Shown: piece after piece, positions 1 to 64,000 of the stretch
How the letters are laid out: each line of letters starts with the position of its first letter
Position numbering within the stretch: the first letter of the stretch is position 1
Notes under the pieces: model-generated
The model's database searches: none
Told to the model about the DNA's origin: nothing
What the model saw: the letters and a program-made list of their open reading frames with translations, nothing else
Assembly: GCA_007570785.1 (NCBI GenBank)
Contig: ML664161.1
Location: 4,771,910-4,835,909, forward strand
Length of the DNA: 64,000 bases
Direction: 5' to 3'
Source of the DNA: Antilocapra americana
Lineage: Eukaryota > Chordata > Mammalia > Artiodactyla > Antilocapridae
Position numbers and translations under genes: made by a program

Positions 1-2277
1 AGTCCATCAACATCAAAAAAGGAAAAAGAACAGGGTAAGGCACAGGAATATTCACCAGTCTTTAAGAAGAAAGCATGGTCACACAACTGCAATATGTTGA
101 CAGCCTTTCATAGATATGAACAAAGAAATGCAATGGCTCATTTTCCTGTGATGTTAGAAACCCCCAAATCAACCACATAACTCCTTTAAAAAACTGACAG
201 TTTTTTTGCACAAAATTAGATATCAGTTGAAAAACGGGAACTTTATTTTCAATATAGCTTTAGCTTAGATTCATTTTTCCCCAGCTAGTCTCATGAAATA
301 GCACAAAAAGGCAATTGGATGTGGCAACTACAGGAAATATAACTTGTAAAAAATTTTTATTCTATGACAGTAACGAGCAAAAAAAATTCCAAAAGCACAT
401 AACAGATTGGAAAAGACGCTTCCAAGACGCTTCCACAAACATGTAAACAGAACAGCCAAAGATAGACTACATTTTTCATTAATCTAAAATGTATCTGTGC
501 TTCTTAGTTTTTAAAAAAATAGTTCTCAAGAATAAGTGAATTACTTGAAAGTATGTTAACAAATCTTTAGATTGTCCCAAAGAATTGCTCAAGAATTAAT
601 TAACTTTTTAATGTTGCTGTTAATGTAGTTAGAGAACTTTTGTTATTTTTTAAATGAATATGTTTAAATGTTTATGGAAAAACTAACGTCATTCAGTAAG
701 TAAGTAATGAAGGTAAAAGATCAAAGCTAAATGATTATTAAAAACCGACCTCTTCCCAATTTATTTTGAGGCAGCTTGCCCCAAATTTCACTTTATAAGA
801 TGGGCTAGTTCCATGTGCTATGCTAAGAATGAAAGGTTCTATGATTTAAAAATCCAGGAAAACACTTTGTGGTACAGACTCACAATATATCTTAGAATAC
901 TAAAGGTTCATAGAAGTCCTGTAGTAAAGATAAATGCTTAGCTTGGTTTAATCCAGTGCCTCATAAGCTTATTTAATGACGAAAATGTTTTTTATGTTAG
1001 TCACACAGCCTCAAGCAAAGAAAAACTATACAAAATACTGTTCCGTAAGATGAATGTAGTTGTTCCAAATACTGTAATGACATTTTTTCAAATCAAGTAT
1101 CCTTGGTTTGTCTGTATAGGTATAACATGGCTAACATTCATGGTATAACATTCATTCTTCTACGGTGTATGAATCTATGGTATATGTATTTAACATAATA
1201 TTCTTTGCTGAGTAATATGCCTTTTTGTTTGTGCTAACCTTGAAACTATCATAAGTCATGTAAAATACTAGGAATTTTGATTGACTACAGCTTCAGTAGT
1301 AATAAACAGCATAAAATTGCCCCAGATGTGACCTTGACACATATTGTGGTCAACAATACACTGTCCAGAACAAGGAAGATGACCAGAGACCTGAAATATT
1401 TCATTTGATATTGGCCACACATTTTAGGAACAATGTCAATAAAATGGAACTCTTCCTAAGGAGAACCACCCTTTTCCTGAATAGTCAATAATTTGTAAAC
1501 CATGATCTATAAGTAATGACTAAATGACAAAGAGGATGACAACTATTATCAGACACTTAAAATAGTAGTCACATGTGAAGGGATTCTTCTGTGTAGCCTC
1601 AAAAGGCAGAGCTTGTACAACTGGACTAACTTAGAGGGATTACTTCTGGTCCATATAATGAAGAGCCATTAACAATTACAACTATTCTAAAATAGAATGA
1701 GATTCCTCATGAGCTATTCAAAAAATATCAGAGGACAGATTGTTAGAGGTGGTGTAAAGTGGATTCATGAGTGGGTACATATATTTATTTGTGCTATCAT
1801 TTATCATCAAACATAAATCAGTTGCAGGTGTTGGAAGATGCAAAATTGAATAAAAATAGATAATTTAGATTGGACTAACATAACATCAATAAGCACATCA
1901 TTAGGTACCTAGAGTTCAATTTAGCTCAATGTTTGGATGGGTTCACATTACTTGTACACATAGAGTAGGTGAACTATTTATCGCCAGATAATATTTCTCT
2001 TCTCTCTTACTTTAAAGCTTCCCTCAGATTCTTTTAAGTACCTCACTTGGCACAAAGTAGAACAAAATGACATCCAAGGAAGTCAACTGCGTTGCCCACG
2101 AGTAAGAGAAGGTAAAGAAACAGAAGTGTGTGACCTTTTTGTACGTGCTCTTAGTAGAGGTTTTTTGAGGATAACAAGACATTACTTGGGGATAAAAACC
2201 TGTATGACCTAGAGGTAGAAAAATTTCCTTTTTCAAGACCATATAGTTGTTAATATAGTGAAACCACCTTTAAAAGC
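1..2277. other. AT-rich DNA, no gene recognised
   Basis: No exon with convincing splice sites, no RNA gene and no repeat family I can name. Short open frames here lack supporting motifs. It may hold upstream introns or first exons of the plus-strand LRR gene, but nothing in the sequence proves that. Confidence 0.5.
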
Positions 2278-2618
2278 ATACTCTTTTTCTTTTATTCATT
2301 TGTTTACTTTCGGGCTGTGGTGGGTCTTTGTTCCTGTGTGGGGGCTTTCTCTACTTGCCGTGAGGGGGGACTACCCTTCGCTGCAGTGCACGTCCTTCTC
2401 ACTGGGCTTCTGCATGGGCTCTGGTGTGCAGGGGCTTCAGCAGCTTCAGTGCGTGGGCTCAGTAGTCGCTGCTCTCAGGCTCTAGTACGTGGGCTCAGTT
2501 GTTGTGGTGCATGGGCTCAGCTGCTCAGTGGCATGTGCGCTCTTCCCAGACCAGGGATCAAATCAGTGTCCCCTGCGCTGTGAGGCAGACTCAACCACTG
2601 ACCACTGGAGAAGCCCTA
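2278..2618 (-). repeat. CHR-type tRNA-derived SINE
   Basis: The stretch reads gctgtggtgggtctttgttc ... cttcccagaccagggatcaa ... gaagccc, the reverse complement of the Cetartiodactyl CHR (tRNA-Glu-related) SINE. The T-rich A-tail complement lies at the low-coordinate side and the tRNA-like head at about 2618. Family assigned from memory of the consensus. Confidence 0.75.
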
Positions 2619-2728
2619 AAAGCATAATGTTAGAGCTAATCATATAAATAATAACATTCAATATTAAATATTGGAAAACAGAAACAGAAGAACCTGTAAT
2701 TCAATTATCAAGAAATAATCACTATGAC

Positions 2729-3577
2729 TTTTTTTTTTTAATTTTTACTTTATTGTGTTGGTTTTGCTATACATTGACATGAATCTGCCATGGGTTTACA
2801 TATGCTCCCCCTCCAAAACCCCCTCCCTCCTCCCTCCTGATTCCCTCTCTCTGGGTCATCCCGGTGCACCAGTCCCGAGCATCAAACCTGGGCTGGCGAT
2901 TGATTTCACATATGATAATTAACATGCTTCAATGCCATTCTCCCATATCATCCCACCCTTGCCCTTTTCCACAGAGTCCACGAGACTGTTCTATACATCT
3001 GCGTTCCTTTTGCTATCTCGCATGCAGGGTTCTCCTTACCATCTTTCTAAATTCCATATATATGCATTAGTATATTGTATTTTTGTTTTTCCTTCTGGCT
3101 TACTTCACTCTGGATAATAGGCTCCAGTTCCGTCCACCTGAGTAGAACTGCTTCAAATGAATTTTTTTTAATGCTGAGTAATATTCCATTGTGTATATGT
3201 ACCACAGCTTTCTTATCCATTCATCAGTTGATGGGCATCTAGGTTGCTTCCATGTCCTGGCTATTGTAAACAATGCGGCGATGAACATGGGGGTAGACGT
3301 GGCTCTTTCAATTCTGGTTTCCTCGGTGTGTATGCCCAGCAGTGGGATTGCTGGGTCATATGGCAGGTCTATTTTCAGTTTTTTAATGAATCTCCACACT
3401 GTTCTCCATAGTGGCTGTACTAGTTTGCATTCCCACCAACAGTGTAAGAGGGTTCCCTTTTCTCCACATCCTCTCCAGCATTTATTGCTTGTAGACTTTT
3501 GGATGGCAGCCATTCTGACTGGTGTAAAGTGGTACCTCATTGTGGTTTTGATTTGCATTTCTCTGATCATGAGTGAA
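2729..3577 (-). mobile_element. 5'-truncated bovine L1, 3' end
   Basis: The poly-T at 2729 is the complement of the A-tail, followed by the L1 3' UTR in reverse. From 3615 down to 3100 the minus strand encodes the C-terminal part of L1 ORF2 (motifs [45 protein letters not shown]). The copy is cut off upstream near 3577, so it lacks reverse transcriptase and cannot be autonomous. The same segment recurs at 62558-63412. Confidence 0.9.
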
Positions 3578-3933
3578 AAGCATGTATATATTTCCTTACA
3601 AAATAATGTGGACACTATATTTCTTGAGTTTTTTCATCTGATATTGTGAGCCTTTCTTTCCTCTATGTTATGAACATTATTCCAAACAAGTTGTTTAGAA
3701 GTTGCATATCTTTCCACCATAAGGGTATTATTAAATTTATTTAACCGATGATCTTTGTTGGAATTTTATGATCATGAATAGCACTGTTACTTCAGTGGAT
3801 GACTTTAAGCTGGTTAACCCTACATTGATTTAAAAAGCATTAAAAGAGGATCTAAATAAACCAGTGGTCTCATTGTGCCTTTTCACTAAACATTTTAAAC
3901 TTGGTAAAATAACCAATGCTTTATTATTCCTCT

Positions 3934-3978
3934 TTCATACTGTCAGATTTTATAAGTGTGCTGGTGTGACAGTATGAA
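3934..3978. repeat. 12-bp perfect inverted repeat (hairpin)
   Basis: TTCATACTGTCA at 3934-3945 is the exact reverse complement of TGACAGTATGAA at 3967-3978, with a 21-nt loop. No known family recognised. Confidence 0.8.
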
Positions 3979-4039
3979 GGATTTTTAATCTGAAACCCTT
4001 GATATATATAATGTTTGAAGTAGCTGCAATAGATTATTG

Positions 4040-4075
4040 TTCTGTAGGAACAGATAAAAGTTCTGTAGGAACAGA
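4040..4075. repeat. 15-bp direct repeat
   Basis: TTCTGTAGGAACAGA occurs at 4040-4054 and again at 4061-4075, 6 bp apart. Each copy is itself dyadic (TCTGT...ACAGA). Likely a small local duplication. Confidence 0.85.
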
Positions 4076-4837
4076 GACTGTTATCTTTTTGCGTCCTTCA
4101 TAAGTGGATGAAATAATATTAGACATAATTCCTGCTGCAGTGAGTATTTAGTCTTTATAAAATATCAAGTGTCTTGGCTAATTTACATCTGTATTTGTAG
4201 ACTTGCAGATACACTGTCTACCATATAATTGTAATATTGATTTCAGAAAAGTTGCTATAGGTATATTCATCTGCCCATTTCCACCTCTCAATCGCATTAG
4301 TTTACCCACTCATTCTTTTCTTCTTTCACTCGAACTCAAATGACAAAGGTGATTAAAATAACATCTATTATAAAGCTGTGAGTTAAATATGTTCTTATAG
4401 TTTAACTCTACCATATCTATTTGCAGCTAAGCATTCATTGGCTTACATAATAAAACATATTTTATGTAATAATTTAGATTACATATTATATTATTTTATA
4501 ATAATAAAGTGTTATTAGATGGTATATTAGAGGTAAATTACTCTTCCCTTTGAAGACCTTAGAATATTTTTCTAAGAGTAACAAATTATGGGAAATTAGT
4601 GACACATACGCACTTCTATATTTAAAGTAAATAACCAATAAAGACCTACTATAAAGAAATTTTAATGAAAAAATAAATAAACGATAAAAAATAAATTATA
4701 GAGAATTAGGAAGGAAGATCAGAGGCCATGGAGGCCAAGTATGTCACAGATATACAGTTCATCAACAAAAGAAAAAAAAAAAGCTTACATCAGGGGCTAA
4801 AGAAGGCAGGGTTGAGTAGGCTTTTAAACTTCAGTGT

Positions 4838-4992
4838 GTGCACAAGTTACCTGGGAGTGTGCGGAAAACACGGATTCCCAGGCCCTGTGCCTGAAGCATT
4901 TGATGTGGTTAGTATGTAGTGGCACCCTGGAATCTGCATTTATTAAAATTATTATAGGCGATTCCGTTGCAGGTGATCTGAGGTCCCTACTA
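4838..4992. repeat. MER3-like nonautonomous hAT element
   Basis: Contains the hallmarks caagttacctgggagtg, ggattcccaggccc, ctggaatctgcattt and ttgcaggtgatctgaggtcc, matching the palindromic-type MER3/MER5 group of ancient hAT-Charlie elements. Exact subfamily uncertain. Confidence 0.55.
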
Positions 4993-5638
4993 CGGGAAAA
5001 ACTGGTTGAGGGGGCTTGGAGAGAGGCAGGAAATGAAATTTGAATAGGAAGCAAAACACTGGGAATGGAATGTAAGAGTATTGGCATTTATGCAGGTATA
5101 TGTAGGGGGAGGTCGTTGATGATTGTGGCAGCCACCGTGAAGCAAAATAAATTGTATTTGGAGTGACAGGTGGAGAGTTGAGATTTAGAGAGATGCAGAG
5201 CTGAAGAAGCTGGAGGAGATGACAGGAGAATAAAAATCTAGGAGTAAACTGAAAATGAGCATGTGTAAAGAGAGTCCAGGGGTCTACTTCCGTCTCTAAG
5301 CAGCCAAGTCATGTGCTGAGGTCATCACTCAGCAAAATAGGCCCTCATGAAGATCCAGTGCTCATTCATGCAGAGGCTCTCATTGCTCTCCAGAGATAAG
5401 GCACATTTTGTTTCCATTAGGCCATTAACAACAGTCAACCTCTCACAAGTGACTGGTCGTAAAAGGAATGAGGCATGATCTAGGGGATGGGAAACAATGA
5501 AAAATCCCACCAGCTCAAGCCATGAAGAAAACAAATGTCCCTTGTTTGTTGCCCTAAATTTTGTTCAAGTATTTTTTGTGTGAGATGGAGAACAAGTGCA
5601 TTTCAAAAGCATTCTGATAAAAATGCCACTCTTTCTAG

Positions 5639-5727
5639 ATTAGATCCTGAAACACCCATCAAAATTACAACAGTTGATCTCAGTTGCCCCAATTGTACAT
5701 CCAGGAAGAGTTCCCAAGAAAAGAAAG
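5639..5727 (+). CDS. LRR gene, candidate exon A
   Basis: The acceptor is ccactctttctag/A with a plausible branch point (ttctgat) about 24 nt upstream. The donor is AAAG/GTTAGC, which is acceptable but not strong. The frame reads [16 protein letters not shown] then a Ser/Lys-rich end. It starts in phase 2 and ends in phase 1, exactly what exon B needs. The LRR part does not extend here, so support is splice signals plus phase only; weakest exon of the set. Confidence 0.45.
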
Positions 5728-8700
5728 GTTAGCTGGGGTGTGATAAACATCAATTTCCCAGGGCTTTGATTGCCAGATAGAGACTGACTTAACTCCTTCC
5801 AATGAAAGGAAGCCAAAGAGTATATTGTTGGCAGAATTCTTTTAAAGAATAAATTCTTCCTTTTGAAAAATCCCCTAGAAAGTTAATTCAGTCACTGCTG
5901 TTAGGAGTTACAAATCCAATGAAGGGACAAAGAACAAGCTCAGAGATGGCAGGTGAAAGCCAACATCCCTGGGCTGTCAGATATTCCAGACTTCAGTTCT
6001 CAGCTGCTGAGATATATCTTCAGTTACCAAGCAGGTCTGAGGTTTTTTTGTTTGTTTTGGTTTTTTTAGGAATCCAATTTAATACATCTCTTCACAGTGG
6101 AAGTGACCTTTGGCTTCTACCTTCAAAGAAATCTTTGCAAGCTGCTTTAAAAAGAAATAATTCAAAGAGCAAAAGATCAATAGATATCAAACAAACAATG
6201 CAGGGCAGAGTTTAATGACTCTGGTACAGCTATTGCACAAAGAAAGCTATCAAATTTGGTGTGGGGGAGATGGTGTAAATAAAGACAATAAAGCCTGAGG
6301 TCTCCCCAGTCAATGAGCTGACTGGTCCAGTTTTTCCAGCTCTATAACTTTTAATTCCAATCATGCTAATCAACAAAGAAGGTGATTTCCTAGCACAAGG
6401 ATATTTTATTTGTAAAGTAGTTAGAATACTACCACTTCAGGGTATGTAATTTCCTGAGTGGCAACATTACAGCTTGTTATGAGAGAAAATGCCTGAACGT
6501 GTAGGTTAGATTCTTGGCTTCCACCTGTGTCTGATGAAAGAACTTATGTTTTTGTCAAAATAATGAAGTATTGGCCTCTTACTCTTATTGCCTTCCATAA
6601 ATCCTTCATAAATAGATTCATTATCACCCATCAGAGTCCAGACAAACTTACCACAAAAAGCAAAGTTTTCTCTTGATAACTTCAATATCATTTCTGTGTT
6701 CTTTTAACCTTTGAAATCATGCATTCCAGAAAAAACTGGAGTGAGGAGAAGTGGGTACAAATGGTGCTAGGTCTGATTCTTAGAAATACAAGTTGTTAGA
6801 AGTTGGAGGGGAACTGAAATCAAACCTGGTGGCTCAGCAGTAAAGAATCTGTCTGCCAATGCAAGAGATGTGGGCTCTGTCTCTGGGTAGAGAAGATACC
6901 CTGGAGAAGGAAATGACAACACATTCCAGTATTCTTGCCTGGGAAATTCCATGGACAGAGGAGCCTAGTGGGCTATAGTCCATGGGGTCTCAAAAGAGTC
7001 AGACATGACTCAGTGACTAAACAACAAAGTTTAGGGTGGCTTTCAGGGGCTCGGTTGGCATCAGGAAACAGTGAAGTTTGCCTGTGGCAGCATGATAAGG
7101 GTGTCGGGGTCTATGACAATAAGAAAACCTATTTTGGTCTAAAAGTATTAGAAATAATTTTATAAATTAGAAATTTATAAAATCTTTATAAAGTATTGTG
7201 AACTTCAAACATAATTTCTCACCAAATTCAGGACTTGATAGGCCCTTGACGCTAGACTTCCCCATATTTTTGCAGACGTAGAAAACTGAACAGCTCAGAA
7301 AATTAAAATTAATCATCTGGAGTCAGACAATTACTTGCTACTTAACTCCAGACTGGAAACAAAATATCCTTTCCTCAACCCTGGAAGTTATGTGAAAACC
7401 TGATTTAGAGGACAATAAGGCTGGAAAATAGTAGGAAATGAGTTTGGAAATGGCGACTGGGATAAGATTGTAGAAAACATTGCCTGATGAAACTAGGCTT
7501 TTCCATCTTTATTTGTTAAGCAATAAGAAACTTCTGAAAGGTTTTGAAAATATCAGTCCCATGGTAAACGCTGTATTTAGGAGAATTGGATAGCAATTCG
7601 TGTCATTTATGCTGAAGAAGAGAAGATTACAAAGCAGAAGATCTAAGAGAAAGTAGCTACAGTTCAGGTAGGAAGATGTGAGTATCTGGACATTGAAAAG
7701 GAAGGGACAGATTCTCAAGGGGAAAACTGGTAAGATTAGGTGGTTTATTGAATTAAGAGACAAAAGAGAAAGAAAGTCAAGAGTGACTTCATGATCTCTA
7801 AAGAGAAAATTATAGGAAGATTAAAGCCACTATACTGATGATTTTTCTCACTTGCTTGAGCTGGAAGTAATTGATGTAAGATTAAAAGTTAACTGTACAT
7901 GTTGACTTTTCCCTACAGTTAACAGAAGTCATTCCTCCCTTTCAATTACTCTAGAAAGTCATCAAATTATCTCTGAGCCTCAAAATATTTGTCATAGTAA
8001 TGTGCTAAATTGCATTTAAAAGAAACCTATATGTGAGACTTTAAGTTAAAACTGACTTTTGATCCTCTGCAGAACCCTAGACTTGTGAACAATTTAAATT
8101 AAAATAATCTACAGCCCTATTTTTTTTTCTGATAACTGTATTCACTTTACTGTAAACTGAAAAAAAGTAAAGCAGATGAAAAAGAAATAAAATTGCTGAT
8201 TTGTTTGCTATTTCCTCTCTCTTGTTTAACTCATCTGGTGATGAGAGGGCCTAGGAAGAAAGCCCATCAGAGATGGCCACAAGGCTTCCAGAAGCAGGAA
8301 GAGAAACACAGGAACTGGGGGGTTTAAATATTTAATAATCATTTCTTGATTAATCTATTATTGTCATACCTGGGCATCTGATTCAGTGTTTTTACATTGG
8401 AGGTTTCACTGTATTTTGTTTGGAAGACATGAGAGTTATTCAGCAAACTTCAGGAAAAATAATTTTAAACAATTAGAAAGTGTTCATAGTGGTCAGGTCC
8501 TGGCCCCTCTTCTGTCCCCATCTCTCCCCCAGCCTGATTAGGCAGGCAAAAGTGTATTTAGTCACATATGTCACATTTTGTTCTTCTCACACTACGGGGA
8601 CATAAGAGTTCAATCCTGTCTCCCTCAGTCCTAATATCAAGTGGAAGTCAGGAGGGAGGTGGAACGGGGTTCTGGAAGGGGAACACATGTATACCCACGG

Positions 8701-11700
8701 TGGATTCATGTCAATGTATGGCAAAACCAACACAGTATTGTAAAGAAAAAAGTCTTTCTTGAATTTGTTACAATAAAAAAAAATTATAAAAATAAATAAA
8801 TAAATAAATAAAACAATCAGTCAAGCATCCAGTGAGGATGATGGTCTTGTCTTCCTGAACCTACTTCCAAGATCTCACCTTTTGATTTCTGCTCAGGACC
8901 CTCTGCCGAAGAACTGTTCTTCAGACAGGAGGAATGTACTTTGCCTTCACAGAAAAGAGTCCTTGAAAAAAACAAATGGGAAACATGGCTGCAAGAAAAC
9001 TGGGAGGACTGCACGGTGAGAGCTTAGGAAAAAAAAAAAAAAGCATATTTCTTTTGTTGACTAAATTATGGCATTTTTTAAAAGGTCAATTGCTAGAATA
9101 AACATCAAAACTTTAAGCACATCTCTAGAAATTTCTCTGAAAATAGTTGTGACTGGCACTCCATCTCTTTTTTCCACTCTTTCTCTTCATCAAGTCATGC
9201 TACTTATTTTCTAATCTTCGTTTTATATTGATATTGCTGAATTTTGGAAAAAGTCTAAAAGAACAGAGAATGAAATTGGATTTTTGATAATAAAAAAAGT
9301 CAAGTGTTGAATGATAATCCTTAACAATGAGTTTATGATGTAATTTGGATTCCTTTGAATGATGTGGTAAAAGCTAAAAGTTTTGATGAACTAGGGCAGC
9401 CACTGGGGTCTGAACAGAGCTATCCTGGGACAAATCAAATTTTCAGCAGTGAAGGATTTGAGGTGTGGTTTCTTGTTGCTGAAAATGACTCAGCTGACTG
9501 AGCCACTAGCACTGAAACAGTTTCCAAAGTTAGCTCTCAACCACTACCCACCTGTGGGGTTGCCATCACTCAAGCTTTCAAGTCACGGGTAAGCAGAGGA
9601 CTGAAGACTTAACTGTGAAAAATAAGCATTGGTAGCAATGAAAGTATAAATGAACTTCTTTATAACAGAGTAAGATGCCAATATTTTTGTTTTTCAAAGT
9701 GATCAAATTGCATATGAGGATTTTAGGAAATCTTCCAGAAATGAGACTTATTGGGATCTCCCAATGCCTTTCTGTTTCACAGATGAATCTTGTATGTCAT
9801 AGAATTCTAGAGTTAGGGGTTAGGAAGGAGCTTCAGATTGGATCTGGTCCATACACTTTCCTTTCAAAAAGGAAAGGAAAGTTTAGAAAAAGAAAAGATT
9901 TGCTCAAGGTCATGAAACTTATTAAGGGAAGCTAGGAAAGTAGAATATTGTTTCCCAGTACAATGTTTTCTTTTCTTTCTGAAATTAATTTTAATTAGTC
10001 TCATATAATGGATACATTACACTCTTTAAAATTTATATAGTGTACCTACTTATTTATTTGAAAAATTTAAACAACACACCTAAAACTTTAACTCCACTCC
10101 CAGGATTCTTTTTAAAAGTAATGATTCCAGTGTATACATGCATTTGTTCTTTAGAGCTATCATTTAAACCATAGATATATTGCAAAGACCAATAGTACCT
10201 TGCTAAAAATTTCTTGTAGAAAGTTTAATTGGCCTTTAGATAACTATACTGCAAGAGAATGGCTAAATGAACCATAATCTATCACAGAAAAACTTATTGG
10301 GAAAAGCAGCCAATTTGAGAAGGTGATGTTTAATGTGGAAATGATAGATATAATCTCAATATTTCTTTAGTTTTGTTTAGAATGAAGACCTTTTATACTT
10401 TGGGAAAATAGAACTTATAGTATCAAATTTCATAATGTTTAATGTCTGAATATATCAAGACCTTTTTAGATAGAGAGATATCTGTATTTCTTTAAAAATA
10501 GCAAATTATCTTGCTTCAAATTAAAAAAAGGAATGTCATCTTATGTAATAATTTCTAGTCACAGAAATTGATGGCAAAATTTTGGAAACAATAAAAGTAA
10601 AGTTGACTTTTAGAAATAGAGTTTATAAGAGCAATGCTACCACTGAGAGTGGTTTTAATCTCCTTGGCATCAAAGTTGACTGATGTTAAAAGTAAAAATA
10701 AAATATCCACTATCTCAGAAATATGCCACATTATGTATATGTATATATCCCTGGTTATTTTAAAATAAAATCATATTTTCCATCTTTTGAATGATAGCAT
10801 CGTACTCTGAAATTTTTATAAATGAGATTTCTGAGTATTTCCAAGGAGGCTAAAGACCAAGGTTCGATCCCTGGGTTGGGAAGAAGATCCCCTGGAGAAG
10901 AGAATGGCTACCCAGTCCAGTATTCTGGCCTGGAGAATTACATGGACTGTATATCCATGGGGTCGCAGAGTTGGACAGAACTAAGTGACTTTCATTTTCA
11001 AAGATAACTAATCATATAAACCCAAATAGTGCTTTACCCCCTCTACTTTTCATATCTAGAAAAATTTCAAAATCTAAGGGTCTTTCCATCTCTATCTGCC
11101 ACCTCCCACCTGGTGTTTAAACAATCCAGTCAATATCTTCACCCTCCTTCCCTATCTTGAAAATCTCTGCAATAATTATGAGTGTTTGCATGTGTGAATA
11201 TTTTAGAAGATCAAAAAACAAGACAGTAAAAACTGCTGACTTAAATATAAAACAGTTCAAATTAATAACTATTTTTAATAGTTGACAAAGCACTTGCTTT
11301 TTCTTTTTATTTGTTTTTCCCTTCAGAATTTGAACCTTTCATTTCAGGATTTGGGGGACCCTTATCAAGTTGAAAATTTTAACAGAATTCTTAGAAGACT
11401 AATTCGAGTTGAAACCCTCTGGTTAGTGGACAATTCGCTGGTGGATTTAAGTGCCATAAGATTGCCAAGGTACCTGCTCCCTAGCATGTCCAGTTACTAA
11501 GTTAAAGTCAAGTCTTTATTATACGGGTACATGTGATCAATGTCTTTACCTATTGTGTCTCCCCTCATGTGGTCAGGTCTTGAAAGTAAGAGTGCTAAGT
11601 GATGTCCGAGGAAGGCAAAAAGGGAAATTTATAAATCAAACTGTCAGGAAAAATCTATTCTTTTTCCAATTAATACTGTTATTACCAGTTCTTAGGGGGA

Positions 11701-14700
11701 TAATTAATAATCATAGGACATATTGGCAGAAAAGCTTGCTATGTTCCTTGTGTAGTGAACTGGAAATACAATTACATTATATACACATTATCATTGTAAG
11801 ATAGTGATTTTTAGTCATGTTTATCGACCATTTACAAGGAAAGACTCTATAGGTAGGTGACAAGAGTCTTGACTTCAGGTTCACATGCTCTAAAAAAAAA
11901 ATTTTTTTTAACCGAGAACATTTTATTTATTTTCAATTTAATCTCTTATTTGATTTAAGATAAAATTCTTTACATTCTAATAGAAGGGTAGGAGTTGTCA
12001 ATCAGAACAGTGACAGAAATAAAAATTTTTAAAATGTGTATGGACTCTTTGATGTCCCAAGGACACCAAAGAGAATATTAAAGATAATCTGCCTCCTTGC
12101 TCAGCATTGCTTGAGAACTCTGTGGAGAGCTGCCCTTTGCTGTACCAAGCACATGTGTAGCTAGAGCAAGCTGTGGTAGCCATCAGAGGGACAGATAGAA
12201 GTTCCCAGAAAAGAATCAGGAAATCTCAAGCAGCCACAAGAAGAAAAGGTAAATCCTCAAGTGGGTTAAACTACATCTCTGAGCCTGGGCTGAGGCAGGG
12301 CAACAAAAAGAGCTCATCAGGTTTACCAGGGGAGCGAAACAGCTCAGCAGACAGAGGAAGCAGCAGAATATGCAACGGTCCCTGAGGATCTTCAGTCATT
12401 TTCAAAGTCCCTTCCCAACTTCAGACAGACTTGTATAACATTTGATTTTACTTATGTTCTTTTCAAATGACAAATTTAAAAATACCGAAATAAAATTTTT
12501 CAGAGGAATCTTAATATCACTGCCATTTTAATTTATTCAGTTTGTTGTTGTTCAGTCACTAAGTCATGTCTGACTCTGTGACCACATGAATTACAACATG
12601 CCAAGTTTTTCTATCTTTCACTATCTCCCTGAGTTTAGTTTGAGTTTCACTATCTCAAACTCCTGTCCATTGAGACAGTGATGCCATCCAACCATCTCAT
12701 CTTCTGTACCCCACTCTCCTCTTGCCCTCAATCTTTCCCAGCATCAGTTACTTGATATTAATTTGTTCAATTTTTTCCCCTAGACTCTCTTCTAGGGATA
12801 AAATAATGGTGTATTAGTTATGTTTTATACTACTTATTTAAATAAATGTATAAGAACAAATATTAATAGTCACATAACATACTTTAGAAACACTATACTA
12901 GAAGACCATTAATTTGGAGTATGTGAATTTGACTTGATCCAAATCAGTAAACCTCCAAATTTTTCCTATCTTATATAAAAGAGAAGAGAGAAAAAGAGAA
13001 ACTTTTATCATTAAAGAAAAGACTTAACCCAGTTTTAGTATTCTTTAGATGTATTCTTTTGGCCTTTCTTTCGTCAGATATACAATGTATAATATAAAAT
13101 TATATAATTGCAATTCAGACTCTACAACTGTCAAATCAATGTATCAAGAGAGTGGAAAATTGATGCATGTATATTCATAGCCTCCTTCTCTTCTGCCCCA
13201 GGAGAAAAATCACACTTGGTTTGTCAGTCAAGTCCCCTAATATTATCTGACTAACTGAGGATCTGTGATATGGTGAATATGAGAGGCTGATTTGGCCTTG
13301 GACTACAGAATGAAGCAGGGCAAAGGCTAGTAGAGTTTTGCCAAGAGAAGACACTGGTCATAGCAAACACCCTATTTCAACAACATAAGAGAAGACTCTA
13401 CACATGGATATCACCAGATGGTCAATACTGAAATCATATTGATTATATTCTTTGCAGTCAAATATGGAGAAGCTCTATACTGTCAGCAAAAGCAAGACTG
13501 GGAGCTGACTATGGCTCAGATCATGAACTCCTTATTGCCAAATTCAGACTTAAACTGAAGAAAGTAGGGAAAACCACTAGACCATTCAGGTATGACCTAA
13601 GTCAAATCCCTGACGATTATACAGTGGAAGTGAGAAATAGATTCAAGGGATTAGATCTGATAGACAGAGTGCCTGAAGAACTACGGATGGAGGCTCATGA
13701 CTTTGAACCAGGAGGCAGGGATCAAGACCTTCCCCAAGAAAAAGAAATGCAAAAAGGCAAAGTGGTTGTCTGAGAAGGCCTTACAAATAGCTGTGAAAAG
13801 AAGAGAAGTGAAAAGCAAAGGAGAAAAGAAAATATATACCCATTTGAAAGCAGAGTTCCAAAGAATAGCAAGGTGACTTAAGAAAGAATTCCTCAGTGAT
13901 CAATGAAAAGAAATAGAGGAAAACAATAGAATGGGAAAGACTAGAGAACTCTTCAAGAAAATCAGAGATACCAAAGGAACAGTTCATGCAAAGATGGGCA
14001 CAATAAAGGACAGGAATGGTATAGACCTAACAGAAGAAGATATTAAGAGGTAACAAGAATACACAGAAGAACTCATACAAAAAAGATCTTCACAACCCAG
14101 ATAATCATGATGGTGTGATCACTCACCCAGAGCCAGACATCCTGAAATGTGAAGTGAAGTGGGCCTGAGGAGGCATTACTATGTACAAAGCGAGTGGAGG
14201 TGATGAAATTCCAGTTAAGCTATTTCAAATCCTAAAAAATGATGCTGTAAAAGTGCTGCACTCAATATACCAGCAAATTTGGAAAACTCAGCATTGGCTA
14301 CAGGACGGGAAAAGGTCAGTTTTCATTCCAATCACAAAGAAAGGAATTGCCAAAGAATGCTCAAACTCCCACACAATTGCACTCATCTCACATGTTAGTA
14401 AAGTAATGCTCAAAATTCTCCAAGCCAGGCTTCAGCAATACGTGAACCATGAACTTCCAGATGTTCAAGCGTTTTTTTAGAAAAGGCACAGGAACCAGAG
14501 ATCAAATTTACAATATCCACTGGATCATTGAAAAAGCAAGAGAGTTCTGGAAAAACATCTACTTCTGCTTTATTGACTATGCCAAAGCCTTTGACTGTGT
14601 GGATCACAATAAACTATGGAAAATTCTGAAGGACATGGGACTACCAGACCACCTGACTTGCCTCTTGAGAAACCTGTATGCAGGTCAGGAAGCAACAGTT

Positions 14701-17700
14701 AGAACTGGACATGGAACAACAGACTGGTTCCAGATAGGAAAAGGAGTATGTCAAGGCTGTATATTGTCACCCTGTTTATTTAATTTATATGCAGAGTACA
14801 TCACGAGAAATGCTGGGCTGGAGGAAGCACAAGCTGGAATCAAGACTGCTGGGAGAAATATCAATAACCTAAGATATGCAGAAGACACAACCCTTATGGC
14901 AGAAAGCGAAGAACTAAAGAACTGCTTGATGAAAGTGAAAGAGGAGAATGAAAAAGTTGGCTTAAAGCTCAACATTCAGAAAACAAAGATCATGGCATCC
15001 AGTCCCATCACTTCATGACAAATAGATGGGGAAACAATTAAAACAGTGAGACTTTATTTTTTGGTCTCCAAAATCACTGCAGATGGTGACTGCAACCATG
15101 AAATTAAAAGACGCTTGCTCCTTGGAAGAAAAGTTATGACCAACATAGACAGCATATTAAAAAGCAGAGACATTACTTTGCCAACAAAGGTCTGTCTAGT
15201 CAAAGCTATGGTTTTTCCAGTAGTCATGTATGGATGTGAGACTTGGACTATAAAGAAAGCTGAGCACCGAAGAATTGATGCTTTTGAACTGTGGTGTTGG
15301 ACAAGATGCTTGAGAGTCCTTTGGACTGCAAGCAGATCCAACCAGTGCATCCTAAAGGAGATCAGTCTGAATATTCATTGAAAAGACTGATGTTGAAGCT
15401 GAAACTCCAATACTTTAGCCACTTGATGTGAAGAACTACTGACTCATTGGAAGAAAAGACCTTAATGCTGGGAAAGACTGAAGGTGGGAGGAGAAGGGGA
15501 CAACAGAGGATGAGATGGTTGGATGGCATCATCAACTCAATGGACATGAATTTGAGTAAACTCCGGGAGTTGGTGATTGACAGGGAGGCCTGGCATGCTG
15601 CAGTCCATGGGATCACAAAGAGTCGGACACGACTGAGGATCTAAACTGAACTGAACCGAGAAGCTGAGAGGGTGGCAGGGTATACACTGAAAATGAGAGA
15701 AAATGACTAGCAGATAAGGAAAGAACAGATTTCAGATGAGGACGTAGAGAGAGGCAAATAAGCAGAATCTGCTTAGATAGGTTTTCAATTAGAAATTGCA
15801 ATAGGACTAAACTGCATATAATGATTATGTGTGGGGCTCTCCAATGGCTCATCAGGTAAAAAATCCACCTGCAATAAAGGAGACACAATAGGCACGGTTT
15901 GATTCCTGGGTTGGGAAGAACCCATGGAAAAGGAAATGGCAATCTACTCCAGTATTCTTGCCTAGAAAATTCCATGGACAAAGGAGCCTGGCAGACTACA
16001 GTCCATGGAATGGCAAAGAGTCAGAAACAACTGAGCACATGGCACACAAAGACTACATGTAACCTAGGAAAGAGTGGAAACCTGAAGTTATCAAAGATAT
16101 GGTTAAGACTGCAAAATATCCCTATGGAGAATGGAAGGGAACAAGGGAAATGAAAATAATGGATGTGGGAAATCATTGTAATAAATCTGCGGGGGGTTTC
16201 AAACTGAATTTGTATTTTTCATGCTGCTGTGTGACTGTCATCTCTCTGTTCAGCACCATGTTTACTATTAGCAATAATTATTTACCAAGTGTCTTTGTGG
16301 GCTATGAGGTTTATAAATAAATACCCTGTGTTCCCTCAGAGTATTAAATCCCAGCTTATGCATAAAGGAATTTTTCTGTAAGGCGAGGTGTCAGTGATAG
16401 ATTTTGAATTATTTTCTTTAATGGCATGGTTTTATACAATTATGGTTTTAAGGCAAAAATATTATGAAGCATTATATTCTGTCAGGAAAATGTACTCAAC
16501 CTCAATGCCTAGCACATATTTCTGTTCCCAAGGATAGCTGTTAGTTTTCTTTTGCATAAAAAAAGGTTTTTAAAAAATTTTTACATGCTATTATCTCATT
16601 ATTGAATTTAAGTACAGAAAAGTAGAAAGATAGAAAAACAATTATAATCTCACTACTTAGGGGCAATACTCTTCAGAAGCTTTCATGTGTCTTTGAGTGA
16701 ACTTTCATATTGCTGAGATTTCAAGCAGCCCTTTACTCTTTCATCCAGGACTTATTGAGAAGTCACCAGGGACCAAATACAGTGCCAGGTACCTAGTAGA
16801 TACATTGGAAAAGAAAACAGATTCTTGCCTTAGACAAGCTTTCAGTTTTATCTGCCCTGTTTATTTTCTCTTAATATTTTAATATACATATTTCTTTTTT
16901 CTTCCCAACCATATTTGTAGAAAATGTCAGTGTCTCATCTTTGAGGGACCATAGTCTAGGCAAGACATGCTAGTGCTCTGCAATATTTGGTAGTTTACCA
17001 TGCTCTTTAGGAGACAAATGACAAGATGCTTCTATTTTATATACAGTTGCAGAGTTTTAAATATGAACAAAAACCATCTCACATCTTTCAAACAACTGCC
17101 AAAGATCCCTCAGATACAGCATTTATCCTTGGCTGACAACCATATTGAGACTCTGACTGGGCTGTCCAGCTTACGGTGCACGCCACTGGAATCCCTTATG
17201 CTCAAGAGGAACCCTTGTGAATTTCACCAAAACTACCGAAAACGGTGAGATCCCAAATGTGTTGGCACCTTTCGTACTTCATTGAATATTATACTTTTGA
17301 CCATTGTTCCCATCTTGCTTAAATTTGCTCAGCAGGTATTTAGCTTATCTGCTGTGTGTTGGACAATTCATGCTTCTAACCTCACCTAAAGAACTTTGAA
17401 CTGACTTTGCGTGCGTGTGTGTGTTTAATTTTTAATATACTCTTCTGCCAGTTAATTTATGATGTTGTACAAATGTTAGGTTCCTTCTTTAAAGGGACTC
17501 TAAATAAACTTAGATGTTTAATTTTAGACTTTCAAATCTCATGCATTTTCTCTTATGATGTTCAACAGATGTCTTTTATAAAATTTTGAAATGTAGGTTC
17601 CCATCAAGGCCCATGTGATCATCTTATAAACTGTTTATTCTCTGGTTTTGTTTTCATATCTTTGGGCCACAAGGGCACCATTAATTAAGTGAATACAAAA

Positions 17701-20597
17701 AAGTAATTGATTTGATCTACTCTAGCAGTTGAAAGAGCTGGACACTTGCCAAGAATAAACCATTTTTATTTCTTTGTCAGTATTAGGAACATTCTTAATG
17801 ATGATGATAATGGAATCTAAACAATCTTGAAAGTAATATGCCCACCTATTTATCCGCAGCTAATTCCCAGCACCACTATTAGTACGTGTGTGTGCTCAGC
17901 TGCTTCAGTTGTGCCTGAGTCTTTGAGACCCTATGGACTATACCCTGTCAGACTCCTTTGTCCATGGGATTCTTGAGGCAAGAAAACTGAAGTGGGTTGC
18001 CATGCCCTCCTCCAAGGGATCTTCCTGACCCAGAGACTGAAACCATGTCTCCTGCATTTCCTGCAATGCTGGCAGATTCTTTACCACTGAGCCACCTTAG
18101 AAGCCCACACTATTAGGATACTTATGGAATTTAAAAGGGTAGAAACAAGCAACTGAGTTCTAGACCTATATTTGCCCCCAGATGACCACAAGTCATCTCA
18201 TCTCTCACTCTGAATCTGTCACACAAAGAGTTAGACTATTTCTAGGATCCATTCTGTTCTGTGATTATAGTCCTTCCTCCACATCCAATTTCTACAAAAG
18301 ACAGTTCTCTCACCACTTTCCTTTCTCATACTGACATTTTCCCATAATAGCAACTATATTCTAGAGGTCTGTATAACATTAGACTCTTCAGTCCATGATG
18401 TGCAATGAATAAAAATTCTAATCTCTGTTGTTACTACATAAATATCATTACTATAATTGTTTTCCCTCTGACTATAGTCTGAAAGCAAAATTTCATATTC
18501 TGTGACAATAAATCCTCAAATTGATATTATATAAGCAAAATCTAGCAGCACAGTTGCTTTAATATTGAACTAATATTTAACCAAAATAATGTTTTGAAGC
18601 TTAAAATTAATTCTATTTCCTACAGTCAGAGGAGTTTTAGACATTTCAACATCATTCATAAATAGCACATGTCTGTCTTAAAGATAATTTATTAGTATTA
18701 TATTTCAGTTTGGTTAATTAATATGTGAGATTTTACAAAACACTTTGGTCCCAACTCAGTCACTTGCCTCTTTTCATAGAATGCCTTATAACAATAGTGT
18801 AGGATTAACTGTCTGAAATCTGATATGCCCTGAGGTCTCAATATAAATCCATCTTCAAAATTCATGAGGTGGCATAGAATTATGTGGAAGTGAAGGATAT
18901 AATGAGGTTCTTCTATTTTTTTTAGTATTAATTCTAATGGATTGAGTCCAAGGTGTATCCACACTAACAATCAGGCTACAAAAAGCCAGGTTGTATTGAC
19001 CAAGTTAGCACAGGGTTGCTTTAAACAGAAAGATGTGGTCATGTTAAAGTGTGAAAGAAGGATGTAAGTATTCACTCCTACTGAAGCACTAAGCCGAAGT
19101 CTCAAGTTCATCCAAATTTAGGTTTAATTATCTAGCCAAAAATCCACATGAGGATTATAGCAGCATTCATTTTGTCACTGGGTACCTTCGTGTTGAGGAT
19201 TTAGGCCAGACTTTCAGTGACCCTTTACATCACGATCAGAATATTTAAGTATAAGCTTTTCTTGATCACTGACACCTACAATTGTGACTGTCTTCCCTTC
19301 CTCCTTTGTTTCAGATCCTCCAATAAGAAGACAGCACAGTTCCAAAGAGAAAGGACTTAATGATAGAGCTAATGGTGTAAGTCCCAGGAGGTAGAGGGCA
19401 GCCCACTTCTTGGGACATCCACCAGCAAATTCTTTTACCATTCTTCACAATTCAGGGTTATCTTAGTTCACCAATAGTTTGATTTTAAAAAAAGAAGGGG
19501 GGGGGGGGACTAGGAGTTCCTGCCAAGTCTGAAAACTGGAGCCAGAAGACAGATTTTAATCTTTACTCCATCACCTACAGGCTTTATGATCTTGGATAAG
19601 TTACTTAAAATAGGGGGTAAAAACTAACTTGACAGGATTGTTGTGAGGATGAGATAATGTGCAGAAAGCATTTAAAGCTAAGATCATGCAGCCAATGGGA
19701 GCATTCCAGGAGGTTGGCACCATAGTTAGTTGACGTGGCATGTCTCCTGAGAGGTTCAGCACCTTTCATTCTGGGCTAATGCCCCTGCCATCTATTTCCT
19801 CTGGCCTGAGCCACCAGAACCCCCAATCAGGAAAGCTGTCCACTCGAAAGAAAACCCTGCTTTATAAAGCTGCTAGGCATATGGCTACTGTTTAACTGGG
19901 TTAACATGAAAGACCACCTCTTGAAGCTGGAAGTGACTGTCTAAATTTGAAATGTGAGCTTCTCTGTCAAGAGAAAATAACTCAGCACAAAATTATTTCC
20001 CACCTCCTCTTATAACTCTGAGCCAGAATTCTTCCTTAACTACCACTAGACAACTCGGACTTGCTTTACTTTTAAAAACAGATTCCAATTTTATAACGTG
20101 TACATATCTCATGATCTCATTCTTTCTCTCATGGTTAGTTAGCTAAATCCACCCATTGATTTTTTTTTCTTTATAGAACACTGTAAAAACCAGAATGACG
20201 TTCTCTTATGAAAATAGAGTGCATGCAGTTTCACTCCTCTGCTCAATACTTAGAATCTGCTGAATGATCTAATAGCTTCTAGAGAGGCAAGCTATAACAG
20301 GGTCATCAGCTCAATGACCACGAATTGTATTTTACCTTAATGCCATTGCAAAGATAAGGAAAACAGAATAAAGTGATAGCCACTCATCTTTCTTTTAACA
20401 ATAGGCAAAGTCCACTCATTTATAAAGTGAAATACAATTCTTTTGTTCAATACAGTTACTTTTTTTTCTTTAACTTTTGCTTTAGAGTGTTCTCCTGTTT
20501 GCCAAACTTAAAAATGCTGGATGGGATCCTGAAGCTACCAGAAGATACTTCACCACCAGAAACCAGTATTTTTTCAAAAATATGTATTGTATCCTAA
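5639..20597 (+). CDS. LRR protein with C-terminal CaaX box, 5 exons (5' end missing)
   Basis: Join 5639-5727, 8897-9015, 11327-11469, 17053-17244, 20486-20597. All five are bounded by AG/GT and the phases chain without a break (2>A, 1>B, 0>C, 2>D, 2>E), giving about 217 residues with no internal stop. The first ~70 residues are polar with a Trp-rich stretch ([14 protein letters not shown]). Then come about four LRRs ([51 protein letters not shown]) and an SDS22/U2A'-type cap ([17 protein letters not shown]). The protein ends C-I-V-S, a CaaX farnesylation signal by rule. Such small LRR proteins are usually protein-interaction adaptors; the CaaX predicts membrane attachment. I cannot name the ortholog. 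Introns carry SINEs, BovB and L1. Start codon not established. Expression is inferred, not shown. Confidence 0.72.
5728..6821. other. Probable intron, no feature recognised
   Basis: Between exons A and B of the LRR gene. No repeat family I can name and no splice-bounded frame. Confidence 0.4.
6822..7027 (+). repeat. Bov-tA/Bov-A2 SINE
   Basis: tRNA-like head (ctggtggctcagcagtaaag), middle (ctggagaaggaaatgacaac) and tail (gtcagacatgactcagtgac) in plus orientation, all typical of ruminant Bov-tA. Confidence 0.9.
7028..8645. other. Probable intron, no feature recognised
   Basis: AT-rich sequence without recognised genes or named repeats. Confidence 0.4.
8646..8812 (+). mobile_element. L1 3' UTR fragment with (AAAT)n tail
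   Basis: ggttctggaaggggaacaca, tatacccacggtggattcat and tggcaaaaccaacacagtat match the bovine L1 3' UTR in plus orientation, ending in an A-rich tail that has grown into (AAAT)n at about 8785-8812. No ORF2 sequence remains. Confidence 0.8.
8897..9015 (+). CDS. LRR gene, candidate exon B
   Basis: A good acceptor (tttctgctcag/GA) and a strong donor (GCACG/GTGAGA) flank 119 nt. The frame is fixed by two leading bases and reads [19 protein letters not shown], then a Lys/Trp/Glu-rich stretch ending WEDCT. One of the other two frames contains a stop. It ends in phase 0, matching exon C. It lies just after an L1 tail fragment (8646-8812), which is outside the exon. Confidence 0.62.
9016..10851. other. 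Probable intron B-C, possible MIR-like remnant
   Basis: No gene recognised. Around 9797-9940 the phrases tagaattctagagttagggg and gctcaaggtcatgaaactta resemble the core of an ancient mammalian SINE (MIR class), too decayed to assign. Confidence 0.35.
10852..11003 (+). repeat. Bov-tA SINE, 5'-truncated
   Basis: Starts within the head (caaggttcgatccctgggtt) and runs through gtattctggcctggagaatt to gttggacagaactaagtgac. It is in the intron just upstream of LRR exon C. Confidence 0.85.
11327..11469 (+). CDS. LRR gene, exon C
   Basis: A long pyrimidine tract ends in cccttcag/AAT and the donor is CCAAG/GTACCT. The 143-nt exon begins in phase 0 (Asn) and encodes [17 protein letters not shown], then a basic helix and the first clear LRR ([14 protein letters not shown]). 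It ends in phase 2 inside an Arg codon (AG|A), completed by exon D. It lies 320 nt downstream of a SINE. Confidence 0.85.
12540..12757 (-). mobile_element. BovB LINE 3' end fragment
   Basis: Reads gttcagtcactaagtcatgt ... gatgccatccaaccatctca ... caatctttcccagcatcag, the reversed 3' end of BovB, with an internal ~20-bp degenerate duplication (tttgagtttcactatctc). Confidence 0.75.
13255..15651 (+). mobile_element. BovB (RTE) LINE, 5'-truncated, 2.4 kb
   Basis: Plus-strand BovB with the end of the AP endonuclease domain (motif around 13495, ...[13 protein letters not shown]), the reverse-transcriptase domain at 14181-15381 and the 3' end at about 15651 (gactgaggatctaaactgaa). The coding frame is broken repeatedly by stops and shifts, so it is a dead copy. 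It sits in intron C-D of the LRR gene in the same orientation as the gene. Confidence 0.92.
14181..15381 (+). pseudogene. BovB reverse transcriptase, decayed
   Basis: The RT reading frame survives in three overlapping blocks (14181-14480, 14449-15018, 15046-15381). Visible motifs are [17 protein letters not shown] (the motif A aspartates), [17 protein letters not shown], then [15 protein letters not shown], where the catalytic Tyr-Ala-Asp-Asp has become Tyr-Ala-Glu-Asp. [16 protein letters not shown] and [20 protein letters not shown] follow. Frameshifts near 14460 and a stop at 15016 separate the blocks. No function expected. Confidence 0.9.
15833..16047 (+). repeat. Bov-tA SINE
   Basis: Head ctccaatggctcatcaggta, middle ccatggaaaaggaaatggca, tail agtcagaaacaactgagcac. 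It lies 180 bp downstream of the BovB copy. Confidence 0.88.
16048..17052. other. Intron C-D of the LRR gene
   Basis: No recognised repeat or additional splice-bounded frame. Confidence 0.4.
17053..17244 (+). CDS. LRR gene, exon D
   Basis: Acceptor ...atacagttgcag/A; using the second AG restores the Arg codon and the frame. The donor is AACG/GTGAGA. The 192-nt exon carries three LRR units ([37 protein letters not shown]) and the start of the C-cap (EFHQNYRKR). It is the best coding evidence in the window outside LINEs: regular LxxLxLxxNxL spacing with no stops. Confidence 0.9.
17886..18107 (-). repeat. Bov-tA SINE
   Basis: Reverse orientation: tgctcagctgcttcagttgt ... ttgtccatgggattcttgag ... 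accactgagccaccttagaa. In intron D-E. Confidence 0.88.
18108..19524. other. Intron D-E; cryptic exon and G12 run
   Basis: No annotated gene. It contains a splice-flanked 62-nt stretch at 19315-19376 (acceptor cctttgtttcag, donor GGT/GTAAGT) discussed in the findings, and an uninterrupted run of twelve G at 19497-19508. Confidence 0.4.
19525..19692 (+). repeat. MIR SINE
   Basis: ctccatcacctacaggcttt, gatcttggataagttactta and gacaggattgttgtgaggat follow the MIR consensus in plus orientation. Confidence 0.65.
20486..20597 (+). CDS. LRR gene, terminal coding exon E
   Basis: The acceptor tttgctttag/A completes the CG|A Arg codon of exon D. The frame continues the LRR cap ([20 protein letters not shown]), then a short Pro/Ser/Thr linker and the tail SKICIVS before TAA at 20595-20597. 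The last four residues form a CaaX box; X = Ser favours farnesyl transferase. AATAAA follows at 20644-20649, supporting this as the last exon. Confidence 0.82.
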
Positions 20598-20643
20598 TGA
20601 AATCTGTATAGAAAGAAAGCCACCACCATTGTTTTTAAAAATG

Positions 20644-20649
20644 AATAAA
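20644..20649 (+). terminator. Polyadenylation signal AATAAA of the LRR gene
   Basis: AATAAA lies 47 nt after the TAA stop of exon E. A very short 3' UTR would result; the AT-rich tandem repeat starting at 20676 lies just downstream. Confidence 0.6.
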
Positions 20650-20675
20650 CAAGAAATGTATGGATAAATATTATA

Positions 20676-20774
20676 ACTTATTATGCATATATATACATAC
20701 AAATGTATGACTAAATATGACTTATTATGCATATATATTATATATATATACACTTATTATGCATGTATACATAC
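20676..20774. repeat. AT-rich tandem repeat after the LRR poly(A) signal
   Basis: ACTTATTATGCATATATATA-type units begin at 20676, 20720 and 20752, two of the three ending ACATAC, mixed with (TA)n. It lies immediately downstream of the predicted transcript end. Confidence 0.75.
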
Positions 20775-21907
20775 TGCTTTCCTTTTATCCAGTTTTCTCC
20801 AGTTTTTTAAATTCTATGCCTTATCAGTAAATAAATTTTAACAACATGAATTTTAAATAATTTTTAATAATTTTATTTTATTAATTTATTACTTAATATT
20901 TTAGAAATAGTATACATAAAATACTAAAATAAATATATAACATATATTTAAAAACATACAATTAAAGATTTTTAAATGATGGCGATAAAGATTTAACATA
21001 AATAAGGGCTCTAAGGTTTTCCCATGCTCCAGGGATTCATCTGGTACACCCCTAGGACTATAAGCTCCTTACTTAGAATGTACTGCTTTAAATATCTGAA
21101 CCTATCAAAAGGAAAAGGGACAGTTAGAAGTACCTTGTACAATTTTAAACCACATGCATTAGATTCTTCATTTTAAATATTCTGTCATTTATTAGTGATT
21201 TTCACACAGCAGAAATTTAGGAAGGTCCTAAGCCATATGCTATCCATGAAGTGCTTAGAAAATAAACTATAATGGTAAAGCTTTTTTTTGATCAGAGAAT
21301 TTCACAAATATAATTTTAAGACTGCCTTCCCTATGTGCTAATAAGAAAGAACACAATTCACTTTAATTGCTTTCAAAATTTAGAGAAAGGTCAACACCCA
21401 GAACAACTTACGACTATATTTTTTTATTTATAAAGATCAATGGATTTGCAGAATTAAGGTTTTTCCTAAGATGGTTTATTGATTATCTAGAGATCCTAGC
21501 ATGAAATAAATAACATGCTTTCTGAATCATTCTGCCAAGTAAATTCTACTTGTAAAATTATATAGCAAAGATTCTAACAAGACCAAGACACAGGCCCTTC
21601 CTTCAAGGATCTTATGAATGATTGAAGATTGCACACAAAGAAGACCTTAAATTCAAAGAACTGTGTTATGAATAGCTATTATATGAGTAAGTAAAAGGAA
21701 GAGATTTCATTTTAAATTACAAGAAGCCATCTGAGATGGATACTGAAGAATAGTAGACCTTCCCAGGTAGTGGCAGGTTCTTCCAGTCACATAACACAAC
21801 ATGAAGAGGGATACAAAACCTAGAAATTGTATCTAAGTTAGGAATGGACCTGGCTAGAAAAGTCAGAGAAGTATATTGATAGTGGTTTTAAAAAAGAGTA
21901 AAATATT
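20775..21907. other. Intergenic, no gene recognised
   Basis: Very AT-rich in its first 200 bp (tttaataattttattttatt). Nothing else recognised. Confidence 0.45.
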
Positions 21908-22160
21908 AATAAAAATAGCTGTAACTTTTGAATGTCTATTATGCATCAGACATAGGACAGATACTATACATTTATCTTTAAGTCCTCAAAAAATTGTGAG
22001 GTTGTGATTATTCTTACTTTATAGGCAGGAGTATCTGAAGCTCAGAGAGGTTAAGTAATTTGCTTAAGATTGGTGATAAAGGTAGGTCACTACCATATGG
22101 CAAACCCAAGATTCAAACCCTGACCTGAACACCTTTCAACACTTTTGCTGCCTCTTCTAA
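21908..22160 (+). repeat. MIR SINE
   Basis: Near full-length MIR: ctattatgcatcagacatag, tttataggcaggagtatctg, gctcagagaggttaagtaat and gattcaaaccctgacctgaa in the expected order. Confidence 0.8.
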
Positions 22161-22659
22161 TAATTTGGTTCTAATTTTAAAATTAAAGATGGTACTTTTA
22201 TATTTCTAGGAACAGCTTCATCTTCCCAAATTCTAGCATCACAAACCCTAGTATTTAATCATAATCAAGAATTCACTATTCCTTGAACGTATCCTAAACT
22301 TTTCTTGTTCGAGTTTTTCTGTTTCTGCAATACTTTTCCCTCGAAAGCACTCCTGGAAACACATTTCTCCTTTAAACGCTCACTCTGAACAGTATTTCCT
22401 CCAAAAATCTTCCCTCATCATTTCAATCAGATCTGTTTTCTCTGTAAAAAGTACTTTAAAAAAAATTGGTCTTATGGCATGTTTTCTCCTTACTGCTTCA
22501 ATTTGATTTAAAAAGAACTAGACTTTGCCTGCTTTCAAAAAACAGGGACTTTACTCATGAAGTAAATAAGAAAGTGGGACACATTTCATTTTAGGTGTTT
22601 ACCCATGTAACCTTCCACCTCTATAACTCAGTGTGGGAAAATGTTTTCAGCAAAGGCCC

Positions 22660-22830
22660 AGAGAGTAAATATTGTCGGTTTTATTGGCCATATGGTCTCT
22701 GTACTAACCGCTCAACTCTGCCATTTTTAGTGCAAAAGCAGCCACAGACCACATGTAAATGAATGGCTGTGACTGTGTCCCAATAAAACTTTTGTTTAAG
22801 AAAGTATATGATAGGTTATCATTTACTGAC
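22660..22830. repeat. Ancient mammalian DNA-transposon-like repeat
   Basis: ggccatatggtctctgtact, caactctgccatttttagtg, aaaagcagccacagaccaca and ccaataaaacttttgtttaa recall a widespread mammalian interspersed repeat of MER type. Family name not certain. Confidence 0.4.
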
Positions 22831-22924
22831 CTTTGCTCTAAATTTTAAGGTCATGTGGTTGGTTTTTTTAAGATTTTTTTTTTTTTGATAATGTGTTTCT
22901 GTTTTATATTCTGGTTTTTTGCTG

Positions 22925-23010
22925 CTATGCTTGGAGGAGCTTAACTCCCTGACCAGGGATTAAGCTTTGAAAGGTGAAGTTTTAAACAGTGGAGCGCCAG
23001 GGAAGTCCCT
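22925..23010 (-). repeat. CHR-type SINE fragment
   Basis: ccctgaccagggattaagct ... cagtggagcgccagggaagt is the reversed head of a CHR SINE; the body is lost. Confidence 0.6.
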
Positions 23011-23386
23011 CACTCATGTGGTTGATTGCTTTACTCTTTATCAGTATTCACTGCCCTCCCCAGAAAAGGAGTATACTTCCCCCTACTCTTTGAAGTCAGA
23101 TGTGTCAAGCAAATTGATTTGGCCAGTGAAATGTAAATGAGTCTGACGCATGTCACTTACAGGCAGAAAAACTTTGAAAATGAGTTTGTGCTTTGTCACA
23201 CTTTCTTTTCTTGCACTACATTAGCAGGCAAATTTTCAGATAACAGCTTCTCCATCGGTCTAGGTCCTCAGCTGAATATGATGTGAGGCAGAGCTACAGT
23301 CAACCTACAAAGGATGTACAGCAAGAGGGGGTGAGATTCCATTTGATGATGCACCATAACCTAGCCTTTCCCAACTAACATACCTC

Positions 23387-24785
23387 CTCAAATTTCAGTT
23401 CAGTTCAGTCGCTCAGTTGTGTCTGACTCTTTGCGACCCCATGGACTGCAGCACGCCAGGCTTCCTTGTCCATCAACAACTCCCAGAGCTTACTCAAATT
23501 CATGTCCATCGATTCGGTGATGCCATCCAATCATCTCATCCTCTGTCGCTCCCTTCTCCTCCTTCCCTCAATCTTTCCCAGCATCAGGGTCTTTTGCAAT
23601 GAGCTTGTTCTTTCAGTGAGTATTCAGGACTGATCTCCTTTAGGATGGACTGGTTGGATCTTCTTGCTATCCAAGGGACTCTCAAGAGTCTTCTCTAACA
23701 CCACAGTTTAAAAGCATCAATTCTTCAGTGCTCAGCTTTCTTTATAGTCCAATTCTCACATCCATACATGACTGCTGGAAAAATCAAAGCTTTCAATAGA
23801 TGGACATTTGTTGGCAAAATAATGTGTCTGCTTTTTAATATGCTGTCTAGGTTGGTCATAGTTTTTCTTCCAAGGAGCAAGCGTCTTTTTAATTTCATGG
23901 CTGCAGTGATTTTGGAGCCCCCCAAAATAAAGTCTGTCACTGTTTCCATTGTTTCCCCATCTATTTGCCATGAATTGATGGGACCAGATACGATGATCTT
24001 AGTTTTCTGAATGTTGAGTTTTAAACCAACTTTTTTCTCTCCTCTTTTACGTTCATCAAGAGACTCTTTAGTTCGTCTTCATTTTGTGCCATACGGAAAG
24101 TGTCATCGTGTATCTGAGGCTATTGATATCTCTCCTGGCAATCTTGATTCCAGCTTGGGCTTCATCAAGCCCAGCATTTCACATGATGTACTCTGCATAT
24201 AAGTTAAATAAGCAGAGTGACAATATACAGCCTTGATGTACTCCTTTTCCTATTCGGAACCAGTCTGTTGTTCTAGTGTCCAGTTCTAACCGTTGCTTCT
24301 TGACCTGTATACAGATTTCTCAGGAGGCAGGTCAGGTGGTCTGGTATTCCAATCCCTTTCAGAATTTTCCACAGTTTCTTGTGATCTACACAGTCAAAGG
24401 CTTTGGCATAGTCAATAAAGCAGAGATAGATGTTTTTCTGGAACTCTCATGCTTTTTCGATGACCATTGGATGTTGGCAATTCGACCTCTTTTCTAAAAC
24501 CAGCTTGAATATCTGGAATTTCACAGTTCACATACTGTTGAAGCCTGGCTTGGAGAATTTTGAGCATTACTTTGCTAGCATGTGAGATCTGTCCAATTGT
24601 ACGATAATTTGAACATTCTTTGGCATGGCCTTTCTTTGGGATTGGGATGAAAACTGACCTTTTCCAGTCCTGTGGCCACCAGTGAGTTTTCCAGATTTAC
24701 TGGCATATTGAGTGCAGCACTTTAACAGTATCGTCTTTTAGTATTTGAAATAGCTCAACTGGAATTACATCACCTTCTCAAATTT
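23387..24785 (-). mobile_element. BovB LINE, 1.38 kb, with 9-bp target duplications
   Basis: The element (23396-24776) lies in reverse: the 3' end begins cagttcagttcagtcgctca at 23396 and the 5' truncation is inside RT (motif corresponding to VIPVELFQILK). It is flanked by CTCAAATTT at 23387-23395 and 24777-24785, a target-site duplication. The RT frame is broken throughout. Confidence 0.92.
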
Positions 24786-26341
24786 AGGGACTGAAACTTT
24801 ACTTACTCAATACAATAATGTGTTTGATATTTGGTATTGCCAACCAAAATAGCAGAGTTGGCATGTAAAATGTTGAATAAAGAGATATATGCCTACTATC
24901 AGAAACCATAAATGGGGTGGTATAACTACCAGGTAGGATACAATTATAATACTTCAGGTGAAATGTATTAAAAAAAGATTTAATTAGGACAATAGTGCTG
25001 AAAATAGATATAAATTATGAGGATGTGAAAAGCTGGGGAGTTATGACACCCAGCAAATTGTTTTATTATTTAAATTACTTTGAATTAAATTATTATCTGC
25101 AGGCAAAAACAGTCTAATTGCAAGGAAAATCTTGGGTTTTATAAGAGGTTCTGGGTTCTAGATAGCTATGAAGAATAATGGCTAAATGCAATGTAATTAG
25201 GGTCTCAAAATATGTATTACACTATTTCCAAGAGAAAGCTTATATTGAAATCTGATTTTCTGATCTTAAAAGGAATAGGTCCTATGGTCAGTGTGGCCAG
25301 AGCAGTTTGACTCAAGTTGGTGATGCTTACCTACACCAGAGTGAACCAACTCTACCAAGGGCAATGGACTAAATAAAAGCTAAATCCCAAATTGAGGCTA
25401 TCTACTCATTGTGGTGCCAGCAGTTCTAACAGCTATCAGCAATGATAGTATATGTCCAGTGGTAGTATTGCTATTATTTCAAATAAATCTATTCACTTGA
25501 CCTGTGTAAAATATTTCCTTACATATTTTATAATCCTCAGAGGTCTGAACGACTCACTCCCATAGCCTAAACATACTAGTAGGCATACTTTATTAGGAAA
25601 TATGCAGGGATTTTAAAAAAAAATCAGCAACAGAGCCATTTTTGTAGGAATTTTGTACATAGGCGCCAAAGATTTTCTGGCCATATTCTATTTAACTCAA
25701 CAGAACCATATAAAGTTCCTATTATAAAAATTTTAGGTATAGTCATGCTTCTAACAGTTCTAATATTCAGTTCTTCTTCAATACACAGGGTGATTGGCAT
25801 AGAAGGATTTCCTAAGACCATTTACTATTTCACATCTGTGTTTGTGTCCCAGCTGCATCCTTTCCCTGAATGAAACACGTGTGTAGGTTCATGATTATCC
25901 TAGTGGTTTTAGTTCAAAATAGTGGCAGGAATTAATTGTGTAGATACTATTCACAACTACAACTTTCTGAGAGAGGGCACAGTGCAAATAACTCCTTCAT
26001 TATTGCCTGAGGCCAGGCAGTAAGGAGCTGGGAGTCGATTTGAATTCACACTCAGAACTTTGTTCCCAACACTGGTCGGTACATTGTAAGACCTATGAGG
26101 GCAGGATTGATGTCTGTATAATCACCACAGATGTCCATGCAAAGCACAGCAGCCACAAGGAAAGTGTCACTGAGGTCTGCAGAATACAGACAAGAATGAA
26201 ATAAGGGTGGGAATGCAGGAATGAGCGCATTAATGAGAGAATGCAAAGAAGAATACAGAGGATAATTCAGCTAGGGATACAGCAATGTGGGTGGGGATGC
26301 GGTGAGAGAGATTTGGCTAGGGACACACTCTGTACACTTAC
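24786..26341. other. Intergenic or intron of the minus-strand gene; possible L2 3' end
   Basis: No exon could be supported. At about 26080-26175, gtaagacctatgagggcagg resembles the 3' end of an L2-type repeat. An open minus-strand stretch at 25624-25821 has no recognisable domain or clear splice sites. Confidence 0.35.
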
Positions 26342-26408
26342 CTGCGAGGAAAGGTGCCAATGCCAGGCTGTAGACCAAGAGGAGGCTGCTGGGAGCTGCT
26401 TGTTGCAT
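26342..26408 (-). CDS. First coding exon with signal peptide, unknown secreted or membrane protein
   Basis: On the minus strand an ATG at 26408-26406 in a good Kozak context (cagccATGC) opens 22 codons reading MQQAAPSSLLLV then YSLALAPFLA, a hydrophobic signal-peptide-like stretch with small residues at its end. One base later a consensus donor (CGCAG/GTAAGTG) ends the exon in phase 1, the usual phase for signal-peptide exons. It is the first ATG downstream of the GC-rich promoter. No exon 2 with convincing splice sites was found within the next 6 kb, so the product is unknown. The signal lacks an N-terminal basic residue; it could also be an untranslated first exon. Confidence 0.5.
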
Positions 26409-26750
26409 GGCTGATGCCTTGTCCCTTTCTCTCTGAAAGACAGGAGCTAGTCAGCCCAGGTCCACAGGAAGAAACCCCCAGTCTGTCCAGGATAGACCTC
26501 CCAAAGGAATAGCCTTTCTGCCACTTGTGAACCCCTCCTGAGGCCCTACTTGCTGGGTGGGCCACTGCGAGCTTGGCCTTTGGAGGCACTTGGTATCAGA
26601 AGTGGTCTGGGGCTCCTTCCGGCTTGTCTGCTACTTTCTACAGGGTACCAGGAGCAAGTGGGCTGCGTCTAGCTCCCTGGTGTGTTGTGTGGCCAGGCAA
26701 GTTGCCACACGTATTACCCAGCACCTACACCGGGAACACAGCGCTCCCTG
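26342..26750 (-). other. Putative transcript first exon (5' UTR plus signal peptide)
   Basis: The consensus donor at 26341 and the GC-rich, CpG-containing sequence upstream suggest a first exon of 300-400 nt. The transcription start is guessed to lie 60-100 bp after the two minus-oriented CCAAT boxes, near 26720-26750. The start was not determined. Confidence 0.45.
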
Positions 26751-26930
26751 GAGTGGGCCAGAGGGTACTGCGCAAGCGCAGGGCAGGGGCCTCTGCTTCC
26801 TAATTGGCCCATCGCTATTGGTCCCTCCTCTTGCTCGTCCCACACTTCGCGGGAGCCCTGGCCAACGAGATGCTAGGGCCTCAGAGGCCCACGTGACTGG
26901 AAAAAGCCTGATGGTCTGTTTCCATGGTCC
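26557..26930 (-). promoter_or_regulatory. GC-rich promoter with NRF1-like, CCAAT and E-box motifs
   Basis: The only CpG-retaining, GC-rich unique segment in the window. TGCGCAAGCGCA (26769-26780) resembles the NRF1 palindrome. Two ATTGG motifs (26803-26807, 26817-26821) are CCAAT boxes on the minus strand. CACGTGAC (26890-26897) is a USF/TFE-type E-box. The order E-box, CCAAT, NRF1, first exon fits minus-strand transcription; plus-strand initiation is possible too. No TATA box seen. Confidence 0.6.
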
Positions 26931-27074
26931 AGAGAATTGAGAGAACTGAGTCAAGCTGAGTTACCGCTTTTCCTAGTTGTTTGGTGTTCACTCACATACC
27001 CGATTAAAGATGTCTTAAGGTGGCTGATTCTCTTACCTGTCAACTCTAAACATCTCTGCTCCATCTCTTCAAAA

Positions 27075-27290
27075 CTGAAAGCAGAGCAATAGTTACTAGG
27101 GGCTGGGGGTGGGGGGCGGGGAGAGGAGGAAAGGGGTAGTTGTTCAATGGGTATAGAGGTTGATTTGCGATATGAAGAATTTATAGTGATCTATTACACA
27201 ATGATGTGACTATAGTAACACTATTGTATTCTGCACTTAATAATGAAAATGGGAAATTTTATGGCTTTTCAAAACCACAATTAAAAAAAA
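27075..27290 (+). mobile_element. Old L1 3' UTR fragment
   Basis: gttactaggggctgggggtg, tgtgactatagtaacactat and attgtattctgcacttaata follow the L1M-class 3' UTR, with an A-rich end at about 27285. It includes a G-rich run (27101-27135) with quadruplex potential. Confidence 0.65.
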
Positions 27291-28112
27291 AGAAAATAAT
27301 ATCAGGGAGAGAATTTCATTCATGTACAAAGAAATCTTACATATCAACTAGTCCAGCTTCACAACAGCATCCAGTGAATGCTTGGATCAACTCTATATTA
27401 TCCAGTAAAAGGCTTTCCAGCTTACATTTAAACAAATTAAAGGATTAGAAACATTGAAGAAAACTATTTTTGATCCATCTGAATCTCTGGGAAGTTCTTC
27501 CTGTATTGAACTGATGTCTGCTTTCAGCAATTTCCAACTAACTCCTCAAATCTTTCAAATAAGTATAATTAATTTCATGTTGTAGGAAATTTTCTTCAGC
27601 TTCCAGTTTCTTAAAAGTACCCTGATATTTTCTCTTATATTACAAGGAAAATGTAAATGGTTAAACTAATTTATGGGGTGAGGATGATGAAGGAAGGGCA
27701 GAAAAGCTAACTAGAAATCGTCAAAGTTAGAAAAGAATTTTACCTTCTTCAAGTGCTATATATATCTAAAGAGGAAAATTCCTAAAATGAATTCTTTGCA
27801 TCAACTTTATAAAATTAAGTTAGCAAGCTCACTCTTAAATTCCTTTAGAAGTCATCTGTTTCCAATTATTATTTCTTTCCAGAATAGAACAATTATAACT
27901 AATTGCTTGTCATTATACTACCAAACTGTGTTAATAGATGCCCATCTTTTTAAAGGCTAATTGCAGTCATGAAACAAATTTCTAATTGATTTTAGAGCTT
28001 TGTAGCAGATGCATCAATATTTGAATTGTGCAGGTGTATATTTGCCTAGCTGCTTTTTTCTCTTTAAAAGAGCTATTCTATCAGTTCTGTTCAGGATTTC
28101 TAAAAGGTTGTA
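27291..28112. other. No gene recognised
   Basis: AT-rich unique-looking DNA without splice-bounded frames I can support. Confidence 0.4.
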
Positions 28113-28304
28113 CTGTGCTGTGCTGTGCTTCATCGTTCAATTGTGTCCAACCCTTTGTGACCCTATGGACTGTAGCCAGGCAGGCTCCTCTGTCCATGGG
28201 GATTCTCCAGGCAGGAATACTGGAGTGGGATCTTCCCACTCCTTGGAATCAAACCCAGGTCTCCCACATTGCAGGAGGATTCTTTATCCTCTGAGCCACC
28301 TCCA
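28113..28304 (-). repeat. Bov-tA SINE
   Basis: Reverse orientation: caattgtgtccaaccctttg ... ctctgtccatggggattctc ... ttatcctctgagccacctcc. It begins with a short tgctgtgctgtgct expansion. Confidence 0.88.
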
Positions 28305-28857
28305 AAACATATTATGTTATAATTATCATAGTGTAATATATTATTGCTAAATTTTTAAAAAACATTTTTCTAAATTCTCAGTGTCCTTGAGCTATAAATA
28401 TTTTAAAGTGCTTTTCATTTTATATTTTATAGTATAGCTATTTTGATAATGTCTAAAATGCAAGTTGCTTCAAGAGCTGGATTCATCTTAATTCTTTATA
28501 CCCCTCCAAAACAAAATTTTGTTCTTAATAAGTGTTAAGTGGATGAATGTGAGATCTGAGTATATTCTCCTTGAGGTTAAATCTCTAGGGCTGAAAAAAA
28601 GTTATATATAAAGAAATGTGTTATAGGGCTGACAAAATATTTTATGAACACCAAAAATCTCACTGAGACAAGGACTCTTGTGGGACAAAGGAGAGCCTTG
28701 GCATTGCTCCAGCTTCTTTTCTGCCCATTTTCTCACTCATTCCCCCAACCAAATCAGACCTCAAGCCAGCAGTTCTGCCCTCCCTCTTCCTCAAGCCCAA
28801 GGAAAGAGGGCTGAACTGCCTAGACACTGATTACTGACCCCATTGCATTTTTTACAG

Positions 28858-28923
28858 GTGGAGCTTTTGAGGTGGCTTTGATTTTCCTTTTCCTAATTCT
28901 CCTGTTTCTATATTTGGAAAGTG
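28858..28923 (+). CDS. Candidate transmembrane-helix exon, unknown gene
   Basis: A strong acceptor (cattgcattttttacag/GT) and a good donor (AAAGTG/GTAAGG) bound 66 nt. Of the three frames two hit stops at once; the third is open and reads GAFEVALIFLFLILLFLYLE then S, a 15-17-residue hydrophobic helix ending with aromatic and acidic residues. The exon is phase 1-1, typical of modular exons in single-pass membrane proteins. No partner exon was recognised nearby. The opposite-strand signal-peptide exon at 26.4 kb cannot belong to the same transcript. Confidence 0.4.
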
Positions 28924-29439
28924 GTAAGGGCACCATCTTTCTTCTCCCTTCCCTCCATCCCCACCTCTCCCCCTTCTTTCTCTCTATCACACACAAACAA
29001 ACACACATACACATACTTTGCCTGTCACTCTCCTGCTTGCTGGAGACTTTGCCTTGGTCTGGGAGATATGCATGCCAGTCTGGTGGTCAGGTCTGGTCAT
29101 TGCTGGGCAAATAGAGCCAGTGTTCTTTTGTTTGCTTTTGTCCTATAAGAATGGTCATTTCCTAATGTCAAATCTGAGCTCAGCTGGATGGCACTCCCTC
29201 ACATATCTAGCTGGGGTGTAAATTCTACTAAATTACAGTGGGTGTAATTTACTAGACTTTGCCAATGATCTTTGGGGCAGAGACTTAATTTATAATAAGA
29301 TGTCCTTTTGTTTAACTAGTTATTGCTCTTTTCATATATCACCTTCCTGAAAATTGTGGGAGGTAGGATTCTAGCATTCCTGAGTCCCATGGCCAAAATA
29401 CCATTTTAATAAACCTTACTCTGCTCTGAATATTAGAGT
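28924..29439. other. Pyrimidine/CA-rich, then unassigned
   Basis: 28940-29015 is C/T- and CA-rich (cacacacaaacaaacacaca). The rest shows no gene or named repeat. Confidence 0.4.
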
Positions 29440-29666
29440 ATGTGTTTGCCTGTGTGTTTATGCGTGCTGTCACTCAGTTGTGTTAGACTCTTTGAGACCC
29501 CATGGACTGTAGCCTGCGAGACTCTGTCCATGGAATTCTGCAGGCAAGAATACTAGAGTGGGTTGCCATTTCCTCCTCCAGGGGATCGAACCCACATCTC
29601 CTGTGTCTCTTGCATTGCAGGTGGATGCTTTAACACTGAGCCACCTGGGAAGCCCCATGTGTTTGC
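29440..29666 (-). repeat. Bov-tA SINE with 10-bp target duplications
   Basis: The SINE at 29450-29656 (reverse: ctcagttgtgttagactctt ... actgagccacctgggaagcc) is flanked by ATGTGTTTGC at 29440-29449 and 29657-29666. Confidence 0.93.
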
Positions 29667-30621
29667 ATATATACATACAAATATGCTAATAGATTTTGTA
29701 TTAAACACTGAATAGAATTTTACCTAAGTGAAACCTATAAATAAAGAAAACAATACCTTGATTAAGTTTTATAGATCCAACTCTTACAGATTCTCAACCT
29801 ATTGCCAATCTGGTCAGAGAGAGTTAATGCTATTCTCTCTGCCTATTGTATAACACAGAAAGCTAATAACATGACAAAGCTTTGTTGTGCAAATTAAGGA
29901 TTAAAATAAGGAACCAAAATGAATGTACATTTATCTCACACAGAGCTATAAAATTCAAGCAAATAGCTGAATATTGGTTTGTATTATTCAGAAGAATTAT
30001 GGCTTCTCTCTTTGGCTTTCTAAACTAAAAATAAAGACAAAGCAATTGATCACTGGGTAAAAAGATCTAGGATGCCTTTCAAATGAATTTATATTAAGTA
30101 TCTGCCAGGTATATTGCCATCATTTTTTAGAAGTAAAACTCATTTTGGTGAAAAATTGTGTTTTAAAAGGTTCATTTATTTCTCTTTTGCAAGCACACAC
30201 CTGTTCAATGACTGGATATATTTCCCCTGCTTTTAAGACCATTATCTGTCTAAAACACATTTTTAAAAAGCTGTGTGTCTTTTCTCTCAGTAAATTATCA
30301 TGAATAAACATAGAAAATGGCTCAGTGGTGAGAGGAAATAAATTTATGGAAAGCAAATGAATTTTATTGTGCATTGTTGTTCTAATACTCTAAGTTTTAG
30401 GTGAGGGTTTATGCACATCTCTGGCCTGGCTCCTCCCACACTTAACTCGCCACAGTTCTGTAACCTACACGTAATCTAGCTTTGATTAAAAAGTTGTAAC
30501 TATGTGTGTTTCACTAGATAAAAATCTGATATCTTGTAATATTTTTAGGGCAACTAACATTTACTTAGCAGCCACAATATGCAAGACTCTATGCTAAGAT
30601 TTTTCAAATCACCTGTGTAAC
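29667..30621. other. No gene recognised
   Basis: AT-rich, no named repeat and no supported exon. Confidence 0.4.
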
Positions 30622-30926
30622 TTCTACGCTATCCTATTTTATTAATTAATTTATTTTTGGCTGCACTGGGTCCTCATTGCTGCAGGGGCCACTCTCTAGT
30701 TGTGCTGTGTGAGCGTCTCACTGTGGTGGCTTCTCTTGTTACAGAGTACAGGCTTTAGGCACTTGGGTTTCACTAGCTGCAGTGCAGGCTCAGTTGTGGC
30801 ATGCAGATGTAGTTGCCCCAAAGCATGTGGGGTCCTCCCAGACCAGGGATCAAACCCATGGCCCCTGCATTGGCAGGTAGATTCTTCACCACTGAGCCAC
30901 CAGGAATTTCTACCCTATCCTATTTT
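30622..30926 (-). repeat. CHR-type SINE with 19-bp target duplications
   Basis: The SINE at 30641-30907 (ggctgcactgggtcctcatt ... cccagaccagggatcaaacc ... ctgagccaccaggaa) lies between TTCTACGCTATCCTATTTT (30622-30640) and TTCTACCCTATCCTATTTT (30908-30926), one mismatch in 19. Confidence 0.92.
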
Positions 30927-31166
30927 TTAAATGTATTTCTAGCAGTGCATAAGGTTTAGGGATGTGAGGATCCTCCTATTGGCTGTTCGGTCTACAAACT
31001 CTCAGGATGGTTTTTTTGGGTTTTTTGTGGGTTTTCTTTTTTTGCCTTTGGGTCTTCAAATCCACCTGAGAGCAGATATTCTTCCCCCCTGAGTCTTGAC
31101 TGGGCAGAGTGGAAAGGAGAGAGAAGGAGGTAAATGTGGTCTAAGCATAATTGGACATGTATCAGG

Positions 31167-31643
31167 TGTGATGGTTAATTTTATGTGTCAGCTTGATTAG
31201 ATCATGGTACCCAGTGTCAACTTGACTGGGTCATGGTGCCTAGATATTTGGCCAAACATATTTTAGATGTTTCTGTGAAGTGTTTTTTTTTTTTTTTAAT
31301 GAAATTAACATTTAAATCAATGCATTTTGAGTAAAACAGATTGCTGGCTATACTGTGGGTGGCCTCATCCAAAGAGCTGAAGGCTTGAATGTAACAAGCC
31401 TCTACTCCCTTCTCTCACCCACACTGTACCCACCCTTGCCAGTGGGTGGGCATCTGACTGGAGCTGCAACATTGGCTGTTCCCTGGGTCTCCAGCATGCC
31501 AGTTTACCCTTCAGATTTTGGACTTGCCAGCTTCTATAATTGTGTGATCCAATTCCTTAATAATAAGTACATAAATATGTTATAAATAAAGAAACACACA
31601 CACATGTCCTATTGGTTCTGTTTCTCTGAAGAATCCTAATACA
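31167..31643 (+). mobile_element. MLT2-like ERVL LTR (solo)
   Basis: tgtgatggttaattttatgt, tagatatttggccaaacata, gattgctggctatactgtgg and the end cctattggttctgtttctct ... taataca match an MLT2-type LTR. No internal retroviral sequence is adjacent, so it is a solo LTR. A T15 run lies inside at about 31283-31298. Confidence 0.7.
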
Positions 31644-32146
31644 GTAGATAACCAGCCTATGATGTGTATCTCTTGTGTGCTTCCTATTCTCTCTGAGCCT
31701 TCTGCCCACCAGCCCAAATAAGTAATCATCATTTCTGCTTTTATTCTAATTTCTGTGTGGTTGGAAATGACTTCAACATATCCCTAACCCTTTCTGTCCT
31801 GTGGTTTCCTTATATGCCATGCCTGAGTCCATCAGCATCTAACTTTTGATACCTAAGGTTATTTTGAAATTCAAAAAACTCTTTTCTTGCTCAAATGTCT
31901 AGTTCTTTCCATTAAAAGGCAAGTTTTCGAAACTATTCTTTTTGCTATACACTTTCTGAGATTCATCTTGAAACTCAAGGTGGAACACTTTTTTATCCTT
32001 GGTTTTCATCTGCCTACCCTAAAGCAATGGCTGTTTCATCATTTATGCTAACAGAGGCCAAACAAAATAATTTTTGAAAAAGATTTTTTGATCCATGAGC
32101 TAATATTTGTAAACATTCTCACTCTACAAGAGTAGCATAAATGTGA

Positions 32147-32310
32147 CTCTCAGCTCTGGCTTTACACTGGAATCACCTGGGGACCTTCAAAACTATTAAT
32201 GCACTAGCCTCATTCCCCAGAGATTTTGATCAGATCTATGAAGTTTAGTAGTCACGATTTTTAATAAGCCTCTTAGGTGATTCTAATGTACAATCAGAGG
32301 TGGGAACTGC
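32147..32310. repeat. MER5A-type hAT-Charlie element
   Basis: cactggaatcacctggggac, cattccccagagattttgat and cttaggtgattctaatgtac ending gtgggaactgct follow the palindromic MER5A consensus. Confidence 0.75.
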
Positions 32311-32324
32311 TGATGTTAAGCAAA

Positions 32325-32475
32325 GGCTCAAGGACTGGGTTCCAATGCCTGTTTTGCCAAGAACCAGCTCTGAGACTTGGAGGGATGCACTTCACCTATC
32401 TGGGTCCAGTTTACTCATGTGCAAAATATGAAACTGAGTTTCAGGGTCTTCAGTGAACTGTCCAACTCTAATCTA
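32325..32475 (+). repeat. Possible MIR remnant
   Basis: gggttccaatgcctgttttg and agctctgagacttgg ... ctgggtccagtttactcatg resemble decayed MIR; weak. Confidence 0.35.
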
Positions 32476-32587
32476 TAAATCCATCACTGTGATAACTACA
32501 AGGATGACCTCCTTCAGTGCCTGGTTGGAGTATCACAAAAAGAGCTAGTGTAGTCACACAAACAAGGTTTCTACTTTGCTCTAAAAT

Positions 32588-32825
32588 AACATACAACAGG
32601 GCTTCCCTGGTGGCTCAGATGGTAAAGAATCTGCCTGCAATGAGGGAGACTCAGGTTTGATCCTTGGGTCAGGAAGATCCCCTGGAGAAGGGAATGGCAA
32701 CCCACTCCAATATTCTTGCCTAGAGAATTTCATGGACAGAGGAGCCTGTAAGGCTACAGACCATGGGGTCCCAAAGAGTTGGACAAGACTGAGCAAGCGA
32801 CTAACACACACACAACATATAACAG
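32588..32825 (+). repeat. Bov-tA SINE with 12-bp target duplications
   Basis: The SINE at 32600-32813 (gcttccctggtggctcagat ... gttggacaagactgagcaag) is flanked by AACATACAACAG (32588-32599) and AACATATAACAG (32814-32825). Confidence 0.92.
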
Positions 32826-33867
32826 CTAAAAGAACTCAATGGTCTTTTCAGTACAATGGTCTTTCCCTGTTGGAGACTGTGGGACCAACATCAATTTAGA
32901 AGCATTGCTCTATGCAGTACCACACCATCTGTTCCTCAGCTAAGTTCAATGAGATAAACCTCAAGTACTTTTTATCTTGAAAGCATGTGTCTCAAAAAAA
33001 TAGAGAAATTGACCAGCTCTTAATAGTTAAGTATTTTGAAAATGTGAATTGTGTGCAAGGAATTTCAAATGGTACATTAAATAACATCGAATTGCATGTT
33101 AGATTCTTTCTGATCCAACTGAATTGCACGGTAGATTCTTTCTTTTTAATTCTGTTTTATTTCCCTTGATTAGTCAAGAAAAAAAACATTAGTTTATGCT
33201 ATGATATCTTTTTCTAAATTCAAACTTTTGTTTATTGTTCAATCATTGCCTTTTACTTCTCCAATTTGAAAGATGAACATAATTTCTCTTGTCTTTACCT
33301 TTCCTGCTCTTTCCATCTCTCAACAGCTGTCCTTGTTGGGACGTCTTTGTTACACAGCTAATATTTCCTAATGTATTTTCATAAAGAGATGTTACATTTC
33401 AGACTCAAAATTTCATGTAATGAACAGTATTTAGTTAATATGCAATAAATGTTGTATTTGCACTCTAAGATACGTTATATATATGTAGATGGATTTCTAT
33501 CCAAACAGATATAAAGCTTCCTTTTAAAGTTCTTCTGTACCAGTAAAGAAGAATTCACCTCACTGTCATTCAAAGATTCAGATGAAATTATTGAGGAAAC
33601 ATTTATTTGGGAAAAGGTACATGAGAGTCAGACCTCAATTGGACTGGCTGATCAAATAAAAATTGCAAGTATTTAAATGGGAAAACAAGAAAATTACTGA
33701 AGTTATGCTAGTTGGGAATTGAAATATTTTATTTTGTCATTGGCTGGATCTGCATCGGAAGTTGGAGATGACAATATCTTTTTTCAATGGGATGAATAAT
33801 AAATGTTGATTGGCCATGTCTTACTATTCTACCTTATCATTAATTATAAATAAATTTTTTAAAGGAT
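32826..33867. other. No gene recognised
   Basis: AT-rich unassigned DNA. A short near-repeat (gaattgcatgttagattctt and gaattgcacggtagattctt) occurs at 33090-33140. Confidence 0.4.
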
Positions 33868-34105
33868 CCAACTATATGTGTCTATATGAGACACACTTTA
33901 GATTCAAAGACACAAACAGGTGGAAAGTAAAAGTATAGAAAAAGATGTAATATGAAAGCAGTAACCAAAAGAGAACTGGGATGATGACACTAATATCAGA
34001 CAAAACAGACTTGAAGGACAAAATCGCTAATGGTGACAAAGAATAGAATGACATTTTTTAATGACAGAGTAAATCTATCAGGACCTGTATTAATATTACA
34101 GGAAC
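33868..34105 (+). mobile_element. Old mammalian L1 fragment (ORF2 endonuclease region)
   Basis: agacacactttagattcaaa, agcagtaaccaaaagagaac and tatcagacaaaacagacttg correspond to the endonuclease part of an old L1M ORF2. The coding frame is lost. Confidence 0.7.
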
Positions 34106-34161
34106 TTTTTGTTTGAGGAGTTATATATTCTGATATTTTCTAGCTAGTTGTATGTAATGTT

Positions 34162-34370
34162 TGGACTTCCCTGGTGGCTCAGTGGTAAAGAATCTGTCTG
34201 CAATACTGGAGATGTGGGTTCTATCCCCAGGTCAGGAAGACCCCCTGGAGAAGGAAATGGCAACCTACTCCAGTACTCTTGCCTAGAAAATCCCAGGGAC
34301 AGAGGAGCCTGGTAGGCTACTTTCCATAGGGTTGCAAAGACTTGAACACGACTGAGTGAGCATGAACGAG
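34162..34370 (+). repeat. Bov-tA SINE
   Basis: ggacttccctggtggctcag ... ctggagaaggaaatggcaac ... cttgaacacgactgagtgag in plus orientation. Confidence 0.9.
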
Positions 34371-35259
34371 GACATTCTTTTTACTTGCCAAACAAGTTAA
34401 TTCTTCTCACTCACATTATTTTTAGTGGATGGGGGTCTTAGGTGAGGTTCTGATACTTTGGCCTAAGGAGCTCATTGGTATACCCACCAGTATCTGACCA
34501 CATCATCTGATTTGCATGTAGCCCAGAAGACTTAAAGAAGACAACCTGAACCTAGTTTCTATTGAGGAACAGGAGAGTCTAGACCAGGGAGAATCCCAGA
34601 AGAATTCCTGAAAGAATGATCCCTGTAAATAAGGAAAGGCCCTGGCCTGATAGCCCAGATTCAGCTATGTAGTCTGTCCCAGGGAAAATTGCAGCAAACT
34701 GGAAGTGAGGGTGAAGTAGCCAGGAGGTGGGTCTGTGTGGAAAGTCAGTAGGAATGCTCTCAGTAGAGACCTAAAAACTTCCCCACTGGGCAACTTTATT
34801 CGTCTTCTCCAAAAGAAGAAAGCGAAGAGTATAATCTAATCAACTGGAAAGAAAGGTAAATTAGACTCTGATACTGGGTGGGAAAACAGACAAGAGACTA
34901 GATTATCCAGAGATACCAGAGGTCAAGTACAGATCAGGACCAAGATGAGAGAGCTGAGGAAAGCCTGAGCCAGGCAGCCTGGAGCTGTGTACATGAGCAA
35001 CTAGCTCACAGCAAGAGCGGATGCTTGAGCAGAGAAAAGGCAGATTCATCCAAAGGCATTCAAACTGAGTTTGAAGAGTATTTTGGGTTCACCCAAAAGA
35101 GAGATTCAAAAGGACTAGAAATGCTAAGAAAAGCCTAGAAAATTATACAATTTTATAGATAGCTACTGATTGATGCAGCAGCCTTAGGCATAAATAAACT
35201 GCAAAATGAACTCATGAGAGAAATTGAGAGTACCTATTACTATGAAGCAATATCACTGT
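34371..35259. other. No gene recognised
   Basis: Purine-rich and less AT-rich than its surroundings, but without a supported exon or named repeat. Confidence 0.4.
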
Positions 35260-35470
35260 GTACACTGTGTAAAACGTTTCTTCATATATGATCATATGTA
35301 ACCTTCACAATTTGTCCCAGAGGTAATATTATTTCCATTACATGGCTCAGGAAACTGAGACTGAGAGGTTAGAGGGACTTCCTTGATATAACCCAGCTAG
35401 CAAATGCAATTGCCAGCTCAATCCCAGGTCTTACAACCCTCAAGTCAATGGTTTTGCTGCATCACCTCTA
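35260..35470 (+). repeat. MIR SINE
   Basis: tatgtaaccttcacaatttg, ttatttccattacatggctc, aggaaactgagactgagagg and cccagctagcaaatgcaatt follow the MIR core in plus orientation. Confidence 0.78.
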
Positions 35471-35799
35471 GTCTTCACAGCTTTTGGTATGAATCTACCA
35501 GGACCCAATTTTATAGACATTCATCAGGAGCCCAACAGGCTTTTTTACCGCTCACAGTGGATTTCACAACAGACCCGTTAAAAAAATGATCACATGCTGC
35601 CTGGAAGGCAAGATTACATTCACCTGGGGCCTAGAACTAAAATTCGTCCTCCTCATCCCAATACATGTTAAGCCTGGACATTGCCATTCCCTACTGACAT
35701 ATAATCTCAATAGCAGAAGCCTTTCAAACTTATAAAAGTATAGTCTCTGGAGAGATATAGTTCCCATTAGGGTGACTAGGGAAGCAGAGAGAGAGGTAC

Positions 35800-35985
35800 A
35801 TGTGTGTGGTCGGTGTTGTATATGTGCATGTGTGCAATTGCTCAGTTGTGTCTGACTCTTTTGTGATGCCATGGACTGTAGCCCACTGGGCTCCTCTGTC
35901 CATGGGATTTCCCAGGGAAGAACACTGGCATGGGTTTGCTACTTCCTTCTTAGGGGATCTTCCCGACCCAGGGACTCAAGATTAA
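35800..35985 (-). repeat. Bov-tA SINE, head truncated
   Basis: Reverse: gctcagttgtgtctgactct ... ctctgtccatgggatttccc ... gatcttcccgacccagggac, ending before the gccacctgggaagcc head. Confidence 0.88.
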
Positions 35986-36575
35986 ATGTGGGGGAATAGA
36001 TCTTCTTATTCTCTAGTCTCTTGGACTGAATAAAAAATAGAACTAAGATTTGCTTCAAAATCTGTAGACAACAGTATTTGTGCTCTAATATGGATCATTA
36101 AGGTGGGATCTGGCACCTGATACCTGCACTATCCTCCACTAAAATGCCATTTTTAAAGCTTCTGTTGCATTATACCAAGATATCTCAAAAGACTAAATGC
36201 ATCACTTTTTGGTGACAGAGTCAAATGGTGCACTCAAATGTAAAATTTGCTCTTCCTGGAAGAGAACAAAAGAGATACATATTTTAGATGTTTAAATTAC
36301 AGTCATCTACAGCAGTACCATCAATACCCCAATCACTACCACCATCATCATCATTAGGGACCACTGAGGCACATATGACAGAGAGGAAAAATAATTTAAA
36401 ATAATTTAATAATTTAATATAACAAAAAAAGTTTAGGCTTCTTTTCTTTTTTAGCAACATAATGTAATCAATATTAAATGACACATTCTTTATGCTATTT
36501 TAATATTTCTAGAAATTAAAGAGAGGGGAACCAAGCAAGAAAGAACAAAGGCCAAGGTGAATAGAGCAAGAGTAA
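35986..36575. other. No gene recognised
   Basis: Unassigned DNA; an AT-rich core at 36390-36430. Confidence 0.4.
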
Positions 36576-36790
36576 TTTCTTATGAGACTTTCCTGGTGGC
36601 TTGGTAGTAAAGAATCTGCCTGCCAATGCAGGAGATGCAGGTTTGATCCCTGGAGAAGGAAATGGCAACCCACTCCAATATTGTTGCCTGGGAAAGACCA
36701 TGGACAGAAGAGCATGGCGGGCTACAGTCCATGGGGTTGCTGAAGAATTGGACATGACTTAGGGACTAAACAACAACAGTTTCTTATGAG
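36576..36790 (+). repeat. Bov-tA SINE with 11-bp target duplications
   Basis: The SINE at 36587-36779 is flanked by TTTCTTATGAG at 36576-36586 and 36780-36790. A short internal deletion removes part of the region after gatccctgg. Confidence 0.92.
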
Positions 36791-37435
36791 GTAGATATGT
36801 ATCCATAGCCTAAAACAAACACACTCCATTCCTCATTTTTCATCTTTATAACCTATGGAAATTTCATTTAGATGATATGCTTTATCAAGGTCATCACATA
36901 CTTCATAGAAAATTGTTCAATTACAAGACATGCTGTAACAATCTATAGAAACTTTGCTGTTCTCAGCTTCTAGTTTCCATTTTGGGCTTGGGTCTCATCT
37001 TCCACTGGAAAACATGTTGCATTTGTTCCTTGCATGGAAAATCTAACCTCATGTAAAATATCTCATATATTAGACAAAGAAACAATATCATGTTGGTATC
37101 TTGTTGATGATCTATAAAATGTTGAGACCAAATCTGGTTCCCTACATTATAAAGCATTGAGTTTATTCCATAACTCAAGCTTTCTTGGCAGAACTTTGCC
37201 CATGGGTAACCATGGAGCATATATACAGTAAGCTTCCTTACTATCATAAAATACAAGGAGTCCTAGAATTTAACATATTTGCCTTTGTGTTATTCACAGT
37301 TTTTACTCATTAGCTTGCTGGTTAGTTTAGCTGAATTTTTTCTCCTTGATGTAAAAAAAAACCCTAGTGTTCTCTTCTGTTTCCAAAAGTGTGTCCTGGT
37401 GTGATATTCAGTTAACCCTTAGCAAAGCCCCTAAC
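36791..37435. other. No gene recognised
   Basis: Unassigned, AT-rich DNA. Confidence 0.4.
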
Positions 37436-37602
37436 CTCACCTCAGAACTTTTTCTTAGTAAAGCTAAGGATATCATTTATTGCAAAGGGGTTTTTAAAAT
37501 ATAAAATCTGAATGTTTCAGTATCTCCAGATTCTGTACTTAAAAAACCTTTTTTGTAATAAATGATATCCTTTGTTTTACTAAAGAAAAGCTCTGAGGTG
37601 AG
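37436..37602. repeat. Long imperfect foldback (about 60-bp arms)
   Basis: Left arm 37436-37495 (ctcacctcagaactttttct ... aaggatatcatttattgcaa) and right arm 37541-37602 are reverse complements over about 60 bp with roughly 85% identity; the loop is about 45 nt. The core AAGGATATCATTTATT is exact in both arms. It could be a MITE-like element or a hairpin-forming transcript source. A Bov-tA SINE abuts the right arm. Confidence 0.85.
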
Positions 37603-37815
37603 ATTAAGTTCCCAGTGGCTTAGTGGTAAAGAATCTGCCTGCCAATGTAGGAAGACGTGGGAGAGGTAGGTTTGATCCCTGGGTCTGGATGATCCCCTGG
37701 AGGAGAAAATGGCGACTCACTCTGGTATTCTGGCCCAGAGAATTCCATGGAAGAGCCTGTCAGGCTACAGTTTATGGGATCACAAAGAGTTGGACATGAC
37801 TAAGCAACTTCCCAG
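37603..37815 (+). repeat. Bov-tA SINE
   Basis: gttcccagtggcttagtggt ... ggaggagaaaatggcgactc ... gttggacatgactaagcaac in plus orientation, directly next to the foldback. Confidence 0.88.
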
Positions 37816-38668
37816 AACACACATCAGTATTTCCTTTTCTCATTTTGATGAGAAAAACATTACCTTCTTAAAGGGTTTTAAAGAAAGATCACACAAGACT
37901 CCTTCACAGAAGAGAGGGAAAGGTGCGGGCAGCCTTGGATTTCAAAGAGGAAGGTATTTAAGGGTTTTGTGAGAATTAGCACATGCCTCACTTCCTCACA
38001 GCTACCATGGAAGGTAGCAGAACTGCAGGATGCATGATTTAACAATGAACTCAGGGAGACAAAATCCAAGACATCAAGGCTCTAAACTTGGCAAAGTCTG
38101 TGCTGTCAGAGCTTGGCAGGGAGGCAGCCCAGCAGATTGCCTCCAAGGCAGCATGCAAATCTATCAGGAGAAGAAACCAGAGACTCTCTGCCAAATTGTC
38201 TGGACCTCATTAGATTCCCAGGACCTTTACACATCCTGGCAAAGGAGAGAGGAGGTCAGTGATGAATAATATTTCCTACTATTTGGGCCAGATAGGGGTT
38301 CAGAGCAGAAATGTGACTTAGAGAAATGAAGAGCTATTGAATCTGCAAATTAATATCCACCACAATATCTATATAGTAACAGCTAGCAAACAAATTTCAT
38401 ATTCAAGAGATTTAGAAGACCTTTTTAATGCTATTGGCTATGTGACAAGTGATCTCAACACATTCAACTCCTAGACAGATCTTCATGGTATTCATTCAAT
38501 TATTTGCTCCATTCACCAAAATAAATCAAATTTTTTTCTATGTTTCGGAACTGTTTTAGGTGCCATGGATACAGCTGGGAACAAAAGAGAGAGACAGTAG
38601 CTGTTGTGCCCCATGGAACTTTTAGCCATTTAGACAATAAACTAGGTAGGCACAACCTGTAGTATCTT
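37816..38668. other. No gene recognised
   Basis: An open plus-strand stretch (38030-38269) lacks splice support and any known motif. Confidence 0.4.
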
Positions 38669-38887
38669 GCATGCTAAGTTGCTTCGGTCATGTCTGATTC
38701 TTTGCGACCCCATGGACTGTAGCCTGCCAGGCTCCTCTGTCCCTGGGATTCTCCAAGCAAGAATACTGGAGTGGGTTGCTGTGCCCTTCTCCAGAGGATC
38801 TTCCCACACCAGGGATTGAATGTGTGTTTCTTATGTCTCTTGAATTGGCAGGCAGGTTCTTTACCACTAGTGCCACCTGGGAAGCCC
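38669..38887 (-). repeat. Bov-tA SINE
   Basis: Reverse: tgcttcggtcatgtctgatt ... ccaagcaagaatactggagt ... tgccacctgggaagccctgt. Confidence 0.9.
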
Positions 38888-39309
38888 TGTGGCTTACAGA
38901 GTCATAGCCCTAAGGAAAAAAATAAAGCTCTAAAGAGAAACCTGAATTGTTGAGTATAGTCTTCAATTTTAGAGGGGGTAATCAGGGAGGGAGTCACTTA
39001 AAAGGAGACATCTGAACAAGGCCCTGAAGGAGGTGGGCAACATGGATGTGTGGAGGGAAAGTATTTGAGGCACAAGGAATAGCACATAGCAATCCTGTAT
39101 TTGGGGAGATGTTTGCCATGTTGGAGGAAATGGGAAAAGGCCACTGTGACTGAAACAGAATGAATAAGGCAAGAGAAACCAAAGATGAAACCCAAGAGGC
39201 AGTGAAGGTCAAAACATGCAGGGCTTTGTAAGCCAGTGTAGTTCCTGGCTTTCATTCCGAGTGACGTGGGGATGATTGGAGGCGAGTGCATGGAGGAGTG
39301 ACATGATTT

Positions 39310-39920
39310 GACATGTATTTTTTTTTTTATTTTTAACATTTTCTTTACTTTATTGTGTTGGTTTTGCCATACAGTAACATGAAACCGCCATGGATCTACA
39401 CATGCTCCCCCNNNNNNNNNNNNNNNNNNNNNNNNNNNNNNNNNNNNNNNNNNNNNNNNNNNNNNNNNNNNNNNNNNNNNNNNNNNNNNNNNNNNNNNNN
39501 NNNNNNNNNNNNNNNNNNNNNNNNNNNNNNNNNNNNNNNNNNNNNNNNNNNNNNNNNNNNNNNNNNNNNNNNNNNNNNNNNNNNNNNNNNNNNNNNNNNN
39601 NNNNNNNNNNNNNNNNNNNNNNNNNNNNNNNNNNNNNNNNNNNNNNNNNNNNNNNNNNNNNNNNNNNNNNNNNNNNNNNNNNNNNNNNNNNNNNNNNNNN
39701 NNNNNNNNNNNNNNNNNNNNNNNNNNNNNNNNNNNNNNNNNNNNNNNNNNNNNNNNNNNNNNNNNNNNNNNNNNNNNNNNNNNNNNNNNNNNNNNNNNNN
39801 NNNNNNNNNNNTGAAGGCTGTCTTTTCACCTTGCTTACAGTTTCCTTTGTTGTGCAGAAGCTTTTAATTTTAATTAGGTCCTATTTGTTTATTCGTGCTT
39901 TTATTTCCGACATGTATTTT
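39310..39920 (-). mobile_element. Truncated bovine L1 with 12-bp target duplications, containing an assembly gap
   Basis: GACATGTATTTT at 39310-39321 and again at 39909-39920 bounds a reverse L1. The 3' UTR is on the left (poly-T, ttattgtgttggttttgcca) and ORF2 C-terminal sequence on the right (gaaggctgtcttttcacctt ... aattaggtcctatttgttta). The middle is unsequenced. Confidence 0.9.
39412..39811. other. Assembly gap (400 N)
   Basis: Exactly 400 N, inside the L1. By comparison with the complete copy at 62300-63412 about 0.95 kb should separate the two flanks, so the gap length is probably nominal. Confidence 0.97.
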
Positions 39921-40514
39921 AAAAGATCATTCTGGTGACTGCAAACAGGTGTGCTGTTTTTCCAGCAAAATCCAGTTGCATGGATTTAAGGTGAAGTAAT
40001 CACATGATGAAAGGAAGCTTCACTATTTAATTCCTCTTCTTTCTTGGTGTAGTATTAAATTCATTCTTCTTCCAGTCTGGTCAACCAATACTGCCATTAT
40101 TAGCAGACACAAAAACCACAATCTGTATTGTTGACAGGAGTGAATGATGGAAGGCTTCCTAAAAAACAACTGTATCTATACTTTTTAATTGGTTTTTCAA
40201 GGACTTGGCTCTGACAGAACTGCTACTTTGGGACAATGGCAGCTCCAGACAATGCCCTGGAAGGAAACGTGCCTCTATGTCACAGTGTTAATAGTATCTG
40301 CTGATGTATGAGAGTACAGCTCACTAATTTCTCCTCTCTTATTAGTACTACAGCTACCAACACAAAGTAGTTAGTAGTAAAACTACTAACACAAAGGAAC
40401 AAATTATCAAAATAAATCTAGTATTTTTATTCCCCCTTTTTCTTTCTTTGGTAAGTAGTCACAAATGTAGGTATTTAATTTCATTAATTGTATTTCTCAA
40501 TAATATTTCTCAAA

Positions 40515-40893
40515 TTTTTTTGTGGGGAGCAGCTAAAGGAATGCTAAAGGGAAATACATTGCAATAAGTTCATTTATTAAAAAGAAAGAAAGATCTAAAA
40601 TCAATAACTTAAGCATCTCAAGAAGCTAGTAAAATGAGGATAAACTAAACACAAGGCAGATAGAACAAAAGAAACAATTAAGATCAGAGCAGAAATCAAT
40701 GATATGCAAAATAGAAAATAATAAAGAGAAACAAAGAAACCCAAAAGTTGGTTCTTTGAAATGTTGAACAAAATTGATAAAGCTTTAGGTAGATTTATCC
40801 AAGAATAAAAGTGAGAAGACATAAATTACCAAAATCAGGAATGAATGAAAAGACATCACTGGAGACCTACAAAAATTAAAAATAATGTGAGGA
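40515..40893 (+). mobile_element. Old L1 ORF2 fragment, left part of a nest
   Basis: gctaaagggaaatacattgc, ttggttctttgaaatgttga, gaacaaaattgataaagctt and atgaaaagacatcactggag are from an old L1 ORF2 region upstream of RT. The element resumes at 44262. Confidence 0.75.
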
Positions 40894-41590
40894 CAGATCA
40901 AACAATGTGATACACCATATTAACAAATTGAAAGATAAAAACCATATGATAATCTCAATAGATGCAGATAAAGTCTTTGGCAAAATTCAGCACTCATTTA
41001 TGATTAAAACTTCAAAAAATGGGCATAGAAGGAACCTACTTCAACAAAGTGAAGGCCATATATGATAACCCTACAGCAAACATTATTCTTAATGGTGAAA
41101 AACTGATAGCATCCCCCTTAAGATCAGGAACAAGACAAGCGTGTCTATTTTCACCACTATTATTCAACATAGTTCTGGAAGTCCTCACTACAGCAGAGAA
41201 GAAAAAGAAATAAAAGGAATCCAGATTGGAAAAGAAGTAAAGTTCTCACTGTTTGCAGATGACATGATACTGTACATATAAAACCCTAGAGATACTATCA
41301 GAAAATTACTAGAGCTAGCCAGTGAATTTAGCAAAGTTGTAGGATGTGAAATCAATACACAGAAATCACTTGCGTTTCTATATACTAACAATGAAAAATC
41401 AGAAAGAGAAATTAAGGAATTAATCCCATTCATCATTGCAACAAAAAGAATAAAATATCTAGGAATAAACTTACCTAAGGAGAAAAAATAACTGTACACA
41501 GAAAATTATAAGACACTAATGAAAGAAGTCAAAGGCAACATAGACAGATGAAGAGATATTCCATGTTCCTGGGTAGGAAGAATCAATATT

Positions 41591-42547
41591 GTGAAAATGA
41601 CTATAATACCAAATACAATCTACAGATTCATTGTGATCCCTATCAAATTACCAATGGCATTTTTCATAGAACTAGAACAAAAAATTTCACAGTTCATATG
41701 GAAACACAAAAGACCCCAAATAGCCAAAGAAGTCTTGAGAAAAAAGAATGGAGCTGGAGGAATCAGGCTTCATGACTTCAGATTATACTATAAAGCTACA
41801 GTCATCAAGACAGTATGGTATTGGCACAAAAACAGAAATATAGAACAATGGAACAAGATAGAAAGCCCAGGAATAAACCCATGCACCTATGGGTACCTTA
41901 TTTTTGACAAAGGATGCAAGAATATGCAATGGGGCAAAGACAGCCTCTTCAATAAATGGTTCTGGGAAAACTGGACATCTACATGTAAAAGAATGAAATT
42001 AGAACACTTCCTAACACCATACACAAAGATAAACTCAAAATGGATTAAAGACCTGAATGTAAGACCAGAAACTATAAAACTCTTAGAGGAAAACATAGGC
42101 AGAACACTCGATGACATAAATCAAAGCAAGATCCTCTATGACCCACCTCTTAGAATAATGGAAATAAAAACAAAAGTAAACAAGTGGGATCTGATTAAAC
42201 TTAAAAGCTTTTGCATAGCAAAGGAAACTATAAGAAAGGTGAAAATACAACCCTCAGAATGGGAGAGAATAACAGCAAATGAAACAACCGACAAAGGATT
42301 AATTTCCAAAATATACAAGCAGCTCATACAACTCAATAACAGAAAAACAAACAACCCAATCAAAAAATGGGGAAAAGACCTAAACAGACATTTCTCCAAA
42401 GAAGACATACAGATGGCCAACAAACATTTGAAAAGTTGCTCAACATCTCTCATTATTAGAGAAATGCAAATCAAAACTACAATGAGATATCACCTCACAC
42501 CAGTCAGAATGGCCATCATCAAAAAGTCCACAAACAATAAATGCTAG
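41591..42547 (+). pseudogene. L1 ORF2 C-terminal remnant
   Basis: A 318-codon open stretch homologous to the post-RT part of L1 ORF2, from the region after the FADD motif to [13 protein letters not shown], where it stops just before the zinc-knuckle-like CWRGCG segment. Upstream stops at 41281 and 41489 and an earlier 5' truncation make it a pseudogene. Confidence 0.88.
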
Positions 42548-43248
42548 AGAGGGTGTGGAGAAAAGAGAATACTTTTGCATTGTTGGTGGGGATATAAATT
42601 GATACAATCACTATGGAAGACACTATGGAGATTTCTTTTAAAAACTAGCAATAAAGCTACCATGTGACCCAGCAATCCCACTCCTAGGCATATACCTTGA
42701 GGAAACCAAATTTGAAAAAGACACATGTATCCCATTATTCATTGCACCACTATTTACAATAGCTACAACATGGAAGCAACCTAAATGTCCATCCACAGAT
42801 GAATGGATAAAAATGTTGTGGTACATATGCACAATGGAATATTACTCGGCCATAAAAAGGAACACATTTGAGTCAGTTTTAATGAGGCAGATGAACCTAG
42901 AACCTATTAAACAGAGTGAAGCAAGTTAGAAAGAGAAAGATAAACATTGTATTCTAACACATATATATGGAATCTATAAAAATGGTACTGAAGAATTTAT
43001 TTACAGGGCAGCAATGGAGGAGCAGACATAGAGAATAGAATTATGGACACAGGGAGAGGGGAGAAGAGGGTGAGATGTATGGAAAGAATAACATGGAAAC
43101 TTACATTACCATATGTAAGATAGATAGCCAACAGAAATTTGCTGTATGTCTCAGGAAACTCAAACATGGGCTATGTATCAACCTAGAGGTGTAGGATGGG
43201 GAGGGAGATAGGAGGGAGGTTCAAAACGGAGGGAATATATGTATTAGT

Positions 43249-44159
43249 TCAGTTCAGTTGCTCAGTAGTGTCCAACTCTTTGTGACCCCATGAACTGCAG
43301 CACGCCCGGCCTCCCTGTCCATCACCAACTCCCGGAGTCTACCTAAACCCATGTCCATTGAGTTGGTGATACCAACCAACCATCTCATCCTCTGTTGTCC
43401 CCTTCTCCTCCTGCCTCAATCTTTCCCAGCATCAGGGTCTTTTCCAATGAGTCAACTCTTCTCATAAGGTGGCCAAAGTATTGGAGTTTCAGCTTCAACA
43501 TCAGTCCTTCCAATGAACACCCAGGACTGATCTTTAGGATGGACTGGTTGGATCTCCTTGCAGTCCAAGGGACTCTCAAGGCTCTTCTCCAACACCACAG
43601 CTCAAAAGCATCAATTCTTCAGTGCTCAGCTTTCTTTAGAGTCCAATTCTCACATCCATACATGATTACTGGAAAAACCATAGACGTGACTAGATGGACC
43701 TTTGTTGGCAAAGTAATGTCTCTGCTTTTTAATATGCTGTCTATGTTGGTCATAACTTTCCTTCCAAGGAGTAAGCATCTTTTAATTTCATTGCTGCAAT
43801 CACCATATGAAGTGATTTTGGAGCCCCCCAAAATAAAGCCTGACACTATTTCCATTGTTTCTTCATCTAAGAAGTGATGGGACCAGATGCCATGATCTTA
43901 GTTTTCTGAATGTTGAGCTTTAAGCCAACTTTTTCATTCTCCTCTTTCACTTTCATCAAGAGGCTCTTTAGTTCTTCACTTTCTGCCATAAGGGTGGTGT
44001 CACCTGTATATCTGAGGTTATTGATATTTCTCCTGGCAATCTTGATTTCAGCTTGTGCTTCCTCCAGCCCAGTGTTTCTCATGATGTAGTCTGCATATAA
44101 GTTAAATAAGCAGGGTGACAATATACAGCCTTGATGTACTCCTTTTCCTATTTGGAACC
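43249..44159 (-). mobile_element. BovB LINE fragment inserted in an L1
   Basis: Reverse BovB 3' end (gttcagttcagttgctcagt at the left), truncated within RT on the right ([20 protein letters not shown]). The catalytic box reads Tyr-Thr-Gly-Asp instead of Tyr-Ala-Asp-Asp. Confidence 0.9.
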
Positions 44160-44261
44160 TATGACTCATTCATGTTGAGGTTTGACAGAAAACAACAAAA
44201 TTATGTAAAGCAATTATCCTTCAATTAAAAAATAAATTAAAAAATATTGTAAAGAAATGAG

Positions 44262-44535
44262 CAACTGTATGCACTAAATTAGACAATTTAGATGAAATGG
44301 GTAAATTCATTAGAGAGACACAAATCATCAAAATACAGTCAAGAAGAAACAATGAGTCAGAGAAGGCTTTAACAAGAAATTAAAATAATAAACAATTTTT
44401 CTCACAAAGAAAATCCCAGGTCTAGATTGCTTTACAGTTGAATTCAATTAAATATTTAAGGAAGAATAATGCCAATCCTTCACCAATTCTTTCTGAAAAT
44501 AGAAGAGGAAAAAAAAAACACTTTACTCAATGCAG
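44262..44535 (+). mobile_element. Old L1 ORF2 fragment, right part of the nest
   Basis: caactgtatgcactaaatta, aaatcccaggtctagattgc and ccaattctttctgaaaatag continue the old L1 ORF2 after 40893, showing that the younger L1 landed inside it. Confidence 0.75.
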
Positions 44536-44544
44536 GGACTGCTC

Positions 44545-45066
44545 AGTCAGTGCTGTGCTTAGTTGCCCAGTTGTGTCTGACTTTTTGTGACCCCCATGGA
44601 CTGTAGCCCACCAGGCTCCTCTGTCCATGGGGATTCTCCAGGCAAGAGTAACGAGAACCCAACATGCGAGACAGCAAAAGGAACTCAGATGGTATAGAAT
44701 AGACTTGTGGGCTTTGTGGATGAGGGTAAGGGTGGGATGATATGGGAGAAGGGCATTGAAACAAGTTAATTATCATATGTCTAATCAATCGCCAGCCCAG
44801 GATTGATGCTCGGGGCTGGTGCAGCGAGATTTCCCGGGGGGGAGAGAGGAGGGAGGGGGGTTCTGGAGGGGGAGCATATGTAAACCCATGGTGATATCAT
44901 GACATTGTATGGCAAAAACAATAAAAAAATAAATTAAAAAAAAAAAAAGAATACAGGAGTGGGTTGCCATGCCTTCCCCCATGGGATCTTCCAAACCCAG
45001 GAATTGAACTGGGGTTTCCTGAACTGCAGGTAGATTCTTTACCAGCTGAGCCACCAGGGAAACCCA
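44545..45066 (-). repeat. Bov-tA SINE split by an L1 tail
   Basis: Left half 44545-44650 (cagttgtgtctgactttttg ... ttctccaggcaagagta) and right half 44951-45066 (gaatacaggagtgggttgcc ... gagccaccagggaaaccc) are one SINE; the interval is L1. Confidence 0.9.
44651..44950 (+). mobile_element. Bovine L1 3' end inserted in a SINE
   Basis: acgagaacccaacatgcgag ... gggagcatatgtaaacccat plus A-tail, nearly the same as 63130-63412. The flanks AAGAGTA and AAGAATA look like a short target duplication. Confidence 0.9.
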
Positions 45067-46186
45067 GTAAGGATACATCTCAATGTTGACCAAGGGACTA
45101 CATCACCACTTAATATATAAACGCCTCTCCAAAGAGCATCAATATCATCAGTGTCACGAAGAAAATACACTTCCACAGAGGGAAGTGGCTCTCAAATATC
45201 AGTGATAATAATGTATCATCTGGGTGGGTATAATTTCTGTTCACTCAATAGTTACTTCATGGAACAGAGTGATGCTCAATATAATTTGTATATTAGAACA
45301 GCTACAGTACCTCAAAACATAGTTCATAGTCAACAAAATCTGAGAATATCTTCTAAAACTGTTTATTTCCATGAAGTTGCACTATAATTTTTTGAATTCG
45401 CTTTCGTTCGACTTCAAGGAATTCTACAATAGGAAAGGAGACATATCCAGTATTTTTGCAATACAGATTTTTGCCAAAGGCAATTTTGCTGTGCAACTAA
45501 TTGGCTGAAAGGCAATTTTCTCATTAAAGATAAAATAACAGTTGACAGTTTGGTTTCAAATGGTTGACATTTTGATTTAATTTTTCCATTGACAAGGCAC
45601 TCTTATTTTTATGTTGTATAAATCGTAGGCCTCCTAATGGTCTATACAGTGACAAGGAAATATGGCAGTTTTAAAATAGTAGATAATAAAAATATGTATA
45701 TGGACTTGGAAAAAAATATGGAGATAAATAAAATAACTGGCAGTGTAAAGCCAGATTGCATATTTACTAAAACATGATAACACATTAGTTTGAAGATCCT
45801 TCGGTGACCACAGTAATCCTTCCCACCCTCAAAATCCAAGTTTACCAAGCTATGGCAAATATAAAAGATGTCAGTGGTAATTCACAACAGTGTTCAAGAG
45901 CATTAATTATCCATTATCTTAGCTACAACAATTCAACAGCAGCTTGTCTTCTAATGCCGTCTTTTCCAAATTCATCATGCAATATTATAAATTGGAGACA
46001 AGCAAAGACTTAAGTTCTATCATGATTCTGATGCAGACAGAATTTTAGTATTTGGCACGGTTTCAGGCTTGGAGAATTTGGTGAAATATAAGGACTAGGC
46101 TTGTGATAGAACATTTAAATGTAGTCCAGATATGTACTTCCAGTTACAGACATTACATATATTGATGAGAAATAACAGCATCTTTC
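45067..46186. other. No gene recognised
   Basis: AT-rich unique-looking DNA. Confidence 0.4.
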
Positions 46187-46385
46187 TCTTCCCTTGTGGC
46201 TCAGCTGTTAAGGAATCTGCCTGCAATGCAGGAGACCTGGGTTTGATCCCCGGGTTGGGAAGATCCCCTGGAGAATGGAAAGGCTACTCATTCCAGTATT
46301 CTGGCCTAGAGAATTCCATGGATTGTATAGCCCATGGGGTCGCAAAGAGTCAGACACAACTAAGCGACTTTCATTTTCACTTTTC
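46187..46385 (+). repeat. Bov-tA SINE
   Basis: cccttgtggctcagctgtta ... gttgggaagatcccctggag ... gtcagacacaactaagcgac, one of the better-preserved copies. TTTCTCT occurs on both sides. Confidence 0.92.
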
Positions 46386-46902
46386 TCTATTCGTTTTACT
46401 TCAGATTTATAGGTAAATCTAAAGAATCTTACAGTAGATTTTTTTAATATTATAAAAATAAGATTTTTAGTATTTTTGTTATTATTAAAAATGTATCCTG
46501 ACTTTAGAGACTAAATCCTTAATGACTAACTTTGAGAAAGTATCATTGCTTTCACTACAATATTCCTTAATATAACTGTAACCAAGAATCTACACACATT
46601 TTACACATATTGAAATATTGTTTGCATTTTCATTTTTCACAAGACATTGAAAACTTTTATTCTTTATGTTTCATTATGTTCTTTTTAATGTCCCTCTTTT
46701 ATTTGATTTTTGTTAATGTACATTTTATGTCAGAGTTGCCTTCTGATCAACTGGTTGTGCAGAGAAACTGTAGGAAACTACTTGAGCAAAGATTCTTATT
46801 GTGAAAATACCTGGGTTCTTATTGTGAAAATGCCTAGAACCAAAACAGGTTTTCTCTACAGTAGCTATTTGCATAATCTATATATAATCCATACCTATGA
46901 GT
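46386..46902. other. No gene recognised
   Basis: AT-rich unassigned DNA; two near-identical phrases (attcttattgtgaaaatacc, gttcttattgtgaaaatgcc) at 46790-46832. Confidence 0.4.
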
Positions 46903-47635
46903 GTGGTTTTTCCAGAGAAACTGAACTGAACCAATCTTTATAAATATATATATATTAAAGTGAAAGAGTTGCTCAGTAGCATCCAACTCTTTGTGACCCC
47001 ATAGATTGTAGCCCTCCAGGCTCCTCTGTCCATGGGATTCTCCAGGCTAGAATACTGGAGTGGATAGCCATTCCCTTCTCCAGGGGCTCTTCCCAACCTA
47101 GGGATCAAATCCAGGTTGCAGGTGTATTCTTTACCATTTGAGCCACCAAGGGAAACCCATATACAAATGGAAATCCCATAATAAATATGTATATATTCAT
47201 ATATCTATATCTATCTCTCTCTATATATATACATATATACACACAGGATTTATTGTAAGAAATTAGCTCATGTAATTTTGGAGGCAAGAAATCCATAATC
47301 TGCAGTTGGCAAGCTGAAATGCCAGGAGAACGAATGGTATAGCTCCAGTTGGAGTCCAAGTCCAAAAGCAGGGGGAAGGCCAATGTCCCAGCTTGCAGCC
47401 CATCAGGCAGAGAGCACCTTCTCTCCCTCTCAGCCTTTTTTATTATAGTCAGGTCTGGAACAAACTGGACTAGGCCCATCATATTGAGGGCGGCAATCTG
47501 CTTTACTCAGTCTATTGATTCAAATGTTAATCTCATTAAGATACAGGGACACACCTAGGAAAATGTTTAATCAGCTATCTGGGCACTCTAGTGGCTCAGT
47601 CAAGTTAACACATAAAATTAACGATTACACCCTGT
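46903..47635 (-). mobile_element. MLT2-like ERVL LTR interrupted by a SINE
   Basis: Reverse LTR: gtggtttttccagagaaact ... ggatttattgtaagaaatta, gcaagctgaaatgccaggag, aagttaacacataaaattaa. A Bov-tA SINE (46962-47160) and an AT-rich microsatellite (47170-47245) lie inside. No internal retroviral genes. Confidence 0.65.
46962..47160 (-). repeat. Bov-tA SINE inside an LTR
   Basis: Reverse: gttgctcagtagcatccaac ... ttctccaggctagaatactg ... catttgagccaccaaggg. Confidence 0.9.
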
Positions 47636-48689
47636 CTTATCAAGCAATCTGCCTGAGATAATAAATGAGATCACAGTCATTCAACAAATTTGACAAATAT
47701 TTATGAGTTCCTATCATGTGTCTATTCCCTGTGTAGGCTCTAGGGATACAGCACAAATTAAAACAGACAACTCCTTGAATTCTGGAAACATTAAGAAGTA
47801 TATTCCCTCGTTTGGAAGTGTTGGTTTTCCACTGTCTATGAAAGAACCTCGAGGCTCTAGCATAGTTGTCCCACCCTACAGAGTCCAATTATTCCAGGCG
47901 AAAAGGGTGATTTCTCTCCTTAGAGGCACTTCATTCCTAATAAAAATAGACTCCGGATAAAGTGCTGCTTGTCCTCCAGACATGCCTGGTCATGTTTTAG
48001 TTCCAGCAGTGCACATAGCTGCCGATCAGATTGGCAGCCCAACTCCACATATAATGTTTGAATCTGAACTACCACTTCCTTGAACAAATCAATAACAGAC
48101 TTGTTTGGCCTCTCTGAGGTTTGAAGACAAATGTGGTCGAGGTGTTGCCATCTCAGGAAAAAATTAAATTTTGTGAGTCATGATGGATCTGACAAGTTGA
48201 TTCCATTCGAGGCCATTAATTCCACAAAGTTCTCAATTTGAAAAGACTTTTCTGCAAAGTTTCTGCTATGCATTCTATGTGACTAAAATCTAAAAATTAC
48301 ATTTCTAGAATTTGCTTTATCTAATTTCCATGAGCCACTCAAAAAATATATGGTATATTTAAACATCAAAATTAAAATTTCAAACTTGATGTCTCCTTTC
48401 TGTTACGCAATAAAAAATCTGACTCTCAAAGTTGCCAGCAAAGAATCTCCTACTGAATAATGCAAAAGACGTGTGAGACAGGTCAGCCTCCTCTCTGGCT
48501 TGCACAAGCTGCTAAAATCTTGCTTTTTGCCTCTTCATTACAGATGCTCCTTCCGTGATAAGTTAACTCAACTATTTCAGGTTTATAACACATTTCTCAA
48601 ATTCTTCACTGGCAAATGTGTTAACCCCTTCTAGTCTTTGTGTACCTGTATATTGAATTTATTTTGCTTCATTTCTGTATTGAATGGAT
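47636..48689. other. No gene recognised
   Basis: No named repeat or supported exon. Confidence 0.4.
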
Positions 48690-49090
48690 TACCAAAAACT
48701 ACCATTTATTGAAAGCTAGTCATGGTTATAAGCTTCCCTGGTGACTCAGATGGTAAAGAATCTGCCCGCAATGCTGGAGACCCGGGTTCAATCCCTGGGT
48801 TGAGAAGTTCCCTGGAAGGGAATGGCACCCACTCCAGTATTCTTGCCTGGAAAATTTCATGGACAGAGAAACCTGACGGCGAGCTACAGTCCATGTGGCT
48901 GCAAAGAGTCAGACACGACTGATCAACTAACACACAGGCATGGTTGTAAAACATTTTCTCTAATCCTTATAACAACCAGGTGTTATTCTTCACATATAGA
49001 AATGGAGATAACTGTGGCTGAAAAAATAACTTCCCTAATTTGCCCAAGGTCACCCAATCAAACACTGTTAATTGAGGTTTAACAAAGTTT
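48690..49090 (+). repeat. MIR SINE split by a Bov-tA SINE
   Basis: accatttattgaaagctagt before and tctaatccttataacaacca ... ttgcccaaggtcacccaatc after the younger SINE reconstruct one MIR in plus orientation. Confidence 0.7.
48731..48936 (+). repeat. Bov-tA SINE inside a MIR
   Basis: gcttccctggtgactcagat ... gtcagacacgactgatcaac, flanked by CATGGTTATA and CATGGTTGTA (target duplication with one change). Confidence 0.9.
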
Positions 49091-50137
49091 CTTGCTAAAC
49101 ATCTTCTGGCCCCTGTGTATCAGTGATACTTCATGTAATAAACGTATAATTCTATTACAACACAACTATGGTCAGAAAGAAAGAATGAAGTTTTGTGAAA
49201 ATCAACCTCCACACAGTTTCCTGTTCTTCTTATTGATAATGGCCTATATGAAGGAGATACAAGACTATTAGCTCTCTCTGTGGATATGTGCAAAGACAAT
49301 TTGCACATGAGATTTTGCCCAATATGAACTCCAGCTGAAGCCAGCCCTATTTGTTCTCGTTTGGCATCAGATTTTAATATACGGTCATGACTATGCTTTT
49401 ACGTTTAGTAAAAATAAGGTGATATCATCATAGCGGCAGTGACACGGTACTGAATGGTGTATTCAATATTGCTATAGGAGCATTAGAATACGAAGAAAAC
49501 CAAAAAGGGCCGAGGCCAAAATTTTTAAGTCACAGAGACTCTACCCTAATATTTACCAGGAGGGAGGTCAATGATCGGGAGGAATAGAAAAATACACCAG
49601 GAAAAATGTACTCAAAAATTAAATGGGAAGTAATGTAAATGTAATGTAATGTAAATGGGAAGTTACACAAAACTGGCTGTATTAGCACTGCTCTTAACTG
49701 CTAATATTTTTTAACTATGGATATAAATGCTGTAAAAATTCTCATGGGTGACTCTTTAATCATCAACTGTCTAGTTATTTTTCTGACTATTCAACCTATA
49801 TTTCAACTGAAAATATGATTAACATTTTGAGTAGACTTGATGTTTAGGTTCAGACTAACATATTTCACAGTGTCTAATTTCTCTTCAGAAATTAATTAGT
49901 TACCAATTAATCTTTTCAATAAGCTTTTCTGCAAAAAATTATTTCTTGCTTTGCAAATATAAACCACATATAACTCCTCAGGAAATAAAATGGTAATAAA
50001 ATGTGGAAGTTAATTTGAAACAGGAGAAATAGCTCTCACTGTCAGTTGTTGACATTTGAAAAGTCCCCCAGAAGAAGCAATTGCTACAGCAAAGTTTATT
50101 TTATCAGATTTACTGCAATGAGAGAGAGTATCACTTT
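49091..50137. other. No gene recognised
   Basis: Unassigned DNA. A short tandem (gtaatgtaaatgtaatgtaa) at 49630-49665. Confidence 0.4.
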
Positions 50138-50325
50138 CACAGGTGGCTCAGTGGTAAAGAATCCGTCTGCCAATGCAGGAGATGTGGGTTTGATCCCCGG
50201 GTGGGGAAGATCCCGTGGAGAAGCAACCTACTCCAATATTCTTGCCTGGGAAATCTCATGGACAGAGGAGCCTGGTGGGCTACAATCCATGGGATCTCAA
50301 AAGAGTCAGACATGACTTAGTGACT
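50138..50325 (+). repeat. Bov-tA SINE
   Basis: aggtggctcagtggtaaaga ... ggtttgatccccgggtgggg ... gtcagacatgacttagtgac. Confidence 0.9.
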
Positions 50326-50696
50326 GGGCATACATGCACATACACATCACCATGACAGAAACTTAATAGTGCCCTTAGAAGAGGGAAGCCAGTGGAGAGT
50401 ATCTGAAGGGTTTTGTCTGGCAGAGTTTACGTAGATTTTGTCAAGGATAAGGAATGATCGGATTTGGGCAAAGTTCATGAATGATAGCTTTGGATTGGAA
50501 GGCACAATAATGTGAGGACTTCAAAGTACTGATGAGTAAAATATTAGTCTTTATGAGTAAGTTATTTCAGTTGGTTCACCATCTTAGCTTGCAGTAACAG
50601 TAATTTCCTGGAGCAAATGGCTGTTACTTTTGCATGATTGCACAATCACTTTGCACAGAGAAAGAAAGTATGTTGGTTTCTGGTGAACTTAGATGG

Positions 50697-50855
50697 GACT
50701 TTTTTGGTGCTCAGTGACTAAGATTCCATGCTCCCAGTGCAGGGGCCCCAGGTTCAATCCCTGGTCAGGGAACTAGATCCCACCTGCCACATCTAAGAGT
50801 TCACATGCTGCAACTAAGAAATGGTGAAAAGTAAAATTAAAAAATAAAGATGGTG
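50697..50855 (+). repeat. CHR-type SINE
   Basis: gggacttttttggtgctcag ... ggttcaatccctggtcaggg ... agttcacatgctgcaactaa with an A-rich end. Confidence 0.8.
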
Positions 50856-52071
50856 ACAGAGTAATATTTCTACTACCTGTCCCTGCCTTCTCTCCCCATC
50901 TTCCCAATGCATCTAATTGGGTTATGGGTAGACATCTGGCCTAAGCCAGTCTATTCCTGACCCAACTCTTTGGTCTCAAGTATTCAAAACTGGAATTTAG
51001 AGTTCTTTGTTCTCTTTTCTTGATCTGAATACATGTAAACTCCAGATATAAATATATACTGCTTATTAGTATGTGCTTATTAGTCTCAAGTTATTTGTGT
51101 ATAAACATAATATTTAAAAATAATTGCCTTCAACGGAACCATGTAGGCACCCATTTCCTCCTGGATGGTGGCTCTCTTGAATGTATTTTGTCCAGATTCC
51201 ATAATCTTTTAGTCCCTTTTTATTATTTAAAAGGTTAATTTGTGACAAATTAATTAATTAATTGGTATTATCTAATTTCATACCTGTCCCCCCTTCACCT
51301 TCTCAGAGTTGTTTCCTTTTTCGTTGGGGAGGAGGAGAGTTGGAGAGGTGCACATATGATATCTCAGAGTCAGATGGGAGTCCTCTTTTGTTCTTTATCA
51401 CTGTTGCTTAACATTGTCTGGCCAACTAATTCCCATAAGATGCTGGTGTCTCAATATTGGCTTTATTATGGGACACAGGTTTCCTCCTTCCCTTCCCTGG
51501 AATAGAAGTTCTAATGTAAGTTTGACCACTTCCTGAGTTCCTGCAAACTGTTCATGCTGCAACCTCTGGCTGTTGGGTCTCAGTAAATGGCTCTGTAGTA
51601 CTGGGGGAACTGGTAGCCCGTGATCTTTTGGTGTCCAGTCCCTACAACAGACTCCATTAACATGACTGTTTAGAAAATGACAGCTAGAAAACCACAATTA
51701 GAAAGTTTTTAAAAGGAGACATATTTCCAGGAAAAGGGGAGCAAGACAGGAAACAGCAGTAGAAAAGGTAGCAATTTTACCCCCTCACAACAAGATAATT
51801 CAAACCGCAAAACATGAGACAAGCACAAATTGATGCTGTCATTCTAAAGGGAAGGGTGCAAAGTGGGGCTTAAAACAGGAGGATTTTTTTTAAATTTGTA
51901 ACCCTCTGCATCCATTCCCACACCCAGCATATCCAGGCATGTACACCCTCCTTTCCTTGGCAGAAAACTCAAGGTTCAGTCTTGCAGAGACAAGACAATA
52001 ATTTCAAGAACATCAGATATAGCTAAGGAGACATAAGAAGCATGCAAGCATCATGTTAAAAATAGGTATTG
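50856..52071. other. No gene recognised
   Basis: Includes an open minus-strand stretch at 51398-51697 with no domain and no clear splice sites; no named repeat. Confidence 0.4.
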
Positions 52072-52195
52072 GGACTTCCCTGGTGATCCAGTGGTTAAGA
52101 TACCAAGCTTTCAAAGCAGGGGGCATGGGTTCAATCTCTAGTCAGGGAACGAAAATCCCATGTATCAAGTGGCCAAATTGAAAAAAACAAATAAG
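52072..52195 (+). repeat. CHR-type SINE
   Basis: gggacttccctggtgatcca ... gggttcaatctctagtcagg with an A-rich end at about 52195. Confidence 0.8.
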
Positions 52196-52437
52196 TATCA
52201 AGCGAAAGAGAGACATTCTGTATTAGTCTGCTTGGGTTGCCATAACACAATACTATAGACTGGGCAGCTTAGTCAACAGAAATTTAGTATCTTACAGTTC
52301 TGTAGAGCAGAAGTTCAAGGTCAAGTTCTGGTAGGACTGGTTTCTGGTGCGAGTTCTTTCCTGGCTTACAATCACTTTCTCACTATATCCTTACATGGCA
52401 GAGAGAGAGAGAGCTCTCTGGTGTCTCTTCTTGCTAC

Positions 52438-52640
52438 TTCTGTTCAGTCACTAAGTCATGTCTAACTCTGCAACCCTAGGGACTATAGCCCACCAGGTTC
52501 CTCTGTCCATGAGATTTCCCAGGCAAAGATACTAGAGTGGGTTGCCATTTCCTTCTCTAGGGGATCTTCCTAACCCAGGGATCGAACCCAATCTCCTGTT
52601 TGGCAGGTGAGTTCTTTACCACTGAGCCACCTGGGAAGCT
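52438..52640 (-). repeat. Bov-tA SINE (first inside the LTR)
   Basis: ttctgttcagtcactaagtc ... ctaacccagggatcgaaccc ... actgagccacctgggaagct. Confidence 0.9.
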
Positions 52641-52699
52641 CCCAGTGTCTTTTTTAACAAAGACACTAATCCCACTGTATCACGGCCCCACATTTACGG

Positions 52700-52920
52700 C
52701 CCTGTGCATCTGTGTGCATGCTCAGTTGTGTTCAACTCATAGTGACCCCATGGAGCCCTCCAGGCTCCTCTGTCCATGGGATTATCCCAGCAAGAATATT
52801 GGAGTGTGTTGCAATTTCCTCCTCCAGGGGATCTTCCCAACCCAGAGATTGAACCCACGTCTCCTGTGGATCCTGCGTTGGCAGGCAGGTTCTTTGTCAC
52901 TTGAGACACCTGGGAAGCCC
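52700..52920 (-). repeat. Bov-tA SINE (second inside the LTR)
   Basis: gcatgctcagttgtgttcaa ... ccatgggattatcccagcaa ... gagacacctgggaagcccat. Confidence 0.9.
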
Positions 52921-53092
52921 ATGGCCTTATTTAACCTTAATTACCTCCATTAAAGTCTTATCTCTAAGTACAGTCACACTGAGGATTAGTGCTTCAACAT
53001 GAATTTTGGAGGACACAGATGTTTAGTCTATACTACCCTCTAGCCCTTTGCATAGTTAAGTCGCTCAGAATATTGGCAGCAGACCTTATCCC

Positions 53093-53183
53093 GGGCTTCC
53101 CTGGTGGCTCATAGCTCAGCGGTGAATAATGGACCTTCCAATGCAAGGAACAGGAGTTTGACCTCTGGGTCAGGAAGACATCA
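53093..53183 (+). repeat. Bov-tA SINE head fragment
   Basis: gcttccctggtggctcatag ... gacctctgggtcaggaagac; the body is missing. Part of the head (ctcatagctcag) is duplicated. Confidence 0.7.
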
Positions 53184-53204
53184 GATAAATTTGTAAAAGT
53201 CAAG

Positions 53205-53330
53205 GTTCTTCAGAGAAATAGAACCAATAGAGCATATGTAAGTATAAATGATTCTATACATGTATACTATAAGCAATTGGCTCACGTGATTATGGAGGCT
53301 GAGAAGCCCTGAGATCTGCAGTGAGCACCA
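53205..53330 (-). mobile_element. ERVL (MLT2-like) LTR fragment
   Basis: aaggttcttcagagaaatag, aagcaattggctcacgtgat and tatggaggctgagaagccct match the reversed end of an MLT2-type LTR. Confidence 0.55.
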
Positions 53331-53789
53331 TTTAGCAGCTATCATAGCAATAATAGATTCAGGAATGAATCATTAATGGATTATAGCTAAGTGGATGAAA
53401 GTTTATTGAATGACAGGACGTATATACTTATTTATTAACTTTAGAGTGGATAGCACTCTATTCAAAATATTAGAAGTTAAAATAATTTTGCCTATTGGGC
53501 AAAGCAACATCCTGTGGATTTCCTACCTAAAATCATTACCTAAATCTGATCATTAGAAACATCAGATAAGTCCATATTGAGGAACATTCTGTCAAATTGC
53601 TAGTCTGGACTCCTCAAAAATATCAAGGCAATAAAAGAAAAGACAACATTGAAGAAAATGATCAGATAGGGGGGTGAACTAATGAACTGTTATAGGTAAA
53701 TACAGCATATAATCCTGGATTGAATCCTTGGATCAGAAGGAAAAAAAAGTTAGATATGAAGGCATTACTGGAATTTCTAGTCAGGTAAA
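53331..53789. other. No gene recognised
   Basis: Unassigned AT-rich DNA. Confidence 0.4.
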
Positions 53790-56026
53790 TTAGGCTTTTC
53801 CAGATAGAAACTAAGAAGTAAAACTATTTGCATATGAAATAAACTTTTATGTAGAAAACCCTAAGAAATTCACTAAAACCCATTAGAGTTATTATATGAA
53901 TTCAACAAAATTACAGTTATACAAGGTCAATGTACAAAAATCAATTGCATTTCTATATACTAGCAATGAATAATCTGAAGATGAGTTTAAGAAAACAATT
54001 TCATTTATAATAGTATATAAAAGAGAATAAAATATTTAAGAATAGATATAACAAAAGAAATATAAGACATACATTGAAGGCTACAAAACACTCTTGAATA
54101 GGGAAGACACCCATGTTCATGAATTGAAAGACATAATATTAAGATGACAAAACTCTCTAAATTGATCTACAGGTTAAATGTAATCCCCTTCAAAATCCCA
54201 CCTGGTAGCTTTTTTGTAGAAATTGACAAACTGATCTTAAAATTCACATGGAAATACAAGGGATTCAGAATAGCGAATGTAACCTTGAAAAACAAGAATA
54301 AAATTGGAAGATTCACTCTTTCCAATTTGAAAACTTACTACAAAACTACAATAATCAAGAATACATGGTAATGACATACAAAAAGAGACATACAGATCAA
54401 TGGAATAGTACTTAGAGTCCAAAATATAAATCCTAACATTCATGGAAATTAATTTTCATCAACAATGCCAAGAAATTAATTGGGAAAAAACAATCTTTTT
54501 CATCATATACTGCTGTGACAACAAATATTGATATGCAAAAGAAAAGATGGATTTCTACCTCACATGATGAAAATTAACTCAAAATATATCAAAAGCCTAA
54601 ATGTAAGAACTAAACTGCAATACTTCTTGAAAGTGTAAATCTTTATAACCTTGAATTATGTAATGTTTCTCTAAACCTAAAGCACAAGGCATCAAGAAAA
54701 AAATAGATAAATTGGACTTCAAAAATATTTTTAAATGTGCTTCAAAAAATACTATTGATACATAAAATGTTCTTGGGTATACAAAAAACTTACAGTTCAA
54801 ATACAACTTGATTTAAAAATAGGCAAAGCATTTGAATAGAGAATTCTAGAAAGATATACAAATGATCAATAAGAACATTAAAAGATGCTCAGTATTATTA
54901 GTCATTAGGGAAATGCAAATTGAACCACACTGAAATACCACTTCACACACTCTAGAAAAACTATAAATAAAGAGACAGACAATACTAAGTGTTGACCAGG
55001 ATCTGGAGAAAGTGGTATCCTCATACATTGCTTGGTTGAAATGTAAAATGGTACAGCTATTTCAGAAAACAGATTGTCATCTCCTCAAAAGGTTAAACAG
55101 AGTTGCCATATGACTCAGAAATTCCATCTCTAGATGTCTAATCCCCAAATGAAAATATATGTCCATATAAAACTTGTATACAAATGTTCACAGCAGCATT
55201 ATTCATAATGACAAAGAGTAGAGACAATCCAGATGAGGAATGGATAAGCAAAATGTAAAAAAAGAATACTATTTGGCCATTAAAAGGAATTAAATATGAG
55301 TAAGTACTAAAACATGGATGAACCTCAAAAAGGTTGCACTAAATGAAAGAAGCCAGTCATTAAAAACTACATTTTTGAGCCTGTATTTTGATTATATATT
55401 TAAAATAAATAATTGTTACATGGTGTATATAGTTAATGAGAAAATAAGAAAGAAAACTTTCAATTCAAATTACATCTAAGAACAATAATGGCTATTGAAT
55501 CCTGTTAAAAACCAACTAAATTAAAACATATATACATGCAATATATTAAAACTTTGAAAATATTTAACAATTTATTGAAGTCAGGATAAACAGGTAAATT
55601 TTTAATAGGTCAACTCTAGAAACTCTGAAGTCTTAGGAATTATATATCAAAGGATTTAGAAACAAATCTTTTAAAAGATTTAAAAATTATATTTGTTGTT
55701 AAACTGGGACTTGGACCACTTTTGGTTTAGTTTTGTCCCTGAATCAATGCCATGATAAATTAGTCAGCAGCAGCACATTCCATCTATATGAAATGGCCAG
55801 AATCAGCAACTTTTTAGAGACAGAAAGATTAGAGTTTAGATGGGACCGCATGGGAAAAGAATGACTGATAATGGCTATGAGGTTTCTTTTATTGACAACA
55901 GAAGTGCTCTAAAATTACACCATTCTGTAAATAGACTAAAAATCATTGAATTGCTGACTTTTAACAGATGAACTTCATGGCATGTGAATTATACTTCATT
56001 AGAGCTGTTAATAAAAAATACACATG
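53790..56026 (+). mobile_element. Old mammalian L1 (L1M class), ORF2 3' half and 3' UTR
   Basis: Runs from ORF2 after RT (tcaattgcatttctatatac, an open frame at 54144-54371 with FVEIDKLILKFTWKYKG) through the C-terminal segment (gggaaatgcaaattgaacca, actatttggccattaaaagg). It ends in the 3' UTR (gactgataatggctatgagg, tgtaaatagactaaaaatca, gctgttaataaaaaatac). Frames are heavily broken. 55390-55790 does not fit and may be a separate insertion. Confidence 0.8.
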
Positions 56027-56223
56027 TGTAGAGCCAGACTGATAAGGTAAATGTGGCAAAACATTAAGAAACTTTGGTGACAGGTATATGGGATTTCTAA
56101 GTTTTGCGGATTTTCTGAAAGTTAGATTTATTTTTATATAATAGAATAAAAATAAACTTTATGGTACCCTCCCACTTTTTAGACTAAATGCATGGTGATA
56201 CATTTAAAAATTGTAAAATAGAT

Positions 56224-56477
56224 ATGTGTTTAGAAGGGGCATCCCCTGTGGCTCAGTTGGTAAAGAAACTGCGTGCAAAACAGGAGACCACCTGCAATGT
56301 AGTGGACCCGAGTTTGATCTCTGGGTCGGGAAGATACCCTGGAAAAGGAAATGGCAACTCACTCTGGTATTCTTGCTTGGGAAATCCCACAGACAGAGGA
56401 GCCTGGTGGGCTCCAGTCCATAGGGTCGCAAGAATCAGACATGACTTAGTGACTAAACCACCACCATGGGTTTAGAA
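56224..56477 (+). repeat. Bov-tA SINE with 12-bp target duplications
   Basis: The SINE at 56236-56465 (tgtggctcagttggtaaaga ... atcagacatgacttagtgac) is flanked by ATGTGTTTAGAA (56224-56235) and ATGGGTTTAGAA (56466-56477). Confidence 0.9.
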
Positions 56478-56749
56478 TGAGGCAAGAGATAATATCATCT
56501 AGTCAGGACCACTAACTCCAGAACTCCAAGGGGCACCATTCAGTAGCAGTATGACATTCCCCACTGATCTGTAGCTTTAAATTCCATAATCAGGCCCTAC
56601 TTGGAAAAATCAGCCAAACTCTAGAGTTAGACAGCCATGAGTTCAGATCGTGGTACCACCACATTTTAGCTGGTTACCTTGGAAAGCTTTTTATGCTTTC
56701 AGGGTGTAGTAGGTACCTCCTCCAATACTGCAATGACTCAATCCTTGTA

Positions 56750-57330
56750 TAATGCACCCCCACCCCTTGAGTGTGGGTATGAACTATGAAGACAGGAGAG
56801 ACACTCCCATGATTAGAGTATGTCATATGTCATTGTTAGCTTTAAGAAAATTAGTTAATTTTCAGAAAGGATGGACCTGACCTGACCACCTGAGCCTTTG
56901 AAATATGGGTCTTGAAGACAGAGAGAGAGAGTTCTAAGATTTGACACAAGACGTTCCCATTGTCTGATTTAAAGATGGAGGGGCCATCTTTAAAGATGGC
57001 AAGGCGTGTGGGAAGCCTGCGGGAGTTGAGAATGACCCCAGCTGACAGCCACCAAGGAAACTGGTAACTCAGTTAGTTCTACTTTCTCAAGGAGCTAGAT
57101 TCTGCCAATAGCCTCAATGAGAATGGAAGTGGATTTTTCCCCAGAGGCTTTGGACGAGAAAGCGGTCCAGATAACACCTTGATTTTAGGATTGTGAGATC
57201 CTGAGCAGAGAACCAAATCATGCCATGCCTGAAATTCTTTTCTACAGACCATGAGCTAATACATGGGTGTTGTAAGCTGCTAGATTTGTGGTGATGTGTT
57301 ATGAAGCAATAGAAGACTAATACACAGAGT
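56750..57330 (+). mobile_element. Old LTR-like mammalian repeat
   Basis: actcccatgattagagtatg, aagatggaggggccatcttt, gaatgaccccagctgacagc, aacaccttgattttaggatt and agactaatacaca are shared with an old MaLR/ERV-type LTR ending in the usual taatacac. Exact family not certain. Confidence 0.5.
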
Positions 57331-58296
57331 ATTCATTTCCTCACATAGAAAATGAAAATAATAGCACTATCTACCTCATGACATGTGTTTTTGTCAAATA
57401 TATAATCATACGACCACAGCTGCCTTTCATATAGTATCTAGTTAATTTAACTTAGCTCTCGTTTTCATTACTACTGCTATCATTATTGAGATCAGGTAAA
57501 ACAAACTCTCAGAAAAGAAGTCAGAATCTTCTCTAGTAAACTCATAACAAACTTAATTTATTCATTAATGGGCCAACCAAGATATTTTGGCATACCCAGA
57601 ATATAAATAGTATTTCTAACATCATTCATATTAAAGCTTTGGCTTTCACTCAAATCTGATTCATCTCAATGATGACATTTCCTAGTGAAAGATAACTTTT
57701 TCATTCCTTCAAAGTATTCATCATAAGGCTACCTGTCAAGTTTTAATAATGGGTGGGAAATGATGCAGACAGTAAAGAGCACTCTTATAAATAAAAGCCC
57801 CCTGAATAAGGCATTTAAAATTTTATACATTAACTGTAAAACCGAAATACTTCTGCCAACCAACAGCCCCAGTGTGGTATTCATGACATACACAAGCCCA
57901 ACTACCTGAAGAGAGTCACATTTGTAAAAAGGACTGAAGAGTTTTGTGTCACCTAATCCCAATTATGGGCTAATGCTCAGTGTGGCTAACATGCATATTC
58001 TAAAATCAAAGGACTGTGAATGTGCACTTGTGCGTTTGCAAACCAAAATAGCACTTATTCCCAGTGGGTATTTGTCTTCAACAATGAAGCAGAGCTATTG
58101 CTAACCCATATAATATTAGGCTAGGCTGAACTTACCTAAAATACTCCATAACTTCCATTTATGTTTCATAATATTTATTACCAAGATTGCTATGGAATTA
58201 TCCTCCTTATCAATGACCAGGGGTGCATACACTCCTTGATCTCAATTTTTATCAGATTTAAAACTATATGAGTATTTTAAGATCTCTAGAATCAAC
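57331..58296. other. No gene recognised
   Basis: A hydrophobic open minus-strand stretch lies at 57733-57905 (see rejected items). No named repeat. Confidence 0.4.
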
Positions 58297-58312
58297 AGAA
58301 ATGCACCATTGA

Positions 58313-59088
58313 TGGTTATTCAGCAGTGTGTTGTTGAGCCTCCATATGTTGGAAGTTTTGAAAGGTTTTCTCCTGTAATTGATATCTAATCTCACTGCAT
58401 TGTGGTCAGAAAAGATGCTTAGGATGATTTCAATATTTTTGAATTTATCAAGGTTAGATTTTTGGCCCAGGATGTGATCTATCCTGGAGAAGGTCCCGTG
58501 TGCGCTTGAGAAAAAGGTGAAATTCCTTGTTTTGGGGTGGAATGACCTATAGGTATCAATTAGGTCTAGCTGGTCTATTGTATCATTTAAAGTTTGAATT
58601 TCCTTGTTACTTTTCTGTCTAGTTGATCTATCCATTGGTGTGAGTGGTGTATTAAAGTCTCCCACTATTATTGTGTTGTTGTTGATTTCCCCTTTCATAC
58701 TTGTTAGCATTTGCCTTACATATTGTGGTGCTCCTATGTTGGGTGCATAAATATTTATAATTGTTATTTCTTCTTCTTGGATTGATCCTTTGATCATTAT
58801 GTAATGTCCATCTTTATCTCTTTTCACTGCCTTTATTTTAAAGTCTACTTTATCTGATATGAGTATTGCCACTCCTGCTTTCTTTTGGTCTTTATTCGCA
58901 TGGCATATCTTTTTCCAGCCTTTAACTTTCAGTCTATATGTGTCCCTAGGTTTCAGGTGGGTCTCTTGTAGACAACATATATAGGGGTCTTGTTTCTGTA
59001 TCCAATCGGCCAATCTTTGTCCTTTGGTTGGGGCATTCAGCCTGTTTACATTTAAGGTAATTATTGATAAGTATGATCCTGTTGCCAT
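58313..59088 (-). pseudogene. L1 ORF2 endonuclease domain (inverted part)
   Basis: Starts MATGSYLSIITLNVNRLN and shows the APE-type endonuclease signature: QETHL, INIYAPN, VGDFNTPLTPMDRSTRQK, SRIDHIL and SDHNAV. The acidic and His catalytic residues expected for L1 endonuclease are all present. The domain ends at NNTLLNN, where the inversion joins the target-site duplication; the rest of ORF2 lies on the other strand from 60087. Confidence 0.92.
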
Positions 59089-59160
59089 TTATTTCATTGT
59101 TTTGGGTTCCAGATTATATACCCCATCCGTGTTTCCTATCTAGGAAAGATCCTTTAGCAT

Positions 59161-60066
59161 TCATTGGAGGGCTGGTTTGGTGTTGCTGAATTCTCTCAGT
59201 TTCTGCTTGTCTGAAAAACTTTTGAATTCTCCTTCCAATTTGAATGAGATCCTTGCTGGGTACAGTAATTGGGGTTGTAGATTGTTTTCTTCCATGACTT
59301 TAAGTATGTTTCGCCATTCCCTTCTGGCCTGAAGCATTTCTATTGAGAGATCAGCTGTTATCCTTATGGGATTCCCCTTGTGAGTTATTTTTTGTTTCTC
59401 CTTTGCTGCTTTTAAAATTTGCTCTTTATATTTGATATTTGTTAATTTGATTAATATGTGTCTTGGGGTGTTCCGCTTGGGGTTCATTCTATTTGGGACT
59501 CTCTGTGTTTCTTGGACCTGAGTGGCTATTTGCTTCCCCAATTTAGGGAAATTTTCAACAATTCTCTCTTCAAGAATTTTCTGATGGTCTTTCTTTTTGT
59601 CTTCTTCTTCTGGGACTCCTATGATTCGAATATTGGTGCATTTAATATTGTCCCAGAGGTCTCTAAGATTGTCCTCATTTCTTTTAATTCTTTTTTCATC
59701 TTTCCTTTCTGTTTCATTTATTTCTGCCATTCTGTCTTCTACCTCACTTATCCTGTCTTCTATCTCTGTTATTCTACTGTTGGTTCCCTCCAGGGTGTTT
59801 TTGATCTCATTTATTGCATTATTTATTGTATTTTGACTCTTTTTCATTTCTTCTAAGTCCTTGTTAAAGCTTACCTGCATCTTCTCAATCCTTGCCTGCA
59901 GGTTATTGAGCTGCAACTCCAACTTATTTTCCAGGTTTTGGATCATTTTCACTATCATTATTCGGAATTCTTTGTCAGGTAGACATCCTATCTCTTCATC
60001 TTTTGTTTGGTCTAGGGGATATTTATCCTGTTCCTTTACTTGCTGGGTATTTCTCTGCCTTTTCAT
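59161..60066 (-). pseudogene. L1 ORF1 (inverted part)
   Basis: A 301-codon frame from ATG at 60066. It has a polar N-terminus, a long coiled coil (heptads around IEKMQVSFNKDLEEMKKS and ITEIEDRISEVEDRMAEI), an RRM-like part (NIRIIGVPEEED) and a C-terminal domain (TPRHILIKLTNIKYKEQ, IRITADLSIEMLQARREW). It ends at a stop right after NTKPALQ, where family members continue for some tens of residues, so it is C-terminally clipped. ORF1p is the RNA-binding chaperone of the L1 particle. Only about 20 bp precede the ATG; the 5' UTR promoter is gone. Confidence 0.88.
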
Positions 60067-60086
60067 CTTGTTTATCTTGCTGTGTT

Positions 60087-63067
60087 GTCACAGAAGAAAT
60101 CAAGAATGAAATTCAGTTATGCATGGAAATGAATGAAAATGAAAACACAACAGCCCAAAACCTATGGGACACTGTGAAAGCAGTGCTAAGGGGAAAGTTC
60201 ATAGCAATACAAGCTCACCTCAGGAAACAAGAAAAAAATCAAATAAATAACCTTACTTTACACCGAAAGCAACTAGAAATGGAAGAGATGCAGAAGCCCA
60301 GGTCTAGTAGAAGGAAAGAAATCTTAAAGATCAGCGCAGAAATAAATGCAAAGGAAACAAAAGAGACCATAGCAAAAATCAACCAAGCCAAAAGCTGGTT
60401 CTTTGAGAAGATCAATAAAATTGACAAACCATTAGCCAGACTCATCAAGAAACAAAGGGAGAAGAACCAAATCAACAGAATTAGAAATGAAAATGGAGAG
60501 ATCACAACAGAAAACACAGAAATCCAAAGGATCATAAGAGACTATTATCAGCAACTATATGCAAATAAACTGGACAACCTGGATGAAGTGGACAAATTCC
60601 TAGAAAAGTACAACTTTCCAAGACTAAACCAGGAAGAGATAGATAATATTAATAGACCCATCACAAGCACGGAAATTGAAACCGTAATCAGAAATCTTCC
60701 AAAAAACAAAAGCCCAGGACCAGATGGCTTCACAGCTGAATTCTACCAAAAATTTAGAGAAGAGCTAACACCTATTCCACTCAAACTCTTCTGGAAAATT
60801 GCAGAGGAAGGTAAACTTCCAAACTCATTCTATGAGGCCTCCATCACCCTAATTCCAAAACCCGACAAAGATGCCACAAAAAAAGAAAACTAGAGGCCAA
60901 TATCACTGATGAACATAGACACAAAAATCCTTAACAAAATTCTAGCAAATAGAATCCAACAACACATTTAAAAAATCATACATAATGATCAAGTAGGCTT
61001 TATCCCAGGGATGCAAGGATTCTTCAATATTCGCAAATCAATCAATGTAATACACCACATTATCAAATTGAAAAATAAAAATCACATGATTATCTCAATA
61101 GATGCAGAGAAAGCCTTTGACAAAATTCAACATCCATTTATGATAAAAACCCTCCAAAAAGCAGGAATAGAAGGAACATTCCTCAACATAATAAAAGCTA
61201 TATATGACAAACCCACAGCAAACATTATCCTCAATGGTGAAAAACTGGAAGCATTCCCCCTGAAATCAGGAAGAAGACAAGGGTGCCCACTCTCACCACT
61301 ACTTTTCAACATAGTCTTGGAAGTCTTGGCCACAGCAATCAGAGCAGATAAAGAAATTAAAGGAATCCAGATTGGAAAAGAAGTAAAACTCTCTCTGTTT
61401 GCAGATGACATGATCCTCTATATTGAAAACCCCAAAGACTCTACGAGAAAATTACTAGAGCTAATCAGTGAATATAGCAAAGTTTCAGGATACAAAATCA
61501 ACACACAGAAATCCCTGGCATTCCTATACACTAACAGTGAGAAATCAGAAAGAGAAATGAAGGAAACAATTCCATTCACCATCGAAACAAAAAGAATAAA
61601 GTACTTAGGAGTATTTCTACCTAAAGAAACAAAAGACTTGTATATAGAAAACTATAAAACACTGATGAAAGAAATCAAAGAGGACACAAACAGATGGAGA
61701 AATGTGCCGTGTTCGTGGATTGGAAGAATCAATATAGTGAAAATGAGTATACTACCTAAAGCAATCTATAGATTCAATGCAATTCCTAACAAGCTACCAG
61801 AGGTCTTTTTCAAAGAATTAGAACAAATAATTTCTCAATTTTGTATGGAAATACAAAAACCTCGTATAGCCAAAGCAATCTTGAGAAAGAAGAATGGAAC
61901 TGGAGGAATCAACCTACCTGACTTTAGGCTATACTACAAATCCACAGTCATTAAGACAGTATGGTACTGGCACAAAGACAGAAATATAGATCAATGGAAC
62001 AGAATAGAAAGCCCAGAGATAAATCCATGCATCTATGGACACCTTATCTTTGACAAAGGAGGCAAGAATATACAATGGAGAAAGGACAACCTCTTTAACA
62101 AGTGGTGCTGGGAAAACTGGACAGCCACTTGTAAAAGAATGAAACTAGAACAGTTTCTAACACCATACACAAAGATAAACTCAAAATGGATCAAAGATCT
62201 AAGCATAAGACCAGAAGCTATAAAACTCCTTGAGGATAACATAGGCAAAACACTCTCTGACATAAACCAAAGCGGGATACTCCATGATCCACCTCCCAGA
62301 ATATTGGAAATAAAAGCACGAATAAACAAATGGGACCTAATTAAAATTAAAAGCTTCTGCACAACAAAGGAAACTATAAGCAAGGTGAAAAGACAGCCTT
62401 CAGAATGGGAGAAAATAATAGCCAATGAAGCAATGGAGAAACAATTAATCTCAAAAATATACAAGCAACTCCTGCAGCTCCATTCTAGAAAAATAAACGA
62501 CCCAATAAAAAATGGGCCAAAGAACTTAACAGACATTTCTCCAAAGAAGACATAAAAATGGCTAACAAACACATGAAAAGATGCTCAACATCACTCATTA
62601 TCAGAGAAATGCAAATCAAAACCACAATGAGGTACCACTTTACACCAGTCAGAATGGCTGCCATCCAAAAATCTACAAGCAATAAATGCTGGAGAGGATG
62701 TGGAGAAAAGGGAACTCTCTTACACTGTTGGTGGGAATGCAAGCTAGTACAGCCACTATGGAAAACAGTGTGGAGGTTCCTTAAAAAACTGCAAATAGAA
62801 CTTCCATATGACCCAGCAATCCCACTGCTGGGCATATACCCCGAGGAAACCAGAATTGAAAGAGCCACGTGTACCCCAGTGTTCATCGCTGCATTGTTTA
62901 CAATAGCCAGGACATGGAAGCAACCTAGATGCCCATCAACTGACGAATGGATAAGAAAGCTGTGGTACATATACACAATGGAATATTACTCAGCATTAAA
63001 AAAAATTCATTTGAATCAGTTCTACTCAGATCGACGAAACTGGAGCCTATTATCCAGAGTGAAGTAA
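60087..63067 (+). pseudogene. L1 ORF2, reverse transcriptase to C-terminus (direct part)
   Basis: Begins at TEEIKNEIQ, just beyond where the inverted part stops. It contains the Z/linker region, RT ([45 protein letters not shown], catalytic FADD intact at about 61398) and the Cys-rich end ([19 protein letters not shown]). Defects: TAG at 60891-60893, TAA at 60969-60971, and a one-base loss in the A-run near 62505-62511 that shifts the last ~180 codons. Otherwise the longest open block (61011-62555) is 514 codons. Confidence 0.93.
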
Positions 63068-63412
63068 GCCCGAAGCAAAAACAACAATACAGTATATTAA
63101 CGCATATATATGGAATTTAGAAAGACGGTAACGAGAACCCAACATACGAGACAGCAAAAGGAACGCAGATGTATAGAACAGACTCGTGGACTCTGTGGAT
63201 GAGGGCAAGGGTGGGATGATATGGGAGAATGGCATTGAAACATGTTAATTATCATGTGTCTAATCAATCGCCAGCCCAGGATTGATGCTCGGGGCTGGTG
63301 CATCGAGATTTCCCGGGGGGAGGGAGGAGGGAGGGAGGAGGGAAGGGGGTTCTGGAGGGGGAGCATATGTAAACCCATGGTGATATCATGGCATTGTACA
63401 ATAAAAAAAAAA
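63068..63412 (+). other. L1 3' UTR and first A-tail
   Basis: gcccgaagcaaaaacaacaa ... G-rich tract (gggagggaggagggagggag at about 63319) ... gggagcatatgtaaacccat, then caataaaaaaaaaaaaaa. The G-rich tract is typical of L1 3' UTRs and can form a quadruplex. Confidence 0.9.
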
Positions 63413-63536
63413 AAAAACTCTTCCCCTTTGACCTACAGGTGGGAGTTGGCTTTTGGACAGGAGTCCACCTTCTCCCCCAGCTACAAGCCTCCTAAATAAA
63501 GTAAGCTTTCCTTTCCTGCCAAAATAAAAAAAAAAA
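63413..63536 (+). other. L1 3'-transduced segment with its own poly(A) signal and tail
   Basis: After the first A-tail come about 112 bp that are not L1 (tacaggtgggagttggcttt, acaggagtccaccttctccc), AATAAA at 63495-63500, a cleavage point about 24 nt later and a second A-tail (about 63522-63537), then the target duplication. This is the expected structure when L1 transcription reads through its weak signal to a downstream one. Confidence 0.88.
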
Positions 63537-63552
63537 AGAAATGCACCATTGA

Positions 63553-64000
63553 ATAATCAGATCAATAGAGGATGCCACAGGTCACAAGCAGATCCATGGA
63601 TCTGCAATAAACTTCTACAAAATTAAAAACACTAGAGAAATGAAATTGGAACATACCTTCTCAGCAAAGTGAAGCTGTCATAAACCTGCATAACTGTTTC
63701 TGAGATTGACTAATTTTGAGAAAATCATTCGAGAGATATTAAATATCTGCCTTTGATAAACAACTGTTGATTATTGACATTTCTATCTAAAAATTAATTC
63801 AAAATTTTTCATTTAAAGTCATTCAGTTCTCCTCATCTTAGATATAAATCCACTCGGATTCATTAGAATTATTTCGCATTGCCTTTTATATTCTGAATAC
63901 TAACGATGTTCTTACTTTAATCATTCTTGAAACATTACTAATTTTTGGAAGAAAGTTTTTTCATAATTTTTAGCAAACACTTTTGGTTTTCATCAAAGGA
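63553..64000. other. No gene recognised
   Basis: AT-rich flank beyond the L1 target duplication. Confidence 0.45.

Follow-up and report, generated by a model that had tools for sequence, protein, structure and literature searches.

The window analysed here is the whole 64,000-nucleotide stretch of DNA, in which an L1 insertion spans positions 58313–63536 and is flanked by a perfect 16-bp target-site duplication. When both strands of the window were scanned for the duplicated 16-mer, AGAAATGCACCATTGA, it turned up at 58297 and again at 63537 of the + strand, immediately outside the insertion in both cases, with no further copy elsewhere on the + strand and none on the − strand of the window. 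Read 5′ to 3′, the order is L1, A-tail, a segment with its own AATAAA (hereafter the tag), a second A-tail and the target-site duplication. The features are as follows, with the evidence for each in parentheses.

58297–58312, + strand: target-site duplication, 5′ copy, AGAAATGCACCATTGA (exact 16-mer, twice in the window)
58313–60086, − strand: inverted 5′ part of the L1, holding 20 nt before the ORF1 ATG, ORF1, and ORF2 to about residue 259 in human ORF2p numbering (open frames; PDB match; colinear with a non-inverted L1)
60087–63399, + strand: sense part of the L1, from about residue 263–265 of ORF2 to the L1 3′ UTR (PDB match; alignment to a non-inverted L1)
63400–63417, + strand: L1 AATAAA and first A-tail (sequence; alignment to LTR copies)
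63418–63520, + strand: tag, a probable transduced segment derived from the 3′ part of an ancient LTR (own-genome matches; LTR alignment)
63495–63500, + strand: LTR AATAAA within the tag (sequence; aligned LTR copies)
63521–63536, + strand: second A-tail, with one T within it (sequence; starts 20–22 nt past the AATAAA)
63537–63552, + strand: target-site duplication, 3′ copy, AGAAATGCACCATTGA (exact 16-mer, twice in the window)

The 3′ end of the L1 carries AATAAA at 63400–63405 and an A-run at 63403–63417. The tag consists of 103 bp of non-L1 DNA, starting with CTCTTCCCC and ending in CCTGCC; the second A-tail comes after the poly(A) signal of this extra DNA and touches the 3′ copy of the duplication. 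The L1 and its extra 3′ DNA form a single unit within one target-site duplication, and the original prediction of an L1 A-tail, non-L1 DNA with AATAAA and a second A-tail abutting the duplication is borne out by the sequence. Since the 3′ copy of the 16-bp duplication comes only after the tag, the tag is inside the insertion, which speaks against its being target DNA that was already in place. The related idea that it is a variant of the L1 3′ end was rejected, as the tag was missing from the 9 other L1 copies compared: it did not occur within about 110–120 bases after any of them (8 have a recognisable 3′ end; in 1 the point taken was not the true L1 3′ end). The usual L1 3′ end therefore does not include the tag, as the original prediction had it. 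That the tag is pre-existing or variant DNA rather than carried DNA has bare possibility in its favour and is highly improbable.

Both parts flanking the internal break belong to one L1. On the − strand, read from 60086 to 58313, an ATG lies at offset 20, and the inverted part holds an open frame that we take to be ORF1. In a PDB search, the start of ORF2 in the inverted part matched residues 5–259 of human LINE-1 ORF2p, and the first open piece of the sense part matched residues 265–529 of LINE-1 ORF2p; ORF2 of the sense part is interrupted by stops and a frame change. Against a non-inverted L1 from the same genome, the alignment of the inverted part ends at base 2577 and that of the sense part starts at base 2578, and the inverted match extends 4 bases into the duplication, which leaves a margin of about 4 bases on an otherwise seamless break. 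Twin priming is a standard form of L1 insertion, and the 5′ inversion of this L1, with its inverted 5′ part and its continuous break, is a case of it. As in other twin-primed (5′-inverted) L1s, an inverted 5′ segment is joined directly to a sense 3′ segment, and nothing notable sets the present copy apart from that class; here the inverted segment extends 20 nt past the ORF1 start. Insertion by target-primed reverse transcription is supported by the twin priming with its seamless break.

Two further L1 pieces were noted in the window. An assembly gap of 400 N occupies 39412–39811, and the 97 bases that follow it (39812–39908) match the studied L1 at 97.9% on the opposite strand (62402–62306); given this match, the gap probably lies inside another young L1. 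At 44648–44946 there is a 5′-truncated L1 3′ end, seemingly inside a SINE, with SINE-like sequence before it that resumes past its A-tail; the surrounding sequence is presumed to be a SINE by likeness.

To characterise the tag, a 111-base query was searched against the 2.44-Gb assembly that holds the window, and the best 40 of 75 candidates were scored. All 40 were matches, including the tag itself; the 39 non-self matches among these best 40 are 74–94% identical to it and are mostly copies of one LTR family. The tag is thus a piece of dispersed repeat and not the unique sequence that had been proposed. When the tag-like loci were compared with one another, similarity reached well past the tag, as in a single dispersed LTR-like family, and the LTR copies within which the tag aligns extend beyond both of its ends. 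The upstream half of the LTR was recognised in 29 of the 40 loci (3 of these 29 had supplied the query sequences) and not in the other 11. By these alignments, the tag is the 3′ part of an old retrovirus-type (ERV) LTR; it begins at the TTTAAAA box, takes in AATAAA and stops near the R/U5 edge. The assignment to an LTR is based on the length of the copies, a TATA-like box, AATAAA and TG...CA-like ends rather than on a repeat-library match; the R and U5 regions are placed by position. Within the window, a search with a 23-bp core of the tag at ≤3 mismatches gave a single hit, the core itself (0.00 expected). The possibility that the tag is a known RNA was discarded, since none of 4227 Rfam families reached its gathering score in the window. 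Exact 30-mer scans for stray host DNA gave 0 hits in bacterial/archaeal contigs and 0 in viral contigs.

Both edges of the tag fall at definite places in the LTR. The right edge, CCTGCC(AA), lies 20–22 nt past AATAAA at a point where other LTR copies run on; of 7 aligned LTR copies, 5 have AATAAA, with GATAAA in L003 and AATAAG in L007. In the alignment, the left edge coincides with the TTTAAAA of the LTR (TT/AAAA), and the last AAAA of the first A-tail is indistinguishable from the AAAA of this box at a parent site. The L1 endonuclease consensus is TTTT/AA, and the LTR TTTAAAA reads TTTT/AA on the opposite strand. These positions suggest that a parent L1 probably sat inside the LTR, in the same direction. 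The earlier hunch that an LTR was involved was therefore right as to the end of the tag, a piece of LTR reaching about the R/U5 edge, but it had put the parent just upstream of an LTR and not within one.

The box is not universal in the family. Among the 7 aligned copies it reads TTTAAAA in L003 and L007, TCTAAAA in L004, and TGTAAAA in L006 and L008; it is broken in L005 and absent from L002. In a loose count over the 30-nt zone at the left edge in the 40 tag-like loci, 19 showed TTAAAA (in L059 and L061, which are counted here, it comes from an A-run), 12 had just AAAA, and 9 had neither of the two. Runs of at least three As take the form TTAAAA in 2 of 19 cases in L003, 2 of 16 in L007, 0 of 12 in L006 and 0 of 21 in L008, so that TTAAAA is entirely absent from 2 of these 4 distinct LTRs. 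At locus L059 (G000:C1893:6771425-6773906), an insert of about 200 bases, presumably a SINE by its likeness to one, sits with its own A-tail at the same bases as the left edge of the tag; it is flanked by AAAAGCTCTT on both sides, and the right-hand As merge with the A-tail. Because this SINE-like insert sits there, LINE machinery is able to use the TTTAAAA site. Locus L057 may hold a similar insert at the box, in a messier context. It would be a long step, and one we consider improbable, to propose that the box is a recurrent LINE/SINE landing site just upstream of a ready poly(A) signal, and that L1s nested there regularly transduce, dispersing LTR 3′ ends together with their R region and poly(A) signal across the genome.

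The left edge also bears on an account in two events, in which an ordinary L1 insertion was followed by insertion of a 5′-truncated retrocopy of an LTR-terminated transcript into the L1 A-tail. Processed pseudogenes or LTR retrocopies inserted in an A-tail are a recognised class and would likewise give an AATAAA-bearing piece with an A-tail. The A-rich tail is a possible target, the second duplication would be an A-run and hence invisible, and the final sequence would be expected to look identical; moreover, truncated retrocopies often join at short homologies, so that an edge at AAAA is possible, and the failure to find a parent L1 (see below) agrees with this account. It nevertheless needs a second event where one suffices, and it needs the edge to fall by chance at the LTR TTTAAAA, one of just two TTAAAA sites in L003 (out of 19 A-runs) and in L007 (out of 16), and the place where the SINE-like insert of L059 landed independently. 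Transcripts driven by an LTR start about 25–30 nt after the TATA-like box, and the tag extends upstream of that expected start; it follows that only 3′-LTR read-out would carry the tag. Taken together, the two-event account is considered unlikely.

L1-mediated 3′ transduction is the best reading of the L1 and its tag, and we hold it with good confidence. It is favoured because one duplication bounds both the L1 and the tag and the A-tail abutting that duplication follows the tag, because the right edge is where a transcript using the LTR AATAAA would end, and because the left edge, TT/AAAA, is the L1 endonuclease consensus on the opposite strand. It is weakened by the fact that the parent was not found and that the TTTAAAA box is not universal. 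Under 3′ transduction, a parent L1 would have landed within an old LTR, at its TTTAAAA box and in matching orientation. Its transcript would have passed its own AATAAA and A-tail into the remaining LTR, with cleavage and polyadenylation about 20 nt past the LTR AATAAA (63495–63500), a signal that the putative read-through transcript probably used. This read-through RNA would then have been copied at the present site by target-primed reverse transcription, with twin priming inverting the 5′ 1.8 kb during insertion.

Searches for a parent or sibling copies were carried out in the same assembly. A 62-base query across the junction between A-tail and tag found no other such junction (1 of 1 candidate, itself), and the 28-mer at the start of the tag occurred once at ≤3 mismatches, again as itself. 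The second half of the tag gave 14 matches, all of which were scored, the best non-self match being 94% identical and the next 88%. An L1 3′ end in the right direction was found within 600 nt upstream of none of the 40 tag-like loci examined, and the check covered 13 of the 14 second-half matches, all but the one on contig C1273; the sole upstream L1 match, at L038, covers 21 bases in the reverse direction and was taken as trivial. The tag was thus not seen directly 3′ of a parent L1 elsewhere in this assembly, nor was any sibling copy seen there that would form a transduction family. The original prediction of 3′ transduction therefore stands as the best-supported reading of one duplication with two A-tails, without its parent; its further expectation, that the tag would name the source L1, was not realised in these searches. 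The parent may have disappeared, may lie in a gap or may have diverged too far, and its absence lowers the claim without excluding it. The genome search skips very common words and scores the best candidates only, and it could therefore overlook a parent that has decayed. A separate structure was observed at locus L029 (8696–8830; G000:C1890:24314696-24314830), where an L1 3′ end directly follows an assembly gap and leads into an A-rich tail, about 23 other bases (CCTCAGCATGTTTACAGCAAATG) and then another A-run; judged from its sequence, this may be a 3′ transduction of very short length or an A-tail with an interruption.

One LTR remnant could be considered as the former source. Among the scored matches, the remnant at G000:C1890:24300981-24301043 (L002) is the closest LTR match to the tag, with 94% identity over 63 bp, and its match takes in the 111-base query only from base 47 onward. 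The two differ at 4 of 61 positions, a kinship resting on these 61 bases only; the second-closest of 120 pairs has 7 differences in 61, against a median of 23%. The copies were chosen by likeness to the tag, which biases this comparison toward the tag without giving the C1890 copy in particular an advantage. Two states common to the tag and the remnant are missing from all 14 other copies, and a third recurs in 2 of these 14. Around the remnant, the nearest L1 is 93.9% identical to the L1 of the window over 1030 columns, and on this basis the split between tag and remnant would roughly fit the age of the L1. The remnant has neither an L1 nor the upstream half of the LTR with it, and the sequence upstream of it is unlike both. 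The comparison took in 60 kb on the upstream side and 55 kb on the downstream side, a span that includes an 8561-base assembly gap 5.1 kb downstream; only weak matches to the first half of the tag or the upstream half of the LTR were seen there, one of 21 bases with E 0.14 and one of 17 bases with E 0.014. Continuation of the remnant upstream as LTR was rejected, its 130 upstream bases scoring no higher than shuffled sequence when compared with the first half of the tag and four LTR copies. If the remnant is the source, then deletion has removed the evidence: the L1, the upstream half of the LTR and the first 46 bases of the tag homologue would have been lost later. This would add to the transduction reading, but it is a tentative suggestion that we regard as rather doubtful.

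The event is of a well-known kind and leaves the known mechanism unchanged; that an LTR 3′ end was carried is to be expected when L1s land in repeats. It offers an orderly example, in a genome whose SINEs and L1 look like those of a ruminant, of how an L1 landing inside an LTR could carry the poly(A) end of that LTR to a new place, and of a transduced tag that may itself be repetitive and so need not lead back to its parent. Among the papers listed in a literature search, none deals with L1 transduction in ruminants, judged by titles and the opening of abstracts; PMC12424770 has no bearing on the present insertion. In humans, L1 transduction families are described, e.g. one of 14 members (PMC6425141); unlike in those families, neither parent nor sibling was found here, and the carried DNA is repetitive LTR sequence, which marks its source less well than unique DNA would. 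In a human survey (PMC9311842), transductions by L1 and SVA measured 7–997 nt, a range within which the 103-bp tag falls. In its anatomy, the present insertion has the same arrangement as human L1 3′ transduction: an L1, an A-tail, flanking DNA with its own AATAAA, a second A-tail, and a duplication around the whole.
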